NCBI RefSeq assembly: GCF_947489355.1
Contig: NZ_CANLDD010000001.1
Span: 124,001-188,000, forward strand
DNA length: 64,000 nt
Reading direction: 5' to 3'
Source: an uncultured Microbulbifer sp.
GTDB lineage: Bacteria; Pseudomonadota; Gammaproteobacteria; Pseudomonadales; Cellvibrionaceae
The notes below the pieces were generated by a model that was given only the letters and a program-made list of their open reading frames with translations, was not told where the DNA came from and did not search any database. This document shows positions 1-64,000 of this stretch, piece after piece. Position 1 is the stretch's first letter, and each line of letters starts with the position of its first letter. A program made the position numbers and the translations under genes.

Positions 1-61
1 AGCCACACCGCGCCCGTCGATAAACTGCCTCTCTGTTACAGCATCAAAGTTGCCCAACATA

Positions 62-499
62 ATGATTCACGTGTATGTGCTGACCAATCAGCACCAGCAG
101 TTCCTGAGTAAAAGTGGCGAATGGCTGGACGGCCGTGAGCCGAATAAACTGTTCCGCAGTGAGCACAAGGATGTCACCATCAACCAGATGTTCGAGGCCA
201 ATACCCGTGATGTCAGCCTGCGCATTGAGTTATTGCAGTGCGACCTGAACAATAAGGGCCAGCCCCTGATTCCGACAGAGGCGCTGGCAGATGCCTCAGG
301 CGCCGACCCCCAGGACGAGCCGGAAATTCCACCGGCGGCGCCGGAGGAAGTGCCCCCGCAGCACAATCCGGAACTGAACCCACAACCAGCGCCCGAGGTC
401 GCTCCGGAGCAGACACCCGAAGTCGTACCAGAGCCAACCCCGGTGGAAACGCCCGCACAACCCGACGAACATGTATCCAAGTCGGAATCGACCGCCTGA
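62..499 (+). CDS. Hypothetical protein with acidic Pro/Glu-rich tail
   Basis: I do not recognise a named family. Residues 1 to about 75 look like a small folded segment beginning MIHVYVLTNQ. From about residue 80 the protein is a low-complexity Pro/Glu/Ala tail with repeated PE-x-x-P motifs, probably disordered. There is no signal peptide or membrane segment. The frame is open to the left edge of the window and has a TTG at 50. ATG 62 is chosen because a strand-like segment starts there, but neither start has a clear ribosome binding site, so the gene could begin earlier or be cut by the window edge. It lies about 80 bp upstream of gshA on the same strand. Confidence 0.6.
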   Translation: MIHVYVLTNQHQQFLSKSGEWLDGREPNKLFRSEHKDVTINQMFEANTRDVSLRIELLQCDLNNKGQPLIPTEALADASGADPQDEPEIPPAAPEEVPPQHNPELNPQPAPEVAPEQTPEVVPEPTPVETPAQPDEHVSKSESTA

Positions 500-580
500 A
501 CAGCTGCGCTTTCAGCTCCGGCAAAAGCCACCTGACACAGCAACGAAAGAGCGCGTCCCGGAAGTACCAAGGAGATTCGA

Positions 581-2164
581 GTGCCTATTCCCCACCTAGC
601 CGCCCTGGCACAGGCCCAGCCTGTGCAACTGCTCAAGGGCATACGCCGCGGCCTGGAAAAAGAAAGCCTGCGGGTTGCCCGCGACGGTACCCTGGCACAG
701 ACGCCGCACGCGCAGACACTGGGCTCGGCGCTCACCCACGAGAGCATCACCACCGATTTTTCCGAAGCGCTGCTGGAGTTCATCACGCCGCCGGTAGCCA
801 CCCCGGAAGAGGCCCTGCGCATTCTTGATCGCATTCACCGATATACCTATAGTCAGATCGGCGATGAGCGTCTGTGGGTCAACAGCATGCCCTGTGCCAT
901 CGGCGCGGATAAGGATATTCCGGTGGCGCGCTACGGCGACTCTCACAGCGGCACCATGAAAACCATCTACCGCCTGGGCCTGGGGCTGCGCTATGGTCGT
1001 GCCATGCAGACCATCGCCGGCATTCACTACAATTTCTCCCTGCCCGACGGATTCTGGCTGTGGCTGCACGAGTTTGAAAACAGCAGCGAATCCCTGCGCA
1101 GCTTCAAAACCCGCCGCTACTTCGACCTGATTCGCAATTTCCGCCGCAACTACTGGCTGCTGATCTATCTGTTCGGCGCAGCTCCAGCGGTATGCTCTTC
1201 GTTTGTGGAGGGACGCCAGCACAAACTGGCGCCGTTCAACGAGGACAACCACACCCTGCATGCCCCTCACGCCACCTCGCTGCGCATGGGGGACCTGGGT
1301 TACAACAGTGATGTACAACAATCCCTGATTGTTTGCTACAACGACCTGCCAAGCTATCTATCCACCCTGTGCTCGGCCATCAGCTGCCCCTACGATCCCT
1401 ACCGGGCACTGGGTATAAAGGATGCAGAAGGCCACTACCAACAGCTATCCGCCGGCATACTGCAGATCGAAAATGAATTCTACTCGCCCATCCGTCCCAA
1501 AAACCCGACCCAACGCGGCGAGACGGCGCTGTCTGCACTGAACAATCGCGGCGTCGAATATGTCGAGGTGCGCTGCCTTGACCTGAATCCCTTTACCCCT
1601 CTCGGCATCGATGCTCAGCAAATGCGCTTTCTCGACAGTTTCCTGTTGCACTGCCTGCTGACACACAGCCCCAAAGCCAGCGATGCCGACTACCGAGCCA
1701 CCCAGGAAAACCAACAGCGCATCGTCTATCGCGGCAACGAGACGCAATTGCCGTTAAACCACAATGGAAATACACGCGCCCTCGGCGATTGGGCTCTCCA
1801 ACTGCTCGGGGAAATAGACACCGTTGCCGGGCTGCTCGACAGCGCCTGGGACGGCGATCAGCACCGCAGCGCCGTGGGTATACAGCGCGCCAAGGTCCTT
1901 GGCGAGACGCCCACGCCGTCACAACAGATACTGGCGGAATTGGAGACGCAGCAGCTGAATTTCTTCCAGTGGGCCATGGAAAAAGCCGAACAGCACCGCC
2001 GCTATTTTCTCGACCGCCCACTCAATAGCGACGCAGTACGCGAGTTCTCCCGCTTGGCAGAGGACTCTTTGCTCAGGCAGAAGCAGGTGGAAATAGACGA
2101 TAAAGGTTCTTTTGAAGACTTTCTCAGCCACTACTACGCGCAATACCTCTGTTGCCAGGACTAG
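581..2164 (+). CDS. gshA: Glutamate-cysteine ligase
   Basis: Catalyses ATP-dependent joining of L-glutamate and L-cysteine, the first and rate-limiting step of cytosolic glutathione synthesis. At 527 aa it matches the E. coli-type (class I) enzyme of about 518 aa. Recognisable blocks are the N-terminal GLEKESLRV, DFSEALLEFITPP around residue 65, SGTMKTIYRLGLGLRYGRAM around 125-145, and EVRCLDLNPFTPLGID around 330. It starts with GTG, preceded by AAGGAG six bases upstream, which decides the start. acpH follows after about 50 bp and dsbB overlaps acpH, so the three probably form one operon; the disulfide/thiol theme links gshA and dsbB. Identification is firm. Confidence 0.97.
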   Translation: MPIPHLAALAQAQPVQLLKGIRRGLEKESLRVARDGTLAQTPHAQTLGSALTHESITTDFSEALLEFITPPVATPEEALRILDRIHRYTYSQIGDERLWVNSMPCAIGADKDIPVARYGDSHSGTMKTIYRLGLGLRYGRAMQTIAGIHYNFSLPDGFWLWLHEFENSSESLRSFKTRRYFDLIRNFRRNYWLLIYLFGAAPAVCSSFVEGRQHKLAPFNEDNHTLHAPHATSLRMGDLGYNSDVQQSLIVCYNDLPSYLSTLCSAISCPYDPYRALGIKDAEGHYQQLSAGILQIENEFYSPIRPKNPTQRGETALSALNNRGVEYVEVRCLDLNPFTPLGIDAQQMRFLDSFLLHCLLTHSPKASDADYRATQENQQRIVYRGNETQLPLNHNGNTRALGDWALQLLGEIDTVAGLLDSAWDGDQHRSAVGIQRAKVLGETPTPSQQILAELETQQLNFFQWAMEKAEQHRRYFLDRPLNSDAVREFSRLAEDSLLRQKQVEIDDKGSFEDFLSHYYAQYLCCQD

Positions 2165-2214
2165 TGGCGACTGGCACCGGGTGAGGCGCCAATGAGCCAC
2201 TTGCGGATAGCGCC

Positions 2215-2817
2215 ATGAACTATCTGGCACACCTGCTGCTCTCCGGACCCGAGGCGCGCTGGCGCCTTGGCGGCCTGCTGGGCGACTTTGTCAAAGGCCC
2301 GTTAAATGGCGAGCGGCCAGCAGCCATTGAAGCGGGAATACGGCTGCACCGCCGTATCGATGCCGCGACCGGAACCCACGCCGCCTATCGCGATGCGCTG
2401 AAGGTGTCGGACCCCGGGTGGCGCCGCTACGCCGGCATTGCCCTGGATATCTGGTTCGACCACCTGCTGGCACAGAACTGGCGCCAGTGGCACCCTCTTG
2501 ATTTGGAGGACTTCTGCGCCGGGTGCTGGAGAGACTTTCGCAGCGACAGCCGGTATATTCCCCCCCATGCAAGGGCATTTATGGCGCGTGCGGAGCAATT
2601 TAAACTCCTGCAGAGCTACCGCGAGGAGCGGGTGGTCGGCCTTACCCTGGAGCGTGTCGGGCAACGCCTGCGCCACCCGGTCGCCCTGCAGGAGATGCTG
2701 CCCGAGCTGAACGCCGGGCGGGAACAACTGGAACACAATTTCAACGCATTACTGACCGACTTGAATCTCGAAGCCGCCCGGTTTCGGCAGCACTATTCAG
2801 GACCTGATAAGCCATGA
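2215..2817 (+). CDS. acpH: Acyl carrier protein phosphodiesterase
   Basis: Removes the 4'-phosphopantetheine arm from acyl carrier protein, turning holo-ACP back to apo-ACP in the cytosol. The 200-aa length matches the AcpH/DUF479 family (E. coli 193 aa). Characteristic blocks are MNYLAHLLLSGP at the N terminus, GGLLGDFVKG near residue 22, IRLHRRIDAATGTH near 45 with the His/Asp residues typical of this HD-like fold, and the helix with IALDIWFDHLLAQNW near 80. The ATG at 2215 begins the conserved N terminus. Its stop overlaps the dsbB start (ATGA), indicating translational coupling. Confidence 0.93.
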   Translation: MNYLAHLLLSGPEARWRLGGLLGDFVKGPLNGERPAAIEAGIRLHRRIDAATGTHAAYRDALKVSDPGWRRYAGIALDIWFDHLLAQNWRQWHPLDLEDFCAGCWRDFRSDSRYIPPHARAFMARAEQFKLLQSYREERVVGLTLERVGQRLRHPVALQEMLPELNAGREQLEHNFNALLTDLNLEAARFRQHYSGPDKP

Positions 2818-3305
2818 TATTACCCAACCCGCGCATTACTTTTCTGCTGGTTTTCCTATTCGTTGTTTTTCTACTCGGCTTCGCCTTTTACCTGGAATAC
2901 GCGCACGGCCTGGAGCCGTGCAAGCTGTGTATCACCCAAAGGGTGATGCTGCTCGGTGTTGGGCTGGTCTCTCTGATCGCCTTTCTACACAATCCCGATA
3001 CCATCGGCAGGCGCGTTTACGGGCTTTTGGTCTCCATCTGGGCGCTGGGTGGGCTCTACTTCGCCGGCCGCCAGCTGTGGCTGCAGTCCCTGCCGGAAGA
3101 CCAGGTGCCCGCCTGTGGTCCCGGTATCAGCTATATGCTCGAAGCCTTCCCTGTGGCCGATGTACTCGGGGCGCTGCTCACCGGTGACGGTAACTGCGCC
3201 GAGGTGCTGTGGACCATGATGGGGCTGAGTATTCCAGGCTGGTCCGCCCTTGGCTTTACCGGGCTGGTCCTGTTTGGCGCCTGGCAGGCATTTCGTAAAC
3301 CCTGA
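2814..3305 (+). CDS. dsbB: Disulfide bond formation protein B
   Basis: Inner-membrane quinone reductase that reoxidises DsbA. The 163-aa protein shows four hydrophobic segments (about 8-27, 43-62, 68-88 and 140-160). It has both redox cysteine pairs: CKLC at about residue 37-40 in the first periplasmic loop, and a second pair, PACGPG and DGNCAE, in the second loop. The start codon overlaps the acpH stop as ATGA. In Pseudomonas a dsbB paralogue (dsbH) also sits next to algQ, which agrees with the neighbourhood here. The next intact gene downstream on this strand, rsd, is separated by the decayed lrgA/lrgB remnants. Confidence 0.95.
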   Translation: MILPNPRITFLLVFLFVVFLLGFAFYLEYAHGLEPCKLCITQRVMLLGVGLVSLIAFLHNPDTIGRRVYGLLVSIWALGGLYFAGRQLWLQSLPEDQVPACGPGISYMLEAFPVADVLGALLTGDGNCAEVLWTMMGLSIPGWSALGFTGLVLFGAWQAFRKP

Positions 3306-3370
3306 CAACAACCGGTGGCAAGCGAGCCGTCCCAGGGAGATGGCTCCACTCGCTCCGTGCAACAAAAACC

Positions 3371-3697
3371 CAATGGCTGGGCGGCGCCGTCATCCTGTTT
3401 GGATGTAAGCGCCCCGGCTGCCTCCTCAGCGACACGTCTTCCCTGCCCTTACCCGGCGCAGTCGCGGGCTTGCTGCGCCTGCTGTTTGGTTTAATGCTCT
3501 ATGACCGCCCCCCCCAGACTGGCCGGGATCAGCACACCGCTACCCTACCTGTTACCCCTGTTATTTTTGCCTGCTACAGTGGGCGTTTTTCTCTGCATAA
3601 CCTGAGGATCTCGGACAGGTTCACCCTGATCAGCCTGACCCTGGGGGCCCTGCTGCTGCAAAAATGTCTGCCGGCGGGGCGGGACAGGCGTGACTGA
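3371..3697 (+). pseudogene. lrgA: Decayed LrgA/CidA holin-like protein
   Basis: Translation from 3371 reads WLGGAVILFG...LPLPGAVAGLLRLLFGLMLYD, matching the LrgA/CidA pattern of a first membrane helix, then LPLPG-x-V-x-G-x-LLL. A run of eight C at about 3507-3514 breaks the frame. The family's next block, LLPLLFLPATVGVF, continues in a neighbouring frame from about 3540 and ends in TGA. A last hydrophobic piece (LISLTLGALLL) returns in the first frame. LrgA/CidA proteins modulate murein hydrolases and autolysis together with LrgB. Two frame changes and lost segments make a working product unlikely. A sequencing error in the C run could explain one change but not both. Confidence 0.7.
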
Positions 3698-3969
3698 GCT
3701 TTTACACGGCCCCCTATTTGCCCTGAGCCTGGGGGCATTTTTACTCGGCGTGGCCCTGTACCGGCATATTACCACGGTACTTTTGCACCCCATTGTTACC
3801 GCCAGCCTGGCCGTGGTGGCGGTGCTGGATATTCTGGACATCAACGCTCACGCTGTCGACACTGCGCGCGCTGGAGATCAGTGCGCGGTGCGGTGGCTTT
3901 GCCGCACTCGCCACAGGACTCTGCGGCGCAATCACTGCCATAATACTGCCACTGATTATCGGTTTTAAT
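3690..3969 (+). pseudogene. lrgB: Decayed LrgB-family membrane protein
   Basis: The first 50 codons (LFALSLGAFLLGVALYR...LLHPIVTASLAVVAVLDIL) match the N-terminal helices of LrgB/CidB. About 3853 onward, in another frame, LSTLRALEISARCGGFAAL followed by ATGLCGAITAIILPLIIGF matches the last 40 residues of the same family. The roughly 130-residue middle of LrgB is missing, so this is an internal deletion plus frame change. The start overlaps the lrgA remnant by a few bases, as in intact lrgAB operons. It lies between dsbB and rsd in what is otherwise conserved synteny. Confidence 0.72.
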
Positions 3970-4137
3970 TAGCCCAGTGCTGCGCGCAGACAATGACCTG
4001 CCTGCGTGTCCGTCTTCTGGCGTGGTTTGTGCTCTTCGCCTTGCTGCCGGCGGAGGAATCCCTTATCTTGGCGGGGCCTTCGGAACCGGCAATAAAGCTG
4101 GTTACAGCGGCAAGAGTGACAAAAGGATATCCTGGAA

Positions 4138-4596
4138 ATGCTGGAAAATTGTAAATCGGCGCGCGAACGCTGGGGCGGTGTCAGCGAAATTATCGACCGA
4201 TGGCTTCAATCGCGGCAAACTCTGCTGGTGAGCTTTTACCACCTTTTGGAAAAAAAGGAATTCAGTGAGCGTGACCTGGACACCGAAGGCAAGGTGCGCC
4301 AGCTGTGCCAACTGTTGGTGGATTACGTTTCAGCCGGTCACTTTGAAGTCTACGAACAATTGATGCGCGAAGGGCAGGCGTTTGACGACAAGCAGGGACT
4401 GCAGAAAGCGCATGAACTCTATCGGGATATAGATGCCACAACGGATATCGCTGTCGACTTCAATGACAAGTATCTGGAGACCGACGACCTGTCCAGCCTG
4501 GACCCGGATCTGTCTCAACTGGGCGAGGCCCTGGAAACCCGCTTCAGTTCAGAAGACCGGATGATCGCCCTGCTGCACACCGCACACAAAAACTAG
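4138..4596 (+). CDS. rsd: Rsd/AlgQ anti-sigma-70 regulator
   Basis: Binds the housekeeping sigma factor (region 4) and shifts RNA polymerase use in stationary phase; the Pseudomonas orthologue AlgQ also influences alginate production. The 152-aa protein has the family features: MLENCKSARERWGGVSEIIDR at its start (21 residues, the usual Rsd opening), an all-helical fold, and the FEVYEQLMREG helix near residue 75. The start at ATG 4138 lies about 6 bases after AAAAGGA. It has its own terminator at 4614. The position between dsbB and the convergent FKBP gene matches the Pseudomonas order. Confidence 0.93.
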   Translation: MLENCKSARERWGGVSEIIDRWLQSRQTLLVSFYHLLEKKEFSERDLDTEGKVRQLCQLLVDYVSAGHFEVYEQLMREGQAFDDKQGLQKAHELYRDIDATTDIAVDFNDKYLETDDLSSLDPDLSQLGEALETRFSSEDRMIALLHTAHKN

Positions 4597-4613
4597 CCTG
4601 TCCCAGACCGGAG

Positions 4614-4641
4614 CACCGTGATCGCACGGTGTTTGCCCTTT
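4614..4641 (+). terminator. Rho-independent terminator of rsd
   Basis: Perfect 7-bp stem CACCGTG/CACGGTG with an ATCG loop, followed by TTTGCCCTTTT. It lies 18 bases after the rsd stop codon. Confidence 0.8.
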
Positions 4642-4723
4642 TCTCGCATTTACCCCACTCCCAGGCAGCCACAAATAGCCGTGGCTGTCATCCAGGCCAT
4701 ATCGATTAATCCACCGCCAGCGA

Positions 4724-4750
4724 AAAGGGGCGCCCTATGGACGCCCCTGT
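4724..4750 (-). terminator. Rho-independent terminator of the FKBP gene
   Basis: Read on the minus strand, AGGGGCG and CGCCCCT form a 7-bp stem around a 9-base loop, followed by TTTT. It lies just beyond the stop codon of the FKBP gene and faces the rsd terminator. Confidence 0.75.
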
Positions 4751-4773
4751 TAAGTAAAGTCCCGATAGTCAGA

Positions 4774-5565
4774 TCACTCAGACTGCGGTTCACTTTTTTT
4801 GTTTTCTTCGCTTTTCTCGGACGCCTCATCACCTGCAACATTGGCTTTGTGGAGCTCCACCTCAAAAATCAAAGTCGCATTGGGGCCAATCTTGCCACCG
4901 GCACCGCCCGGGCCATAGGCGAGTTCAGAGGGAATATAAAGCTCCCACTTAGAACCCTCTTTCATCAGCTGCAGGGCTTCGGTCCACCCTTTGATCACAC
5001 CGTTGACCGGGAACTGAACCGGCTCACCGCGGGCATAAGAGCTGTCGAATTCCTCACCATTGAGCAGGGTGCCCTTGTAGTCCACCTCAACCGTACTGTC
5101 GGCGCTGGGGGTATTGCCAGAGCCTTCGGTAATCACTTTGTACTGAAGGCCGGAATCGGTGGTGGTAACACCGTCCTTCTTGGCGTTCTCAGCAAGGAAA
5201 ACCTCGCCTTCTTTCAGGTTTTTCTCTGCAGTTTCTTTAAATTCTTTCTCTTGTTGAGCCAGCATTTCCTGCTGCTTCTTTTGCATTTTTTCCTGGAAGG
5301 CGGCGATGGTCTGCTGCTTCTCTTCATCGGATAGGCGCGGTTCGCGGTCACTGGCGGCATCCTCGAGCGCCATCAACACCACCTGCGGGTCCAGCTTTAC
5401 ATCCTGGGACTGAAGGCGCTTGGCCATATCCTCGGCAATGATATAGCTGACCTTCTTCTCCTGGGTGTCCAGGGCAACTTCTTTTTCTTGCTTGGCCCCC
5501 TGCTTGTCACAGCCGGTCAGCACCAGGCCAAGGGCAATTGCTGCAGCCAAAGGGTATTTATTCAT
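4774..5565 (-). CDS. FKBP-type peptidyl-prolyl isomerase, lipoprotein (FkpA/Mip type)
   Basis: Catalyses cis-trans isomerisation of prolyl bonds in the periplasm and assists folding of secreted proteins. The chosen ATG gives [19 protein letters not shown], a signal sequence with lipobox LTGC; the longer reading frame adds 21 residues that would spoil it. Residues about 30-130 form the charged, helical FKBP N-terminal dimerisation domain ([14 protein letters not shown]...), with a [14 protein letters not shown] coiled-coil stretch. The C-terminal catalytic domain has [41 protein letters not shown] and [12 protein letters not shown] Lys/Glu/Ser-rich tail follows. It is the neighbour of algQ and algP, as in Pseudomonas. 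Confidence 0.95.
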
Positions 5566-6036
5566 GGGTGTTGTCTCTTTGTCCGTATTGCGTTTATGGA
5601 TTCGCGCTTGACCTTGGCCCAACGCCATCGGCGGTTTCCCAAGCGTCCCTGTATCGGCCCGAAGCCGCTAGGCGCACCTTTTCCACCGGTGCGCACAAGT
5701 CTAACCCAAGGCGACTCCCAGTGCATACCGCAGACGCGCACACTGTGCTGGACACCACACCCCCCCGAGGGTTCCGGTTGCGCCTGCCCACCGGGTTATG
5801 CTTGCCAAAATGAAAGGCCTGCGCTTTTTTCACTGCGTTCGGCATACATTTTTTTTATAAACAGCGCTATTATCAGTCACTCACCGGTAGTTGTTCCGGA
5901 CTGTTAGAGATTCTTTCCGGTTTCGGAGCGATGCACAGTGCGCACGCCGCTACTTGAGCGACGTCGTTCGTGTTTAGGCAAGGCAAGTGCACTGCCCGGA
6001 TGTGCCAATCGATAATAAACGTCAGGACATTTACTC

Positions 6037-6933
6037 ATGGCTGCCAAACGAAAAGCTGTCAATCCGGTCGCAGAACTGGAAGCTCAAATTTCCAAACTCA
6101 CTGTAAAGCTGGATAAAGCCCGCAACAAAAAGGTTACCGATGCCGAAAAAGCGGTTTTAAAGGCCGGAAAGGCTTTGACCACGGCAAAAGACAAACTGGC
6201 CGGGGCCAAGGCCAAACTCACCGGCGCCCGCACCGCGGCCAGGGCTACCAAGACCGCCGCTACGCAAAAGCGGCTCGATAGCGCCAAAGCCAATGTCGAG
6301 AAGTTCAGCGAAGCGCTGCGACTCGCCAGGGCCTCTATGGCGGAAGCAAAAGCGTTGCAAACCCGGGCGAAAGCTGAGCGCAAGGCAGCCGAGACCGTGC
6401 GCAAAGCCGCAGCCACAGCGGAGAAACAGCTTGGCAAGGCCCGGCCTAAGGGCAAGGCCAAGCAATCCACGCCGGTGAAGAAAGCCACGGCAAAAACCAC
6501 CGTCAAAGCCGCTAAAACCACTGGCGCAAAGCCCGCCAAAAAAGCCGTCGCCAAAAAACCCGTTGAGAAAAACACCGGAGCGCGCAAGGCTGTGGCAAAG
6601 AGTGCGGCGCCCAAAGCGAAAAAGCCGGTAACCAAGACCGAAAAGTCAGCACCACCGGTGAAAAAAGTTACCAAACCCACCGCCAGCAAAGCGGCTGCCC
6701 CCAAACCCAAAGCACCGGCAAAGCCCGCGAAAGTAGAAAAATCGCCGAGTGAAAAGCCCAAGCCGACCGAACCCGGTCAAGCGTCGGTACTGCAAAAGGC
6801 CAAGCCCGATGTGGAAGCTATCGCTACCCCCAAGCAGGAAATGCCGTTGGAATCCACTCCCCCGACGCCAGGCATTACGCCAGCTACTCCTGCCAACAGC
6901 CTGTTTTCCGCTGAAGAGCGCAGCAGTGAGTAA
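6037..6933 (+). CDS. algP: AlgP-like histone H1-type DNA-binding protein
   Basis: A 298-aa very basic protein. Residues 1-145 are helical and heptad-like with an Ala/Lys pattern. From about 145 come repeated KPAA/KKAVAK-type Lys-Ala-Pro repeats resembling eukaryotic histone H1 tails, and the last 60 residues turn acidic and Pro-rich. In Pseudomonas AlgP (AlgR3) such a protein binds DNA and affects alginate gene expression. The name here rests on composition plus exact synteny (algQ, FKBP gene, algP, ABC ATPase), because low-complexity sequence alone is weak evidence. The ATG at 6037 follows an AGGA about ten bases upstream. Confidence 0.82.
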   Translation: MAAKRKAVNPVAELEAQISKLTVKLDKARNKKVTDAEKAVLKAGKALTTAKDKLAGAKAKLTGARTAARATKTAATQKRLDSAKANVEKFSEALRLARASMAEAKALQTRAKAERKAAETVRKAAATAEKQLGKARPKGKAKQSTPVKKATAKTTVKAAKTTGAKPAKKAVAKKPVEKNTGARKAVAKSAAPKAKKPVTKTEKSAPPVKKVTKPTASKAAAPKPKAPAKPAKVEKSPSEKPKPTEPGQASVLQKAKPDVEAIATPKQEMPLESTPPTPGITPATPANSLFSAEERSSE

Positions 6934-7154
6934 TTTATCCGCATAGGTCAACCCGGCCCTGTTGGTCAATTGAACGCCACCTCAGAGAGGACGCAAACGC
7001 CAAACAACTGTTGCGCTTGTGCGCCTCCCCGGGGTGCTGGCCGGCGGCGGACTATCCCGACGCTTTGTAATATTCCGGCAATCCTTTTATTCAACCGCTC
7101 TGATTGCCCAAGGCACATCCCACACACTGCTTTGGCAGCCAGGGAGAAGAGGGC

Positions 7155-7655
7155 TCACCCAGCATCCAGGTCTTCCGAGCTTGCCAGATAGCTTTCTATC
7201 AGGCTCGCCCAGCGGGCCTGTTCTTTTTCTAGCAGACCGTATTGATGAGCGGCCAACTCCAGAGCCGGGCGATCACCAGGCCAATCCCCGACGCAGTTTG
7301 TCCACAGCATTGCCAGTTGCAAGCGCTCCAGTTTGAGTTCGTAGCGCTTGCACATCCCATAGAGCCCCAGAGTATAGGGGCGCAGATGGCCCAGCAGACG
7401 GCGCAAATGACGCAGGCTGCGAATCATTGATCGCCTCGGTGCCAAACTGCGATCGACCACACACCAGCGCTCATCACTCAACTGGTGCCCACAGACAGCG
7501 GCATAGCTCGCCCATAACATCATACATATGTCAGCACCCCGCCTGTCCTGACAATCGAGCAGGAAGCTTTCCACATCATTGTGGCGATAAAATACCAGGC
7601 TGAACTGCCATAGGGGATTTTTCTGCAGGGGAGATGGAGGTGCGGTTTGTGTCAC
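7155..7655 (-). CDS. TIGR02444/DUF2390 family protein
   Basis: A 166-aa cytosolic protein of unknown function. The family signature is visible at the N terminus (NPLWQFSLVFYRHNDVESFLL), then CQDRRGADICMMLWASY, then the Arg-rich helix RSLRHLRRLL and YELKLERLQLAML. An upstream extension of 33 codons in the same frame lacks family character; the GTG at 7655 is preferred, with GGGGA about eight bases before it. The gene is divergent from the ABC-F gene with about 110 bp between them. This pairing is frequent in Pseudomonas relatives, but no role is known. Confidence 0.85.
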   Translation of the reverse strand: MTQTAPPSPLQKNPLWQFSLVFYRHNDVESFLLDCQDRRGADICMMLWASYAAVCGHQLSDERWCVVDRSLAPRRSMIRSLRHLRRLLGHLRPYTLGLYGMCKRYELKLERLQLAMLWTNCVGDWPGDRPALELAAHQYGLLEKEQARWASLIESYLASSEDLDAG

Positions 7656-7765
7656 GTTAAAATCCCCACTTCTTTTCGACTGGCGCCTTCTTAAGAGGGC
7701 AGCGGTTATGCCCGATTCCGCCGAATAGGCTAGCATCCATCGGCCTGTTTCCATGAGGTTTTTCA

Positions 7766-9685
7766 GTGATCAATTTGCAAGGTGTCTCCCTACAGCGAGG
7801 TGCACGAGAACTGTTGCACAGCGCGGATTGTCGCATTTTCCCCGGCCACAAGGTGGGGATTATCGGCGCGAATGGCTGTGGTAAGTCCACCCTGTTCAAG
7901 CTATTGCTCGGCCAGTTGGAAAGTGATGCCGGCCAGGTGGATTTGCCGAGCACCTGGCGTATCGCCCATATGGCCCAGGAGGTCGAGGCCAGTGACCAGC
8001 CCGCCCTCGATTATGTCCTCGATGGCGACAGAGCACTGCGCCAGTTACAAAATCAGCTGGCGGCAGCGGAGAGCTGCAGTGATACCAGTGGTCACAAGTT
8101 GGCAGAACTGCACGAGCGTATGGCGGGTATTGATGGCTACAGCGGCCCAGCGCGGGCAGCGCAATTGCTCAGCGGTCTGGGTTTCTCCCACAGCGAGCAA
8201 CAACGGCCAGTACACAGTTTTTCCGGTGGCTGGCGCATACGACTCAACCTCGGGCGCGCCCTGATGTGCCCGGCTGATCTGATGCTGCTGGACGAGCCCA
8301 CCAACCACCTGGACCTCGATGCCACCCTGTGGCTGGAGCAGTGGCTGCAGCGCTTCCCCGGTACACTGTTGATTATTTCCCACGACCGGGATTTCCTCGA
8401 TGCGGTGGTCGACGGCATTGTCAGTTTCGAGCAACAAAAACTGGTGTTCTACAGCGGCAACTACAGCGCTTTTGAGCGCGCTCGCGCCGAGCGTCTGGCC
8501 CAGCAGCAACTACAGTACGAAAAGCAGCAGGCCGAGCGTGTGCATATGGAGGATTTCGTGCGGCGCTTTCGCGCCAAGGCCAGCAAAGCCAAACAGGCCC
8601 AGAGCCGTTTAAAGGCGCTGGAGCGCATGGCCCGGATCGCTCCCGCGCATGTGGACTCCCCCTTCCACTTCACCCTGCCGTCGGCGGAGAAAACCTCCAA
8701 TCCCCTGATCGATCTGCGTGAAACAGACATCGGCTACACCGGTAAGGTAGTGATCAATAAAGTGCAGCTGGGTATCCAGCCGGGCCGTCGTATTGGCCTG
8801 CTCGGCCCCAACGGCGCAGGCAAATCCTCGCTGATCAAGACCCTTGCCGGACAACTTTCCCCCCTGAGTGGCGAGCGCCAGTGCGGGGAGCATCTGGCGA
8901 TTGGCTATTTTGCCCAACACCAACTGGAAGCCCTCGACACTGCCGCCTCCCCGCTACTACACCTGCAGAGGCTCAGTGCCGATGCCAGCGAACAGTCCCT
9001 GCGCGATTTTCTCGGAGGCTATGGTTTTATTGGCGATCGGGTGTTTGAGACCGTGGCCGGTTTTTCTGGTGGAGAAAAGGCACGACTGGCCCTGGCGATC
9101 CTGGCCTGGCAAAAACCCAATCTTCTGCTGCTCGATGAGCCCACCAACCACCTGGACCTGGAAATGCGCCACGCCCTGACCCTGGCGCTGACGGAGTTTC
9201 CCGGCGCTGTGGTGCTGGTTTCCCATGATCGCCATCTGCTCGCCAACACCGCCGATGAATTTATTCTGGTGGCAGATGGGCGCGCCGAACTCTATAGCGG
9301 TAACCTGGAAGATTATAAGCAGTGGTTATTGGGCTATAATCGCGAGAAAAAACGCCGCGGGGAAAAAACACCGGACACTGCCGGGGACAACACCGTCCCG
9401 GTCGGGGACAAAAAAACCCAGCGGCGCACCGCCGCTGCACTGCGCGAGCAATTGAAACCCCTGGCAAAAAAACTGAAAACCCTCGAACGCCAACTGTCTT
9501 CGGCAGAGAGGCAACTCTCTCTAACCCGGGAAAAACTTGCCGACGAAAGCCTCTATAACGGCGGGCAGCATGAAGAAATCGCCCGACTCAATAAGGTGCA
9601 AGCCGAACAAAGTGAGAAGCTCGCTGCACTTGAACTGGAATGGCTGGAAATTTCCGAGCAATTGGACGAATTACGCGGTGAATAA
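7766..9685 (+). CDS. yheS: ABC-F family ATPase, YheS type
   Basis: Soluble duplicated ATPase of the ABC-F group, which act on the ribosome rather than in transport. Domain 1 has Walker A GANGCGKST (about residue 35), signature FSGGW and Walker B LMLLDEPTNHLD. Domain 2 has GPNGAGKSS (about 350), FSGGEKARL and LLLLDEPTNHLD. The linker (about 240-300) is basic and helical (FRAKASKAKQAQSRLKALER), and residues 550-639 form a C-terminal coiled coil. The length of 639 aa equals E. coli YheS (637). It starts with GTG after GAGG eight bases upstream. There are no membrane segments. Exact ribosomal function of YheS is not settled. Confidence 0.94.
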   Translation: MINLQGVSLQRGARELLHSADCRIFPGHKVGIIGANGCGKSTLFKLLLGQLESDAGQVDLPSTWRIAHMAQEVEASDQPALDYVLDGDRALRQLQNQLAAAESCSDTSGHKLAELHERMAGIDGYSGPARAAQLLSGLGFSHSEQQRPVHSFSGGWRIRLNLGRALMCPADLMLLDEPTNHLDLDATLWLEQWLQRFPGTLLIISHDRDFLDAVVDGIVSFEQQKLVFYSGNYSAFERARAERLAQQQLQYEKQQAERVHMEDFVRRFRAKASKAKQAQSRLKALERMARIAPAHVDSPFHFTLPSAEKTSNPLIDLRETDIGYTGKVVINKVQLGIQPGRRIGLLGPNGAGKSSLIKTLAGQLSPLSGERQCGEHLAIGYFAQHQLEALDTAASPLLHLQRLSADASEQSLRDFLGGYGFIGDRVFETVAGFSGGEKARLALAILAWQKPNLLLLDEPTNHLDLEMRHALTLALTEFPGAVVLVSHDRHLLANTADEFILVADGRAELYSGNLEDYKQWLLGYNREKKRRGEKTPDTAGDNTVPVGDKKTQRRTAAALREQLKPLAKKLKTLERQLSSAERQLSLTREKLADESLYNGGQHEEIARLNKVQAEQSEKLAALELEWLEISEQLDELRGE

Positions 9686-9817
9686 CTTTCGCCAGAAAAG
9701 GGTGTCCATACGCACTAAAATAAGAGCAGACCGGTACAGACCACATCCTGCCAGCCAACTCCGTGAAAGTTATTCACTGGCCCAGCGCGCCGATTTGCTC
9801 CTCTATGGAAACTCAGG

Positions 9818-10687
9818 CTATCGGATACATCCATACTCATCCACGGCGATACCAATCGGGGTATTCGGACATTGATCCAGATAGGTGGGCACCCCATCAA
9901 AATCTGAATCCAAAGGGCATCCATCGAGGTGCACATCGATTCCAACAGGCGTTTGCGGACACTGATCGGTTGCATCGATAACGCCATCGGCATCCTCGTC
10001 ATACCAGAAGTCCGGATATTCAACCCATTGGTAGCCTATCGCAATACTGGCAAATCCATCCACTCCACCCTCTTCTATGCCTTGAAAAAGACGCACGTCC
10101 GCACGCGCCTGCCAGCGCGGCCCCAAGCTGTATTTAATGCCGAGACCGAGATTAAACATCGTCTGGCGATCATGCCAATTGCAATCGTCTCCCGGATATT
10201 CAAGTTCGTAGCGGCAAACATCCGGATATTCATCCTCCCTGTCCCCGTAGTAGCGATCCGGTGCATCATCGAACTCTATACGGATCTCACCGATACCAAA
10301 GGCAACATAGGGTTGCCAGCAAAAGTTACCGCAGAACTGTCCGGCGAACTGGTAGAGCAAATCCAGGTGATAATTGTATACTTCCACCTTCTCGGGAATT
10401 TCCTTAATATTTACCGTAAAGTAGTCAACGACGCCCTCCATAGCCCAGTAATTAGTCATATTGAACCCAAGGCCAACTCCAACGCCGGTGGAATCGCGCA
10501 GTGTCAAATCCCGAGTGGTATCGCCCAGGGTTAAATCCTGAAATGGTGTACCGTCGAGACGATCCTCGTTGAACCAGTATTTACCGCCTTTCGCATAGAG
10601 ATTTAGTGTTCCCACAAAGTCAGCATAAACTTCCACACTCAATACAGTAAAAAAAAATACAACATAGCGGAGCTTTGCAGCTACCAT
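9818..10687 (-). CDS. OprF/OmpA-like beta-barrel protein lacking the OmpA domain
   Basis: Outer-membrane type protein of about 289 aa. The signal peptide runs MVAAKLRYVVFFFTVLSVEVYA, then DFVGTLNLYAKGG opens the barrel, with alternating aromatic strands (YVAFGIGEIRIEF, FNLGLGIKYSLG, ASIAIGYQWV). The C terminus carries thrombospondin-type-3 calcium-binding repeats: DEDADGVIDATDQCPQTP and DSDFDGVPTYLDQCPNTP. In OprF-like proteins these repeats lead into the peptidoglycan-binding OmpA domain, but here the frame stops at EYGCIR. Two more upstream start codons exist (to 10714); the one chosen gives the cleanest signal peptide. It is convergent with yheS. Confidence 0.82.
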   Translation of the reverse strand: MVAAKLRYVVFFFTVLSVEVYADFVGTLNLYAKGGKYWFNEDRLDGTPFQDLTLGDTTRDLTLRDSTGVGVGLGFNMTNYWAMEGVVDYFTVNIKEIPEKVEVYNYHLDLLYQFAGQFCGNFCWQPYVAFGIGEIRIEFDDAPDRYYGDREDEYPDVCRYELEYPGDDCNWHDRQTMFNLGLGIKYSLGPRWQARADVRLFQGIEEGGVDGFASIAIGYQWVEYPDFWYDEDADGVIDATDQCPQTPVGIDVHLDGCPLDSDFDGVPTYLDQCPNTPIGIAVDEYGCIR

Positions 10688-10714
10688 TTGATCATTTTCC
10701 ATCCGCGGCACCAA

Positions 10715-11453
10715 ATTCTATTTTAAATCAGCATCTGCCAAAATGACTCGACAATTTATTGATGCAAATGACAGCAAATTGCACTCACTCCATCAAACGT
10801 GAGTTTCACTCCCTGCCCAGCTCGAACCTCTATTGATCAAACTGAGTAATAAACTGCCAAGTTTGTAATGTATCAAGTAATTTTCCGCCATCGACTGTAG
10901 ATCGATACAGATCAAAAAATAAATTTTGGTGACACATCACGCCTGGATTGCTCAGGAGGAAATTAACGAACCGGAAATCCCTGTCTCATTATCAGCTTGA
11001 TAGAACTGTGATCAGTATTAGCATCATAGACTGGAAAAAGCGAATAACAGTTGCAAACAGGGCCAGCGCAAACAATCCCGGCGCCAGATATAGGTACCCG
11101 GCCAGGGACACTTCAATTGATCCCATATGACAGATAATAGATACGACGCATACACTGGAAACATCTCTTTGCGCTGGAAGAAAATAGAAAGAGGACTACC
11201 AAACTATGGTAATATTATTTTACGATGCAAAACAAATGATAAAATAAATATTGAAGCGACAAAATTCTATCACACATCTTACTGAGGCAAAGAAAAGCTG
11301 CAATAAGTGTGATCGTCAGATACGCACTAAAAACTTCTCTTCTGAAAATCCAGATGAATACAAAAGGGTCTAGTGATCTCATCACGGTGCAAGTTGACCC
11401 CTATGCATTCCCGCCCCTAGTCACCCAACCCCTAAGAAAGTCTAAATAATAGA
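10715..11453. other. AT-rich intergenic stretch at the island boundary
   Basis: About 740 bases without a supportable gene. The only open frame (near 10948-11130, plus) has no family character. It separates core genes from the recombinase island and is visibly AT-richer than the DNA before it. I found no copy of the tRNA-Arg 3' end here. Confidence 0.5.
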
Positions 11454-12044
11454 CTATCCGGCCTTCCATTTTTGAATAGCATAGTATCCCGTTTTCCTGG
11501 CACCGGAAAAATAGATAAGCCTTAATCGAATGAGGTGTGAAATATCTCTTCTCGCAGTGGCGATACCAACACCCCAAAAAGATGACAAGCTCTGGGCTGT
11601 TGGTTTATTTTCCTTTTTTACCTCAGCATAAAGCCACATCTGCCGATGATTAAGACTTTGTATAACTTTTAAGCCTCCAGGAATATTTTCAGTATCAAAA
11701 GTGACTCCATAAAATCGAAACTCAATCTCCTTCATTGCCGGTGCCCCTCCCTCCATCTTCAGATCAAGCCACCGCGCCAGATCCAAATAGCCCGTTATCC
11801 GCAAAAACCAACACATCAATGCTGGTGACATACTGGCCAGACTGATGAAATGCGATAAATTTGGAGCGCTTGTCCCCTGGTACCAATTTTTGACCCCTCT
11901 GGGGTTGGCATGAATATGTTTTGCAATAATTTTTATTGCAGAGTTGGTTTCTGAGAACCCTTCCCGTAGAATTCTGGCAATAGAGATTCTTATTTTCTCG
12001 TCTCGTTGAGATGGAATAAACTGGTCCTTTTTTTCATATGACAT
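11454..12044 (-). CDS. Predicted helix-turn-helix regulator of the recombinase island
   Basis: A 196-aa protein with no family name I can assign. Residues about 17-60 look like an HTH: RISIARILREGFSET, then IKIIAKHIHANPRGVKNWYQG, with the spacing of a lambda-repressor-like fold. Residues 145-190 contain a second possible winged helix (SFWGVGIATARRDISHLIRL). It is transcribed away from the recombinase operon with about 100 bp between them, the usual arrangement for a repressor controlling both directions. AT-rich codon use matches the recombinase operon, not the core genes. Regulatory role is inference from motif and position. Confidence 0.62.
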   Translation of the reverse strand: MSYEKKDQFIPSQRDEKIRISIARILREGFSETNSAIKIIAKHIHANPRGVKNWYQGTSAPNLSHFISLASMSPALMCWFLRITGYLDLARWLDLKMEGGAPAMKEIEFRFYGVTFDTENIPGGLKVIQSLNHRQMWLYAEVKKENKPTAQSLSSFWGVGIATARRDISHLIRLRLIYFSGARKTGYYAIQKWKAG

Positions 12045-12148
12045 ACCAAGTTACCTGTGCCTATTATTATTGAATATGCAATTTATATAAACCCTCAGTC
12101 AAATATACAGGTCTCTAAGATTAAATAAACCGACCGCGGTGGATAGGA

Positions 12149-13714
12149 ATGCATGAGAAACAGAATTCGCACAGCTATAAGAAAAATTATCCCTCGATTT
12201 TCGCAGCTATGTATATTCGCATGTCTACAGATCATCAGAAATACTCAACCGAAAATCAAGAGAATGCCATACGAAAATACGCTAAGCGGCATAATCTCCA
12301 GATAGTTTCCCATTATGCTGATGAAGGAAAAAGTGGCCTGGACATCAATGGTCGTAAGGGGTTGCAACAACTCATTGCAGATGTGGAATCAGGTCAGAGC
12401 AAATTTGACACTATTCTCGTTCTGGATGTAACCCGCTGGGGTCGATTCCAGGACGCTGATGAAAGTGCTTATTATGAATATCGCTGCAGAAAATCTGGTA
12501 TTGAAGTTCGATACATTGCTGAGCAATTTGAGAATGATGGCAGCCCTATCTCAGACATTATCAAAGGAGTTAAACGGGCAATGGCTGGCGAGTACAGCCG
12601 CGAATTATCAGCCAAAGTCTTTGCGGGTCAATGCAACCTGATTGAAAAAGGCTTCCGCCAGGGCGGACCCGCCGGTTATGGTATCCGTCGCATGCTGACA
12701 GACGAACATGGCAATTCAAAGGGCTTGCTGAAACAAGGGGAGTATAAGTGTTTACAGACTGATAGAGTCATACTGGTACCTGGTCCCGATGCAGAAATCC
12801 AAGTCGTTTACTCCATCTATCAAGAATTTGTGGATGATCAGATGAGTGAGCGGGAGATTGCGGATCACCTTAACCAGCAGGGAATCACTACTGACCTGGG
12901 TCGCCAGTGGACGCGTGCAACTGTCCATCAGATCCTCACCAATGAAAAGTACATCGGTAACAACGTTTACAACCGCACCTCTTGCAAGTTGAAAAAGCAA
13001 CGTGTCAAAAACGACCCTGATATGTGGGTTCGATCAGATGGAGCTTTCGAGCCTATCATTGATCCACGCTATTTCTATATGGCCCAGGGTATTATCACTG
13101 AGAGAAGCCGAAAACTCTCTAGTGAGGTGTTGCTGGCCAAGCTACGTGAGCTTCATACTCAAAAGGGCTGGCTATCGGGCATTCTGATTGACGAAACTGA
13201 TGATATGCCCCCCAGTAGTGCCTATCGATACCGCTTTGGAAGCTTGATTCGGGCCTATACCATAATTGGCTATATCCCAGAACGAGATTATCGGTTTATA
13301 GAAATCAACCGCCATCTTCGAAAGATGCATCCCGATATAGTTGAGCACACCATGCAACATATCGAAAAGGTTGGTGGTTCTGTCTATCGAGAAGAGACCA
13401 CGGATCTCGTGATGGTGAATAATGAAATTAGTGTTTCCATCGTTATTTGCCGGTGCTTACAAACGGTCACAGGGAGAAATCTCTGGAAAATCCGCTTAGA
13501 TAAATCCCTAAAGCCTGATATTACCATTGCCGTCAGGATGGACACCAACAATGCAGATATCCTCGACTATTATCTGCTACCCAGCCTCGATATCCAAAAT
13601 CCCCTCTTCAAGCTTCGCAACATTAATGGCTTAGCTCTGGATGCTTATCATTTTAATAACCTTGAATACTTCTTCTATATGGCCAAGCGTGCCAATATTC
13701 AGGAGGCCGCATGA
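12149..13714 (+). CDS. Large serine recombinase
   Basis: Site-specific recombinase of the large serine type. Residues 18-165 are the resolvase catalytic domain, with YIRMS carrying the likely nucleophile Ser26 and an Arg two residues before it, followed by DEGKSGLDINGRKGL and the TRWGRF block. Residues about 190-290 fit the recombinase DNA-binding domain (GGPAGYGIRR, EREIADHLNQQGI, WTRATVHQILTNEKYIGNNVYNR is its core). The remaining 220 residues lack the Cys-pair zinc ribbon common in phage integrases of this class. The stop overlaps the next start as ATGA. A GGTGG lies shortly before ATG 12149. Probably catalyses movement of the island or inversion of a site within it. Confidence 0.9.
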   Translation: MHEKQNSHSYKKNYPSIFAAMYIRMSTDHQKYSTENQENAIRKYAKRHNLQIVSHYADEGKSGLDINGRKGLQQLIADVESGQSKFDTILVLDVTRWGRFQDADESAYYEYRCRKSGIEVRYIAEQFENDGSPISDIIKGVKRAMAGEYSRELSAKVFAGQCNLIEKGFRQGGPAGYGIRRMLTDEHGNSKGLLKQGEYKCLQTDRVILVPGPDAEIQVVYSIYQEFVDDQMSEREIADHLNQQGITTDLGRQWTRATVHQILTNEKYIGNNVYNRTSCKLKKQRVKNDPDMWVRSDGAFEPIIDPRYFYMAQGIITERSRKLSSEVLLAKLRELHTQKGWLSGILIDETDDMPPSSAYRYRFGSLIRAYTIIGYIPERDYRFIEINRHLRKMHPDIVEHTMQHIEKVGGSVYREETTDLVMVNNEISVSIVICRCLQTVTGRNLWKIRLDKSLKPDITIAVRMDTNNADILDYYLLPSLDIQNPLFKLRNINGLALDAYHFNNLEYFFYMAKRANIQEAA

Positions 13715-14613
13715 ACCAGGGAATTCGCAAATCTAAAATAAAAAATATCCGGATTCAGGATATACATATCTTGAATCCTAGATTCAGAAACAAGAAAGTT
13801 TTTGAAGAGATCACCGAGAATATCACCAAAGTAGGCTTGAAAAGACCAATCACTGTCACGCAATACACCTGGGCAAACGATAAGCCATATGTATTGGTTT
13901 GTGGCCAGGGGCGCCTTGAGGCGTATATGGCCTGTGGCCAATCGAAGATACCCGCTATGATCATCAAGGTTGAAGAGGAAGAGGCCTTAACCATGGGCTT
14001 GGTAGAGAATTTGGCGCGCCGCAAGCACACTTCCCTCGATCTCTTGAAAGGTATTCGGGTCCTAATGGAAAAGAGATATACCCCCAAGCAAATTGCACAA
14101 AAGACTGGGCTTACTGTGGAGTATGTGAAACCTATTGTTAAACTACTCAAAATGGGCGAAGAGAGGCTGCTCGCAGCCGTAGAGTCTAGTCAACTCCCCC
14201 TTGACATAGCAGTGAAGATCTCCGCCTCACCTGGAGAAGAGCAATTGGCACTACAAGAAGCCTATGAAAATGGCCAGCTAAGAGGAAAAAAATTCTATAT
14301 CGCCCGCAAGATTATCGAAGCCAGACGCAACAGAGGAAAGACTTTAGTTGATAATTCAGGACGCCAGAATACAGCAAAAAAAACCATGTCTGGCCGCGAT
14401 GTCCTGAAACTCTATAAAAAGGAAGCAGACCGAAGGCGTTTACTCATCAAGAAAGCAGAATTCGTTAACGGCCAACTTCATTTTATCGTTGAAGCACTAC
14501 GGACTCTCTTCCGTGAGGAAGAATTTGTCAATCTTCTTGAAATCGAAGCGCTGATGACATTGCCGAAATCCATATCCGATATAATAGAAAGGAAGGCGCT
14601 GGGGAATGACTGA
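13711..14613 (+). CDS. ParB-like protein 1 (ParB N-terminal domain plus HTH)
   Basis: A 300-aa ParB-family protein. Residues 15-110 form the ParB/Sulfiredoxin-like domain: IRIQDIHILNPRFR, then LVCGQGRLEAYMACG (in place of the usual G-E-R-R-x-x-A nucleotide-binding box), then VENLARRKHTSLD, which matches the ENLQR-type box. Residues 110-145 form the HTH (YTPKQIAQKTGLTVEYVKPIVKLL). The C-terminal half is basic and helical. The strong AGGAGG in front of ATG 13711 and the ATGA overlap with the recombinase indicate coupled translation. No ParA is nearby, so classic plasmid partition is unlikely. Confidence 0.85.
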   Translation: MNQGIRKSKIKNIRIQDIHILNPRFRNKKVFEEITENITKVGLKRPITVTQYTWANDKPYVLVCGQGRLEAYMACGQSKIPAMIIKVEEEEALTMGLVENLARRKHTSLDLLKGIRVLMEKRYTPKQIAQKTGLTVEYVKPIVKLLKMGEERLLAAVESSQLPLDIAVKISASPGEEQLALQEAYENGQLRGKKFYIARKIIEARRNRGKTLVDNSGRQNTAKKTMSGRDVLKLYKKEADRRRLLIKKAEFVNGQLHFIVEALRTLFREEEFVNLLEIEALMTLPKSISDIIERKALGND

Positions 14614-15538
14614 AAATAGTATAATTAGCATTGATGATGGCGGTGTTAAAATGGCTTTTATAAATTCAACCGTTGACTTGAGGATAGAACAACTGATTCC
14701 CACCAAGCCTATTCCAAAAACGTTACTTACCAGTAAAAAATATTTACAAATTCTCACATCAATAAAAGCAGTAGGTATTATTGAGCCCCCAGCCGTAATT
14801 GCAGAATCAAATGCCAGTGATTTATACATCATTCTCGACGGCCACTTAAGAATTGAAGCCCTTAAAGAAATCAATGAATCCAAGGTTACCTGCCTGATCT
14901 CCATCGATGATGAGTCTTTCACCTACAATAAACACATTAATCGGCTTACCGCTATTCAGGAACATCAGATGATTTTGAAGGCGATCAAACGCGGTGTTCC
15001 TGAAGATAAGATCGCCCGAGCACTCGGTGTTGACGTTAAAAGTATCATCCAAAAGAGAGACCTTCTGACCGGAATATGTCCAGAGGCAGTGAATCTATTG
15101 AAAGATAAACACGCACCAGCGGGTACTTTTCATATCCTGAAAAAAATGAAATCCATTCGCCAGATACAGGCTGCCACTCTAATGAATGATGCAGGGACGT
15201 ATTCAGTTTCCTATGCCAGAGTGCTCTGGACAGCCACACCGAAAAGCCAGCTTGTTAATCCGGACAGACCCAAGAAAATCAAAGGCCTAACCGAAGCGCA
15301 AATAGACCGTATGGAAAGCGAGATGGCCAACCTGGAGAAGGAATACCAGCTGGTAGAGGAGAGCTATGGCACTGATGTCCTGAACCTGACGCTCGCCAAG
15401 GGATATCTCACAAAACTGCTCGATAACGCCCAGATAGTCAACTATCTGGCACACCGGCAAACGGATATTTTTAATCAGCTCCAACGCATATCAGAGATCA
15501 ATTTTCTGGATGAATCTCTCTTGGGAAACCGGCAGTGA
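14606..15538 (+). CDS. ParB-like protein 2 (RepB C-terminal-like)
   Basis: A 310-aa second, divergent ParB-like protein, resembling proteins annotated as plasmid partitioning protein RepB C-terminal domain. Residues 25-110 contain a ParB-type fold with LYIILDGHLRIEAL, equivalent to the nucleotide-binding box. Residues 128-160 are an HTH (GVPEDKIARALGVDVKSIIQ). The region after 235 is a predicted coiled coil (AQIDRMESEMANLEKEYQLVEE), followed by a helical end. It overlaps the previous gene by 8 bp. An internal ATG (14651, MAFINSTVDLRIEQL) is a possible alternative start. Its coupling with a recombinase suggests a role in site recognition or synapsis, by inference. Confidence 0.8.
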   Translation: MTENSIISIDDGGVKMAFINSTVDLRIEQLIPTKPIPKTLLTSKKYLQILTSIKAVGIIEPPAVIAESNASDLYIILDGHLRIEALKEINESKVTCLISIDDESFTYNKHINRLTAIQEHQMILKAIKRGVPEDKIARALGVDVKSIIQKRDLLTGICPEAVNLLKDKHAPAGTFHILKKMKSIRQIQAATLMNDAGTYSVSYARVLWTATPKSQLVNPDRPKKIKGLTEAQIDRMESEMANLEKEYQLVEESYGTDVLNLTLAKGYLTKLLDNAQIVNYLAHRQTDIFNQLQRISEINFLDESLLGNRQ

Positions 15539-15601
15539 TATGTAATTAACCAATTCCAGTATTATTTACGGAAAAAAAGCCCTGTGAGCGGCATTTACCA
15601 A

Positions 15602-15729
15602 TAAGGCAGGAGGAAAGAATACCCCTCTGCCAGAATCGCATAAGGAGTGGATGCCGATTATGAGCCTACAGGGATGTGTTCATAGCGCGTCCTGGGAGAG
15701 GGGTATTCCCCCCTTCTGATTTGGCAGTA
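15602..15729. repeat. 128-bp inverted-repeat element, copy A
   Basis: Begins TAAGGCAGGAGGAAAGAATA and ends with ATTCCCCCCTTCTGATTTGGCAGTA read in sense; the ends are imperfect inverted repeats of each other. A second copy of exactly the same length lies at 51141-51268, with shared internal blocks such as GCGTCCTGGGAG. No coding capacity. It sits directly after the ParB-like operon and before tRNA-Arg. Confidence 0.75.
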
Positions 15730-15821
15730 GATTTGTGCGCGACCCTCCTGTTATATCAGCGCTCTACTTTTACAGTGCCGATACCGACGTGAAACTTAAG
15801 GGGGTTGGGCTTGAGGCCACT

Positions 15822-15851
15822 GGCGAGGCTCCGGGAAAAGGCTGCCTCGCC
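15822..15851. other. Hairpin between the 128-bp element and tRNA-Arg
   Basis: GGCGAGGC and GCCTCGCC form an 8-bp stem with a 14-base loop. It lies about 45 bases beyond the 3' end of the tRNA on the minus strand, so it could end the tRNA transcript, but there is no T-run. Confidence 0.35.
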
Positions 15852-15895
15852 GCAATAAGTCCCAGTATTGCGGGTTTAGTCAAATGAAAGAAAGC

Positions 15896-15972
15896 TGGCC
15901 CGCTCGGAGGGATTCGAACCCCCGACTTCCACCTCCGGAGGGTGGCGCTCTATCCAGCTGAGCTACGAGCGG
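15896..15972 (-). tRNA. tRNA-Arg (anticodon CCG)
   Basis: 77 nt on the minus strand. The acceptor stem is CCGCTCG/CGAGCGG with discriminator G and an encoded CCA. The D arm is GCTCAGCTGGATAGAGC, the anticodon stem CCACC/GGTGG surrounds CTCCGGA, giving anticodon CCG, and the T loop is TTCGAAT. Its 3' end points towards the recombinase island about 170-350 bp away. Confidence 0.96.
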
Positions 15973-16161
15973 GTAGTGTGGGGCCTGGACCATCAACCCC
16001 TCTGGCCTTAATGGTAAGGCCAATACCCCGTAATCCGCCTCCCGCCTTCAGAAAAACATACTGTCCACGGCTGGGGTAGGAAGTGACTGCCAATACAGGG
16101 TGGGCGGAGTATACAGAAGCGCTGCGGGGTGTGGAAGGCATTGTGTCGGGTCAACCGGCCT

Positions 16162-16190
16162 TTGGCAAGGACTGGTGGTGTGCTTATAAT
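16162..16190 (+). promoter_or_regulatory. Sigma-70 promoter of the cytochrome c5 gene
   Basis: TTGGCA, a 17-base spacer, then a perfect TATAAT at 16185. It lies about 60 bp before the cytochrome start codon. Confidence 0.7.
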
Positions 16191-16252
16191 GCGCGGCGTG
16201 GAATTATGCCGCGGTATGGGCTCAATTCAATTCAGTCCTTTGAGGGGGTAGT

Positions 16253-16669
16253 ATGAAGAGTATTTTGGGTATCGTGGCGGCACTGACCGTCAGTGCGGCT
16301 GCGGCAGTAGCCCAGTCTGTTGATCAGGAGATTGCCGAGCGTATTGCTCCGGCAGGCAAAACCTGTATGAAGGGGGAGGAATGTGCAGCAGCGGTAGCGG
16401 CGGCACCGGAGAGCGCCAGTACCGCTGGGCGCAGTGGCGAGGAGATCTACAACGCGAGCTGCTTCACCTGCCACGCCGCAGGCGTAGCGGGCGCACCCAA
16501 GCTTGGCGATGTGGCCGCTTGGGCTCCGCGTATCGCCAAGGGTATGGATACGCTCTACACCAACGCCATCAACGGTATCAATGCCATGCCGCCTAAAGGT
16601 CTGTGTATGGATTGTAGCGACGACGAAATCAAAGCCACCGTTGACTATATGGTGGAAAAAAGCAAGTAA
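16253..16669 (+). CDS. Cytochrome c5-type c-type cytochrome
   Basis: Periplasmic small electron carrier of 138 aa. A signal peptide (MKSILGIVAALTVSAAAAVA) is followed by a linker and a single class I cytochrome domain from about residue 60. The heme-binding motif is CFTCH (about residues 74-78), and the axial Met lies in NAMPPKG. A second Cys pair, GLCMDC, near the C terminus is typical of cytochrome c5 and probably forms a disulfide. A strong promoter lies upstream and a terminator downstream, so it is monocistronic. The partner oxidase or reductase is not visible here. Confidence 0.93.
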   Translation: MKSILGIVAALTVSAAAAVAQSVDQEIAERIAPAGKTCMKGEECAAAVAAAPESASTAGRSGEEIYNASCFTCHAAGVAGAPKLGDVAAWAPRIAKGMDTLYTNAINGINAMPPKGLCMDCSDDEIKATVDYMVEKSK

Positions 16670-16686
16670 CCGTACGCGCTGCCTGG

Positions 16687-16712
16687 AGGCCGCCCCTTAA
16701 GCGGCCTTTTTT
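16687..16712 (+). terminator. Rho-independent terminator of the cytochrome c5 gene
   Basis: AGGCCGC/GCGGCCT 7-bp stem with loop CCCCTTAA-like, followed by six T. Confidence 0.88.
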
Positions 16713-16821
16713 CACCGGTATCGGCCAGATAGGCACTGTCTATTGGCATGGGGCCCTTTCCCTGTGAGGATACCAAGTGCTGGTGGCGGAACATGGATAA
16801 AGGTATCGCGTTGCCCGCACT

Positions 16822-18855
16822 TCAATCAAACATACGCAACAGCGACCCCAGGGTCTCCTCTCCCTTTGTCTGGTTCTGTTGCGGCGTGGTTTTACTGAAC
16901 CCTTCCCGTATCACATCCTCCTCGGGCAGTTCATCCAAAAAACGGCTGGGCGTTGTGTCCTGGGTTTCACCAAACTGCTTGCGCTTGCCCGCCAGGGTCA
17001 TGGTGAGGGTGCGCTGAGCGCGGGTGATACCGACGTAGGTGAGACGGCGCTCCTCTTCAATATTGTCGTCCTCGATACTGTTGCGATGCGGCAGCAGGTT
17101 TTCCTCCATGCCGATCATAAACACATGGGGGAATTCCAGGCCCTTGGCGGCGTGCAGCGTCATCAGGCTGACCTTATCGGTGGCTTCCTCTTCCTCCTGA
17201 CGCTCCAGCATATCCCGCAGGATCAGCTTGGAGATAGCTTGTTCCAGGCGGATATCCTGCTCCAGTTCATCATCGGTGCCCTCCATGATCTTATTGAGGG
17301 ATTCCAGCAGCCAGTACACATTCTCCATACGCTTCTCGGCCACTTTCTCGCTGCTGGCGTTTTGCGCCAACCAGCCGGCGTAGTCGATATCCTCAAGCAT
17401 CTCGCGCAGGGCATCGCTGACCGAGCGTTCATGGCAGTTGCGCTGCACACCTTCGAGCCATAGCGCGAAGCGGTTGAGGCGTTCGTAGCCCTGTCCACTG
17501 ATATGTTCCTTGAAGCCCAGCTCGGAACAGGCTTTGAACATAGAGACCTCGCGATCCCTGGCATAATGGCCCAGGGTTTCCAGGCTGCTGGTGCCTATCT
17601 GGCGGCGCGGGGTATTGATAATGCGCAGGAAAGCGTTATCGTCATCGGGATTCACCAGTAACCTGAGGTAGGCCATCACGTCTTTGATCTCGGCGCGGGC
17701 GAAAAACGACGTGCCCCCGGACATCTGGTAAGGGATTTGGTGTTCCTGGAGCTTCAGCTCCACAAGGCGCGCCTGGTGGTTGCCACGATAGAGCACGGCG
17801 AAGTCCATAAATTTGCAGCCGCGACGGCTTTTTTGCAGATAAATCTCGTTGGCGATGCGCTCGGCCTCGTCATTTTCGTTGATCAACTTGATCACGCGGA
17901 TCTCTTCCCCCAGGCCGCGGTCGGACCACAGCGCCTTGTCAAACTCATGGGGATTATGGGCGATCAGCTGGTTGGCCACTTTGAGTATACGACTGGTGGA
18001 GCGGTAGTTTTGCTCCAGCTTGATCAGGCGCAGACCGGGAAAGTCAGTCTTGAGGGCCGTCATATTCTCCGGGCGCGCGCCGCGCCAGGCGTAGATGGAC
18101 TGGTCGTCGTCCCCCACCACCGTGAGGCTGCTGCGCCCCCCCAGCAGCAGTTTCACCAGCAGGTACTGAGCATTGTTGGTGTCCTGGTATTCGTCCACCA
18201 GCAGGTAGCGGATCTTCCTGCGCCAGCGCTGGAGCAGCTCCGGGTCCCTGTCGAACAGCTGCACCGGCAGCAGGATCAGGTCGTCGAAGTCCACTGCGTT
18301 GTAGGCCTTGAGGGCTTCGCAGTAGCGATCATAGGCGATGGCAATGGCCTGCTCGCCGGGGCTCTGCGCCTGCTCCAGGGCGCGGCGCGGTGTACGCATA
18401 TCGTTCTTCCAGTTGGAGATCTGGTTCTGCACCCGCTCAAGCAGATCTGTATCCAGGTCGCCATCGCGCAGCATCAGCTCCTTGATCAGCGCGCGGGCGT
18501 CTTCGGCGTCGAAGATGGAGAAGCCCGGCTTAAAGCCAGCGGCGCGGTACTCCTTGCGCAGGATATTCAGGCCCAGGTTGTGGAAGGTGGATACGACGAG
18601 ACCATGACTCGCCTTGGAGCGCTTGCCATTCGGCCCCGCCAGCAGCTTACCCACCCGCTCTTTCATCTCCCGGGCAGCCTTGTTGGTAAAGGTGAGGGCG
18701 GCGATATTGCGCGCGGCGTAGCCACACTGCTCGATCAGGTAGACGATCTTGCGGGTGATGACGCTGGTCTTGCCAGAGCCGGCACCGGCCAGTACCAGAC
18801 AGGGGCCGTCGACATATTTCACCGCTTCAGACTGGCGGGGATTAAGTTGGGTCAT
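16822..18855 (-). CDS. rep: ATP-dependent DNA helicase Rep
   Basis: Superfamily 1A 3'-5' helicase that helps replication forks past protein barriers and restarts them. The 677 aa fits Rep (E. coli 673). Visible motifs: LNPRQSEAV (Q motif), Walker A AGAGSGKTSV near residue 25, the TFTNKAAREMKERV block, Walker B LLVDEYQDTNNAQY near 225, VVGDDDQSIYAWRGA near 255, LEQNYRST near 285, and the late SLMTLHAAKGLEFPHVF and RRLTYVGITRAQ motifs. It begins MTQLNPRQ, with no better start upstream. It is convergent with the cytochrome gene and divergent from the DUF3565 gene. Confidence 0.95.
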   Translation of the reverse strand: MTQLNPRQSEAVKYVDGPCLVLAGAGSGKTSVITRKIVYLIEQCGYAARNIAALTFTNKAAREMKERVGKLLAGPNGKRSKASHGLVVSTFHNLGLNILRKEYRAAGFKPGFSIFDAEDARALIKELMLRDGDLDTDLLERVQNQISNWKNDMRTPRRALEQAQSPGEQAIAIAYDRYCEALKAYNAVDFDDLILLPVQLFDRDPELLQRWRRKIRYLLVDEYQDTNNAQYLLVKLLLGGRSSLTVVGDDDQSIYAWRGARPENMTALKTDFPGLRLIKLEQNYRSTSRILKVANQLIAHNPHEFDKALWSDRGLGEEIRVIKLINENDEAERIANEIYLQKSRRGCKFMDFAVLYRGNHQARLVELKLQEHQIPYQMSGGTSFFARAEIKDVMAYLRLLVNPDDDNAFLRIINTPRRQIGTSSLETLGHYARDREVSMFKACSELGFKEHISGQGYERLNRFALWLEGVQRNCHERSVSDALREMLEDIDYAGWLAQNASSEKVAEKRMENVYWLLESLNKIMEGTDDELEQDIRLEQAISKLILRDMLERQEEEEATDKVSLMTLHAAKGLEFPHVFMIGMEENLLPHRNSIEDDNIEEERRLTYVGITRAQRTLTMTLAGKRKQFGETQDTTPSRFLDELPEEDVIREGFSKTTPQQNQTKGEETLGSLLRMFD

Positions 18856-19011
18856 ATAGGGGGCTACATCATTATTGCACGACGGAAAAGCAGGGGATTC
18901 TATCAGCCTTGGCTCGAATCCTCCCAGCGCCAGTAAGAACGTTCGCCTCGGCGTGTACTTTGACAGTGGGATTAGCTATAACTGCGCCCTATTCTCTGCT
19001 TGTGTAATCCC

Positions 19012-19236
19012 ATGCAACAACCCATTGCCGGTTATCACCTGGATGAAGAAGATCACTGGGTGGCCGAGCTTGCCTGTGGCCACTGCCAGCATGTGCGCCA
19101 CAACCCGCCCTGGACCAACCGGCCCTGGGTGATCACTGAGGCGGGGCGCGCGTCCAGGTTGGGCATTCAACTCAATTGCAGGAAATGCGATGCGGGGCTG
19201 CCGCCCGATACGCTCAAAAAGGCGATACAACCATGA
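19012..19236 (+). CDS. DUF3565 domain small protein
   Basis: A 74-aa protein of unknown function. The family pattern is clear: [20 protein letters not shown], then [12 protein letters not shown], then [15 protein letters not shown], and LNCRKCD near the end. The CGHCQH and CRKC cysteines could bind a metal. ATG 19012 starts the conserved region; four extra codons upstream have no support. The stop overlaps the start of the next gene as ATGA, so the two are translationally coupled. Confidence 0.85.
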
Positions 19237-19685
19237 CAAGAATCTGGGTCGATGCCGATGCCTGCCCGGTGGTCATCAAGGAAATTCTGTTCCGCGCTGC
19301 AGAGCGCACTGCAACAGAAATGACCCTGGTAGCAAACCAGGCAGTCAGAGTGCCGCCGTCCCGTTATATCCGCTCTCTACAGGTGACTGCGGGCTTCGAT
19401 GTGGCCGATAACGAAATTGTGCAGCGCTGTGGAGCGGGGGACCTGGTGATTACCAGCGATATCCCCCTGGCAGCAGAGGTGATCGATAAAGGCGCCGAGG
19501 CCCTAAACCCCCGCGGGGAACGCTACACCAAGGCCAATATCCGCGCGCGCCTGAATATGCGCGATTTTATGGATACCTTGCGTTCCAGCGGCGTGCATAC
19601 CGGTGGCCCACCGGCGCTCAATCAGGCGGATCGCAAAGCCTTTGCGGACCAATTGGACCGGTGGCTGGCGAAAATCCGTCAGTAA
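19233..19685 (+). CDS. yaiI: YaiI/YqxD family protein (UPF0178)
   Basis: A 150-aa cytosolic protein of a family with a PIN-like/NYN-like fold and no established reaction. Signature blocks are [18 protein letters not shown] at the start, with acidic residues that could bind metal, then NQAVRVPPS, then [20 protein letters not shown] and LNPRGERYT, and finally MDTLRSSG near the C terminus. The frame stays open upstream to 19176, but the ATG at 19233 begins the family N terminus and overlaps the previous stop. The repeat array begins about 50 bp after its stop. Confidence 0.92.
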
Positions 19686-19799
19686 AAAACAAGTATAGTG
19701 GGCCCAGGGTTTGAGCGAGCCCGGATGCTGTAGTTTAAGTTGTCGGCCCTTGGAGGAGGGCTACAATGAGTGAAACAAAGAGTTTCGGCCAACACTAAT

Positions 19800-20429
19800 T
19801 TAAAAAATTTCAGCAATAAGTACCGTTAAATCGATCTTACTAATACTGCCTCTCTTCAAAACTTCAATGGGGGGGTGAAAGGGGAACAGGTCGGGGGGGA
19901 GAATGGGTATATAGGTTTCTGTGTGCGGTGCGATAAGATCAATTTTTAGCCGTTTACATTCCCCTTGGGTTGAAAGTCGCTTGTTGACTAACAATTTTAC
20001 TTCTCGATATTTATTGGCAATTTCTATATCGGACAATTGATTTTTATTATCCATATCAGACCCTATGGCCCTTCCACTGCATGTCACTTGGATTTCAGCA
20101 ATATAGCGGAACTTCTTCGAAAAACGCTGATCAGCTCCCCAGATGTGACAAACACCAGGGCCGGGAGGGTGATGCGGAGAGAAACACACCGGGAACGAGA
20201 GTACATTCTGATCACCTTGACCTCCAATAGTTCCGTTGATACTAAATACCAAATCCTGACCAAAATCGCCAATCACATCGACGAAAGCAGTAAATTTGGT
20301 ATCTCCAGAAGGCTGAAAATCTGACCTATTCAATGTGTGTAATGTCCCACCGACATAAACAACCTCTGCGAGCGTTTTTCCTGCAAATACGGTGAGGAAC
20401 AAGGCCAGTAGAATTTTGTCAACTTTCAT
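19800..20429 (-). CDS. Array protein 1: secreted protein with hypervariable loop
   Basis: A 209-aa protein of no recognised family. A signal peptide ends KTLA, followed by EVVYVGGTLHTLN. Residues about 22-73 and 104-168 are almost identical to the four neighbours. Residues 74-103 (window V1) are unique, with two cysteines framing FSPHHPPGPGV, so a disulfide-closed loop is plausible. Residues about 170-188 (V2, Pro-rich: PILPPDLFPFHPP) are also variable, although V2 is nearly shared with array protein 4. Two further Cys (VTCSG, GECK) are constant. It is the last unit if the array is co-transcribed leftwards. AAAGGA lies about ten bases before the ATG. Confidence 0.88.
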   Translation of the reverse strand: MKVDKILLALFLTVFAGKTLAEVVYVGGTLHTLNRSDFQPSGDTKFTAFVDVIGDFGQDLVFSINGTIGGQGDQNVLSFPVCFSPHHPPGPGVCHIWGADQRFSKKFRYIAEIQVTCSGRAIGSDMDNKNQLSDIEIANKYREVKLLVNKRLSTQGECKRLKIDLIAPHTETYIPILPPDLFPFHPPIEVLKRGSISKIDLTVLIAEIF

Positions 20430-20531
20430 TAATGGTAGTCCTTTAAGTTGATCTAATAGGCTAACAGCTCGTTGGGCTATGAGGTATTTTTATAATCGCT
20501 TTAGAATATATGGTGCACAAACCACGAGTTA

Positions 20532-20590
20532 CTGCCAACTCTAGTGTTCAACAAGCCTGATCAAGCAGCGCACTGGTCGGCTGTTGGCAG
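20532..20590. other. Array hairpin, unit 1
   Basis: CTGCCAAC (20532) pairs with GTTGGCAG (20583), 8 bp. An inner CTAGTG/CACTGG adds 6 bp with one wobble. It lies 100-160 bp upstream of array gene 1. Confidence 0.6.
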
Positions 20591-20745
20591 CTCCTCTCTA
20601 TCCCTGTCTCGATTGGTTGACTGTTTGCCGACAACAAATCAACCAGATACGCTGCTTTCTTTCAAACCCTCAAACACCAGATTCGGTTATCACTCTCGGA
20701 GGAGGGTTGCAATGTGTGAAACAAAGAGTTTCGGCTAACACTAAC

Positions 20746-21375
20746 TTAAAAAATTTCAGCAATAAGTACTGTTAAATCGATCTTACTAACACTGCCTCTC
20801 TCCAAAACTTCAATTCCGGGCCAAAAGGGGTCGGGGTGAGTGCGTGTGGGTATATAAGTTTCTGTGTGCGGTGCGATAAGATCAATTTTTAGCTGTTTAC
20901 ATTTCCCTTGGGTTGAAAGTCGCCTGTTGACTAACAATTTTACTTCTCGATATTTATTGGCAATTTCTATATCGGACAATTGGTTTTTATTATCCATATC
21001 GGACCCTATGGCCCTTCCACTACATATCACTTGGATTTCAGCAATATAACGGAACTCCTTTGAAAAACGTCTAGCGCCTATCCAGACTTGACAACCACGA
21101 AAGTAGGGATCAGGGTTACCCCGATCATGGCACACCGGGATCGAGAGTACCTTCTGGTTACCTTGACCTCCAATAGTTCCGTTGATATTAAATACCAAAT
21201 CCTGGCCAAAATCGCCAATCACATCAACGAAAGCAGTAAATTTGGTATCTCCAGAAGGTTGAAAATCTGACCTATTCAACGTGTGTAATGCCCCACCGAC
21301 ATAAACAACCTCTGCAAGTGTTTTTCCTGTAAATACGATAAGGAACAAGGCCAGTAAAATCTTGCCAACTTTCAT
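20746..21375 (-). CDS. Array protein 2: secreted protein with hypervariable loop
   Basis: Paralogue of 209 aa with the same signal peptide and scaffold. V1 reads C-HDRGNPDPYFRG-C followed by QVWIGAR, unlike any neighbour. V2 is PTRTHPDPFWPG. In the scaffold, single changes are seen (for example VFNINGT and QVICSGRAI). The upstream leader differs slightly from unit 1 and contains the compensatory change in the intergenic hairpin. Confidence 0.88.
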   Translation of the reverse strand: MKVGKILLALFLIVFTGKTLAEVVYVGGALHTLNRSDFQPSGDTKFTAFVDVIGDFGQDLVFNINGTIGGQGNQKVLSIPVCHDRGNPDPYFRGCQVWIGARRFSKEFRYIAEIQVICSGRAIGSDMDNKNQLSDIEIANKYREVKLLVNRRLSTQGKCKQLKIDLIAPHTETYIPTRTHPDPFWPGIEVLERGSVSKIDLTVLIAEIF

Positions 21376-21477
21376 TAATGTTAGTCCTTTAAGTGGATCT
21401 AATAGGTTAACAGTTTGTTAGCCTATTAGGTATTTTTATAATCGCTTTAGAATAGATGATGTGCAAACCACGAGTTA

Positions 21478-21536
21478 CTGTCAACTCTAGTGTTCAACAA
21501 GCCTGATCAAGCAGCGCACTGGTCGGCTGTTGACAA
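21478..21536. other. Array hairpin, unit 2
   Basis: CTGTCAAC pairs with GTTGACAA over 7 bp. Relative to unit 1 both partners of one pair changed (C-G to T-A), so pairing is kept. Confidence 0.6.
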
Positions 21537-21695
21537 CTCCTCTCTATCACTGTCTCGATAGGTTGGTTGACTGTTTGCGGACAACAAATCAACCAGATAC
21601 GCTGCTTGCTTTTAAACCCTCAAACACCAGATTCGGTTATCACTCTCGGAGGAAGGTTGCAATGTGTGAAACAAAGAGTTTCAGCTAACACTAAC

Positions 21696-22334
21696 TTAAA
21701 AAATTTCAGCAATAAGCACTGTTAAATCGAACTTACTAATGCTGCCTCTCTCCAAAACCTCAGGGAAGAAACCGAAAGATGGAGCCCAGATTTCAGGGAC
21801 TGTGGTGGGAGGAGGGGGTATATAGGTTTCTGTGTGCGGTGCGATAAGATCAATTTTTAACTGTTTACATTCCCCTTGGGTTGAAAGTCGTTTGTCGACT
21901 AACAATTTTACTTCTCGATATTTATTGGCAATTTCTATATCGGACAATTGATTCTTATTATCCATATCAGACCCTATGGCCCTGCCACTGCATGTCACTT
22001 GGATTTCAGCAATGTAGCGGAACTCCTTTGAAAAACGTCTACGATATGCCCATGAAGAACGACATCGGTCGGTGTAGTAGGTACTTAAACATACCGGGGT
22101 ATTGACTACACGCTGATCACCTTGACCTCCAATAGTTCCGTTGATACTAAATACCAAATCCTGGCCAAAATCGCCAATCACATCGACGAAAGCAGTAAAT
22201 TTGGTATCTCCAGAACGTTGAAAATCTGACCTATTCAACGTGTGTAATGCCCCACCGACATAAACAACCTCTGCGAGTGTTTTTCCTGCAAATACGGTGA
22301 GGAACAAGGCCAGTAGAGTTTTGCCAACTTTCAT
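21696..22334 (-). CDS. Array protein 3: secreted protein with hypervariable loop
   Basis: Paralogue of 212 aa. V1 is short, C-LSTYYTDR-C, followed by RSSWAYRR. V2 is the longest of the five (PPPPTTVPEIWAPSFGFF). The scaffold has QRSGDTKF where the others have QPSGDTKF, and VDKRL where the others have VNKRL or VNRRL. The Pro-rich V2 suggests an extended exposed segment. Same AAAGGA ribosome binding site as unit 1. Confidence 0.88.
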   Translation of the reverse strand: MKVGKTLLALFLTVFAGKTLAEVVYVGGALHTLNRSDFQRSGDTKFTAFVDVIGDFGQDLVFSINGTIGGQGDQRVVNTPVCLSTYYTDRCRSSWAYRRRFSKEFRYIAEIQVTCSGRAIGSDMDNKNQLSDIEIANKYREVKLLVDKRLSTQGECKQLKIDLIAPHTETYIPPPPTTVPEIWAPSFGFFPEVLERGSISKFDLTVLIAEIF

Positions 22335-22436
22335 TAATGGTAGTCCTTTAAGTTGATCTAATAGGCTAACAGCTCGTTGGGCTATGAGGTATTTTTAAAA
22401 TCGCTTTAGAATATATGGTGCATAAACCACGAGTTA

Positions 22437-22495
22437 CTGCCAACTCTAGTGTTCAACAAACCTGATCAAGCAGCGCACTGGTCGGCTGTTGGCAG
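22437..22495. other. Array hairpin, unit 3
   Basis: CTGCCAAC/GTTGGCAG, as in unit 1, with the same inner stem. Confidence 0.6.
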
Positions 22496-22654
22496 CTCCT
22501 CTCTATCCCTGTCTCGATTGGTTGGTTGATTTTTTGCCGACAACAAATCAACCAGATACGCTGCTTTCTTTCAAACCTTCAAACACCAGATTCGGTTATC
22601 ACTCTCGGTGGAAGGTTGCAATGTGTGAAACAAAGAGTTTCGGCTAACACTAAC

Positions 22655-23293
22655 TTAAAAAATTTCAGCAATAAGTACTGTTAAATTGATCTTACTAATA
22701 CTGCCTCTCTCCAAAACTTCAATGGGGGGGTGAAAGGGGACCAGGTCGGGGGGGAAAGTGGGTATATAGGTTTCTGTGTGCGGTGCGATAAGATCGATTT
22801 TCAGCTGTTTACATTTGCCTTGGGTTGAAAGTCGCCTGTTGACTAACAATTTTACTTCTCGATATTTATTGGCAATTTCTATATCGGACAATTGATTTTT
22901 ATTATCCATATCGGACCCTATGGCCCTGCCACTGCATGTTACTTGGATTTCAGCAATAAAGCGGAATTCCTTGCTAAATTCTTTAACATATCCCCAACTT
23001 TGTATACAACCACCATAATAGGGGCCAACAACGACACCCATATTAAGACACCTCGGTATCTTGAGTACATTCTGGTCACCTAGACCTCCAATAGTTCCGT
23101 TGATACTAAATACCAAATCTTGACCATAATCGCCAATCACATCGACGAAAGCAGTAAATTTGGTATCTCCAGAAGGTTGAAAATCTGACCTATTCAACGT
23201 GTGTAATGCCCCACCGACATAGACAACCTCTGCAAGTGTTTTTCCTACAAATACGGTGAGAAACAAGGCCAGTAAAGTTTTACCAATTTTCAT
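22655..23293 (-). CDS. Array protein 4: secreted protein with hypervariable loop
   Basis: Paralogue of 212 aa. V1 is the longest: C-LNMGVVVGPYYGG-C followed by IQSWGYVKE. V2 (PTFPPDLVPFHPP) is almost the same as in array protein 1, while V1 is entirely different, so the two windows assort independently between units. This is the clearest sign of recombination or gene conversion inside the array. The 5' leader contains a small duplication of the ribosome-binding segment (CCTTTAAGT twice). Confidence 0.88.
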   Translation of the reverse strand: MKIGKTLLALFLTVFVGKTLAEVVYVGGALHTLNRSDFQPSGDTKFTAFVDVIGDYGQDLVFSINGTIGGLGDQNVLKIPRCLNMGVVVGPYYGGCIQSWGYVKEFSKEFRFIAEIQVTCSGRAIGSDMDNKNQLSDIEIANKYREVKLLVNRRLSTQGKCKQLKIDLIAPHTETYIPTFPPDLVPFHPPIEVLERGSISKINLTVLIAEIF

Positions 23294-23414
23294 TAATGAT
23301 AGTCCTTTAAGTTAATGGTATTCCTTTAAGTGGAGCTAATAGGCTAACAGTTTGTTGGGCTATAAGGCATTTTTATAATCACTTTGGAATAGATGATGCG
23401 CAAACCACAAGTTA

Positions 23415-23473
23415 CTATCAACTCTACTGTTCAACAAGCCTGATCAAGCAGCGCACTGGTCGGCAGTTGGCAG
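23415..23473. other. Array hairpin, unit 4
   Basis: CTATCAACT/AGTTGGCAG: eight of nine positions pair if one T-G wobble is allowed. The stem is extended by one pair, and the inner stem is interrupted by one mismatch. Confidence 0.5.
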
Positions 23474-23632
23474 CTCCTCTCTATCCCTGTTTCGATTGAT
23501 TGGTTGACTGTTTGACGACAACAAATCAACCCCTTACGCTGCTTTCTTTCAAGCCCTCAAGCCCCTGATTCGGTTATCATTCTCGTAGGAGGCTTGCAAT
23601 GAGTGAAACAAAAAGTTTCGGCTAGCACTAAC

Positions 23633-24247
23633 TTAAAAAATTTCAGCAATAAGTATCGTTAAATCGATCTTACTAATACTGCCTCTCAGCAAAAGTTCAC
23701 TACTTGGGTGAGAGGGGTCGTCGAGGGGAGGGGATATATAGGTTTCTGTGTGCGGTGCGATAAGATCAATTTTTAGCTGTTTACATTTTCCTTGGGTTGA
23801 AAGTCGCTTGTTGACTAACAATTTTACTTCTCGATATTTATTGGCAATTTCTATATCGGACAATTCATTTTTATTATCCATATCAGACCCTATGGCCCTG
23901 CCACTGCATGTCACTTGGATTTCAGCAATGTAACGGAACTGGTTTGAAAAAATTCTACTATATCCCAAAAATACACAATGGTCACCTTCAGGATAACAAA
24001 AAAGCACAGGGGCGTTGATTACACTCTGATCACCTTGACCTCCAATAGTTCCGTTGATACTAAATATCAAATCCTGACCAAAATCACCAATCACATCGAC
24101 GAAAGCAGTAAATTTGGTATCTCCAGAAGGTTGAAAATCTGACATATTCAATGTGTGTAATGTCCCACCGACATAAACAACCTCTGCAAGTGTTTTTCCT
24201 ACAAATACGGTGAGGAACAAGGCCAGTAAAGTTTTACCAATTTTCAT
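23633..24247 (-). CDS. Array protein 5: secreted protein with hypervariable loop
   Basis: Paralogue of 204 aa and the most upstream unit for minus-strand transcription. In V1 the first Cys is shifted (PVLF-C-YPEGDH-C-VFLGYSR), so the loop is only six residues. V2 is SPPLDDPSHPSS and the following EVLERG becomes ELLLRG. The leader carries the same small duplication as unit 4. The scaffold also has LNMSDF and NKNELSD changes. Confidence 0.88.
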   Translation of the reverse strand: MKIGKTLLALFLTVFVGKTLAEVVYVGGTLHTLNMSDFQPSGDTKFTAFVDVIGDFGQDLIFSINGTIGGQGDQSVINAPVLFCYPEGDHCVFLGYSRIFSNQFRYIAEIQVTCSGRAIGSDMDNKNELSDIEIANKYREVKLLVNKRLSTQGKCKQLKIDLIAPHTETYISPPLDDPSHPSSELLLRGSISKIDLTILIAEIF

Positions 24248-24368
24248 TAATGATAGTCCTTTAAGTTAATGGTATTCCTTTAAGTGGAGCTAATAGGCTA
24301 ACAGCTCGTTGGGCTATGCGGTATTTTTATAATCACTTTAGAATATATGGTGCACAAACCACGAGTTA

Positions 24369-24427
24369 CTGTCAACTCTAGTGCTCAACAAGCCTGATCA
24401 AGCAGCGCACTGGTCGGCTGTTGGCAA
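24369..24427. other. Array hairpin, unit 5
   Basis: CTGTCAAC/GTTGGCAA pairs over 7 bp with one T-G wobble, intermediate between units 1 and 2. Confidence 0.55.
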
Positions 24428-24579
24428 CTCCTCTCTATCCCTGTCTCGATTGGTTGGTTGACTGTTTGACGACAACATATCAATCAGATACGCTGCTTTC
24501 TTTCAAATCCTTAAACACCAGAATTGGTTATAACTCTGAAGCTTTCAGCGGGAACACAGAACAGAATCGTGAGTATCCA

Positions 24580-25149
24580 ATGCCAATACTGATACAACCA
24601 ACCACCAAACGCCTGCGGTTACGCCAGTGGTGTGAGGCTGATAAATCCGCTTGCGCTGCAATGAATGCCGATCCCAGGGTAATGGCGTTTTTTCCTACCC
24701 CACTGACACGGTCGGAGAGTGACGCGGCTGTCGCGCGTAGCCGCACACAGATAGAGAAATATGGCTGGGGCTGGTGGGCACTGGAACTTAACGAGAACGG
24801 GAAATTTCTCGGCTTTGCCGGTATAAAACCGGTCCCCGATGATCTGCCGTTTGCCCCCGCGGTAGAAATTGGCTGGTGCTTGGCCCATCCTCACTGGGGC
24901 AAGGGCTATGCCATTGAAGCCGCGCGCGCATCCCTGGCGGTGGCCTTTGAGCGTTTGCAACTTGCCGAAGTGGTTTTCTTTACTGCCCTGCCAAATCTTC
25001 GCTCCCAGCACTTGATGGAGCGCCTTGGTATCCAGCGGGATACCCTGGTGTTTGCACATCCCCAAGTTCCCGCTGAAAGCCCGCTGTCGCGTCACTGTCT
25101 GTATCGGTTGGCAGCAAAAGACAGTTGCAAAGCGGTCGCGGCGAAATAA
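24580..25149 (+). CDS. GNAT-family acetyltransferase (RimJ-like)
   Basis: A 189-aa N-acetyltransferase of the RimJ/RimL subgroup, using acetyl-CoA to modify an amine; the substrate cannot be told. It starts at ATG 24580 (MPILIQPTTKRLRLRQW). Family blocks are the N-terminal LRLRQWCEAD, the central FLGFAGIKPV strand, EIGWCLAHPHWGKGYAIEAAR (the acetyl-CoA-binding Q/R-x-x-G-x-G/A region, here HWGKGYA), and LRSQHLMERLGI near the C terminus. The longer reading frame upstream belongs to the end of the repeat array and is not part of the gene. No operon partner is evident. Confidence 0.85.
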   Translation: MPILIQPTTKRLRLRQWCEADKSACAAMNADPRVMAFFPTPLTRSESDAAVARSRTQIEKYGWGWWALELNENGKFLGFAGIKPVPDDLPFAPAVEIGWCLAHPHWGKGYAIEAARASLAVAFERLQLAEVVFFTALPNLRSQHLMERLGIQRDTLVFAHPQVPAESPLSRHCLYRLAAKDSCKAVAAK

Positions 25150-25539
25150 TTACACAGCTACAAATCACTTTTATTTTCCTGGAGAGCCTTTTTTATGAGG
25201 TCGGAGATGGGTGCGTTAAGTCATTGAGGTCCTTTCGTCAGCAGATAAACCAAATTCTTTCCTGCTATGGCGTATTGGGGAGGGGCAAGGCGTTAATCAG
25301 TGGGCCATGGGCAAAAAATTCAATCAATGATCATTCCACATCTAACGCATGATAAATGATAAAAAAATAAATTTAAATTAATTTAAACACAAAAAACTGC
25401 AAGCTCAACATAAGGAAGAAAGTACAATCAATGATCCATACGATTACCAAGTAGATGGATATACTTAAAGCCGAGGAGATATACAAGGCTGACAATTATT
25501 ACTACCAATAATACACTTCAGGGCTGAACCCACACCTTA
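25150..25539. other. AT-rich intergenic stretch
   Basis: About 390 bases between the acetyltransferase and thioredoxin genes. Very AT-rich from 25330 to 25400. I see no gene, RNA or convincing hairpin. Confidence 0.5.
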
Positions 25540-25905
25540 CTATATATTTATTTTAACTAAATCTCTCAATTCTTTGAGAGTGAGCGCCGCATATTTTTGG
25601 ACACATATTTCGTTATTTTTAATGAGCATGATTGTAGGCAAACCTTTAATATTATATTGATTCATAATTTCCGAATCAAAAGAAGCATCAATTTTTACAA
25701 CCGTCAAATTTTCAGAATATTCTTTTGAAATTTTATTAAGTGCGTCATTCATTAACAAACAAGAGCCACACCATCTAGTCCAAAAATCGAGGAGTGCAAA
25801 ATTGTGAGTCTTTAATACACTCTCTAATTCATATTTTGATTTAATATTGATGGGATAACCGAGAGACTCAATCTGTTTCTTCTTGTTTTTGAATATAATG
25901 GCCAT
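25540..25905 (-). CDS. Thioredoxin-like protein (WCGSC)
   Basis: A 121-aa thioredoxin-fold protein. Strand-helix order is right: FALLDFWTRWCGSC near residue 38, then LTVVKIDASFD, and GLPTIMLIKN with the cis-Pro. The active site is WCGSC instead of the usual WCGPC, which should change its redox potential. No signal peptide is seen in the chosen frame. Codon use is strongly AT-rich compared with core genes, suggesting transfer. Its first 27 codons overlap another frame (the small membrane protein), so the true start might be further in, near the thioredoxin fold at about residue 15. Confidence 0.8.
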   Translation of the reverse strand: MAIIFKNKKKQIESLGYPINIKSKYELESVLKTHNFALLDFWTRWCGSCLLMNDALNKISKEYSENLTVVKIDASFDSEIMNQYNIKGLPTIMLIKNNEICVQKYAALTLKELRDLVKINI

Positions 25906-26054
25906 TTTATAGTGGCAAGGTAGTTAATCGTTGTGATTAATAAAGCAAAAATTAACCATAAAAGAAATTTCAGTGGTAATAGATAGGATGGGCATTTATC
26001 TATCAGCTCTTCGATTTTATTAAGTCTTAAAGTTACAATATCTCCAATGCTCAA
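25824..26054 (-). CDS. Possible small membrane protein
   Basis: A 76-aa frame starting with TTG, preceded by GGAATAG. Residues 25-50 are a hydrophobic segment (LPLKFLLWLIFALLITTINYL), preceded by a charged N terminus and followed by a basic tail. It overlaps the thioredoxin frame by about 80 bp, which is unusual; either this protein, the annotated thioredoxin start, or both need correction. A frameshift that once fused a membrane anchor to the thioredoxin is another reading. Low certainty. Confidence 0.35.
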   Translation of the reverse strand: MSIGDIVTLRLNKIEELIDKCPSYLLPLKFLLWLIFALLITTINYLATIKWPLYSKTRRNRLSLSVIPSILNQNMN

Positions 26055-26084
26055 AATCTATTCCTATATAGCTAATATTTCCGG

Positions 26085-26265
26085 CACTTGCCAGAATCTC
26101 AGCACTCGGTCAGTCCGGTGCAGCTCATTCTCGTTAAACTTCTCCTGCACTGCCGCAGTGCAGTCCAGCTTCATCCAGTAGGCACGGACAAGACCCGTGT
26201 GGTGATCCACCCTTCTAATCACAAACGTAGTTGAGTGAATACTTCTTTAAATTGTACGCCCGTAC
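26085..26265 (-). pseudogene. Unidentified coding fragment without start codon
   Basis: About 60 open codons on the minus strand containing FVIRRVDHHTGLVRAYW and NENELHRTDRVLRFWQVPE, with protein-like composition but no start codon and a stop directly upstream. Faintly similar in pattern to the end of ribosomal protein S6, which I do not consider proven. Probably a remnant of a lost gene. Confidence 0.25.
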
Positions 26266-26476
26266 CCTTCAAGGCACTGAAACATGAACCCTTATAATCA
26301 GAGCTGTTATAAGCCATGTGATTTTAAAGGTTTATTTTTCTATAATTGATGGAAATTGAGCACGCGGAAAAAAGCCAGAAGATCCCGCGCGACAACTCAA
26401 GCACTGACAAACGTGATTTATAGCTCGAACATCCCCGTTCGGGTTGCAGGCTGCTGAAAATGCATTTCAATCCTTG

Positions 26477-28273
26477 CTAAGGGGCTTTCTGCTCGGCGAT
26501 AAAGCGCTGTATCTGCGTTTCCAGCATGGAAAGCGGCAGGGCGCCATTACTGAGAATGGCGTCGTGGAATGCCCGCAGATCAAACTTGTCCCCAAGGGCC
26601 TTTTCTGCCTGGGCGCGTAGCTGGCGAATTTTGATCTCACCCATCTTGTAGGAGAGCGCCTGTCCCGGCCAGGAGATATAGCGGTCCACTTCCGCACGCA
26701 CATTGGCCGGCGATAGGGAGGTGTTGTCAGAGAGAAAATCCAGGGCCTGCTGGCGGGTCCAGCCCTGGGAGTGGATACCCGTATCGATTACCAGGCGGGC
26801 GGCGCGCCACATTTCATAGCTGAGGCGCCCAAAGTGCTCATAGGGAGTGGTATACAGACCCATCTCCTTGCCGAGGCGTTCCGAGTAGAGAGCCCAGCCT
26901 TCACCGAAGGCGCTCAGGTAAAGGTTGCGGCGAAAGTCCGGTACATTTTCCAGCTCCTGGGAAAGCGCGTTTTGCAGGTGGTGCCCCGGTACCGCCTCAT
27001 GCAGGGTCAGCGCCGGCAACTCATACAGGGGACGCTGGTCCAGTCCGTGGGTGTTCAGCCAGTAGGCACCGCCGCGGATACCGCCAATGGCGGCGGGGTT
27101 ATAGGAAGCCGTGGTGTAGTTGGGGGCTATCTCACTGGGCACCGGCACCACACCATAGGGCGTGCGCGGCAGCACATTGAAAAATTCCGGCAAGCGGTAG
27201 TCGATACGCTTGGCGATATAGGCGGTTTCCTTCAAAAGTGCTTCCGGTGTGTTGGCATAAAACTGCGGATCTGTACGCAGGAAGTGGGTAAACTCCTCAA
27301 AGCTGCCCTTAAAGCCGGATTCTTTGATCAAGGCTTCCATTTCCGTGCGGATGCGCCCCACCTCTTCAAGTCCGATGCGGTGGATCTGCGCCGGGCTCAT
27401 ATCCATGGTGACATAATAACGAATATTGTGGCGGTAGTACTCGCTGCCATCGCGTATCTGTTCTGCGCCAATGGTCTCGCTGGCAGCCTTGCGATACTCT
27501 CCCTCAAGGAAGTCGGCAACGCGGGCAAAAGCCGGGATGGCCACTTGCCGAATTGCTTCTGTACCGGCATCGCGCAGGCGTTGTTGTTCTACGGCTGGAA
27601 TAGATTGAGGCATTTCCGCGAAAGGCTTGTACAAACTGCTCTCGGTGGGGTCTGAGTAGACCTGTGCACGCACTGTGGGCGCTATCCCTTCCACCACAAT
27701 CCTGGGCAGTACAAAGCCGGTGCGTATGCCCTCGCGCATATTGGCGATGTTTTCATCGAAGTAGCGGCCGAATGCTCTAATCCGGGCAATATAATCCTCG
27801 TAGTCGCTGACCCGGTGCATGGCCAGACCCCGGTTGGCATTCAGTGCGCTGCTGTAGAAGCTGGAGAAGGTGTTCAGGGGAACCCGCTCCAGGAACAGCG
27901 TCTTGCTTTCAATACCGCTTTCCAGTACCCACGCGAGCAGTTTACGGTTGATCCTGTCCGATTCAACCAGGTCCTTTGCATCCACGGCGTTGAGGCGATT
28001 GAGGAACTGGCGCTCGGCCTCCAGGCGGCGCGCGCGATCCTCAGCGGTCACCCCCGGCAGCTGTCGGTTATAATCCCGCACACCCATACGCCCGGCGGTG
28101 ATAGGGTCTTCGCGTAAACTGTATTTCCAGTGGTCCTCAATCACACTGTGCAGTTGCTCGGTGGCTGTAGCGGCCCAGCCCGCCGGGGCAAGAATACAGG
28201 TGACCACTAGGGCACCGGAGAATCGAATAAGGCGGTTGCCCAGGGTGCTGCCAGATTTCACTGTTCTCTCCAT
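26477..28273 (-). CDS. DUF885 family secreted metallopeptidase-like protein
   Basis: About 598 aa, exported: a signal peptide (LIRFSGALVVTCILAPAGWA) precedes the mature protein. The DUF885 core shows SLREDPITAGRMGV near the start, then PRTPYGVVPVPSEIAP, then GGAYWLNTHG. The zinc-type motif is LTLHEAVPGHHLQ around residue 440, and EGWALYSERLGKEMG about 35 residues later gives a probable third ligand. The ending YKMGEIKIRQLR is also typical. DUF885 proteins are thought to be carboxypeptidase-like or dipeptidase-like enzymes; the substrate is unknown. The chosen ATG gives the cleaner signal; another lies 11 codons upstream. Confidence 0.88.
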   Translation of the reverse strand: MERTVKSGSTLGNRLIRFSGALVVTCILAPAGWAATATEQLHSVIEDHWKYSLREDPITAGRMGVRDYNRQLPGVTAEDRARRLEAERQFLNRLNAVDAKDLVESDRINRKLLAWVLESGIESKTLFLERVPLNTFSSFYSSALNANRGLAMHRVSDYEDYIARIRAFGRYFDENIANMREGIRTGFVLPRIVVEGIAPTVRAQVYSDPTESSLYKPFAEMPQSIPAVEQQRLRDAGTEAIRQVAIPAFARVADFLEGEYRKAASETIGAEQIRDGSEYYRHNIRYYVTMDMSPAQIHRIGLEEVGRIRTEMEALIKESGFKGSFEEFTHFLRTDPQFYANTPEALLKETAYIAKRIDYRLPEFFNVLPRTPYGVVPVPSEIAPNYTTASYNPAAIGGIRGGAYWLNTHGLDQRPLYELPALTLHEAVPGHHLQNALSQELENVPDFRRNLYLSAFGEGWALYSERLGKEMGLYTTPYEHFGRLSYEMWRAARLVIDTGIHSQGWTRQQALDFLSDNTSLSPANVRAEVDRYISWPGQALSYKMGEIKIRQLRAQAEKALGDKFDLRAFHDAILSNGALPLSMLETQIQRFIAEQKAP

Positions 28274-28451
28274 TATTCTGTTCAAATCATTTCGTAACCA
28301 TAACATGGGTGGCGTAATCGAGGGCTGCTTTTTTGCGATCGGAAACTACTTGCGGATTTCCGGTCGCCTGGAGAAAGACAATAATCTTTACGGCTGGTTA
28401 TAATACAGCGTTTTAAACACCCTCTATAGAGGCAAAGGTAATTGTATCGAA

Positions 28452-28943
28452 TCAGTGTTTGTTCACCTGATTCTCGGTATAAATCCTCTTATTGGCTTGA
28501 AAAGTATCGTAAAAGTTACGATGTGATTGATAGGAGACTGCATCTGACCTTAGATTATATTCCCTAATCCAGCTGACCAACATTTCCAAATTTGCGTCTT
28601 GGGCTTCTTGAGTCTTGTACTTGTGCGGCTCCCAGGGGCGATTCCTGGCGTTGACGATACATTGTTCAACGCCGAGGTCCATAAATATTATTTCCGTGGC
28701 TTCATGCTTCAGAAGTACCAGTAAATCAGTGTAGCATCCCTCAACCACCCATCCATTCTGCTCCTGCAGAAAACTATTTATCCTTATCCGTGATTCTTCA
28801 ATAGGTCTTCTTTGAGGTGGCGATATTGGCAGCCATGCCAAAAGATCCAGATCCAAATGGGCCAAACCCTCTTTACCTGCAATATGTCTGGCAAGTGTAG
28901 ATTTCCCAGAACCGGAATTTCCAAAAATTAAAATTTTCCTCAT
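28452..28943 (-). CDS. P-loop kinase-like ATPase (adenylate kinase/FlaR type)
   Basis: A 163-aa P-loop protein. MRKILIFGNSGSGKSTLARHI contains Walker A GNSGSGKST. HLDLDLLAWLP is the typical substrate-side block, and GWVVEGCYTDLL follows the pattern of small nucleoside/shikimate-type kinases. RNRPWEPHKYKTQEAQD could be the lid. The ATG at 28943 begins the P-loop strand; eight more upstream codons are possible. No partner genes are in operon. AT-rich codon use matches the accessory region. The substrate cannot be predicted. Confidence 0.75.
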   Translation of the reverse strand: MRKILIFGNSGSGKSTLARHIAGKEGLAHLDLDLLAWLPISPPQRRPIEESRIRINSFLQEQNGWVVEGCYTDLLVLLKHEATEIIFMDLGVEQCIVNARNRPWEPHKYKTQEAQDANLEMLVSWIREYNLRSDAVSYQSHRNFYDTFQANKRIYTENQVNKH

Positions 28944-29064
28944 CACAACCTCCAGGTTTAATATCACAAAACCCCATGGATAACTGTAGACAAATCGCAG
29001 CCGCCAGAAAAGGCGAGCAACTCGTTATGGGCACAGAAGCTAAAAGTGGGACTGGGGTTACCTG

Positions 29065-29421
29065 CTAAGATATGAACTCTCTAAGTTGGATTTGGTTGCC
29101 ATCAGGATCAACCATATTGCACACTTTAAATAAAGGGTTTGACCACTCTCCCTCCAATGCTTGACCACCCAATTTTTCAGCTTTGCCTCTTGCTTTATTA
29201 AGACACTCTGCGGTAAGAAATATTTTTATGGTATTAAGAGTATGCGCCGATACTTCAAAGGGTGGTGCATGCACAACAATATTCAGTTGATCATTACCGA
29301 TACTGACAAACTCTTTTGTTTCCCGCAATAAATTCACCCAAAACATTACAATATAGAAATTAGATAAATTCTTGAACTTTTTTGAGTAAACTATAACTCC
29401 ACTTTTTGGGGCTGTGCTCAT
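29065..29421 (-). CDS. VOC-family (glyoxalase/bleomycin resistance-like) protein
   Basis: A 118-aa single-module VOC protein. It has the strand-helix-strand pattern: GVIVYSKKFKNLSNFYIVMF, then LNIVVHAPPFE, then IKIFLTAECLNKARGKAEKLG, and the terminal VDPDGNQIQLREF that carries the usual last metal ligand Glu (QLRE). The first ligand position, normally His or Glu in strand 1, is not obvious, so it may bind rather than catalyse. It stands alone between the kinase and unknown genes. Function is unknown. Confidence 0.75.
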   Translation of the reverse strand: MSTAPKSGVIVYSKKFKNLSNFYIVMFWVNLLRETKEFVSIGNDQLNIVVHAPPFEVSAHTLNTIKIFLTAECLNKARGKAEKLGGQALEGEWSNPLFKVCNMVDPDGNQIQLREFIS

Positions 29422-29857
29422 TTTTTCCTCCGCATCAAGCTAAAAGCTGTTCTTATGCACTGAAGTATACACAGTGTATAGACTGGGCACAGTGGATGAT
29501 ACTTATCAAGTTGCCAGATTCCTGCTTGTCGATACGCCGGACTTGAACTGCACATATTAGTTCAGCAACCATTATCATTGAGTCAGGAAGCAGTTTTGTC
29601 AATGATATAAAATCCAAAACTTGGAAAAAATGTACCAAAAACTCTGCTTATGGTTAAGGATACACGCCTTGACCCGCCTGAGTTTTTGTACACTCTCTTA
29701 CCTCACAGAATTATCAAAGTCCTCTGGGTTGGCAGCAGTTACTACTCGGTATGTTTGACTTGCCATTATCCAGCGTTTGCTTTCTAATAATCTACCTTTT
29801 CGAAAGATGCTTTATCGCAAAAACCCATACCCTCACGGGTATATGTTCCAGGAGTAT
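29422..29857. other. Intergenic stretch with no supported feature
   Basis: About 435 bases. Short open frames exist on both strands without family character. The segment probably holds the promoter of the following gene. Confidence 0.4.
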
Positions 29858-30538
29858 ATGCAATTGGCGAACCGCTCATATCTGTACAGCCTCAGCAACC
29901 AACCAATCTCCTATACAGACCGACCTGAATCGATTTCTGGCTTATCAGAGTGGCCATATAATGTTCCGCTGTCATACCGCATCCTTTTGTCGGGCAACCC
30001 GAAGCTTTGTGCTTCACTGGTTTCAGACGGCTTTGAAAGTGATTCACCCGATGATAAGACACAGCTCTATGCGATAAGCGGTGACTTTGAGGCGGGATTC
30101 ATACGATTCAAAAAGTTTATCGAAGTCGTGCGACTACTTGCCGCAGAAAAGTCTGCACCTCTGTTGTCCATGCTGGATGAAACGGTGGATTTCCTTCAGC
30201 AGCATCAGGATCGCTATCTACTGCTTGAGACCATTGAGCTGGACTGTATGGAGGAGGAAGAGGAAGCTGCACTGCGCGCCTGTGTTGAAGCTGAAGTTAC
30301 TGCTTGCCGTGATGTCGGGGCCGCTATCGATTCACTCCCAGGAGATCCCAGAATGGCCGCGGATATTCTCCAAGGAGCGGCTGAAAAAGAGAAAGCTCCA
30401 CCCCTTAACGTATTTTATAGAATCCTGTTCAACGATAATTTCGACTGTTTAGATAATGATACTCCCTTGGGACTATACTGGAGCGATGTTCTTTATTGCG
30501 AACTCGAAAATAAGGAAGAGTTTGATGAGTTTGTGTAA
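29858..30538 (+). CDS. Uncharacterised protein, immunity-protein-like
   Basis: A 226-aa acidic cytosolic protein I cannot name. It opens MQLANRSYLYSLSNQPISYT, then WPYNVPLSYRILLSGNPKLC, then KTQLYAISGDFEAGFIRFKKF; the middle is Glu/Asp-rich (ELDCMEEEEEAAL) and the end is acidic. The small acidic nature and the SMI1/KNR4 gene next to it fit immunity proteins of contact-dependent or T6SS toxins. ATG 29858 is preferred because AGGAG lies just before it (short spacing) and the N terminus looks natural; the frame extends 27 codons upstream. No toxin gene adjoins. Confidence 0.65.
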   Translation: MQLANRSYLYSLSNQPISYTDRPESISGLSEWPYNVPLSYRILLSGNPKLCASLVSDGFESDSPDDKTQLYAISGDFEAGFIRFKKFIEVVRLLAAEKSAPLLSMLDETVDFLQQHQDRYLLLETIELDCMEEEEEAALRACVEAEVTACRDVGAAIDSLPGDPRMAADILQGAAEKEKAPPLNVFYRILFNDNFDCLDNDTPLGLYWSDVLYCELENKEEFDEFV

Positions 30539-30609
30539 CTTTACCCGATCTCACTTGGGGTATCACCCCAACGGGCTGTGATATAAGCAGGGTTGCATAA
30601 ATGTGTAAC

Positions 30610-30643
30610 CCCGGAGATTGTTGAGTTTTTTCATATCTCCGGG
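30610..30643. terminator. Hairpin between convergent accessory genes
   Basis: CCCGGAGAT and ATCTCCGGG form a perfect 9-bp stem with a 16-base loop. It lies between the 3' ends of two convergent genes and can serve both directions; the T-run is in the loop rather than after the stem. Confidence 0.55.
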
Positions 30644-30660
30644 TAATTTGCCGACGCGCA

Positions 30661-31164
30661 TCATACCGTTTCCACAACCCGAAGATCATCCAGGAACTGA
30701 CGAAAACTGGGTGCGTAGTATCCTAAACGATAGTCTTCGGCCTCCTCAATAGTTTCGATTGTATCAGGGCATTCATCATCACCTGGATAGTGAACGCATT
30801 CGTGATCGAAAAGGAAAATCTGGCCGAACCGGTCCTTGCGGAGGCACAGCATTATCGTATTTCCGCCTTCGTCAACTCCGATCGACAATAGCGCCTTCGG
30901 GACCCATGAGTCAACAGGTGAATTGAATGCCCCCTGCATTTCATCCAGGCTGTACATACGCCTGGGTATCAGTTGTGCACCTCGCTCATCGAGATATTCA
31001 ACAGGCGTCTCAATGACGCGCCCACCACCGCAACATTTCAAAAAGTGTTTCAACTCCTGGGGAAGTGTCAAATCCATCCTGCGCTCGAAAGCTGAAAGCG
31101 CTTCATCTGATGCCGCCTTTCCGCCCTCCCCCCTAATGACTGCAACAAACTCTTCCAGTGTCAT
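30661..31164 (-). CDS. SMI1/KNR4 (SUKH) family protein
   Basis: A 167-aa member of the SUKH superfamily, whose bacterial members are mostly immunity proteins against polymorphic toxins. Pattern: ALSAFERRMDLTLPQELKHFL (N-terminal helix followed by LP-x-E-L/Y), CCGGGRV, then YSLDEMQGAF, then LLSIGVDEGGNTIMLCL, FGQIFLFDHE and the C-terminal FRQFLDDL. It runs convergent with the 253-codon frame. No toxin is next to it, so it is an orphan. The start ATG 31164 begins the conserved helix (MTLEEFVAVI). Confidence 0.85.
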   Translation of the reverse strand: MTLEEFVAVIRGEGGKAASDEALSAFERRMDLTLPQELKHFLKCCGGGRVIETPVEYLDERGAQLIPRRMYSLDEMQGAFNSPVDSWVPKALLSIGVDEGGNTIMLCLRKDRFGQIFLFDHECVHYPGDDECPDTIETIEEAEDYRLGYYAPSFRQFLDDLRVVETV

Positions 31165-31205
31165 ATCGATATTCTCTATAGTGAAAAAGATGGAGATACT
31201 ACTTC

Positions 31206-31580
31206 ATGCCGGCTACTCCAGTCTATCGAGGCCCTCTTAAATACACGCTCTTCTTACATAAACGGTGCAGTGGTGATAACAAAGATCCCGGTAAGGTGAT
31301 ACGCACTAACCGGCACGAGGCAATACTTCAGGCGATGAACCGCAAAATGGAAACCAAAGAAGCCAAAGCGGTATATAAACGATGTAAGGCCATTGCAGAA
31401 CCGTCTTTTGACCAGATCAAGAACTCAGAATTCCGAGGTTTCAGTGTCCGGGGCAAAGAAAAAGTAGCCGGAGAATTTTCATTGGTCTGCAGTGCTTATG
31501 ACTTCAAAAAAATTGCCAAATCGATTTCCACAGGATCAATCTGTATTGAAGAAGCGAAAAGACTGAAAATGGCCATATAA
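31206..31580 (+). pseudogene. Truncated transposase, IS1182-like C-terminal part
   Basis: The frame carries the end of a DDE transposase: METKEAKAVYKRCKAIAEPS, then FDQIKNSEFRGFSVRGKEKV, then AGEFSLVCSAYDFKKI, which fits the C-terminal block of IS1182-family transposases (E-P-x-F-x-x-I-K, G-x-x-K-V-x-G-E). The catalytic N-terminal two thirds are missing. No intact terminal repeats are visible. Confidence 0.75.
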
Positions 31581-31632
31581 AGGGCAAAAACTGGAATTTC
31601 CTATCCCAAATAGCCAGAATATAGGTTAATTT

Positions 31633-32040
31633 TTAAACGATTGAAAAAATATTGAAGCTCTCATTTGTGTTATGGGTAGTTTTCGGACGGCCTCCTAGGG
31701 TACCTTCTTTCAGGATCACCCCTGATTCTACCAGCCAGCTGTTGACTTCAGTAAAAGTAGCTCGACCAATTTGATGCTTTTCATAAAGGGCATCTTCTAT
31801 ACCTTTTTCACTGAGGCCGTACCACTGTTGAAGACAGTGAATACCAAGCATGGCTTCCAGTGTGTAGGGTGGACGACCATTTTAGCGTTTAGGGTAGTAA
31901 GGCTCAATGAGATTGATGAGCCTATGCCAAGGCAGTAGTTTTTCCAGTTTTGCCAAAAATCGTTCCTTGCGAGTTGTTCGATGTTTCTAGACAAACTCAC
32001 TATCTGCAAAGCTAAGCTGCTGGGCATGAGAAAATCATCA
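31633..32040 (-). pseudogene. Decayed IS5-family transposase
   Basis: Reading the minus strand in two frames gives RFLAKLEKLLPWHRLINLIE, then NGRPPYTLEAMLGIHCLQQW, then YGLSEKGIEDALYE, the N-terminal part of IS5 transposases. It then jumps to KHQIGRATFTEVNSWLVESG and VILKEGT, which normally come about 30 residues later. So there is a frameshift, an internal stop, an internal deletion and loss of the catalytic part. No terminal inverted repeats identified. Confidence 0.78.
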
Positions 32041-32352
32041 GTGGCTGAACTGTTCTGAGATTAACTCGTGCTTGTGAACTTATTCGCATACTCCAAAGGC
32101 AAGGCGGCCATTTCTGATAATAAGAAATATGAATCATTTTGGTCAGGCTGCCTTTTCAAAGCAGCCGGCATTGAAAATACCTTCCCGAGAATCATACGCT
32201 TTGATTTTTTGTATGTAAACCAGGTTCAATTGTTTAAAAACACGCGTAAGCAGATCGCTGATAACGCAGGAATTGAACATCGAGCACAAACAGATGCAAG
32301 AATACTATTTTGCTTTTTTATATTCACTGAATATTACTTAAACTCTAGAAGT
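32041..32352. other. Intergenic stretch with no supported feature
   Basis: About 310 bases between the IS5 remnant and the transporter gene. An open frame on the plus strand is antisense to the transporter end and is not supported. Confidence 0.4.
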
Positions 32353-33264
32353 TCAGACCTGCTCAACTATCAGTCTCTTCATCCGATAACGCTTAAAACC
32401 AACAAGACCGATGGCAACAAACGTCTGCAGTGCGCCGTACATCAGAAGAGAAATAAGGACAATATCACCTACCGGGTCTGGTTGACCGGCAACTACTGGA
32501 AACAACAATACCTTCAACATCAAACCCAGATTGATGTTCCGTACCACCACTTCCATATCTACCGCTGTAGCATCCCACCGAGAAAGACCTAAAGTTCCTC
32601 TGAATAGTAGCGACCTCAACAAGGTCATCACCAAAATCAAGAAAAGAATCAAATAGATATTCTTCATTCCAAACGCTTCTAGGTCCAAACGGTCTGCCTG
32701 GGAGGCGCCAACGATGATCATTAGCAGGCCGAACATGGAAATACGAATAGCCCATCGTGAAAGTAGAATGGCCGTGTCTGGAAATAAACGTAGATAAAGC
32801 ATACCCAGTGACAATGGTAACAATAGGGTTACAGCTATTTCTTTCATTATTTTACCCGTGGGCATAACGAAATCTGCCGGCATATCAGAACTGATCAGCA
32901 TTTTCAGAACTAACGGCGTGGTAATCAAGCAGAGTAATGTAGTAATCGCCGTGATTGCCACAGACAGCGCCAGATTTCCCCGGGCAAAGTGGGTAAATAT
33001 ATTGGATGTAGAACCTCCGGGAACCGCTGCAATTAGCGCTATTCCAAATGCAATACCACCTGTGAGACCAAATACCGAAATGAAACCAAAAGCAATGGCA
33101 GGGACCACCACAATTTGGATCAGTGTTCCACAGGCAACTGCTTTAGGTTCCAGAAGCAATTCCCTGAAATCACTGGGAGTTAGAGTCGCCCCCATACCAA
33201 TCATTGCCGTTACCAATTGAAAGACAGAAAACCCGTATTCATTTTGAATATAAAATTCACCCAT
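32353..33264 (-). CDS. BASS-family transporter (bile acid:sodium symporter-like)
   Basis: A 303-aa inner-membrane protein with about nine hydrophobic segments. BASS features: FQLVTAMIGMGATLTPSDF at the start, VACGTLIQIVVVPAIAFGF, IALIAAVPGGSTSNIFTHFA (the conserved GG-x-x-SN-x-x-T sodium-site motif near residue 83), and ALSVAITAITTLLCLITTP. Such proteins import organic anions with sodium; the substrate here is unknown. An AAGGTGAT ribosome binding site precedes the ATG. It is divergent from an exported FAD oxidoreductase, and an AraC regulator lies beyond; the three may form a catabolic module. Confidence 0.87.
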   Translation of the reverse strand: MGEFYIQNEYGFSVFQLVTAMIGMGATLTPSDFRELLLEPKAVACGTLIQIVVVPAIAFGFISVFGLTGGIAFGIALIAAVPGGSTSNIFTHFARGNLALSVAITAITTLLCLITTPLVLKMLISSDMPADFVMPTGKIMKEIAVTLLLPLSLGMLYLRLFPDTAILLSRWAIRISMFGLLMIIVGASQADRLDLEAFGMKNIYLILFLILVMTLLRSLLFRGTLGLSRWDATAVDMEVVVRNINLGLMLKVLLFPVVAGQPDPVGDIVLISLLMYGALQTFVAIGLVGFKRYRMKRLIVEQV

Positions 33265-33730
33265 ACATCACCTTGTTATTGTTCTAGATGTAGTGATCCA
33301 GATATAAAGAATTAGATTTCACTCTTGATAATATACAAAGAAATGCCGGATTTAAAATATCAGCCTTTGTGAATGAGCGTGATATCCGGAATAGAGCATC
33401 GGGAAATAGAAACCTCTTGTCAAGCTGATAACGTATTGATTCCCATGTATTATTCCCTTTCTGAAACTTAGGCCCAAAATGTCTGTTTTCTGTCTCATCG
33501 AGACAAGTACTTCCTCTTTCAATTCAATAAACTCCAATCGAACCGAATTAAAATAATAAATCCGAGTTATCGTGTTAAATATTAGTCACTTTTTTCATTG
33601 TAAAGCTTATGATGAGCAGCCTCTCTCTAACCATTTTTATTTTAATTAGTCATACTTCGGTTCATTAAAAGTAGATAGATACCAGGCGTAATATCGTGCC
33701 CGGAAGCTAACTACAAATTATGGGATCATT
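33265..33730. other. Divergent intergenic region between transporter and oxidoreductase
   Basis: About 465 bases, AT-rich, shared upstream region of two divergent genes. It probably contains their promoters and the AraC operator, but I could not single out a site. A short minus-strand frame (33352-33537) has no ribosome binding site or family character. Confidence 0.45.
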
Positions 33731-35065
33731 ATGAAACTATCTCGACGCCAGTTATTGCTTGGAGGCGGCGCAGCAGCTATTGCGGCCCCAGGAATTTTAG
33801 GAGCACTTACAGCCCCCCGTGGTGTTGAGATCAATGTAGAACGTGATCTGTCCCTGTGGACCCTACAATTGCCAACACAGCCTAGCTTCAAACCCCTTGA
33901 TCACTCAAGAAAAGTAGATCTCGCTATTATCGGAGCTGGTTATACAGGTTTGAGCTGTGCCTATTATGCGAAAAAGATGCGCCCTGATTGGAATGTCATC
34001 GTTTTGGAATCCCATATGGTTGGTTCTGGCGCCAGTTCCAGAAACTCAGGAATCGTCTACGCCCGTCAGGTGGGCATTAATAATCAGGACTTCGCTGATC
34101 GGGGATTCGAACGACTAAAAGCATTTATTGATGACCAGCAGATTGACTGTGATTTTATGCCGTCTCCAACCCTGATACTCGCCAATAATTCGTCCCAGGC
34201 GGCCACTCTGATTTCTCGAATGACTTCCAATGAACGCTGGATACCCGCCCCTAGACTAAATGAACGTCTTCATAGTCGTTCTTATAATGGCGGTGTCGTA
34301 TCACCAGGCTATTACAAAATACAGCCAGCAAAATTACTGTCCGGCCATCTAAAAGCAGCATTCGATGTTGGTGTTGAAATTTTTGAGCAATCTCCAGCCA
34401 CGAAGATTTATCATGGTAAGGTAGTCACCATAAACACACCAGGGGGCGATGTGACTGCATCCCATGCTATGGTTGCCACCAATGCCTACAGTTCACGCCT
34501 CGGTATCTTCCCTCACACGGCTTTTCCAATTCATCAATACACCCTGGCAACACGGCAACTGACGCTCGATGAAATTAACCGGTATGGCCTGGACCAGTGG
34601 ACGACACGTTTCGAGAAAGTCACTCTACCTGTAACCTTCAGCTTAACACCTACCCGCCATTTCTTTATGCGAATGGTTCTGGGTTATGAAAAGTTTGATT
34701 CTCAAGTATGGCATAGTCCTGAGGGCGCAAAAGCCACTGCTCTCAATTTATTTGAAAAACGTTACCCTAATATCCGTGAACTTCAACCAGACATCGCATG
34801 GCATGGCGTTACCGGACATACGGTATCGGAAAAACCTGTGTTCAGTGTTATTGGTGAAAACAATGTTCATATCGGTATCGCTTACAACGGACTCGGGATT
34901 ATGCCCGGGCATAATATCGGCTATCTTAGTGCCAGCCGGATAACAGGTAATCCAGATCCTGATGTTCAGTTCCTGGAAGACACAGCAGGCTCCCTACCAA
35001 TTCCAAGAGACTACTACCGCAACATGATGCTACAGAGCGTGATGAAACTTGCCTCACCAGTCTAA
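33731..35065 (+). CDS. FAD-dependent oxidoreductase (DAO family), probably exported
   Basis: A 444-aa flavoprotein of the D-amino acid oxidase/glycine oxidase type. The N terminus MKLSRRQLLLGGGAAAIAAP is a twin-arginine-like signal (SRRQLLL). The dinucleotide fold follows: VDLAIIGAGYTGLSCAYYAK near residue 62, VIVLESHMVGSGASSRNSG near 92. A C-terminal GVTGHTVSEKPVFSVIGENN and HIGIAYNGLGIMPGHNIG complete the FAD-binding part. The likely reaction is oxidative deamination or demethylation of a small amine; the substrate is not known. A 169-aa membrane protein follows 50 bp later on the same strand. Confidence 0.88.
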   Translation: MKLSRRQLLLGGGAAAIAAPGILGALTAPRGVEINVERDLSLWTLQLPTQPSFKPLDHSRKVDLAIIGAGYTGLSCAYYAKKMRPDWNVIVLESHMVGSGASSRNSGIVYARQVGINNQDFADRGFERLKAFIDDQQIDCDFMPSPTLILANNSSQAATLISRMTSNERWIPAPRLNERLHSRSYNGGVVSPGYYKIQPAKLLSGHLKAAFDVGVEIFEQSPATKIYHGKVVTINTPGGDVTASHAMVATNAYSSRLGIFPHTAFPIHQYTLATRQLTLDEINRYGLDQWTTRFEKVTLPVTFSLTPTRHFFMRMVLGYEKFDSQVWHSPEGAKATALNLFEKRYPNIRELQPDIAWHGVTGHTVSEKPVFSVIGENNVHIGIAYNGLGIMPGHNIGYLSASRITGNPDPDVQFLEDTAGSLPIPRDYYRNMMLQSVMKLASPV

Positions 35066-35115
35066 ATAACCATTAAAACTAAAAACAGAATTAATAAAGA
35101 ACTGGCAGAAAATAT

Positions 35116-35625
35116 ATGGGAACAATCATTAACTCTCTAAGAAATCCAAAAGTATTAGTTTTTTTAATGATTATTGCAGTACCCATGATCCTCTTTTCCA
35201 AATGGATCGTACCTTATGCAAACCTGATGCTTATAGATGGTATCAGCGACCCGGAAGGTGCCCGTATACTACTAAGCCATATGACTTCTGAGCAGATTAC
35301 AGAACACCTTTGGTTCACTAACACATTGGACCTCATCCTGCCATTTGCCGCTGCCTCACTGTTCACCAGCGCCGCCATGAATGCATTTGGCAAGTTCGGA
35401 TGGATACTGGCTCTCCCCCCGCTGGCCGCACTTCCCCTGGACTTGGTAGAGGGTGTTGTACAGACCTTGGCACTAATAAATACTGCTGACCTGCTGGATA
35501 TCAAGGCATATACAACACCGGTCAAGTCCATGGGTTATAAACTGGGATTTCTGATTTCACTGGTAGCTTTAATAAAGTGGATAATAGTGAAAATCATGAA
35601 GTTCATCCAACCAAAGGCATCGTAA
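35116..35625 (+). CDS. Uncharacterised four-helix membrane protein
   Basis: A 169-aa integral membrane protein with four hydrophobic segments at about 12-34, 68-88, 92-118 and 140-160. No catalytic motif is visible and I do not recognise the family. The segment ALPPLAALPLDLVEGVVQTL with internal charged residues is the most distinctive. It follows the FAD oxidoreductase on the same strand with about 50 bp between, so it could be a membrane partner or electron acceptor docking protein; this is inference only. Confidence 0.7.
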   Translation: MGTIINSLRNPKVLVFLMIIAVPMILFSKWIVPYANLMLIDGISDPEGARILLSHMTSEQITEHLWFTNTLDLILPFAAASLFTSAAMNAFGKFGWILALPPLAALPLDLVEGVVQTLALINTADLLDIKAYTTPVKSMGYKLGFLISLVALIKWIIVKIMKFIQPKAS

Positions 35626-35709
35626 AAACCACTCAGAATATCAACGCTATTTTGAAGATATTGATCGGTGAGCTCCTGAGAAAGCACACAGATCAATCAT
35701 TCATTCCAT

Positions 35710-36735
35710 TCAAAGCTGACTGTACTTTTTCCGGTAATTCAGGGGTGTTAAGCCCGCCATTCTCTTGAAGCCCCGATCAAAAGAGCTGGAATCCGAGTAC
35801 CCCAGCTTCTGTGCCAGCTCAGTAATCGTTACATCCGTATCTGACAGATATTCTTTAGCTCGTATAAAAACGATATCTTCTTTCAAGCTGTAAAATGAAG
35901 TGCCCAGTTCACTTAAACGACGGTGCATTGTGCGGCGACTCATTCCAAGGGTTGAAGAAATCTTATCTGCACTGACCTCTCGATCCTCAAGATTGACGCC
36001 AATCTGAAACCTCACCTGATCCACCAGCGAACTGCTGTGGGCAAGGTATTCTGGTGTGGATCGTACATGGCTTTCCAGCAACTCCAGAAGTTTAGGGTCT
36101 GAACCGGTGATGGGATAATCCAATAACTCTCCTGGAAAACTGATACCACTGAAATGGTGATCAAAAATAACATCACATGCCAATGGAAATGTTGATTCGT
36201 TCAAGCTGTCGGAATTTCCATGCTCAAAATAGATACTATTTGGTAACCAAGTTTGCTCGCTGAGCATATTCCTGATCATCAGCACAAACTGGACAATAGT
36301 TCCTTCCACGTCCTGTTGACACTCTGTCACTGTCGCATGGTGTATCTTGTAGGTAAGAAAACACTCACCACTAGCTTCTCTAAAATTTGCGGACGCTCCT
36401 GGAGATGCGAGCATGATGTACTGACTAAGTAAAGACAGTGCTGCAGAAAATACAGGTGCATTGGATAGAATGTAGCCCAGCACACCTTGATACTGGGTTT
36501 CAGGGTTGAGTGCCATATTCGCCGACAGGAAACGACAGCCAGTGTGCTCAGATGCTAATTCCATAAGCGCCAGGTATTTTGACATGCTGACGCTGGCATT
36601 TTTTTCGTCCAACATTACGGAAGCATCTATACCCAACTCATCGTAGATGGTTTTTACATCAACGCCCTGTCGAACCAGCGCCTTATGAAAACGGTGCACA
36701 TTATTTTTTTTCAGAAGTCGTTGCTGACGACGCAT
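35710..36735 (-). CDS. AraC-family transcriptional regulator (OruR/ArgR-like architecture)
   Basis: A 341-aa regulator. Residues about 20-210 form the AraC-type arabinose_bd ligand domain seen in OruR-like proteins (YLALMELASEHTGCRFL, QYQGVLGYILSNAP). Residues 250-340 hold two HTHs of the AraC DNA-binding domain (VSADKISSTLGMSRRTMHRR, ITELAQKLGYSDSSSFDRGF), ending FKRMAGLTPLNYRKKY. It is convergent with the oxidoreductase/membrane protein pair and likely controls that module and the divergent transporter. The ligand is unknown; OruR in Pseudomonas responds to ornithine. Confidence 0.9.
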   Translation of the reverse strand: MRRQQRLLKKNNVHRFHKALVRQGVDVKTIYDELGIDASVMLDEKNASVSMSKYLALMELASEHTGCRFLSANMALNPETQYQGVLGYILSNAPVFSAALSLLSQYIMLASPGASANFREASGECFLTYKIHHATVTECQQDVEGTIVQFVLMIRNMLSEQTWLPNSIYFEHGNSDSLNESTFPLACDVIFDHHFSGISFPGELLDYPITGSDPKLLELLESHVRSTPEYLAHSSSLVDQVRFQIGVNLEDREVSADKISSTLGMSRRTMHRRLSELGTSFYSLKEDIVFIRAKEYLSDTDVTITELAQKLGYSDSSSFDRGFKRMAGLTPLNYRKKYSQL

Positions 36736-37103
36736 GAACGGTTTCCTGGAATGATAGTGATAGTACTCTCTTACTCACTTCTGCACCCTTACTTCCTACT
36801 GGTAAGTAAGGCAATCCATGTAACTACAGGCGACTAAAAATTTTTACATTGTATCACCTTATCCATGAAGAAAAACAGCGCTATGACTTATATCACTCCT
36901 CACCCCTTATTGCTGCCTCAATTTGCATACTTTCCGTTACTGCTGGAACAGCACTGAGAAACTAACTTCTTTAGTATCTTTTCCACCAGAGAACAATAAC
37001 AAGTCTGTATTATCAGCAGTCATGAATAACAATGATGAAAAAAACCGGCGCCTGGTAAGTTCAATATTCCCTTGAACAGGCAGGGGTTACTCACACCTTA
37101 TGA
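36736..37103. other. Intergenic stretch upstream of the araC-type gene
   Basis: About 370 bases. CTTACTTCCTACTGGTAAG near 36789-36807 is a modest inverted repeat (CTTAC/GTAAG) that could be an operator. No gene seen. Confidence 0.35.
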
Positions 37104-37640
37104 ATCTCCGTTGTTCACAAAACCGAAATATACGACGCATTAGATCAATCAGAGGCAATAACTCCCTTACTGGTTACCCACGAAGGCCACGGAGCATTTA
37201 TGAGCGATGCAATGAGCCGGACAATTGGCGGTATCGGAACAATGGTGGTCGTACCCGCTGCCGGTGTTATCCATGCTGCTAGTGGTATTGGTGAAGCATC
37301 CCTGGATAGTATTCTCCTTTTGGCCATTGTTGGCGGGATTCGCAGTGAGAGTAATTTCAAGCACCAACTTCATGATATTGACCAGCATAATATGCTGGAA
37401 CCGATTACCAAGGGTGTTTTAAGATTGGTACTCTTTCCGAAATTATTTCTAGTTTCTATGAAGCCAATCACTTGGCTCCGTACTGACAGTCCGGCCGAGT
37501 ATTTATTGAAGTTTCTGTCAATATTCAAATCGGAACCGGACTTATTTCTGATCTTGCAAAGTTTAAAAAATACACCAGCTGGATTATTCTGAACGACAAC
37601 AGTAATTTCCAGATATAGCCTAGACCGTACTATCGTAATA
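37104..37640 (+). pseudogene. Decayed thiamine-diphosphate enzyme (acetolactate synthase-like), N-terminal part
   Basis: The frame from 37104 reads EIYDALDQSEAITPLLVTHE, then GHGAFMSDAMSRTIGGIGTM, then VVVPAAGVIHAASGIGEASL, then DSILLLAIVGG and HDIDQHNMLEPITK. This matches the N-terminal TPP-binding domain of acetolactate synthase/glyoxylate carboligase-type enzymes, including the catalytic Glu region (VTHEGHGAF). Near 37425 the frame shifts: the family block ending in VFIEVSVNIQ continues in another frame and after a TGA. The first 25 residues and the remaining three quarters are missing. A 130-codon frame from ATG 37200 exists but would be a non-functional fragment. Confidence 0.75.
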
Positions 37641-38294
37641 CGCGCTGCCTGGAAGGACATGATCCAGTAACCGGGAAAAGTGCAGGCATGAAACGAACAG
37701 GGCCCGCCAAATTGGCGCCAGGCAATTCTTCTCTCCATTCATGAAAACAATAACACTGCGGAAGGATCCAATAAAAGTGTCATGAAAATGCCGTGTTTAT
37801 GCAAAGGGTATCGGATTTGGACCAAGTTTCCTGAAATTTAGTGACCTGACTTATTTATTCGTCACTACAGCAATTTTCCTCTTGCGGTCTACAAAGCAGT
37901 TGGATAAGTGGAGATCCCATCGAGGATGTGTTTCTCAATAGGAATAAGCGAAAAGCCAGTTGATTAAAAAAGTAAAAACCCGAGTGAAATCTGGCTTACC
38001 CGTAATTATTCAGCAGTCTATCAAGAGTGCTCAATGATGCTTTTGTAAAATGCCCATGAAGCAGACCGGAACCGATTGGTTGCGGCTCAACCCGGATATT
38101 GGTTTTTTGTCCGGCCTCTGGGTTTCAGTGTAAAGAGCAACCGGCTTCCCTCCCGCTGCCCCACTGGCGGATCCGACACGCCTTGCAACATCTGCAAGCG
38201 TCGCCCCACGATCATTGGGTAACCCCAGATACAGGCCAGGCGCGCCTGGCCTTTACGCGATCTACCCTTATCCGTTATACCTGTTGATAAACCT
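37641..38294. other. Non-coding, eroded stretch with a 20-bp palindrome
   Basis: No supportable gene. At 38233-38252 there is a perfect palindrome AGGCCAGGCG/CGCCTGGCCT followed by TTTA, which could act as a terminator stem or as a protein-binding site. A minus-strand frame around 38087-38353 has no family features. Confidence 0.45.
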
Positions 38295-38855
38295 TTAAAA
38301 TCTACGCCAGCCTTGCAGTAAATTTTCGGCGGGGGCGTTGCCCCGATTATCAAGCTGATTAGCGTAAGTGAGACCCTCCATGCACTCTATAACGGCTTCC
38401 TGGGGTATTCCACCACTCTTAATCCATTCCCTCTGTGTTGCATAAGGCCTATTGACACCTGCCCGGTCGAAATGGTCATTTGCATCAGAAAAATTACCGG
38501 TACGCAACGCAATGGAAGTATCAATCTTATAAAGGTTTGTATTCAATATCTGTTGCGCGAATGTAGGATCAATTTTTGCAATTAATCCATAACCACCTGT
38601 GGATACCCACTGGCTTTCATACTTAGTTTGCAGTCCTGCTTTTGAATGCTTGGCCGCAAATGCGTTGTTCACATGTTCCATGAGTGAAACAGCCCCTAAA
38701 GCATCCCAAGGCTGAAAACCAGATATTCGAATCACGGCAGGCTCTCTAGTGTCGAACCGGTAGGCATAGGGCGGTAAATTCTTGCCATTTATTATTCTAC
38801 CAACGCGCCGCCTAACTCTATTTACTTTTTCGTTTAGAAAATCATACTTAGCCAT
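38295..38855 (-). CDS. Putative ADP-ribosyltransferase toxin (R-S-E class)
   Basis: A 186-aa protein with the three active-site elements of pertussis/scabin/pierisin-type ADP-ribosyltransferases, which move ADP-ribose from NAD to a target. YRFDTR (Arg33) opens the domain and is followed by SGFQPWDAL, the usual NAD-side loop. WVSTGG (Ser85) is the STS/STT-type motif. QREW (Gln141, Glu143) is the Q-x-E turn, followed by SGGIPQEAV as in scabin-like enzymes. No signal peptide is seen. The ATG at 38855 has GAGGTG five bases upstream. It is flanked by non-coding, eroded DNA, with no adjacent immunity gene. The class call is from motif order only; the target is unknown. Confidence 0.72.
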   Translation of the reverse strand: MAKYDFLNEKVNRVRRRVGRIINGKNLPPYAYRFDTREPAVIRISGFQPWDALGAVSLMEHVNNAFAAKHSKAGLQTKYESQWVSTGGYGLIAKIDPTFAQQILNTNLYKIDTSIALRTGNFSDANDHFDRAGVNRPYATQREWIKSGGIPQEAVIECMEGLTYANQLDNRGNAPAENLLQGWRRF

Positions 38856-39727
38856 CTGGCACCTCATATGTTGGAATAATTCGAATCATCATGAAATTTT
38901 TAACGACTTAGATTCGAATCTGAAGCGCATTCCTAAAACCCAGTTCAATTCATACACCGGAGTTTGGATAGCGACTCTCAATCAATTAGGCGCGCATTGA
39001 AGCAGAAAAATTCCTATGCAGACAGAGTAAAAGATCGGTTTTTAAATCCACTCTGGCACTATTTTTTGATGTGGCATTGGCGTTGGATCATACTTGAACA
39101 GGCACAGAATACTAATTAAATTTTATCTGCTAATGGTCTGTCAATTCGTTAAGTCTCTGGGGGGCACGGCACAGGGAAGACCAACACAACCTTTTGGAAT
39201 CCAGCCAACTTCACCCAGTTGCACTGGCATTCCCGGAATAACCATCAAAATGATTGTGGAATCCCACATTGATAGCCGATTTGATCATTGTTGGCTTTTG
39301 TGTGCCGCGCCCTCTGAATGGGTGTGATCGCCGGAGCGTCGATTATGTTATCGGAATCGGCAAAAGCTATTTCGCCACACGACGGAGCGCCTGTTCAGCG
39401 GACCGCATGAGCGCTGTCCCCGGCGTGCAGCAAAAGCATGGGGATTTGGGGAGTTGCGCCGCAATTCAGCTGAGTGCACTATTTATTGAACAAAAATCTA
39501 TTGCCTGAATACCCGAAACAAGATTGTGCGACTGCCCCTGAGCATAATAAGTTTGGTGAAATATTCAGGCTAGGGCCATCACATGTACACACCCAGGAGT
39601 TACAGACCGGCTTGGATTAGGGAAACAGACGAAGGCCATCTCTGGTAAAAAACCCGACTGAACAGAAAACTGCAGCTTGAAAAGCCGCAGCCCACGGAAT
39701 ACAGCCGGATTTTATACAGAGCGTCAA
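38856..39727. other. Non-coding, eroded accessory DNA
   Basis: About 870 bases without a supportable gene. A stretch near 39330-39510 on the plus strand reads SVDYVIGIGKSYFATRRSA, vaguely like transposase remnants, but too weak to call. It marks the edge between accessory DNA and the tyrosine operon. Confidence 0.4.
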
Positions 39728-40735
39728 TTATGCCTGCTCTATGACCTGATCAATACGCCCAAAAACAGATTGACCATTCCTGTCAAACATTTCAATGGCA
39801 ATGGTATTGCCAAAATCCATAAACGGTGTGCTCGGCGAGCCCTTCTGGATGGTTTCAATCATACGGATCTCGGCGATACAACTGTAGCCGACACCGCCCT
39901 CTGCCACCGGTTTACCGGGGCCGCCGTCCAATTTATTGGACACGGTACCGGAACCAATAATGGTGCCCGCACAGAGTGGACGGGTTCTGGCAGCGTGGGC
40001 GATCAGCTGACCGAAATGAAAGGTCATATCCATACCGGCATTGGGCTCGCCAAACTTTTCTCCGTTCAGCTGTGAAACCAGCGGCAGATGCAATTTGCCC
40101 TCACGCCAGCTATCGCCCAATTGCTCGGGAGTGACACACACCGGCGAGAAGGCGCTGGAGGGTTTGGACTGGTAGAATCCGAACCCCTTGGCCAATTCTG
40201 CAGGAATCAAGCCGCGCAGGGAAACGTCGTTCACCAGCATTACCAACTTGATATGTGACAGCGCATCCTCAGCGGACACCCCCATAGGCACATCATCGGT
40301 GACCACGGCAATTTCCGCTTCGAAGTCGATACCGAAGCCATTGCTCTGTGGCATCTTCACCGGCTCGCGCGGGGCCAGGAAGGTATCGGAGCCACCCTGG
40401 TACATCAGCGGGTCGCTGTAGAAACTCTCCGGCACCTCGGCACCGCGGGCCTTGCGCACCAATTCCACATGGTTTACATAAGCACTGCCATCGGCCCATT
40501 GGTAGGCGCGCGGCAGAGGCGAGGCGCACCGGGTCTGATCGAACGCTTCGCCCTGGATTTCACCGCTTTGCAGGCGCTGGTACAGTGTCTCCAGTTCACC
40601 GCGCACTACTGCCCAGTTGTCCAGTGCGCTCTGTATGGTCGTAGCGATATCACCGGCTGCCACCATACGGGTAAGATCGTTGCTGACGACAACCAGTTGG
40701 CCGTCGCGGCCGGATTTCAGACTGGCTAACTTCAC
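39728..40735 (-). CDS. fahA: Fumarylacetoacetate hydrolase family protein
   Basis: Last step of tyrosine breakdown: splits fumarylacetoacetate into fumarate and acetoacetate. The 335-aa length is that of the bacterial two-domain FAH. Motifs: SPLPRAYQWADGSAY (substrate side), FYSDPLMYQGGSD, GFGIDFEAEIAVVTDDVPMG (the metal-binding E-x-E pattern), VNDVSLRGLIPAEL, and CAGTIIGSGTVSN. The GTG start is decided by GGGGAGG just upstream. It lies 12 bp after the VOC gene in the order hppD, VOC, fahA, a single operon. Confidence 0.9.
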   Translation of the reverse strand: MKLASLKSGRDGQLVVVSNDLTRMVAAGDIATTIQSALDNWAVVRGELETLYQRLQSGEIQGEAFDQTRCASPLPRAYQWADGSAYVNHVELVRKARGAEVPESFYSDPLMYQGGSDTFLAPREPVKMPQSNGFGIDFEAEIAVVTDDVPMGVSAEDALSHIKLVMLVNDVSLRGLIPAELAKGFGFYQSKPSSAFSPVCVTPEQLGDSWREGKLHLPLVSQLNGEKFGEPNAGMDMTFHFGQLIAHAARTRPLCAGTIIGSGTVSNKLDGGPGKPVAEGGVGYSCIAEIRMIETIQKGSPSTPFMDFGNTIAIEMFDRNGQSVFGRIDQVIEQA

Positions 40736-40747
40736 TGTGCCTCCCCT

Positions 40748-41293
40748 TCAGTTTTTTTCCACAAAATCTTCTTCCCCATGCATCCAGGCGGCATGCCTTG
40801 GGGCTTTTTTCGTACGCGACCACTCTTCCAGCATCTCTTCGGCCACCCGCTTCAGCTCCTTGTGCATGCCGGGCTTGGCGGTATTGGCGGCCAGCTCAAT
40901 ACGATGACCGTTGGGGTCGAAGAAATAGATCGACTGAAAAAGCGTGTGATCGGTAGGGCCGAGCACATCCACACCGGCCGTTTCCAGTCGCGCTTTGGTC
41001 GCGAGCATGTCTTCCATAGACTCCACTTCGAAGGCGATGTGCTGCACCCACTGGGGGGTGTTTTCATCGCGCCCCATCTCCGGGGAGTTGGGGATTTCGA
41101 AGAAGGCGAGCACATTTCCCATACCCGCATCCATAAACACATGCATGTAAGGGTCCGGCTCACCGGTTGAGGGTACCTCGTTTTCGGCAATGGCCAGCTG
41201 AAAGTCCATGCCGAGAAGATCGCGATAGAATTCTACGGTCTCCTTGGCGTCCCTGCAGCGATATGCCACGTGGTGAATGCGCTTGATGCCCAT
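40748..41293 (-). CDS. VOC-family dioxygenase-like protein in the tyrosine operon
   Basis: A 181-aa glyoxalase-fold protein. KRIHHVAYRCRDAKETVEFY gives a first metal ligand His (HHVAY), VQHIAFEVESMEDML the second, and GHRIELAANT the terminal Glu, so a mononuclear metal centre is plausible. It lies between hppD and fahA with 15 and 12 bp gaps, so it is almost certainly part of tyrosine or aromatic catabolism. It may act on a ring-cleavage or homogentisate-related intermediate; the exact reaction is unknown. GGAGG precedes the ATG. Confidence 0.83.
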   Translation of the reverse strand: MGIKRIHHVAYRCRDAKETVEFYRDLLGMDFQLAIAENEVPSTGEPDPYMHVFMDAGMGNVLAFFEIPNSPEMGRDENTPQWVQHIAFEVESMEDMLATKARLETAGVDVLGPTDHTLFQSIYFFDPNGHRIELAANTAKPGMHKELKRVAEEMLEEWSRTKKAPRHAAWMHGEEDFVEKN

Positions 41294-41308
41294 TGAAGCC
41301 TCCGGGTT

Positions 41309-42388
41309 TTATTCCTTTTCTTTAATGACGCCGCGCTTAAGCTGGTCGCGCTCAATGGATTCGAACAGGGCCTTGAAATTGCCCTCGCCAAAGCCTTCGT
41401 CTTCCTTGCGCTGGATAAACTCGAAGAATACCGGGCCGAGCATATTGGCAGAAAAAATCTGCAGCAGCAGGCGCGGTTGGCCGCCTTCGGTAGTGCCATC
41501 GAGCAGGATACCACGGCTCCGGAATGCCTCGGTTGGCTCACCGTGGCCCGGCAGGCGCTCTTCCAGCATTTCGTAGTAGGTGTCCGGCGGCGGAGTCATA
41601 AACTCCATGCCCTGCTCTTTCAGGCGATCCCAGCAGGCGATCAGGTCGTCACAGGCAAAGGCGATATGCTGGATGCCCTCGCCATTGTACTTCATTAGAA
41701 ACTCTTCGATTTGACCACCGCCACCGGCTGCCTCTTCATTCAGCGGTATGCGGATCTTGCCATCCGGCGCGGTCATGGCTTTGGATAGAAGACCAGTGTA
41801 TTCGCCCTTGATATCGAAGTAACGGATCTCGCGGAAATTAAACAGATCCTCGTAATACTTGGCCCAGTAATCCATGCGACCGCGGTATACGTTATGGGTC
41901 AGGTGGTCCAGAGTGTGGAAGCCACAGCCTTCGGGGTGGCGGTCCACGCCTTCTTCCCAGTGGAAGTCGATATCGTAAATGGATTCGCCTTTCTTGTAGC
42001 GATCGATCAGATACAGGGTGGCACCACCAATACCTTTGATCGCCGGCAGGTGCAGCTCCATAGGGCCAGTCTGAACATCTACCGGCTGGGCGCCTTTGCG
42101 CAGGGCCTCTTCGTAGGCGAACTTGGCATTCTTCACACGGAAGGCCAGGCCACAGGCGGAGGGGCCGTGCTCCTGGGCATAGTAATCAGCGTGGCTTTTA
42201 GGCTCGTAGTTGGTGATAAAGTTGATATCCCCCTGGCGCCACAGCTCCACCTCTTTGGAGCGGTGACGGGCGACTTTCTCAAAGCCCATGGCAGTAAAAA
42301 CAGTCTCGAGAATGCCTTTTTCCGGTGCGGTAAACTCCACAAATTCAAAGCCATCGAGACCCATCGGATTTTCAAACAAGTCGGCCAT
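41309..42388 (-). CDS. hppD: 4-hydroxyphenylpyruvate dioxygenase
   Basis: Converts 4-hydroxyphenylpyruvate to homogentisate with Fe(II) and O2. The 359-aa length fits the bacterial enzyme. Two VOC modules: the second contains the Fe ligands, His in [11 protein letters not shown], His in [11 protein letters not shown], and Glu in [11 protein letters not shown], followed by the C-terminal [18 protein letters not shown] that closes the active site. The first module starts [12 protein letters not shown] strong GGAGG lies before the ATG. First gene of the hppD-VOC-fahA operon; a regulated promoter lies about 75-100 bp upstream. Homogentisate dioxygenase is not nearby. Confidence 0.96.
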
Positions 42389-42460
42389 GCAGTCCTCCGT
42401 CTCTTATCATCGCGGCGCCTGAAATCGAGGCTGCGATGGTTGATTTAAAGCGCAAAGAAC

Positions 42461-42486
42461 TTAGTTGCACATGTAACTAATGTCAA
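42461..42486 (-). promoter_or_regulatory. hppD promoter with overlapping operator
   Basis: On the minus strand a perfect TTGACA lies at 42486-42481. The spacer downstream of it holds the near-palindrome TTAGTTACATGTGCAACTAA (42480-42461), with 6-bp perfect outer arms. A repressor binding there would block RNA polymerase directly. The -10 (TAAGTT) is poor, so an activator is also possible. Confidence 0.65.
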
Positions 42487-42646
42487 GGGGTTCACAAAGC
42501 GAGGCCGGCTGGTACCAACCTGGCTTGGGGGGTCATGAATATCGTATCAACAGCGCTTCCCTTGCCACAAAACCAGCAACAGGCAAGTCGGTGTCACACT
42601 CAGAGAGAACAGCAGTTAGGGCAGGATAGGGATTCGGGCGCACGCA

Positions 42647-42672
42647 GGCGTGTTACCAATCTGCAACACGCC
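42647..42672 (-). terminator. Hairpin after the small lipoprotein gene
   Basis: GGCGTGTT/AACACGCC, 8-bp perfect stem with a 10-base loop, eight bases beyond the stop codon of the minus-strand gene. No T-run, so termination is not proven. Confidence 0.45.
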
Positions 42673-42680
42673 CGAAACCA

Positions 42681-42932
42681 TTAGCGCTCCTTGGGGGTAC
42701 ACTTGCCAGCATCGGTACTGCACATGTGGCCCTTATGGAATTTACCCGCCATTTGGTCGCACTGGGATTTGGTGACATCACTGGCACAGGTATTCTCCCC
42801 GTGCTGGCAACAGCCCATCTCCGATTTATCCATTCCCATGCCTTCGCCCATCCCCGCCTTCTTCTGCCCGCAGGCAGACAGGGTCAGTACTATCACCGCA
42901 GCCAGTATCCCGATTGAAGTTTTGAGTCGCAT
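42681..42932 (-). CDS. Small Cys-rich lipoprotein
   Basis: An 83-aa exported protein. The signal sequence MRLKTSIGILAAVIVLTLSAC ends in the lipobox LSAC, so it should be lipid-anchored. The mature part has Met-rich and Cys/His-rich clusters: GMGEGMGMDKSEMGCCQHGE, CASDVTKSQCDQMAGKFHKG and HMCSTDAGKC. Metal (copper or zinc) binding is plausible from composition. I do not know a named family. It stands alone between the hppD operon and the cation exchanger. Confidence 0.72.
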   Translation of the reverse strand: MRLKTSIGILAAVIVLTLSACGQKKAGMGEGMGMDKSEMGCCQHGENTCASDVTKSQCDQMAGKFHKGHMCSTDAGKCTPKER

Positions 42933-43268
42933 ATCGGCCTCCTTTTGTTAATTCCGCACAGCGGCTGGTATAGAGATATTGCAACATCTGCCACGCATGC
43001 TTTGCCCGACCTGCGCAGACAATACTCACCAGCCGCACCAACCCCACACCTGGGTGTGACGCTCACACGCCACCCCACGGATTTACCGGGTCATGCAAAG
43101 ACTGTAGCTCACAGGGGCAGTAAAACTGTATGACTGGGCGGACATTTTATTGATTTCCTCCGACTTCGCCAGACAAAGGGCAGCCCCCCCCTTTTTGTAT
43201 CCGCCAGAGCCGGTACAATCGGCCCCCGTTTGCGGGGCAGTGCCCCTCTATTCGATTAAGGATCGCCT

Positions 43269-44249
43269 ATGCTGCTCGCCGCAGTCGCCATCATCGCCGG
43301 ATTTGTTGTGCTGGTCTGGAGCGCCGATCAGTTTGTAGAAGGTGCCGCAGCTACCGCCAGGCACGCCGGCATGCCCACACTGCTGATCGGCATGGTGGTG
43401 GTCGGCTTTGGAACCTCCGCCCCGGAAATGGTGGTCTCGGCCATCGCGGCCCTAAATGGCAGCCCCGGCCTGGCGCTGGGCAACGCCTATGGCTCCAATA
43501 TCACCAATACCGGCCTGATCCTCGGCCTGAGCGCACTCATTATTCCCCTTACGGTGCACTCAAAGATCGTGCGCAAGGAGCTGCCGCTTTTGCTGGCCAT
43601 TACCCTGCTGAGCGGTGCTTTTTTGTGGGACGGCAAGCTGGCGCGCTGGGAGGCCATTACCCTGTTGGGCGGTTTCTTTGCTTTGATTGGCTGGAGTATT
43701 TTCTCTGCACTGCACGGCAAGGGGGATCGAATGGAGGGGGACTTGGCAGGAGAGTTGGAGACGCACGCCATGCCCTTGGGCCGGGCCCTCTTCTGGGTAG
43801 TGACCGGGCTCCTGCTGCTGATCGCCAGTTCCCACATACTGGTGTGGGGGGCGGTGACGATTGCCGAATCCCTGGGGGTCAGCGACCTGATTATCGGCCT
43901 CACCATTGTCGCTCTGGGCACTTCACTGCCGGAACTCGCCGCCACAATCGTGGCGGCGCGCAAGGGGGAGCACGACATCGCCATTGGTAATGTAGTCGGC
44001 TCAAACATGTTCAACCTGCTGGCCGTGGTGGGCATCGCGGGCACTATCACGCCCATGCCGAGCGTGCCGCCGGAAGTGCTCACAAGGGATTGGCCGATGG
44101 TCATCGGCCTGACCATTGCCCTGTTTGTGTTCGCCTACGGTTTCCGCGGCCATGGCCGCATCAACCGCTGGGAGGGTGCCGCACTGCTGCTGGCCTACCT
44201 CGGGTATACCGGCTATCTGATTACAACAATTACCAAAGCCGCGCTGTGA
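43269..44249 (+). CDS. yrbG: Calcium/sodium antiporter, YrbG type
   Basis: A 326-aa inner-membrane protein of the CaCA superfamily, exchanging Na+ for Ca2+. About ten membrane segments. The two inverted alpha repeats are clear: GFGTSAPEMVVSAIAALNGS near residue 52 with GNAYGSNITNT, and GLTIVALGTSLPELAATIVA near 210 with GNVVGSNMFNL. The acidic residues in both (PE) form the ion site. ATG 43269 begins the first membrane helix (MLLAAVAIIAGFVVLVW). It is monocistronic and convergent with the cbpM-cbpA pair. Confidence 0.93.
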   Translation: MLLAAVAIIAGFVVLVWSADQFVEGAAATARHAGMPTLLIGMVVVGFGTSAPEMVVSAIAALNGSPGLALGNAYGSNITNTGLILGLSALIIPLTVHSKIVRKELPLLLAITLLSGAFLWDGKLARWEAITLLGGFFALIGWSIFSALHGKGDRMEGDLAGELETHAMPLGRALFWVVTGLLLLIASSHILVWGAVTIAESLGVSDLIIGLTIVALGTSLPELAATIVAARKGEHDIAIGNVVGSNMFNLLAVVGIAGTITPMPSVPPEVLTRDWPMVIGLTIALFVFAYGFRGHGRINRWEGAALLLAYLGYTGYLITTITKAAL

Positions 44250-44366
44250 TTGCACCGTCGGGCGGGCATCCCCTCTGCACCGGGGTCCTGGATTGCAGAA
44301 TTTGCCCTGCCACCACTGATTGCGGACAGCTATCCCCCACAATATACGCCGCTCCGCGTGGAGCTG

Positions 44367-44690
44367 TTATCCCTTGTGTCGCTCCTCCAGCCGGGTCAGG
44401 TGTGCCTGCAACCGCTCTATTTCTTCGAGCAGTTCGATAGCCAGGGCCGCGCCGGCAAGATTCACGCCAAGATCCTGCTCCAGGGTATAAACCCGGCGAA
44501 CCCGGCGCACACAAACACCACTGAAACGCCAGGGGGCGCCGGTGCGGCTGGGCTCGATAATCCCCTCCTCCACCAGGGTCATAATGCGCTCCGCCGACAT
44601 ACCGCAGGCACGGCAAAGTTCGCTCAGGCTCATCTCGCTCTCTTCGTCCAACAACACACCCACCACCTGCTCGAACTTTTCGCCACTCAC
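44367..44690 (-). CDS. cbpM: Chaperone modulator CbpM
   Basis: A 107-aa protein that binds the J domain of CbpA and inhibits it. It has the MerR-like helical pattern: EMSLSELCRACGMSAERIMTLVEEGIIEP, written here in parts as SLSELCRACGMS and MTLVEEGIIEPS, then GVCVRRVRRVYTLEQDLGVN and the C-terminal LLEEIERLQAHLTRLEE helix. It starts 2 bp after the cbpA stop, so the two are co-transcribed with cbpA first, as in E. coli. Confidence 0.9.
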   Translation of the reverse strand: MSGEKFEQVVGVLLDEESEMSLSELCRACGMSAERIMTLVEEGIIEPSRTGAPWRFSGVCVRRVRRVYTLEQDLGVNLAGAALAIELLEEIERLQAHLTRLEERHKG

Positions 44691-44692
44691 CT

Positions 44693-45646
44693 TCAGCCCC
44701 CTATGGTTTTGCGTGGGTTGAACTCGAACGCCTCGCCAAACCGCCGGTAGACCTCGCGCTGGGCATCGGTACTGGCCGGAGGTGTCACTGTCTGCAGTAC
44801 GACAACCATGTCTCCAGCCTGCCTGGCCGGGATTCCACGGCCCTTGAGACGTAGCTTTTTACCATTGGCACTGTTGGCGGGAATAGTCATCTTTACTGGC
44901 CCATCCGGGGTAGGCACCTGTATCTTGGCCCCAAGTGCGATTTCCCAGGGCGCCAGGGGTAAATCCAGAAACACCGTCTTGCCTTCGGTATGATAGAGCG
45001 CATGGGGGTTGAAATTGATTTCCAGATAGAGGTCACCGGGTCCGCCCGAGCCCATACCCGGCTCGCCCTGTCCCGCCAGGCGAATCTGCTGGCCCCCGGT
45101 AATGCCCTTGGGAATCTTGACATTGAGAGTACGTTCACGCAGCTGTGGGCGCCCGTTTGCACCAAGCGTCGGGTGCTTTAGGGTGATCTGGCGGGTACCG
45201 CCACGGTAACTGTCTTCCAGATCAATCGCGATACGAGCATAAGTGTTCTCCCCCTGGGCGCTGTACTGGTGCCGCTGCCGGCCACCATAGGTCTGGCTGA
45301 ATCCGCCCCGGCCGAAGAGGCTTTCGAAGAAGTCGCTGAACGCCTCAGGGTCCGCATTGGTGTAACCACCGCCGTGGAATTCGAACCCTTCATCCCAGCC
45401 CGGCGGCGGACGGAAATCCTGGCCGGACTGATAGCCGGCGCCAAGCTGGTCGTAAGCGGCGCGCTTCTCCGGGTCCTTGAGCACTTCGTAGGCTTCGTTC
45501 ACCTCTTTAAAATGCTCTTCGCCATGCTCCTCACTGCTGACATCGGGATGATATTTACGCGCCAGCTTGCGGTAGGCACGCTTGATCTCGGCCTGATCCG
45601 CACCCCGTTCAAGACCGAGTATTTTGTAGTAGTCCTTGTATTCCAT
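44693..45646 (-). CDS. cbpA: Curved-DNA-binding protein, DnaJ-class co-chaperone
   Basis: A 317-aa DnaJ-type co-chaperone of Hsp70. The J domain (residues 1-70) has YYKILGLERGADQAEIKRAY, then KLARKYHPDVSSEE with the HPD tripeptide. A Gly/Phe-rich linker follows, then two beta-barrel client-binding domains (IDLEDSYRGGTRQITL, LNVKIPKGITGGQQIRLAGQ, GDLYLEINFNPHALYHTEG). There is no zinc finger, which fits CbpA rather than DnaJ. cbpM follows 2 bp downstream. The ATG at 45646 begins MEYKDYYKIL, the usual start. Confidence 0.94.
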   Translation of the reverse strand: MEYKDYYKILGLERGADQAEIKRAYRKLARKYHPDVSSEEHGEEHFKEVNEAYEVLKDPEKRAAYDQLGAGYQSGQDFRPPPGWDEGFEFHGGGYTNADPEAFSDFFESLFGRGGFSQTYGGRQRHQYSAQGENTYARIAIDLEDSYRGGTRQITLKHPTLGANGRPQLRERTLNVKIPKGITGGQQIRLAGQGEPGMGSGGPGDLYLEINFNPHALYHTEGKTVFLDLPLAPWEIALGAKIQVPTPDGPVKMTIPANSANGKKLRLKGRGIPARQAGDMVVVLQTVTPPASTDAQREVYRRFGEAFEFNPRKTIGG

Positions 45647-45918
45647 GGCTTTAATAAAAGCGTATGATCCAGATCTTCGCCACGATGGCAGGGTAAATAG
45701 ACTGGCGCCAGTACAACGCTACCTCTACAGGGCTATTTGCGGTGAAACACTGCTACACAACCGTAAAGTCCCCGATTGGCGGGAGGGCCCGACAGCCTGA
45801 ATAGGCCACAGCCGGTTTTGGGTGCATGCCCCTCGGGAAGACGCCGACGCGTGCGGGCATTGGAAATACAGGCAGCGCTCCATAGCAGCGCAGGTCATCA
45901 AGCTACCAATCAAATGGA

Positions 45919-46866
45919 TTATGGAGGGCCGCTCTGACTGCAAGGTGATGCATTAATCACCAAAGCCTCCAGAAACAACCGCAGCGCCGGGTGCTCTGCA
46001 GCACTTTTTTTGTAAGTGACCGCATTCAGGATGCGGTAGTGGAAGTGCTCCGCCAGCAGGGGGATCAGTTTGCCAGCCTCCACATAGCGCCGCGCCAAAT
46101 ATTCCGGCAGAAATCCGATGTAACAGCCGGAGAGGATCATCGCCAGCCGTGCGGCCATATGGTTAGCGGTGGAGCGATTGGGGAAGAGACGGTATAAGTG
46201 AGCAGCCCCGGAGAACACGGCGTGGCTGGGGGCGGCCAGTGTCTGCTGAGTGAGCAACTCTTCACTTAACCGGTCGGTATTGGCACAGGGGTGGTTGGCG
46301 CCGCAATAGAGGACGGATTGGTGATGAAAGAGGGGCTGGTATTCCAGCCCGGGACGGCGTGAGTGCAGGGGGTTGATGCCCACGTCAGCGCGATTGGCGA
46401 GAATCTCCAACTCCAGCTCCTGGGGGGCGGCCAGCTGCAGCTCCAATTGTAACTGGGGAGCGCGGTTTCGCAGGCGACCGATGGTACCGGGCAGGTCCAG
46501 CCGCGGGATTTCCAGTAGGTCATCCGGCATCACCAGGCGCAGGGTACCGGTCAACTGGGACTGAATGGCGTTTACCTGGCTTTTGAAAGCAGCCAGGTGG
46601 CCGTCCAGTTCCAGAATGGCCCGGTAGAGGCCCTCACCTTCCGGCGTCAACTTGAAATCGGCCCGGCCGCGGGAGCGCAGGCACAACTGCATCCCCAGGC
46701 GTGCTTCCAGATCGGAGAGATGTACGCTGATGGTGGAGCGGCCGATGTTCAGGGCCACCTCCGCCGGGGCCAGACCACCGGCACGCACTACCTCGCGAAA
46801 AACCCGCAACAGGCGCAGATCCATATCGCTAAGGCGTCCGCTCAGGGCGTTTTTGGTCTTGCGCAT
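45919..46866 (-). CDS. LysR-family transcriptional regulator
   Basis: A 315-aa LysR-type regulator. Residues 10-70 are the winged HTH (DLRLLRVFREVVRAGGLAPA, NIGRSTISVHLSDLEARLGM, CLRSRGRADFKLTPEG). Residues about 95-300 form the periplasmic-binding-like ligand domain (GTLRLVMPDDLLEIP, RADVGINPLHS). ATG 46866 is chosen since AGGGA lies about ten bases upstream; a GTG at 46917 would add 17 residues. It is divergent from the aldehyde dehydrogenase/transaminase operon, with an inverted repeat in between, and is therefore the likely regulator of that operon. The inducer may be an omega-amino acid. Confidence 0.9.
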   Translation of the reverse strand: MRKTKNALSGRLSDMDLRLLRVFREVVRAGGLAPAEVALNIGRSTISVHLSDLEARLGMQLCLRSRGRADFKLTPEGEGLYRAILELDGHLAAFKSQVNAIQSQLTGTLRLVMPDDLLEIPRLDLPGTIGRLRNRAPQLQLELQLAAPQELELEILANRADVGINPLHSRRPGLEYQPLFHHQSVLYCGANHPCANTDRLSEELLTQQTLAAPSHAVFSGAAHLYRLFPNRSTANHMAARLAMILSGCYIGFLPEYLARRYVEAGKLIPLLAEHFHYRILNAVTYKKSAAEHPALRLFLEALVINASPCSQSGPP

Positions 46867-46959
46867 TTGACGGATTTTCCCTGTTGTTGCAGTCTTTTTG
46901 GCGTAGATTGTCTGCACTTTTCAGTCTGTGCGAAAAGCAATTGATGTATAAGATGGGTT

Positions 46960-46982
46960 AAAATTTGATAAATCTAAATTTT
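46960..46982. promoter_or_regulatory. Candidate LysR operator
   Basis: Near-palindrome AAAATTTGATAAATCTAAATTTT (in two halves AAAATTT and AAATTTT around a 9-base centre) in the divergent region between the regulator and the dehydrogenase gene. The AT-rich context makes chance symmetry possible. Confidence 0.45.
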
Positions 46983-47072
46983 AGTTGCAAAAATATTACT
47001 ATTTTCTGCGTTTCACTGCCGCCAGAATCGGCGCAACACGTTCACTAATCACCGTTTACCGGGAGTTTTCTC

Positions 47073-48518
47073 GTGAAGCTGGCAAATCCAGACCTGTTGA
47101 AATTTCAGAACTATATCGATGGAGCCTGGCGGGCTGCTGAGCGCACTATGGCGGTGTGTGATCCTGCCAGCGGCGAGCTGCTGGGCAATGTGGCCGATGG
47201 CACGGCAGCGGATGCAGAGGCTGCCGTGGCCGCTGCCACGGCAGCCTTGCCGGAGTGGCGCCGCCGCACTGCGGGTGAGCGCGCTGCCACCCTCAAACGG
47301 TGGTACCAGCTGATTGTGGAAAACAGCGAGGATCTGGCACGTATTCTTACCCTGGAGCAAGGCAAGCCCCTGGCGGAAGCCCAGGGCGAGATCCTCTATG
47401 GTGCCTCGTTTATCGAGTGGTTCGCCGAGGAGTGCCGCCGGGCCTATGGACAAACCATTCCCACCCACAACCCGGCCATGCGCTTGAGCACTATCCGTCA
47501 GCCAGTGGGAGTAGTCTCCTGCATCACCCCATGGAACTTCCCCAACGCCATGATTACCCGCAAGGCGGCACCGGCGCTGGCCGCCGGGTGTACCGTGGTG
47601 ATCAAGCCCGCCCAGGAAACCCCGCTGTCTGCGCTGGCACTGTGTCAGTTGGCGGATGAGGCAGGTCTGCCAAAGGGAACCCTCAATGTGGTGACTGGTA
47701 GCGATGCAGCGGGCATCGGCAGGGTGCTGACCCAGGACCCACGCGTGGCAAAATTCACGTTTACCGGTTCCACCCCCGTGGGCAAACTGCTGATGGCCCA
47801 GTGTGCCAGCACCGTAAAGAAAATGTCTATGGAGCTCGGCGGCAATGCGCCGTTTATCGTATTTGACGATGCGGATATGGACACGGCGGTAAAAGCCTGT
47901 ATGGCCACCAAGTTTCGCAATGCGGGCCAGGTATGTGTGGCCACCAACCGCATCTATGTGCATCAAGCCGTACATGATGAGTTTGTTGAGAAGCTGCGCA
48001 GTGAAGTGGCCGCACTGAAGATCGGCCACGGTACCGAAGCGGGGGTCAATATGGGCCCGATGATCTTCCGCCGCGCGGTGGAGCGGGTACAGAACCTGGT
48101 GCAGGATGCGGTAGCCTCCGGTGCAAGAATAGAACTCGGTGGCGAACAGCTGCCAAATGGTGAGAATTATTTTGCGCCCACCTTGCTTACCGGTGTGACC
48201 GACGCAATGCGTATCGCCACAGAGGAGAATTTCGGCCCGGTCGCGGCAGTGCAAAAATTTACCGACGAAGCCGATGTAATCCGCCGCGCAAACGCTACAC
48301 CCTATGGCCTCGCCGCCTACGTGATGAGTGAGAACATCCGGCGCGCGAATCGCGTGGTGGAAGCGTTGGAATACGGCATGGTCGCCTGCAATACCGGCGT
48401 TTTCTCCACCACTGTGGCACCGTTCGGCGGCAATAAGGAATCAGGCATTGGCCGCGAGGGCGGTGTCGAGGGCATGGCCGAGTTTTATGAGACCAAGTAC
48501 TGCTGCTTCGGCGCCTGA
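47073..48518 (+). CDS. gabD: Succinate-semialdehyde dehydrogenase-like aldehyde dehydrogenase
   Basis: NAD(P)-dependent aldehyde dehydrogenase of 481 aa, the GabD length. Landmarks: NYIDGAWRAAE at the start, CITPWNFPNAMITRKAAPAL (cofactor side), FTGSTPVGKLLM, MELGGNAPFIVFDDAD with the general-base Glu, and the nucleophile in RNAGQVCVATNRI near residue 287; CNTGVFSTTVAPFGG and KESGIGREGG close the domain. It starts with GTG at 47073. A transaminase follows on the same strand (130 bp). GabD identity is likely from motifs; other short semialdehydes, such as malonate semialdehyde, remain possible given the partner. Confidence 0.88.
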   Translation: MKLANPDLLKFQNYIDGAWRAAERTMAVCDPASGELLGNVADGTAADAEAAVAAATAALPEWRRRTAGERAATLKRWYQLIVENSEDLARILTLEQGKPLAEAQGEILYGASFIEWFAEECRRAYGQTIPTHNPAMRLSTIRQPVGVVSCITPWNFPNAMITRKAAPALAAGCTVVIKPAQETPLSALALCQLADEAGLPKGTLNVVTGSDAAGIGRVLTQDPRVAKFTFTGSTPVGKLLMAQCASTVKKMSMELGGNAPFIVFDDADMDTAVKACMATKFRNAGQVCVATNRIYVHQAVHDEFVEKLRSEVAALKIGHGTEAGVNMGPMIFRRAVERVQNLVQDAVASGARIELGGEQLPNGENYFAPTLLTGVTDAMRIATEENFGPVAAVQKFTDEADVIRRANATPYGLAAYVMSENIRRANRVVEALEYGMVACNTGVFSTTVAPFGGNKESGIGREGGVEGMAEFYETKYCCFGA

Positions 48519-48648
48519 AACCGGCTTTGAACGACATCGCCTTGTGCTTGTCCATACCGGTGAAAAGCGCCTGAATCAAGAACCGGGAGCCCGTAGCCCC
48601 CGCACCGATACACATTGAAATTTCAGGGAATCTGCGGAGATATTGTCT

Positions 48649-49962
48649 ATGTCTGAATTGCAAACCAACGCGTTCTGGATGCCTTTTACACCCAATCGCG
48701 CCTTTAAGTCCGCCCCGCGGATTGTGGAGCGCGCAGAGGGCATTTACCTCACTGAAAAGGGTGGGCGCCAGATTATCGACGCCACTGCGGGCCTCTGGTG
48801 CAGCAACGCCGGTCACGGCCGCACGGAGATCGCCGATGCGATCTACAAACAGGCGAAAACCCTTGACTACAGTTCCATCTTTAACTTCGGCCACGAATTG
48901 GGTTTCGAATACGCCAACCGCCTGGTGCAACATACACCCGATGGCCTTAACCGCGTGTTCTTCGGCAACTCCGGTTCCGAGGCGGTGGAGACCGCACTGA
49001 AAATTGCCCTGCAATACCAGCGCGCGCGCGGCAAGGGCACCCGCACCATGTTTATCGGCCGTGAGAAAGGCTACCACGGGGTGAATTTTGGCGGTATTTC
49101 CGTGGGCGGTATTGCCCCGAATTACCAGAGCTTTGGCCAGCCAGTCAAAGCCAACCACCTGCGCCACACACTGGATATCAAGCGCAATGCGTTTAGCCGG
49201 GGTCTGCCGGAGCACGGCGTGGAACTGGCGGAAGACCTGGAGCGCCTGGTGAATTTCCACGGTGCGGACCAGATCGCCGCGGTCATTGTAGAGCCCTTTG
49301 CCGGAGCCGGCGGTGTGGTGTTACCACCAAAAGGCTACCTGCAGCGCCTGCGCGCGATCTGCGACAAGCACGACCTGTTGCTGATTTTCGACGAAGTGAT
49401 TTCGGGCTGGGGCCGCACCGGCTCCGCGTTCGGTGCCATCGAGTTTGGTGTCACCCCGGATATGATCACTTCGGCCAAGGGTATTACCAATGCAGCGGTG
49501 CCCCTAAGTGCGGTATTCGTGCAAGAGGGGATACACAACACCATCATGGATGCCGCTGCGGAAGGTATGGTCGAATTCTTCCACGGCTACACTTACTCTG
49601 CACACCCGGTGGCCTGTGCCGCGGGTATGGCGACTTTGGATATCTACGAGCGAGAGGGTCTGCTCACCCGCGCATCCGGCGAGATCGCCCAGTACTGGGA
49701 AGACGCCCTGCACAGCCTGGCAGACGGGCACACTGTGATTGATGTGCGCAATTACGGCCTGGTGGGTGCGATTGAGCTGCGCGCACCGGAAAAGCTCAGT
49801 GGTAAATTCGGTGCCAAAGTCTCCGGCATGGCCTGGGAGGCGGGCGTGATGGCTCGCGGTATCGGCGACGCCCTGTGTATGTCGCCACCGCTGATTATCG
49901 AAAAACACCAGATCGACGCAGTTGTTGACAAGCTGCGCAGCGTGATCAACACGCTTACCTGA
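48649..49962 (+). CDS. Omega-amino acid:pyruvate aminotransferase (BauA-like)
   Basis: A class III PLP aminotransferase, about 437 aa, transferring the amino group of beta-alanine or similar omega-amino acids to pyruvate. The start SELQTNAFWMPFTPNRAFK is very characteristic of beta-alanine:pyruvate transaminase. Further landmarks: IDATAGLWCSNAGHG, FFGNSGSEAVETALKIA (phosphate site), GREKGYHGVNFGG, LLIFDEVISGWGRTG (pyridine-N Asp) and the PLP Lys in TSAKGITNAAVP. ATG 48649 is used, with GGAG 11 bases upstream; a TTG two codons earlier is possible. It forms an operon with the dehydrogenase, which would oxidise the semialdehyde formed. Confidence 0.92.
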   Translation: MSELQTNAFWMPFTPNRAFKSAPRIVERAEGIYLTEKGGRQIIDATAGLWCSNAGHGRTEIADAIYKQAKTLDYSSIFNFGHELGFEYANRLVQHTPDGLNRVFFGNSGSEAVETALKIALQYQRARGKGTRTMFIGREKGYHGVNFGGISVGGIAPNYQSFGQPVKANHLRHTLDIKRNAFSRGLPEHGVELAEDLERLVNFHGADQIAAVIVEPFAGAGGVVLPPKGYLQRLRAICDKHDLLLIFDEVISGWGRTGSAFGAIEFGVTPDMITSAKGITNAAVPLSAVFVQEGIHNTIMDAAAEGMVEFFHGYTYSAHPVACAAGMATLDIYEREGLLTRASGEIAQYWEDALHSLADGHTVIDVRNYGLVGAIELRAPEKLSGKFGAKVSGMAWEAGVMARGIGDALCMSPPLIIEKHQIDAVVDKLRSVINTLT

Positions 49963-49980
49963 TGCTCAAAAGCCGGACGT

Positions 49981-50006
49981 TTTGCCCAGCCTCCGGGCTG
50001 GGCAAA
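49981..50006 (+). terminator. Hairpin after the transaminase gene
   Basis: TTTGCCCAGC/GCTGGGCAAA, 10-bp perfect stem with loop CTCCGG, 18 bp after the stop codon. No T-run follows on this strand. Confidence 0.6.
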
Positions 50007-50358
50007 CTCCGCTCTTATTCACCGAGTGATCAAACCGGTTGTGGAAAACCTATCCGCGCCGCTCTTGAGACACTGACAAAAATTCAGGAATTGTCCACAA
50101 TTTAACAACCTCCGCGAAGCGGCAAAAGCGCTGACTTGCATCCTAAAACCCAATTCGCCAGTTGCAGCTACACTGGAAATAGCGGCCCGCGGCGCGATCC
50201 CGGTCTTTGCAGAGTCGACTGTCGGGTCGCGCTCGTGGGCCGCCTCCTTCCACTTCCCCACTTTTTCGTTATCTGTCTGGGAAAATTTCCCAAAAAACTG
50301 GTTATTTATACCCGGCAACACTTAAACTGAAGAAAAGACGTCATCTGGGTATTACTTT
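50007..50358. other. Intergenic region before the HdeD-like gene
   Basis: About 350 bases with no gene. AATTGTCCACAATT at 50089-50102 is a short perfect palindrome with a CC centre and could be an operator. Nothing else supported. Confidence 0.4.
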
Positions 50359-50955
50359 ATGTCCACTGATCCTTCTTCTTTTCCTGCGAGTCGAATTTTA
50401 CCGGCACTTTCTGCCAATTGGTGGCTGCTACTGCTACGGGGAATCGTCGCGGTTATTTTTGGTTTACTCACATTTATCTGGCCGGGCCTTACCCTGCTCA
50501 CCTTGGTTTTGCTATTCGGCATTTACGCCCTGTTGGATGGTATTTTTTCCCTGGTTGCAGCCGTTCTAGGGCGGCACAAATCCTCGCCCTTATGGTGGCT
50601 GATTGTATCCGGGCTAATCAGTCTGGCTGCCGGAATCTTTACTTTCCTTTATCCACAGGTTACCGCCCTGGTGCTGGTGATTTTTATTGGTGCCTGGGCG
50701 CTGGTGCGGGGCATTTTTGAAATTGTCGGGGCGATTCGCCTGCGCAAGGAGATTGACAACGAGTGGCTGCTGATTGCAATCGGCATACTCTCGGTCATTT
50801 TCGGTATTGCCATACTGGTAAGCCCCGGTGCCGGAGCCCTTGCATTGGTATGGGTGATCGGAGCCTACGCGATCATTTTCGGTCTGCCCATGATCTGGCT
50901 GGCATTTCGCCTGCGCAAGCACCAGAAGGGTGCGTTGGTATCTTCGGGAGACTGA
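50359..50955 (+). CDS. HdeD-family membrane protein (DUF308)
   Basis: A 198-aa inner-membrane protein of the HdeD family, linked in enterobacteria to acid resistance. It has six hydrophobic segments arranged as three repeated hairpins. The family repeat is visible: WWLLLLRGIVAVIFGLLTFI, WPGLTLLTLVLLFGIYALLD, then WWLIVSGLISLAAGIFTFLY with GAWALVRGIFEIVGAIRLRK, and a third copy WLLIAIGILSVIFGIAILVS. The ATG at 50359 precedes a short polar N terminus. No operon partners; a 128-bp repeat element lies downstream. Confidence 0.88.
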   Translation: MSTDPSSFPASRILPALSANWWLLLLRGIVAVIFGLLTFIWPGLTLLTLVLLFGIYALLDGIFSLVAAVLGRHKSSPLWWLIVSGLISLAAGIFTFLYPQVTALVLVIFIGAWALVRGIFEIVGAIRLRKEIDNEWLLIAIGILSVIFGIAILVSPGAGALALVWVIGAYAIIFGLPMIWLAFRLRKHQKGALVSSGD

Positions 50956-51140
50956 CTATTCTCTCCGCGATCAACCTGGGGGCTTATGACTTAATCGGCT
51001 ATCGTCCGAGAATACCGGGCAGCTTCGCAAAGTTGCCCTTAGCCCATGGCATGGTTAGTAGCGATCAGCGGCGCACCCCTTGTGTTATTCGCCAGGTAGG
51101 CATATGTTCCTCCTGGCCGAGACTCTCTGCGACCTGCTGG

Positions 51141-51268
51141 TAAGGCAGGAGGAAAGAATATGCCTCTCTCAGGGTTGTATGAGGTATAAATAGCGATTGC
51201 GAGCGCACAGGAGTGTATTCACAGTGCGTCCTGGGAGGGGGATATTCTTTCCTTCCGACCCGGCAGTA
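51141..51268. repeat. 128-bp inverted-repeat element, copy B
   Basis: Same length and ends as copy A at 15602. Begins TAAGGCAGGAGGAAAGAATA and ends CCGACCCGGCAGTA. Its ends are better inverted repeats than in copy A: GGAGGAAAGAATAT against GGAAGGAAAGAATAT read from the other side. It lies between the HdeD gene and the photolyase gene, both of which point towards it. Confidence 0.75.
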
Positions 51269-51359
51269 AAACTATCTATATGGTATTACGCGGGCAACCT
51301 CAATTTGCCTGTTGCCACTTTCGGGAAACTGGAGGACTTATTAATAAAAACACCAGAAC

Positions 51360-52901
51360 TCACTGACTCATTGATCGAATAAAGGCATTGGCCTGGCGGT
51401 GTATGCCCTGCCGTTCTTTTTTTGGTTTTTTATCTAACATGTTGAGTGCCATGGCCATTCTGGGATTACCTTTAAAATAGTCATACTTTTCCATCAGGAA
51501 ATTCCAGTAAAGATAATTAAATGGACAGGCTCCTTCACCCGTTTTTTTATTGACATTATACTTGCAATCCCCGCAGTAGTTACTCATTTTGTTAATATAG
51601 GCTCCGCTACTGACGTAGGGTTTAGTGGCGATCATTCCGCCATCGGCAAATTGACTCATCCCCCGTGTATTTGGCATTTCCACCCACTGCACCGCATCAA
51701 TATAGATTCCCAAATACCAGGCATCAATCTGATCCGGATGTGTCTGTATGAGAAGTGCAAAGTTCCCCGTTATCATCAAACGCTGGATATGATGTGCATA
51801 GCTGTGCTCCAAGCTGTTTTTGATTGTGTGGTACAGGCAGTTCATTTCAGTATCCGCCGTCCAATACCATTTCGGTAGTCGGTTTCTGTTTTGCAATACA
51901 TTGCAGTGCGAGTATCCGGGCATCTCTCGCCAATAAATACCACGCATATATTCCCGCCATCCCAATATCTGCCGGATAAACCCCTCAACCTGGCTGATAG
52001 AAATAGTCCGTTGGCTTTTCCGCCATCGATGGATTGCGGCATCTATCACCTCCCGTGGACTCAGCAGCTTACAGTTGAGGGAAAAGCTGAGCCGGCTGTG
52101 GAACAGGCAGGTTTCCTCTGGGTCCATGGCATCCTGAAAGTCACCGAAGTGTGGCAACAGGTGTTTGCAAAAGTGTTGCAGCATTTTCAAGCTGTCTTTT
52201 CGGTCTCCCGGCCATGAAAAACCCTCTGGATTTATATCGCCTATGGTTTTTACGCCCGCTTGTCGGATACGGGCTAGGGTATGACCAACCTCCTTGCGAA
52301 ACCGGCATTGTCCGGGCACCACCAAGTCGCCCTTCCACTTGTTGCGGTTGCTCTGGTCGTAATTCCATTTACCGCCTTCCGGTTTGTCTTGTTGAGACAT
52401 CAGGATATCGTGCTTTTTGCGCATATGACGATAGAAATTTTCCATGAGCAGAGTTTTTTTACCACGGAAAAAATTCGACAACGCCTCTCTGCTGGTAAAG
52501 AAGTGCTCCGTGTCGTAGGCACAGCACTCTATTTCCAGTTCCCGGGTGAGTATTTTCAATTGTTTGTCCAGGCGATACTCATCCGGGAGCTGGTATTCAA
52601 ACTTCTGAATAGCAAAACGTTTTATCAGTTGCTTGATATTTGCCGCAAGGTTTTGCTGGTTTTCCCTATTATCCAGGCGGTAGTAAATAACCTGCTTCCC
52701 ATGGGATTCCAACCAATTGGCAAACTGGCCCATGGCCTCAAAAAAGGCCACTATTTTTTGGATATGATGGACTGTATAATCCGTTTCCTGACGCATTTCG
52801 GCGATAAAGTAGAGTACCTCGTCACTGTTTTCACGGTACCAGGAGTGCTTGTGATTTAGTTGATCGCCGAGAATCAGTCGCAGGGTTTTCACAAAGGGCA
52901 T
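51360..52901 (-). CDS. CryB/PhrB-type cryptochrome-photolyase with iron-sulfur cluster
   Basis: A 513-aa member of the bacterial (6-4) photolyase/CryB group, which repairs UV (6-4) photoproducts with light. The N-terminal part starts TLRLILGDQLNHKHSWY; the middle has LRRGKKTLLMENFYRHMR-like FFRGKKTLLMENFYRHMRKK. The FAD part shows HSRLSFSLNCKLLSPREVI, VEGFIRQILGWREYMRGIYW, NSLEHSYAHHIQRLMITGNF and WVEMPNTRGMSQFADGGMIA. Four Cys fit the 4Fe-4S cluster: YSHCNVL, then YCGDC and GACPFNY. The frame extends 75 codons upstream without photolyase character, so ATG 52901 is used. Confidence 0.92.
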   Translation of the reverse strand: MPFVKTLRLILGDQLNHKHSWYRENSDEVLYFIAEMRQETDYTVHHIQKIVAFFEAMGQFANWLESHGKQVIYYRLDNRENQQNLAANIKQLIKRFAIQKFEYQLPDEYRLDKQLKILTRELEIECCAYDTEHFFTSREALSNFFRGKKTLLMENFYRHMRKKHDILMSQQDKPEGGKWNYDQSNRNKWKGDLVVPGQCRFRKEVGHTLARIRQAGVKTIGDINPEGFSWPGDRKDSLKMLQHFCKHLLPHFGDFQDAMDPEETCLFHSRLSFSLNCKLLSPREVIDAAIHRWRKSQRTISISQVEGFIRQILGWREYMRGIYWREMPGYSHCNVLQNRNRLPKWYWTADTEMNCLYHTIKNSLEHSYAHHIQRLMITGNFALLIQTHPDQIDAWYLGIYIDAVQWVEMPNTRGMSQFADGGMIATKPYVSSGAYINKMSNYCGDCKYNVNKKTGEGACPFNYLYWNFLMEKYDYFKGNPRMAMALNMLDKKPKKERQGIHRQANAFIRSMSQ

Positions 52902-53758
52902 CCTTTCGGCTATGGCGCCGATTCTTTCCTCAGCCGTTATAGCCCGGGCCGGCCATAGACCACTTTCATCGCAAAAAAATACAGTGCCAAAACACACCGC
53001 CCATGGGATTGCGTGGCTAGCCCCCCGGTCCTCTCCAGGTGGTTGGTGGGAACCCAGGGGCGGAGAGCGGCCTGATTCGTTCAGTAGTAGCAGATTCCGT
53101 GACTGGACACCACGGATGGCTGCCAATGCCGCTGCCAGATGTACTCCATCATCCAGTGAGATGGGTGCCGACGTGTGGCTTTGCTCTGTGTGGACTAAAC
53201 AAGGTGTTCTGGTTTCTATATAGCAGAAACACTATTTCCACTTTCCGGCCTCCCCCAGACGCAGGCGTGAAGTATCGACTACATCCCAGCACCAAAACGC
53301 TCTCCAGCCAGTGAAAATGGCCCGTGACGGTCCATTATTACCATGATGAGTGGGCAACGTTATCCCGACTCTGGCCACTGTGGACACTGCTACCGATAGG
53401 TCCTGTAGTCGGTATCGTACACACAACCCTATCCGGGCCGGATTGTGTTAGGTACGCCGACACCATTACAGGATGGGTCGATAGTCCTTGAAAGCGCTCA
53501 CGAAGCGCATCGCACAGACTCGGCATTTCAACGTATAATCCCGCTCGATAATGAACCTACCCGCTAGCCATCGGGTAGAATCCCCTTTTGGCAGCTTATT
53601 GGTTTTACGAAGCTACCCACCTTCTCCATGGGTGGGGTCGATCACCGCATTCCTGGTTCCTCAATGTCGCCGTTATTCATTAACAGGGCAACAGGGCCTA
53701 CTGCATGAATATTAGCAATCAAAAATAAACAAAAAATATCCAGAACGGAGAGGAAAAT
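52902..53758. other. Intergenic stretch with two hairpins before the aminopeptidase gene
   Basis: About 850 bases. Minus-strand codons 52902-53126 are open and in frame with the photolyase but resemble nothing. CTACCCG/CGGGTAG (about 53559-53578) and CCCACC/GGGTGGG (about 53616-53635) form hairpins; the first is followed by AATCCCCTTTTG. No gene supported. Confidence 0.45.
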
Positions 53759-56461
53759 ATGATCCACAAGAGCAAACTGGCGGCACCTGGGCTTGCCGTC
53801 ACCCTGATTTGCGGTGCCATCCTGGCCGCCTGCAGCCAGGTTTCCGGCACACCAAAATCCGTCCCCGATGCAGCTGCAACAATCCCAACCAGAGCCGCAA
53901 TACCGGGACTTTCTGAAAAGTATGCCAAATTGCGCAAGCGGCAGGTGGCCCAGGTGGACTACCAGCTCAGTGCCAATTTAGACAGGAATAGCGATAGCTT
54001 TTCCGGCACCGTCACTGCCGATACGACATTCCAGCATACCCTGCAACAACCACTGACTATCGATTTCGCCGGGGGCACGGTAGAATCTGTCGCCGTGGAC
54101 GGACGGGATATTCCCGTCGAATACAACGACCACTTTATCACGATTGCCGCACAACACCTCCCCAATCTACAGCATGCTATCACGGTGCACTTCCAGCACC
54201 CCTACTCCAAAAACGGCTCCGGGCTCCATCGCTTTGAAGATCCCAAAGATGGTAAAGTCTATATGTATACGGACTTCGAGCCCTACGATGCCAACCGCCT
54301 GTTCCCGCATTTCGACCAGCCAAATCTAAAAGCGCATTATACCCTGGATGTTATTGCCCCCAAAGACTGGATAGTGATTAGTGCTGAGCGAGAAAGCCGT
54401 GTAGAAAAAAAGGGGGAGCTGCGTCACTGGTTCTTCCCACAAAGCCAGAAGTTTTCATCCTATATTTTCTCCCTTCACGCCGGCCCTTATCATATCTGGG
54501 AAGATGAGGCCGACGGCATTCCCCTGCGGCTGATGGCTCGCCAAAGCCTGGCACAGTATGTCAAGCCCGACGACTGGTTCACCTTCACCAAACAGTCTTT
54601 TGCGTTTTTTCAGCCCTATTTTGAAATTGACTATCCTTTCAAAAAATATGACCAAATCCTGGTACCTGATTTCAATGCCGGTGCCATGGAAAATGTGGGG
54701 TCAGTGACTTTTAACGATAGTTACGTTTCCCGTGGTGAAAAAACTCAAGCACAGAGAATGCGTCTTGCCAATGTGATTGCCCATGAGATGGCCCATCAGT
54801 GGTTTGGTGATCTGGTGACCATGAACTGGTGGGATGATCTGTGGTTGAACGAAAGTTTCGCCACCTATATGGCCAATCTGTCCCTGGCCGAAAATAGTGA
54901 ATTTACCAATACCTGGGAGAATTTTTATCTGGGCACCAAACAGTGGGCCTATAACGCAGACCAGCGCCCCACTACCCATGCCATTCAATTGCCGGTCAAA
55001 AATACCGATGAGGCTTTCGCTAATTTTGATGGAATTACTTACGGCAAAGGCGGCTCCATACTCAAACAGCTTCCCTACTACCTGGGCAAGGAGGCGTTTC
55101 GAAAGGGGGTCAGCAACTACCTGAAAGCACTGTCCTACCGCAACTCGACCCTGGATGACTTTATGGGCCACCTGGGTGTGGCCGCCGGGATGGATTTGGA
55201 CCAGTGGCAACAACAATGGCTCTACAAAGCCGGCCTGAACACGATTGAGGCCAGCTTTCAGTGTCAAAAGGATCAAATTACCGGCCTGACCCTGAAACAG
55301 ACTGCACCCAAGGAGTATCCAACCCTGCGGACACAACGCACACAACTCGGCTTCTACCGCATGGAAAGCGAAAGTATGAAACAGGTGGCAACCCTGCCTG
55401 TGCTATACAGTGGCGCTATAACCAAGGTAAAGGAGGCCGTAGGCCTTCCCTGCCCCGAGATTCTCTATCCCAACGAAGGAGACTGGGCGTTTGCCAAGGT
55501 TAATCTGGATCCGGTGTCCGTCGAGAATATGTCAAAACACATTAACGATATCGAACCGCCCTTTATCCGCTTGATGTTGTGGCAAAGTCTGTTTGACAGT
55601 ACTTATGATGCAAAACTGCCCCTGGACAAATATATCAGTTTTCTTCTCAGCAACGGCGCCGCTGAGCAGGACATCAATGCGGTTCGCTTGAATGCCCGCA
55701 ACCTGGGCTTTGCCTATGGTTACCTGAATCAAATCCCTATCGAAAATGTGCGCCGGGATGAGCTGCAGCTGGCCATCGAAAACTTCGTCTGGACACAGTT
55801 GCAGCAGTCTCCTGCAGGTAGTGACAGACAGAAAACCTGGTTCAGGGCCTTTACCGATGTAGCCCACTCCACCCGTGCCCTCTCCCACGCCAGACAGATG
55901 TTGTTAGGCGAGCTGACTGTTGGTGGTCTGAAATTGGACCCGGATATGCGCTGGGACCTGATCACTCTGCAAAATCGGTATTTATATTCCGACTACGAAC
56001 AAGCTATTGAGCGCGAGTTACAAGCGGATAACTCTGATCGCGCAAAACTCAATGCCATCGCTGCTGAAGCCGTACGCCCTCTGCCGGAAAGTAAACAAAA
56101 GTGGCTGGACAACCTGAGTATGCATCGCGATAAATTCAAACTGAGTGAACTCCGGGAGGCCGCCTACTCAATGTTTCCTTCCGAACAAATCGGGCTTTTT
56201 AATACCAACAGCGAGCGTATTTTTGCAACCCTGAGTCAAATCAACGCCGAGGATTCTCCGGAGTTAATCAGCACCTATGCGAGTATCTTTCCGTTGATGT
56301 GCAACCAAAAGGATGCACAGAAAATCAAAGACACACTGGCAGAAAAACAGCAACTCAAACCGATGCTGGTGAAAGCGCTTAAAAATCATCTTTACTCAAG
56401 CGGTCGCTGCATTGCCATGGGGGAGGTATTGGCACAAAACAGCATCCAGATCAAAAAATAG
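53759..56461 (+). CDS. pepN: M1-family metallo-aminopeptidase, lipoprotein
   Basis: Zinc aminopeptidase of 900 aa that removes N-terminal residues from peptides. The N terminus LAVTLICGAILAAC is a signal with lipobox, so this copy is lipid-anchored in the envelope, unlike cytosolic E. coli PepN. The substrate motif FNAGAMENVGSVTF lies near residue 305; the zinc site HEMAHQWFGDLV near 341 is completed by LNESFATYMANL. A beta-rich N-terminal domain (25-225) and helical C-terminal domain (560-890) complete the family architecture. GGAGAGGAAAAT precedes ATG. The gene ends in a long hairpin shared with the T6SS operon. Confidence 0.93.
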   Translation: MIHKSKLAAPGLAVTLICGAILAACSQVSGTPKSVPDAAATIPTRAAIPGLSEKYAKLRKRQVAQVDYQLSANLDRNSDSFSGTVTADTTFQHTLQQPLTIDFAGGTVESVAVDGRDIPVEYNDHFITIAAQHLPNLQHAITVHFQHPYSKNGSGLHRFEDPKDGKVYMYTDFEPYDANRLFPHFDQPNLKAHYTLDVIAPKDWIVISAERESRVEKKGELRHWFFPQSQKFSSYIFSLHAGPYHIWEDEADGIPLRLMARQSLAQYVKPDDWFTFTKQSFAFFQPYFEIDYPFKKYDQILVPDFNAGAMENVGSVTFNDSYVSRGEKTQAQRMRLANVIAHEMAHQWFGDLVTMNWWDDLWLNESFATYMANLSLAENSEFTNTWENFYLGTKQWAYNADQRPTTHAIQLPVKNTDEAFANFDGITYGKGGSILKQLPYYLGKEAFRKGVSNYLKALSYRNSTLDDFMGHLGVAAGMDLDQWQQQWLYKAGLNTIEASFQCQKDQITGLTLKQTAPKEYPTLRTQRTQLGFYRMESESMKQVATLPVLYSGAITKVKEAVGLPCPEILYPNEGDWAFAKVNLDPVSVENMSKHINDIEPPFIRLMLWQSLFDSTYDAKLPLDKYISFLLSNGAAEQDINAVRLNARNLGFAYGYLNQIPIENVRRDELQLAIENFVWTQLQQSPAGSDRQKTWFRAFTDVAHSTRALSHARQMLLGELTVGGLKLDPDMRWDLITLQNRYLYSDYEQAIERELQADNSDRAKLNAIAAEAVRPLPESKQKWLDNLSMHRDKFKLSELREAAYSMFPSEQIGLFNTNSERIFATLSQINAEDSPELISTYASIFPLMCNQKDAQKIKDTLAEKQQLKPMLVKALKNHLYSSGRCIAMGEVLAQNSIQIKK

Positions 56462-56489
56462 ACTGCCGGGCTAGTGGTACCCGGAAAGA

Positions 56490-56520
56490 CCCCACCACCG
56501 GCCGCAGGCCGGTGGTGGGG
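56490..56520. terminator. Strong hairpin between pepN and the T6SS operon
   Basis: CCCCACCACCGGCC/GGCCGGTGGTGGGG, a perfect 14-bp stem with a GCA loop. It lies between convergent operons and can serve both; no T-run on either side. Confidence 0.7.
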
Positions 56521-56655
56521 CCGCTCAATAGATAAGCCACTGCACAACAGTATTTTTAGTATTCCTATAGTGTTCGCAAAATGGGTTGTAGAAAGACCCA
56601 TCTAAGGCCAGGCTGAGTGCTTAACTACACTCTCTCACGGCTGCACCTGTGATTT

Positions 56656-59319
56656 TTAATCTACTTTGTAGGATAAATCGCCGGATGCGCTCCCCGATAC
56701 CTTAATGGCTTTGACCGTTTCGCCTTTCGCCATTTTATCCAGACACACACTGGCTAATTCAGGCAGCAGGGTCCTGTTGAGAATAATCTCGATATTACGC
56801 GCACCCGTATCAGTCTCATGACACCGGGCGACGATATTGATCAGCACATCCTCATCAAACGAAAAGGAAGCACCATAATGCTCCCCTATGCGTTTGCCGA
56901 TCTTGCCTAGATGGAGTTTGCAGATGGTCATCAAATTCTCATCGTCCAGAGGATAATAGGCAATCACATTGGAACGACCGAGAAATGCCGGCTTGAATTT
57001 CTGTAAAAGATGAGAGCGGATATTATCCAGTAACACATCCGGCTCCGGCCTTTCCTCTACCTGGTTAAAGATGGCCCTGATCGCTTCTTCACCGGCATTG
57101 GAGGTCATGATAATAACGGTATTCTTGAAATCGATATCCCGGCCTTCACCATCTTTTATGATGCCTTTATCAAACAGATTGTAGAAAATATCCTGCACAC
57201 CGGGATGCGCTTTCTCCATCTCATCTAATAAAATGACCGAATAAGGCTTGCGCCGTGCAGCTTCGGTCAAAGCACCACCCTCGCCGTATCCAACATATCC
57301 GGGGGGAGAGCCGAGTAGCATGGAAACCTTATGCTCTTCTTTAAACTCGGCCATATTAATGGTTGTGACATTCTGCTCACCGCCAAAGAGCTCATCTGCC
57401 AGGGCCAGTGCGGTCTCGGTTTTACCTACACCGCTGGTTCCACAGAACATAAATACGCCCACAGGCTTGCGGGGATCGGTGAGACCGGCGCGAGCGGTGT
57501 GAATGGATTGCGCTATCGCTTCAATCGCATGAGGCTGCCCGATAATGCGTTTGTTTAAGCGCTCGGCCAGAGTCTTCACCGCGATGATCTCATCGCTAAC
57601 CATCTTGCCAAGCGGAATTCCCGTCCAGTTGGCAACCACCGCAGCAATGGCTTGCTCATCCACAGCGGGCTGTATCAAAGGGGTATTGCCCTGAACATCC
57701 AACAGGTCCGTAGTGAGAGATTTAAGCTGATGCTGACAATCTGCCAGTGTAGCGGTATCCGGTGCTCCATCACTGCTCTGGATATTCATAAACTCTGAGT
57801 CAACCTGATCGCGTAGGTCCTGGATTTTCCCGACCAGTTCACGCTCTTTGACCAGCTGCTGATCCAGAGAAATCAAACGCTGTTGTTCCGTTTCCTTAAG
57901 TGCGCTCAGCTCGGCCAACTGCTCTTCATATCCTCCCAGAGCTGCGTTTTCACGCTCCAGCTTGCTCAGGGTTGTTTCAGTGCGGTCGATCGTATTGCGT
58001 GCATCTTCAATAGAGCCAGGTGTAGAAGACTGACTTAGCGCAACCCGGGCACAGGCGGTATCCAACAGGCTGACAGATTTATCCGGTAGCTGACGTCCGG
58101 GAATATAGCGGTGTGATAGTTTGACAGAAGCGATAATAGCTTCATCCAGGATACGCACATTGTGATGCTGCTCCAAGCTGGTGGCAATACCGCGCATCAT
58201 ATCAATGGCATCCCCTTCGCCAGGCTCCTCTACTTTCACAACCTGGAAGCGCCTGGTCAGTGCGGGGTCGCGTTCGAAATACTTTTTATATTCCGCCCAG
58301 GTGGTCGCCGCAAGTGTTCGGAGTTCTCCTCTGGCCAAAGCCGGCTTTAACAGGTTGGCCGCATCCCCCTGTCCCTCTTTCCCACCTGCACCTATCATGG
58401 TATGGGCTTCATCGATAAACAAAATGATCGGCGTTGCCGAAGCACGAACCTCTTCAATCACAGACTTCAGGCGGTTTTCGAACTCACCTTTGACACTGGC
58501 TCCGGCCTGTAAGAGACCGAGATCCAGAGTGCGCACCGCCACCCCCCTGAGCGGTGCGGGTACATCGCCGTTGGCAATTCGCAGGGCAAAACCCTCAACC
58601 ACTGCGGTTTTACCCACACCAGCCTCACCGGTCAATATCGGATTGTTCTGTCGGCGGCGTGTCAAAATATCAATACACTGGCGGATTTCCTCATCCCGGC
58701 CAAGGACCGGATCGACTTCCCCTTGTTTGGCCCTTTCGGTCAAATTAATGGTGTATTTATCCAGCGCCGGTGCTTTGCTCGCCACCACGGCCGCTGCAGT
58801 AATGCCCCCATCCGTTGTCACGCCCGCTACTATATGGCTGGATTCGCCACTTTGGCCAAACATGACTCGCGCTGTTTCTCGAAGAGACTCGGGCGCGATG
58901 CTTTTGAGTTCCGGGCAGGATTCAAGTAACTGCCTTCGAGAAGTTTCCTCCAACATCTGGGCGGCCAGCAAATGTCCCGAGCCAATAGCGTGATACCCAT
59001 AGTCAATAGAGGCGAGCATCCAGGCATTTTTAGTGACTTCCACAATAGTCGGCGACAATGCCGGGGGGCGACTGCTGCCAGTGCGAAACTCTGCAATGGC
59101 AGTTGCCAACTGCTTGGCTAACTTTTCCGGAATAACGCCATGCTTTTTTAACAACAGGTAGAGATCCGTATCAGACTGATCCAAAAGCTTCAGCATCCAG
59201 TGCTCAAGCTCTACATTGTATTGATTTTGTGCAAGGCACAGTCCGGCAGCGCCTTCAAGGGAATCGCGCATATATGGTGTCATGTTATCCACTAACCGTT
59301 TAAGGTCGATATGTATCAC
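56656..59319 (-). CDS. clpV: T6SS ATPase ClpV (TssH)
   Basis: AAA+ unfoldase that disassembles the contracted T6SS sheath (TssB/TssC). 887 aa with two ATPase modules: Walker A GEAGVGKTAVVEG near residue 215 with Walker B ILFIDEAHTMIG, and GTSGVGKTETALALADEL near 605 with VILLDEMEKAHPGV. The Clp N-terminal repeat domain covers residues 1-150, and a long coiled-coil M domain lies at about 420-530 (LSKLERENAALGGYEEQL). A GTG start follows AGGA ten bases upstream. Last gene of the operon tssC-like, tssE, tssF, tssG, clpV. Confidence 0.95.
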   Translation of the reverse strand: MIHIDLKRLVDNMTPYMRDSLEGAAGLCLAQNQYNVELEHWMLKLLDQSDTDLYLLLKKHGVIPEKLAKQLATAIAEFRTGSSRPPALSPTIVEVTKNAWMLASIDYGYHAIGSGHLLAAQMLEETSRRQLLESCPELKSIAPESLRETARVMFGQSGESSHIVAGVTTDGGITAAAVVASKAPALDKYTINLTERAKQGEVDPVLGRDEEIRQCIDILTRRRQNNPILTGEAGVGKTAVVEGFALRIANGDVPAPLRGVAVRTLDLGLLQAGASVKGEFENRLKSVIEEVRASATPIILFIDEAHTMIGAGGKEGQGDAANLLKPALARGELRTLAATTWAEYKKYFERDPALTRRFQVVKVEEPGEGDAIDMMRGIATSLEQHHNVRILDEAIIASVKLSHRYIPGRQLPDKSVSLLDTACARVALSQSSTPGSIEDARNTIDRTETTLSKLERENAALGGYEEQLAELSALKETEQQRLISLDQQLVKERELVGKIQDLRDQVDSEFMNIQSSDGAPDTATLADCQHQLKSLTTDLLDVQGNTPLIQPAVDEQAIAAVVANWTGIPLGKMVSDEIIAVKTLAERLNKRIIGQPHAIEAIAQSIHTARAGLTDPRKPVGVFMFCGTSGVGKTETALALADELFGGEQNVTTINMAEFKEEHKVSMLLGSPPGYVGYGEGGALTEAARRKPYSVILLDEMEKAHPGVQDIFYNLFDKGIIKDGEGRDIDFKNTVIIMTSNAGEEAIRAIFNQVEERPEPDVLLDNIRSHLLQKFKPAFLGRSNVIAYYPLDDENLMTICKLHLGKIGKRIGEHYGASFSFDEDVLINIVARCHETDTGARNIEIILNRTLLPELASVCLDKMAKGETVKAIKVSGSASGDLSYKVD

Positions 59320-59340
59320 GGTCTAAAATTCCTTTTAAAA

Positions 59341-60489
59341 TTAATGGGTAAGTAAATATTCTGCAGTGGGTAAAGCTTCATCCGGGGATATGTTTTCGGC
59401 ACTCAACGTGATTTCTACGAGTTCGACAGTTTCCTGGTCACTGACCATATGGGTATTCCAGCCCAGCAGGGGAGCATGTTCAGGTTTCCTGTTTAGCTGT
59501 GCCGGTGGTACCTGATCTGTAGGTAGGGTGACTAAGAGTTCAAAATCCAGTTCGATTCCCGCACTGAATTTGATAAATGCCTTTAGCGCCTCCAGCTCTT
59601 GGGTGCCGGGGGCGATGGTCATAAACTGCTCATACGCCATTGGCTCAATAACCACCTGAAATTTATTTTGTGCCTGGAAGCAGTGCGTACCGAGAATGGT
59701 GTTTTTCCCCAGGCAATTATTTACTCCATCAGGCGCGCTTATGCAGGGTAAACGACACAGAATATCTCTTGGCAGCGCATCCCATTGACCTTGAAACTGC
59801 TCAATAGTGACAGACAGGCCAAAGTAATTTTTAATCATACTGGTCAGCGCAGCAACAGAACAACGCGCTTGGCTGAAGTGGCCTGCCATGCCCAGAAGAG
59901 CCTCATCGGGTACGGGTATACGGTAACGCATTTCGCTGGTGCCCAACCCGGCCAAAGCGGCTATACCCTGAGTGAAGAGGTCCGGTTCCCTTTCATTGCG
60001 CAATCGCTGCCGTTCATAGTTTACCGGTAGTTGGTATTTGGACCAGGCTTGATAAAGTAGCGAGATATGACGGTGATTGAACAGGTTGAGAAAATCCCGC
60101 AGGGCGGTGTTATTTTCCCGGAGTTCCTTCTGCACAAGCTCCGTAAGATAGTAGGGCATAACACCCTGACTGCCAATCAGCCCGGTAAACCCCACTTCCA
60201 TCTGCCACTGGTTCGACAGGTTGTCCTGAAGGTCACTTTCGTCAACCGGCTTCCTCTCCAGGCTCAGTACATCTGAACCGACAAAAGAAAGTCCACACTG
60301 GGCACTAAAACGAATAAACTCTTTGGAGGGCGGTGCCGCACCGGCAATGGCTGCGTTACAGAAATCATCATCGGCCATAGTTACAGCCCGCTCTACAAGA
60401 CGTACAGCCTGGTAGAAGTCAAAGCTATAGGGCTCTCGACTCAGCCGCTCTATTACAGTAACGCTTTTTCTCCGGCACGAGGTGGCCAT
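59341..60489 (-). CDS. tssG: T6SS baseplate protein TssG
   Basis: A 382-aa baseplate wedge subunit (ImpH/VasB family) acting with TssF, TssE and TssK. Family pattern: PYSFDFYQAVRLVERAV near residue 20, EFIRFSAQCGLSFVGSDV-like FIRFSAQCGLSFVGSD, VGFTGLIGSQGVMPYYLTEL (the typical G-L-x-G-x-x-G-x-LP block), FLNLFNHRHISLLYQAWSKY, and GHFSQARCSVAALTSMIKNY later. Its start overlaps the end of tssF by about 37 bp. 21 bp separate it from clpV. Confidence 0.93.
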   Translation of the reverse strand: MATSCRRKSVTVIERLSREPYSFDFYQAVRLVERAVTMADDDFCNAAIAGAAPPSKEFIRFSAQCGLSFVGSDVLSLERKPVDESDLQDNLSNQWQMEVGFTGLIGSQGVMPYYLTELVQKELRENNTALRDFLNLFNHRHISLLYQAWSKYQLPVNYERQRLRNEREPDLFTQGIAALAGLGTSEMRYRIPVPDEALLGMAGHFSQARCSVAALTSMIKNYFGLSVTIEQFQGQWDALPRDILCRLPCISAPDGVNNCLGKNTILGTHCFQAQNKFQVVIEPMAYEQFMTIAPGTQELEALKAFIKFSAGIELDFELLVTLPTDQVPPAQLNRKPEHAPLLGWNTHMVSDQETVELVEITLSAENISPDEALPTAEYLLTH

Positions 60490-62282
60490 CTCTTCAGTTC
60501 TCCATCTCTGCCGTTTATTGTGGCAATTAATTTTGTAAAAGAGTTAATGGAACAATAGAGGCCAAGGAAGCGTTCGATAATACTGGCAAACAAGACCGGG
60601 CTGGTTCCTGTCAGCATCATTGAATCCAGCTCAATTTCAACCTCGGTACCCCGACAGAGTACAATGCTCTGATCTATCTGAATTGGAGCGGTGACTGGTT
60701 TGGTATTCAGCCTTAATAGTGACTCTATCAAGTTCCTTATACTCGCAGAATCACGAAAGTCATATAGTCTGAATATCTCCTTGAGAGCATCACAACCCTG
60801 GGTTCCGCAAAGAGACAGATGATTCAAGTTCAAGTGAGAAATGAGTCGCCAATAGCCCCGCTCCCGCCTCGGCGGCCGCAGTGTCGCACTCGGTGCGATA
60901 ACACAGCTAATGCGGCTTGCCGGTAGATCCCCATCTACCACTTCCAGGTAAGGTTGCGCATTCCCGCTGGGGAGCTTTTTGGGAAGATTCCTGTTGCAGC
61001 AGGTTAACTTGATATCCAGTGTCTGATCACTAATCCGGTGCGGGTTAAAATTCAGGTCCACCAAGCTAATATCGACTTCGGAGGCATACTCATTACGATG
61101 CTCCCCTTCAATAACCTCACGCCGTCGGCTAAACCAGAAAGCAGACTGTTGCGCATGGTGTTGACTGTGTTTTATGCCATAAAATGGTCGATACCTGGTC
61201 GCCTCCCCATTTCCATCCGTTGCGGTAACCTCATCGATAGAGTAAATTTCCAATCCATCGTTTCGGCGGGCATCGGGTACTATTTGATAATGATACTGCG
61301 CGTGGCTTAGCGGAATAGGGTCTGCACTTTGTGTGAACAGATTCACCACCGGCGTACAGCCGAGTGCAAACATACCTGGGACCAATTGTTTTTCTAATTC
61401 TTCGTGAGTTTCCGAGAGGTAAAAATAGAGCGTGAGGGAGTCTTCAAAACTCTCGTTGATTGCCCTTTGGAGGTTTTTGATATCCAGGAACAGAAATTTT
61501 TCCGGAAAGGCAAAATACTCGGTGAGCAGGCGATAGCCAATAAATGCTGTGTCGGGATACGGCAGTAGACCCTGATCCTCATCCAGTCCCACTTGCCCGA
61601 TCTCATCCGGGGATAGAAAAGTCGGCTTGGGATCAGTCTCACCGTGCGCCACTACCAGTTTTACACACTTTGTCAACAGCAAGTCATACAAGCTGTAAAC
61701 ATGTGTAGGCTGCCCCCGCAGGAAGAAACGCAAACATCCCGGCTTCATTTCTGCAAAGCTCAAATCCGGACTCAGGGTTTTTAAGGTTAACTTGAGAACC
61801 GCATTGGCGCCCTGGACATCATTACAGCCAGGTGCAATAAAAGGCCTGGGCATTAAGCTGACACTTACCGGCTGGAACGGGCTTATTTCCACGGGGTAGC
61901 AGGTGGTAAACCGGCAGACCTGCCCCTGAAAGGGCTCGCTTTCCAAAAGTGTCCTGGCCTCCACCGGCGTTATGGCGTCTAGATCCTCATCTGGCTCAAA
62001 CTGCACAATGGCGCAGGAGGGAATCGGGCGCAAATAGTGTGGATAGAGGGTTTCCAGCATAGCATCTGTCAGTTCCGGAAAGTCGTCACTGAGTTTTTGC
62101 TGAACCCTCGCATTCATGTAGGCAAAGCCCGATAGCAGACGCCCCACCAAGGGATCATCTACAGTCTCCGTATCCAGTTGTAACCTGGAGGCCGCTGCGG
62201 GGTGCATGCGGGCAAATTCAGCGGCTGTCTGCTGGATAAAGGCCAACTCGCGCTCGTAGAGATCGATTAAACGTTCACTCAT
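60453..62282 (-). CDS. tssF: T6SS baseplate protein TssF
   Basis: A 609-aa baseplate subunit (ImpG/VasA family). The start MSERLIDLYERELAFIQQTA and EFARMHPAAASRLQLDTETV, then DPLVGRLLSGFAYMNARVQQ and LTDAMLETLYPHYLRPIPSC are the typical TssF N terminus. PALRFYLRGQ-like LRFFLRGQPTHVYSLYDLLL and the C-terminal YCSINSFTKLIATINGRDGE also fit. Start and the tssE stop overlap (TAATG). It forms the wedge with TssG and binds TssE. Confidence 0.95.
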   Translation of the reverse strand: MSERLIDLYERELAFIQQTAAEFARMHPAAASRLQLDTETVDDPLVGRLLSGFAYMNARVQQKLSDDFPELTDAMLETLYPHYLRPIPSCAIVQFEPDEDLDAITPVEARTLLESEPFQGQVCRFTTCYPVEISPFQPVSVSLMPRPFIAPGCNDVQGANAVLKLTLKTLSPDLSFAEMKPGCLRFFLRGQPTHVYSLYDLLLTKCVKLVVAHGETDPKPTFLSPDEIGQVGLDEDQGLLPYPDTAFIGYRLLTEYFAFPEKFLFLDIKNLQRAINESFEDSLTLYFYLSETHEELEKQLVPGMFALGCTPVVNLFTQSADPIPLSHAQYHYQIVPDARRNDGLEIYSIDEVTATDGNGEATRYRPFYGIKHSQHHAQQSAFWFSRRREVIEGEHRNEYASEVDISLVDLNFNPHRISDQTLDIKLTCCNRNLPKKLPSGNAQPYLEVVDGDLPASRISCVIAPSATLRPPRRERGYWRLISHLNLNHLSLCGTQGCDALKEIFRLYDFRDSASIRNLIESLLRLNTKPVTAPIQIDQSIVLCRGTEVEIELDSMMLTGTSPVLFASIIERFLGLYCSINSFTKLIATINGRDGELKRWPPRAGEKALL

Positions 62283-62755
62283 TATATAATCTCGGACACG
62301 TCGACCATTTGGGTCACGGGATTCAGGGCGGAATCAAAAACAATGACCTCCGAGGCCGGGTTGACATATAGCACCGCTTCGACACGAAACCGTATACTCG
62401 GGTCTTCCATATCTATCTTTTCCTGTGTCGTCACCTTGACAGAGCGAATCCTCGGCTCAAAGTGCACAATGGTTTTCTCAATATCACGACAGAACAGTTT
62501 TCTGCTACCCAGAGAAGATAGATTAATCGTGGATAAATCCGGCAGGCCGTAATTAATATTGGAGCCCTGCAGGTGCGTCAGGCTATCTGCTGCAGAAATA
62601 CAGCGGTAGCGCGTATTAAATAAATACTCGAGATCCCGCCGCACGCCTTCACGCAACTGCCGCAATATTTGGTGTGACTGGTGCATATCCAGTTTGCTCG
62701 AGGATTCCAGCAGTCGATCCAAAATCGGTGCCAGCAGACGCTTTTCTTTTGCCAT
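62282..62755 (-). CDS. tssE: T6SS baseplate protein TssE
   Basis: A 157-aa gp25-like lysozyme-fold baseplate protein. Motifs: LLAPILDRLLES near the start, LREGVRRDLEYLFNTRYRC (the typical RRDLE-x-LLNTR block), NYGLPDLSTINLSS, IEKTIVHFEPRIRSVKV and the C-terminal IRFRVEAVLYV. ATG 62755 (MAKEKRLLAP) is preferred; an alternative start eight codons upstream would overlap the preceding gene. Located between the tssC-like gene and tssF. Confidence 0.93.
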   Translation of the reverse strand: MAKEKRLLAPILDRLLESSSKLDMHQSHQILRQLREGVRRDLEYLFNTRYRCISAADSLTHLQGSNINYGLPDLSTINLSSLGSRKLFCRDIEKTIVHFEPRIRSVKVTTQEKIDMEDPSIRFRVEAVLYVNPASEVIVFDSALNPVTQMVDVSEII

Positions 62756-62759
62756 CGAA

Positions 62760-64000
62760 CTAGGCAGCTCCCACCCCAATCGTTGCCAGCGCTGTGGTCA
62801 GTTTCAACTCTGATACAAGATGATCGACGGTATAGTGGCTCTTCAAGTGAATCACGCTTTGATAGCTACCGGCTTTACCCGGTTCATCGGCCACCCTGAC
62901 CCGGGCTTCACGCAGCGGGTAGCGCGCGAGCATTTCCCAGGAAAGGTCGTCCCGCCCAGTTGTATAGCGATCCAGCCAATGCTGCAATTGGCGCTCGCAA
63001 TCCGCCGCATTCATATAAGCGCCCACTTTGTCCCGGATCATTACCTTGATGTAATGGGCAAAACGCGATGCACAGAGTATCTGCTGCAACATTGAACTGA
63101 TCCTGGCATTTGCAGTGGCGGCCTTGGAAGTATACTGCTTGGCTTTTTGCAGCGAGGGAACACTGTTAAAGGCACAATAGGGCGTATCGTAACAATGGCT
63201 CAGACAAACAAAACCCAACTCAGAGAGATCCCGTTCGACAAAATCGGTAACCAGAATGGAGGTGGACATACGCACCGTGCCCGGGCGACTGTCGGGCTTG
63301 TAAGGCACAACCGGTAACTGGGTCATCAGTCCACCGCCCAAGTGGTCTCGGGCAACGCCACGAATATGGGAAAACCAGCCGACCTCACTGAATTCCCGCA
63401 GCAATACCGCACCCAGGGCAAAGCAGGCATTGCCCCACAAGTAGTGCCGGCTATGCAATGCCGCAACCTGCTCTTCAAACCGCAAGCCACGGTATAGTGA
63501 AAAATCAACACTATAGGGTTTCCGCATCAACACCTGTGGCAGAGTCACTGCGATAAAACGGCTGTCTTCCAACTCGCGAAGACTGTTCCAGCGGATATAT
63601 TCACCCTGACGAAAAACTTCAGAAAACCGGATGGGCTTTGCCAGGTCATCAAAGTGATCCACACCGAACAGTTGCGGGCTGGCCGCACAGACAAAAGGGG
63701 CAAATGCGGCGGCCGCTGTATGCGCTATTCCTTGGAGGGTAAAGACATCATCGTACGGATGTTCCGGCAAAGGGCGGTGGGAAATATAGTAATCCCCCAG
63801 TAAAAGGCCAAAAGGTTCTCCGCCCGGAGTACCGAATTCCTCATTATATACAAGGTGGAAAAGACCGGACTGATCAAAATCCGAGGCCCGCTCCACATCC
63901 TTGCTGAGATCCCTCCAGTTCACATCCAGCAACTTTATCTTGATATTGTCCGAATGGGGCGTATTGAAAACCAACATGGATAGGCCGCGCCAACTGGCCT
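62760..64000 (-). CDS. tssC: T6SS sheath protein TssC-like (5' end outside window)
   Basis: The open frame runs off the right edge, and the first codons in view, ASWRGLSMLVFNT, are internal to the TssC/VipB family, so the N-terminal part is missing here. Family blocks: NIKIKLLDVNWRDLSKDVER, EFGTPGGEPFGLLLGDYYIS, AAAFAPFVCAASPQLFGVDH, YIRWNSLRELEDSRFIAVTLPQ in parts, RFAHYIKVMIRDKVGAYMNA. Divergence from canonical TssC in the middle and at the C terminus, and the order C, E, F, G, ClpV, suggest the ImpD-type second TssC of imp loci. Confidence 0.9.
   Translation of the reverse strand, partial: ASWRGLSMLVFNTPHSDNIKIKLLDVNWRDLSKDVERASDFDQSGLFHLVYNEEFGTPGGEPFGLLLGDYYISHRPLPEHPYDDVFTLQGIAHTAAAAFAPFVCAASPQLFGVDHFDDLAKPIRFSEVFRQGEYIRWNSLRELEDSRFIAVTLPQVLMRKPYSVDFSLYRGLRFEEQVAALHSRHYLWGNACFALGAVLLREFSEVGWFSHIRGVARDHLGGGLMTQLPVVPYKPDSRPGTVRMSTSILVTDFVERDLSELGFVCLSHCYDTPYCAFNSVPSLQKAKQYTSKAATANARISSMLQQILCASRFAHYIKVMIRDKVGAYMNAADCERQLQHWLDRYTTGRDDLSWEMLARYPLREARVRVADEPGKAGSYQSVIHLKSHYTVDHLVSELKLTTALATIGVGAA

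Follow-up and report, generated by a model that had tools for sequence, protein, structure and literature searches.

The window, a 64,000-nt stretch of the draft genome (264 contigs) of a marine, uncultured Microbulbifer sp., contains five head-to-tail units of ~950 bp each on the minus strand, within positions 19800–24247. Each unit carries one open reading frame of a family with a predicted TNF fold: unit 1 (19800–20429, 209 aa), unit 2 (20746–21375, 209 aa), unit 3 (21696–22334, 212 aa), unit 4 (22655–23293, 212 aa), and unit 5 (23633–24247, 204 aa). The encoded proteins, of 204–212 aa, have N-termini that are signal-peptide-like, as judged by eye. The units repeat in register, with spacings of 943–978 bp (946–959 over gene starts). 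All five lie on a single contig of 422,677 bases, differ from one another by several per cent, and form one clade (support 1.0) that represents an expansion of one subtype.

Comparison of the units reveals a nearly constant scaffold interrupted by two variable segments, V1 and V2. V1 spans 20112–20207 in unit 1, 21055–21153 in unit 2, 22023–22112 in unit 3, 22967–23071 in unit 4, and 23939–24025 in unit 5; V2 spans 19854–19907, 20800–20850, 21750–21818, 22709–22762, and 23687–23734, respectively (all minus strand). Nucleotide p-distances, pooled across the 10 unit pairs, are 0.090 for upstream non-coding DNA, 0.062 for the N-terminal coding part, 0.434 for V1 (an alignment of nearly unrelated letters), 0.059 for the C-terminal coding part, 0.382 for V2, and 0.072 for the last 57 columns. 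V1 has thus diverged ~5 times as far as the adjoining non-coding DNA. Every V1 in the window contains two cysteines enclosing 6–13 residues, and the two cysteines would be joined in a disulphide. The initial annotation, which described five tandem secreted paralogues with a constant scaffold and a variable Cys-framed loop, agrees with the open reading frames, the repeat register, and the per-segment divergence. In particular, the inter-Cys strings that it quoted are present as given in the five units; its observation that units 1 and 4 nearly share V2 while differing in V1 is borne out by p-distances of 0.059 and 0.407; and the flanking DNA is, as it held, far less divergent than either loop. 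Its layout stands, with corrections to the strand (minus) and to the limits of V1 (approximately aa 75 to 103–109) and V2 (approximately aa 172–195), which vary by copy. The enrichment of Trp, Tyr, and His is compatible with binding and equally with subunit contacts.

The intergenic DNA (21376–21695, minus strand) is repeated upstream of every unit, the copy upstream of unit 5 lying at 24267–24537 (minus strand; contig positions 148267–148537). Within it, at approximately 21469–21647 (minus strand), is a MITE-like element consisting of the two joined ends of a transposase-bearing insertion sequence (IS) of the host genome, the transposase of which we take to be of the IS256/mutator type. We rejected integron-like cassettes, since the intergenic repeat consists of the joined ends of an IS from the same genome. 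The array may have grown by tandem duplication of the ~950-bp unit carrying the MITE-like element. A scan for promoters and terminators gave counts near chance (11 promoter-like sites versus 11.0 expected; 5 terminator-like sites versus 3.9 expected).

Structure prediction for unit 2 points to a TNF/C1q-like jelly roll, the fold that defines TNF-like lectins. In the predicted structure, V1 is positioned between strands 5 and 6, V2 is a long Pro-rich loop before the last strand (modelled with low confidence, pLDDT 53–59), and both appear to project from one end of the sandwich; two further conserved cysteines are located at turns of the opposite end. A phage baseplate domain is the top entry in both lists of structural matches, in which entries within 1 Z are tied; the Pgp3 C-terminal domain and BclA-type C1q-like tips are also among the matches. 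Searches of solved structures with profiles and single proteins yielded weak or coiled-coil-type matches only, the best being a designed coiled coil (E 2e-5). Sequence-profile matches to azurin or cupredoxin (E 0.011–0.69) were dropped because no such fold appears in either best-50 structural list, an absence that does not exclude it. No C1q or TNF Pfam model matched the five window proteins at E ≤ 1 or 18 family members at E ≤ 0.1. The usual state of the TNF/C1q-like fold is a trimer, and the window proteins are, by analogy, probably trimeric. A jelly roll by itself indicates no function, which weighs against a binding reading.

The family is rare. When unit 2 alone was the query, named genomes yielded no relatives; the alignment, used as query, recovered them. 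In this Microbulbifer and in six Thalassomonas-family genomes, other members are encoded in arrays (3–15 genes) that adjoin conserved genes for exported proteins, hereafter the core, and in other Microbulbifer genomes single members occur without the core. The window array is located ~85 kb from the core on the same contig. The core encodes several exported proteins that have, on weak matches, helical or coiled-coil parts, and that gave no convincing domain match. The two V1 cysteines are present in 32 of the 32 loop-bearing members examined. Short family types, represented by many members, adjoin the same core and lack any V1 insert, indicating that V1 is not required for the general function of the family. 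The initial annotation knew of no named family with this layout, and Pfam, NCBIfam, PHROG, and PADLOC indeed provide no fitting model for the members tested. Mobile elements and phages were rejected as the home of the family: a tblastn search with unit 2 and a 650-aa core protein found nothing in 72,556 plasmid and 50,697 phage records, and one scan of viral contigs found no family relative.

V1 differs between gene copies and is largely retained between orthologues. Across seven orthologue groups with Cys loops from 3–4 Thalassomonas-family species, V1 shows 92% amino-acid identity and a dN/dS of ~0.1, nearly as constrained as the scaffold, with species pairs inside one group not independent. 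Sixteen orthologue groups were found in all; the bounds of V1 could be set by pattern in nine, two of which are short types without cysteines, and the other seven groups were left out. One of these, the L080:6804 group, has a long Cys-framed loop with the same sequence in all four species. Because no orthologues of the window units were found, this fixity of the loops is seen in other species only.

We consider it an even chance that the window proteins are secreted TNF/C1q-fold binding heads with copy-specific loops, the array being a repertoire with one specificity per gene. V1 and V2 would form a binding face at one end of the sandwich, and each gene copy would hold one fixed set of loops, so that the array would serve as a repertoire of heads. 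The function would be binding, with lectin-like activity or some other form of surface recognition the most likely. The conserved exported set beside other members may be a shared assembly, display, or delivery apparatus, of which the window array would be a satellite set. Against this explanation count the separation of the window array from the core, the coreless single members in other Microbulbifer, the many members that lack V1, the low model confidence for V2, and the phage baseplate domain at the head of the structural lists. With respect to the recognition family proposed at the outset, the duplicated exported family with constant scaffold and variable loops stands, and the predicted fold serves binding elsewhere; the ongoing variation is not supported.

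The strongest alternative, which we regard as unlikely but deserving serious weight, is that the proteins are structural subunits, i.e. pilin- or matrix-like paralogues that take fixed places in an assembly with the core, with the loops acting as assembly codes instead of ligand sites. Loops that are kept between orthologues and differ between paralogues would be expected of such codes; the orthologues that were found occur in the same order across four related genomes; 73 of the 83 family members have an E-x-F C-terminus, resembling a docking tail; and the core proteins have the coiled-coil character noted above. However, the five window genes arose by expansion of a single subtype and lie far from the core, and one assembly has no obvious need for five near-identical bodies with unrelated loops.

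Distinctly less probable is that the core is a toxin-like or antagonistic delivery complex and that the paralogues direct it to target cells, each to a different one. A core of several exported proteins with helical or coiled-coil regions would suit such a role, as would the glycan recognition reported for the TNF-like domains of BC2L-C and PLTL (PMC12914763), but models for toxin domains, secretion systems, and defence found no match among the core proteins tested (PADLOC defence models: at E ≤ 0.1, neither unit 2 nor any of five core proteins matched a family).

Loops that still change, serving antigenic variation or as phage decoys, would account for the extreme divergence of V1 on a scaffold that differs little and for some recombination among units. 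Recombination is modestly supported by a permutation test on 45 sites, in which 2 of 2000 permutations were as low, 14 of the sites lying within poorly alignable loops; without the loop sites (31 or 28 sites) the test is weak, 47, 19, 74, or 78 of 2000 being as low, depending on settings, and for upstream DNA alone (12 sites) 76 of 2000 were. Recombination among copies may have accompanied duplication to some extent. The initial annotation proposed duplication plus conversion under selection: the duplicated family holds and the recombination is modest, while the ongoing hypervariation, against which it had said that identical loops and low dN/dS in related strains would count, is contradicted by the V1 dN/dS of about 0.1, albeit in Thalassomonas relatives. 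The search that it suggested for a reverse transcriptase or template repeats found no DGR-type enzyme in the host draft genome (RVT_1 search): one truncated ORF of 154 aa, presumably of the group II-intron type by its motifs, was above cut-off, and one broken fragment was below it. The genome has no second copy or donor of the unit 4 V1, the search returning only itself, and tblastn with the whole unit 2 protein returned nothing beyond the five units and some distant relatives. A diversity-generating retroelement (DGR) is unsupported on these grounds and on the retention of loops in orthologues, and we judge antigenic variation or decoys improbable. That V1 and V2 are unconstrained loops that simply drifted, as their likely surface position and the low model confidence for V2 might suggest, is the least credible reading, given the constraint on V1 among orthologues, the invariant cysteine pair, and the excess of V1 divergence over adjoining non-coding DNA.

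Returning to binding heads, a broader proposal, which we advance tentatively, is that the family belongs to an undescribed recognition system. In it, an exported apparatus of several proteins would display or deliver a genome-encoded repertoire of TNF-fold heads that can replace one another, each with loops of its own stapled by disulphides. The system would have spread among marine Gammaproteobacteria and been extended by satellite arrays, the window array among them. We found no description of a bacterial TNF/C1q-like tandem array, or of this gene set, in the open-licence PMC literature. Tandem jelly-roll binding repertoires have been described in animals (oyster C1q proteins); if the proposal is true, bacteria would have an equivalent linked to conserved exported proteins in which no domain is recognised, and this would be a new kind of recognition machinery. 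It makes testable what the heads bind, whether the loops set specificity, and the matter of unrelated loops amid alike scaffold and non-coding DNA, and it may offer a natural stapled-loop binding scaffold.

Several known systems share features with the family. DGR targets likewise carry a variable loop upon a constant scaffold, but differ in the three respects given above. The likeness to the Pgp3 C-terminal domain and BclA-type C1q-like tips is structural only, with no sequence similarity detected. The BC2L-C N-terminal domain (BC2L-CN) and PLTL share the TNF-like fold predicted here and have no detectable sequence relation to the window proteins: identity in structural alignments is 4–9%, and neither was listed by a profile search of PDB sequences (A1 at E ≤ 1, A4 at E ≤ 5). 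According to the excerpts, BC2L-CN is trimeric and PLTL is hexameric with intermolecular disulphides, and, unlike for the window family, a tandem array, a Cys-framed loop, and partner genes go unmentioned in the excerpts (PMC12914763). The bivalve C1q arrays, in the excerpts of their description, resemble the window array in that tandem genes encode secreted jelly-roll proteins, the fold is constrained while certain sites are diversified, and a lectin-like repertoire has been proposed; they differ in being eukaryotic, in having few selected sites versus replaced loops, and in that those excerpts mention no associated core genes, which are present for relatives of the window family (PMC6835236).

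ORF calling on the minus strand of the window reveals five genes (units 1–5) arranged head-to-tail with a repeat unit of ~950 bp. The main points of the initial annotation are all correct: a five-gene array, a near-constant scaffold, and two divergent loops, V1 and V2. In particular, two Cys residues enclose 6–13 residues of V1 in every window copy, and the flanking DNA is far less divergent than the loops, with p-distances over the ten unit pairs of 0.434 for V1 and 0.382 for V2, 0.090 for upstream non-coding DNA, and 0.062 and 0.059 for the two scaffold parts. As had been noted, units 1 and 4 have nearly the same V2 but different V1 sequences.

The intergenic repeat holds an IS left end (about 85 bp) and right end (about 77 bp) with 12 bp between them. 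The IS itself, with both ends and an interrupted transposase frame, is located on contig C4 (C4:107.4–108.8k), and IS ends or end fragments are also present on other contigs of the genome. The IS-end element was amplified along with the array unit and may provide homology for unequal exchange. Upstream of unit 2, the IS end includes a −35-like TTGACA (window 21456–21484) that would fit a promoter supplied by the element; such matches occur at chance level in the region. Elsewhere in the window, inspection by eye identifies two ParB-like genes together with one for a putative recombinase (12149–15538), near a tRNA (15899–15972) and resembling a mobile element, and a series of genes with ClpV-, TssG-, TssF-, and TssE-like translations, as in a segment of a type VI secretion locus (56656–63977).

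The loops had been read as hypervariable; dN/dS per region in orthologues of Thalassomonas-family relatives argues against ongoing variation there. Specifically, V1 is kept among three of these species (539/583 residues identical, dS 0.41, dN 0.04; seven Cys-loop groups, 19 pairs), as is the segment strictly between the V1 Cys residues (151/169 identical, dN/dS ~0.15), and addition of a fourth species gives 765/850 (28 pairs). The orthologue scaffold has a similar dS (0.424) and a dN of 0.025, indicating that V1 is somewhat less constrained, yet far from free. Among the window paralogues, 132 of 355 V1 residues are identical at a scaffold dS of just 0.138; relative to scaffold dS, V1 has diverged roughly 45-fold faster than in the orthologues. 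The sequences fit strong selection right after duplication. A second route that also fits, retention of old loops with recombination homogenising the remainder of the unit, has modest support from a PHI-type test among units (45 sites; 2 of 2000 permutations equally low, and 19–78 of 2000 without the loops), from the V2, but not V1, shared by units 1 and 4, and from the high, alignment-limited synonymous divergence of V1 (0.65). Of the proposed duplication plus conversion under selection, tandem duplication stands and recombination has a modest signal.

No named family was known for this layout, and none fits the members tested: Pfam gave only weak matches for the five window proteins and 18 members, NCBIfam and PHROGs zero matches for three members, and PADLOC zero matches for one. 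A profile search found relatives, but in few genomes: 4/48 Microbulbifer genomes, including the window's own, 3/390 in the order sample, every one Microbulbifer, and 1/369 in the class sample, the own genome. Of the named genomes scanned, Thalassomonas sp. RHCl1 matched at two loci, and a further match came from Microbulbifer variabilis. The M. variabilis sequence is the same as one from another genome of the genus, and on this basis the window is assigned to Microbulbifer; this genus belongs to Cellvibrionales and Thalassomonas to Alteromonadales. The own genome carries a further member at C1:381k, on the contig of the window, and three more at C1:48.7–51.3k, one of which, the third paralogue at C1:51k (L012 6633–7368), has a broken reading frame. 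A tree of 83 members unites window genes 1–5 in a single clade with support 1.0, placed among Thalassomonas-type members that bear the loop; the other own-genome copies lie elsewhere, as do the single genes found in other Microbulbifer. These scattered positions suggest separate acquisitions. Three other Microbulbifer genomes (stretches L009, L010, and L011) have a single short member and no core (defined below), and in the tree this member clusters with the gene that ends the Thalassomonas arrays.

At C1:48–59k, the paralogues adjoin a conserved gene set, the core, encoding proteins of 418, 197, 650, 314, and 678 aa. Thalassomonas sp. RHCl1 has core orthologues (35–53% identity) in the same order, followed by an array. 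The 650-aa protein is present in 6/196 genomes of the Thalassomonas family, counting RHCl1, and in the own genome alone among 48 Microbulbifer genomes and among 369 of the class sample. Family members follow it in 7/7 loci: 3 in the own genome, 14 in RHCl1, and, in further Thalassomonas-family genomes, 15 (G855), 13 (G807), at least 10 (G889, where the sequence stretch ends inside the array), 6 including some weak matches (G979), and 4 (G814). The 314-, 650-, and 197-aa proteins are present in all seven loci, the 678-aa protein in five (in the other two, a boundary between sequence pieces fell on the gene), and the 418-aa protein in six; in G979, a different large protein without a blastp match to the 418-aa protein at 1e-3 occupies its slot. 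By eye, most core proteins begin with signal-peptide- or membrane-anchor-like segments, and some have lipobox-like motifs. Pfam, NCBIfam, and PHROG models gave weak matches, in part to coiled-coil families, every one in Pfam and NCBIfam under curated cut-offs. By eye, the RHCl1 core and array are flanked by glmU- and glmS-like genes, and the glmS-like gene is directly followed by a four-gene set resembling Tn7-like tnsABCD (L080 4571–5932, L081 4102–12158). Another small family of secreted proteins, of about 156–162 aa, is located at array ends and, in shortened form, close to the Microbulbifer core (L081 1336–2440, L094 1706–2176, L079 7345–7689).

The predicted TNF/C1q-like fold is shared with recognition proteins of animals and with known lectins of bacteria, two Cys residues are present in V1 of 32/32 loop-bearing members examined (bounds were set in 38/65 members, six of which have no real loop), and Trp, Tyr, and His are enriched in V1. 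On these grounds, we infer that family members would be secreted putative binding heads, each gene having one specificity, with putative trimers and disulphides, and would work together with the exported core, itself of putative role, in hosts having it. The strongest competing explanation is that the proteins are structural and their loops would be assembly contacts; an E-x-F tail in 73/83 members fits both readings alike.

Taken together, core and array may make up an entirely new system, and open-licence PMC papers yielded no account of a comparable bacterial array. The fold and likely activity of the putative binding heads are of an already known kind, of which the family is a variant: PLTL is a TNF-like lectin (PMC12914763), and bivalve C1q genes form tandem arrays under diversifying selection (PMC6835236), a tandem arrangement like that of the arrays here.
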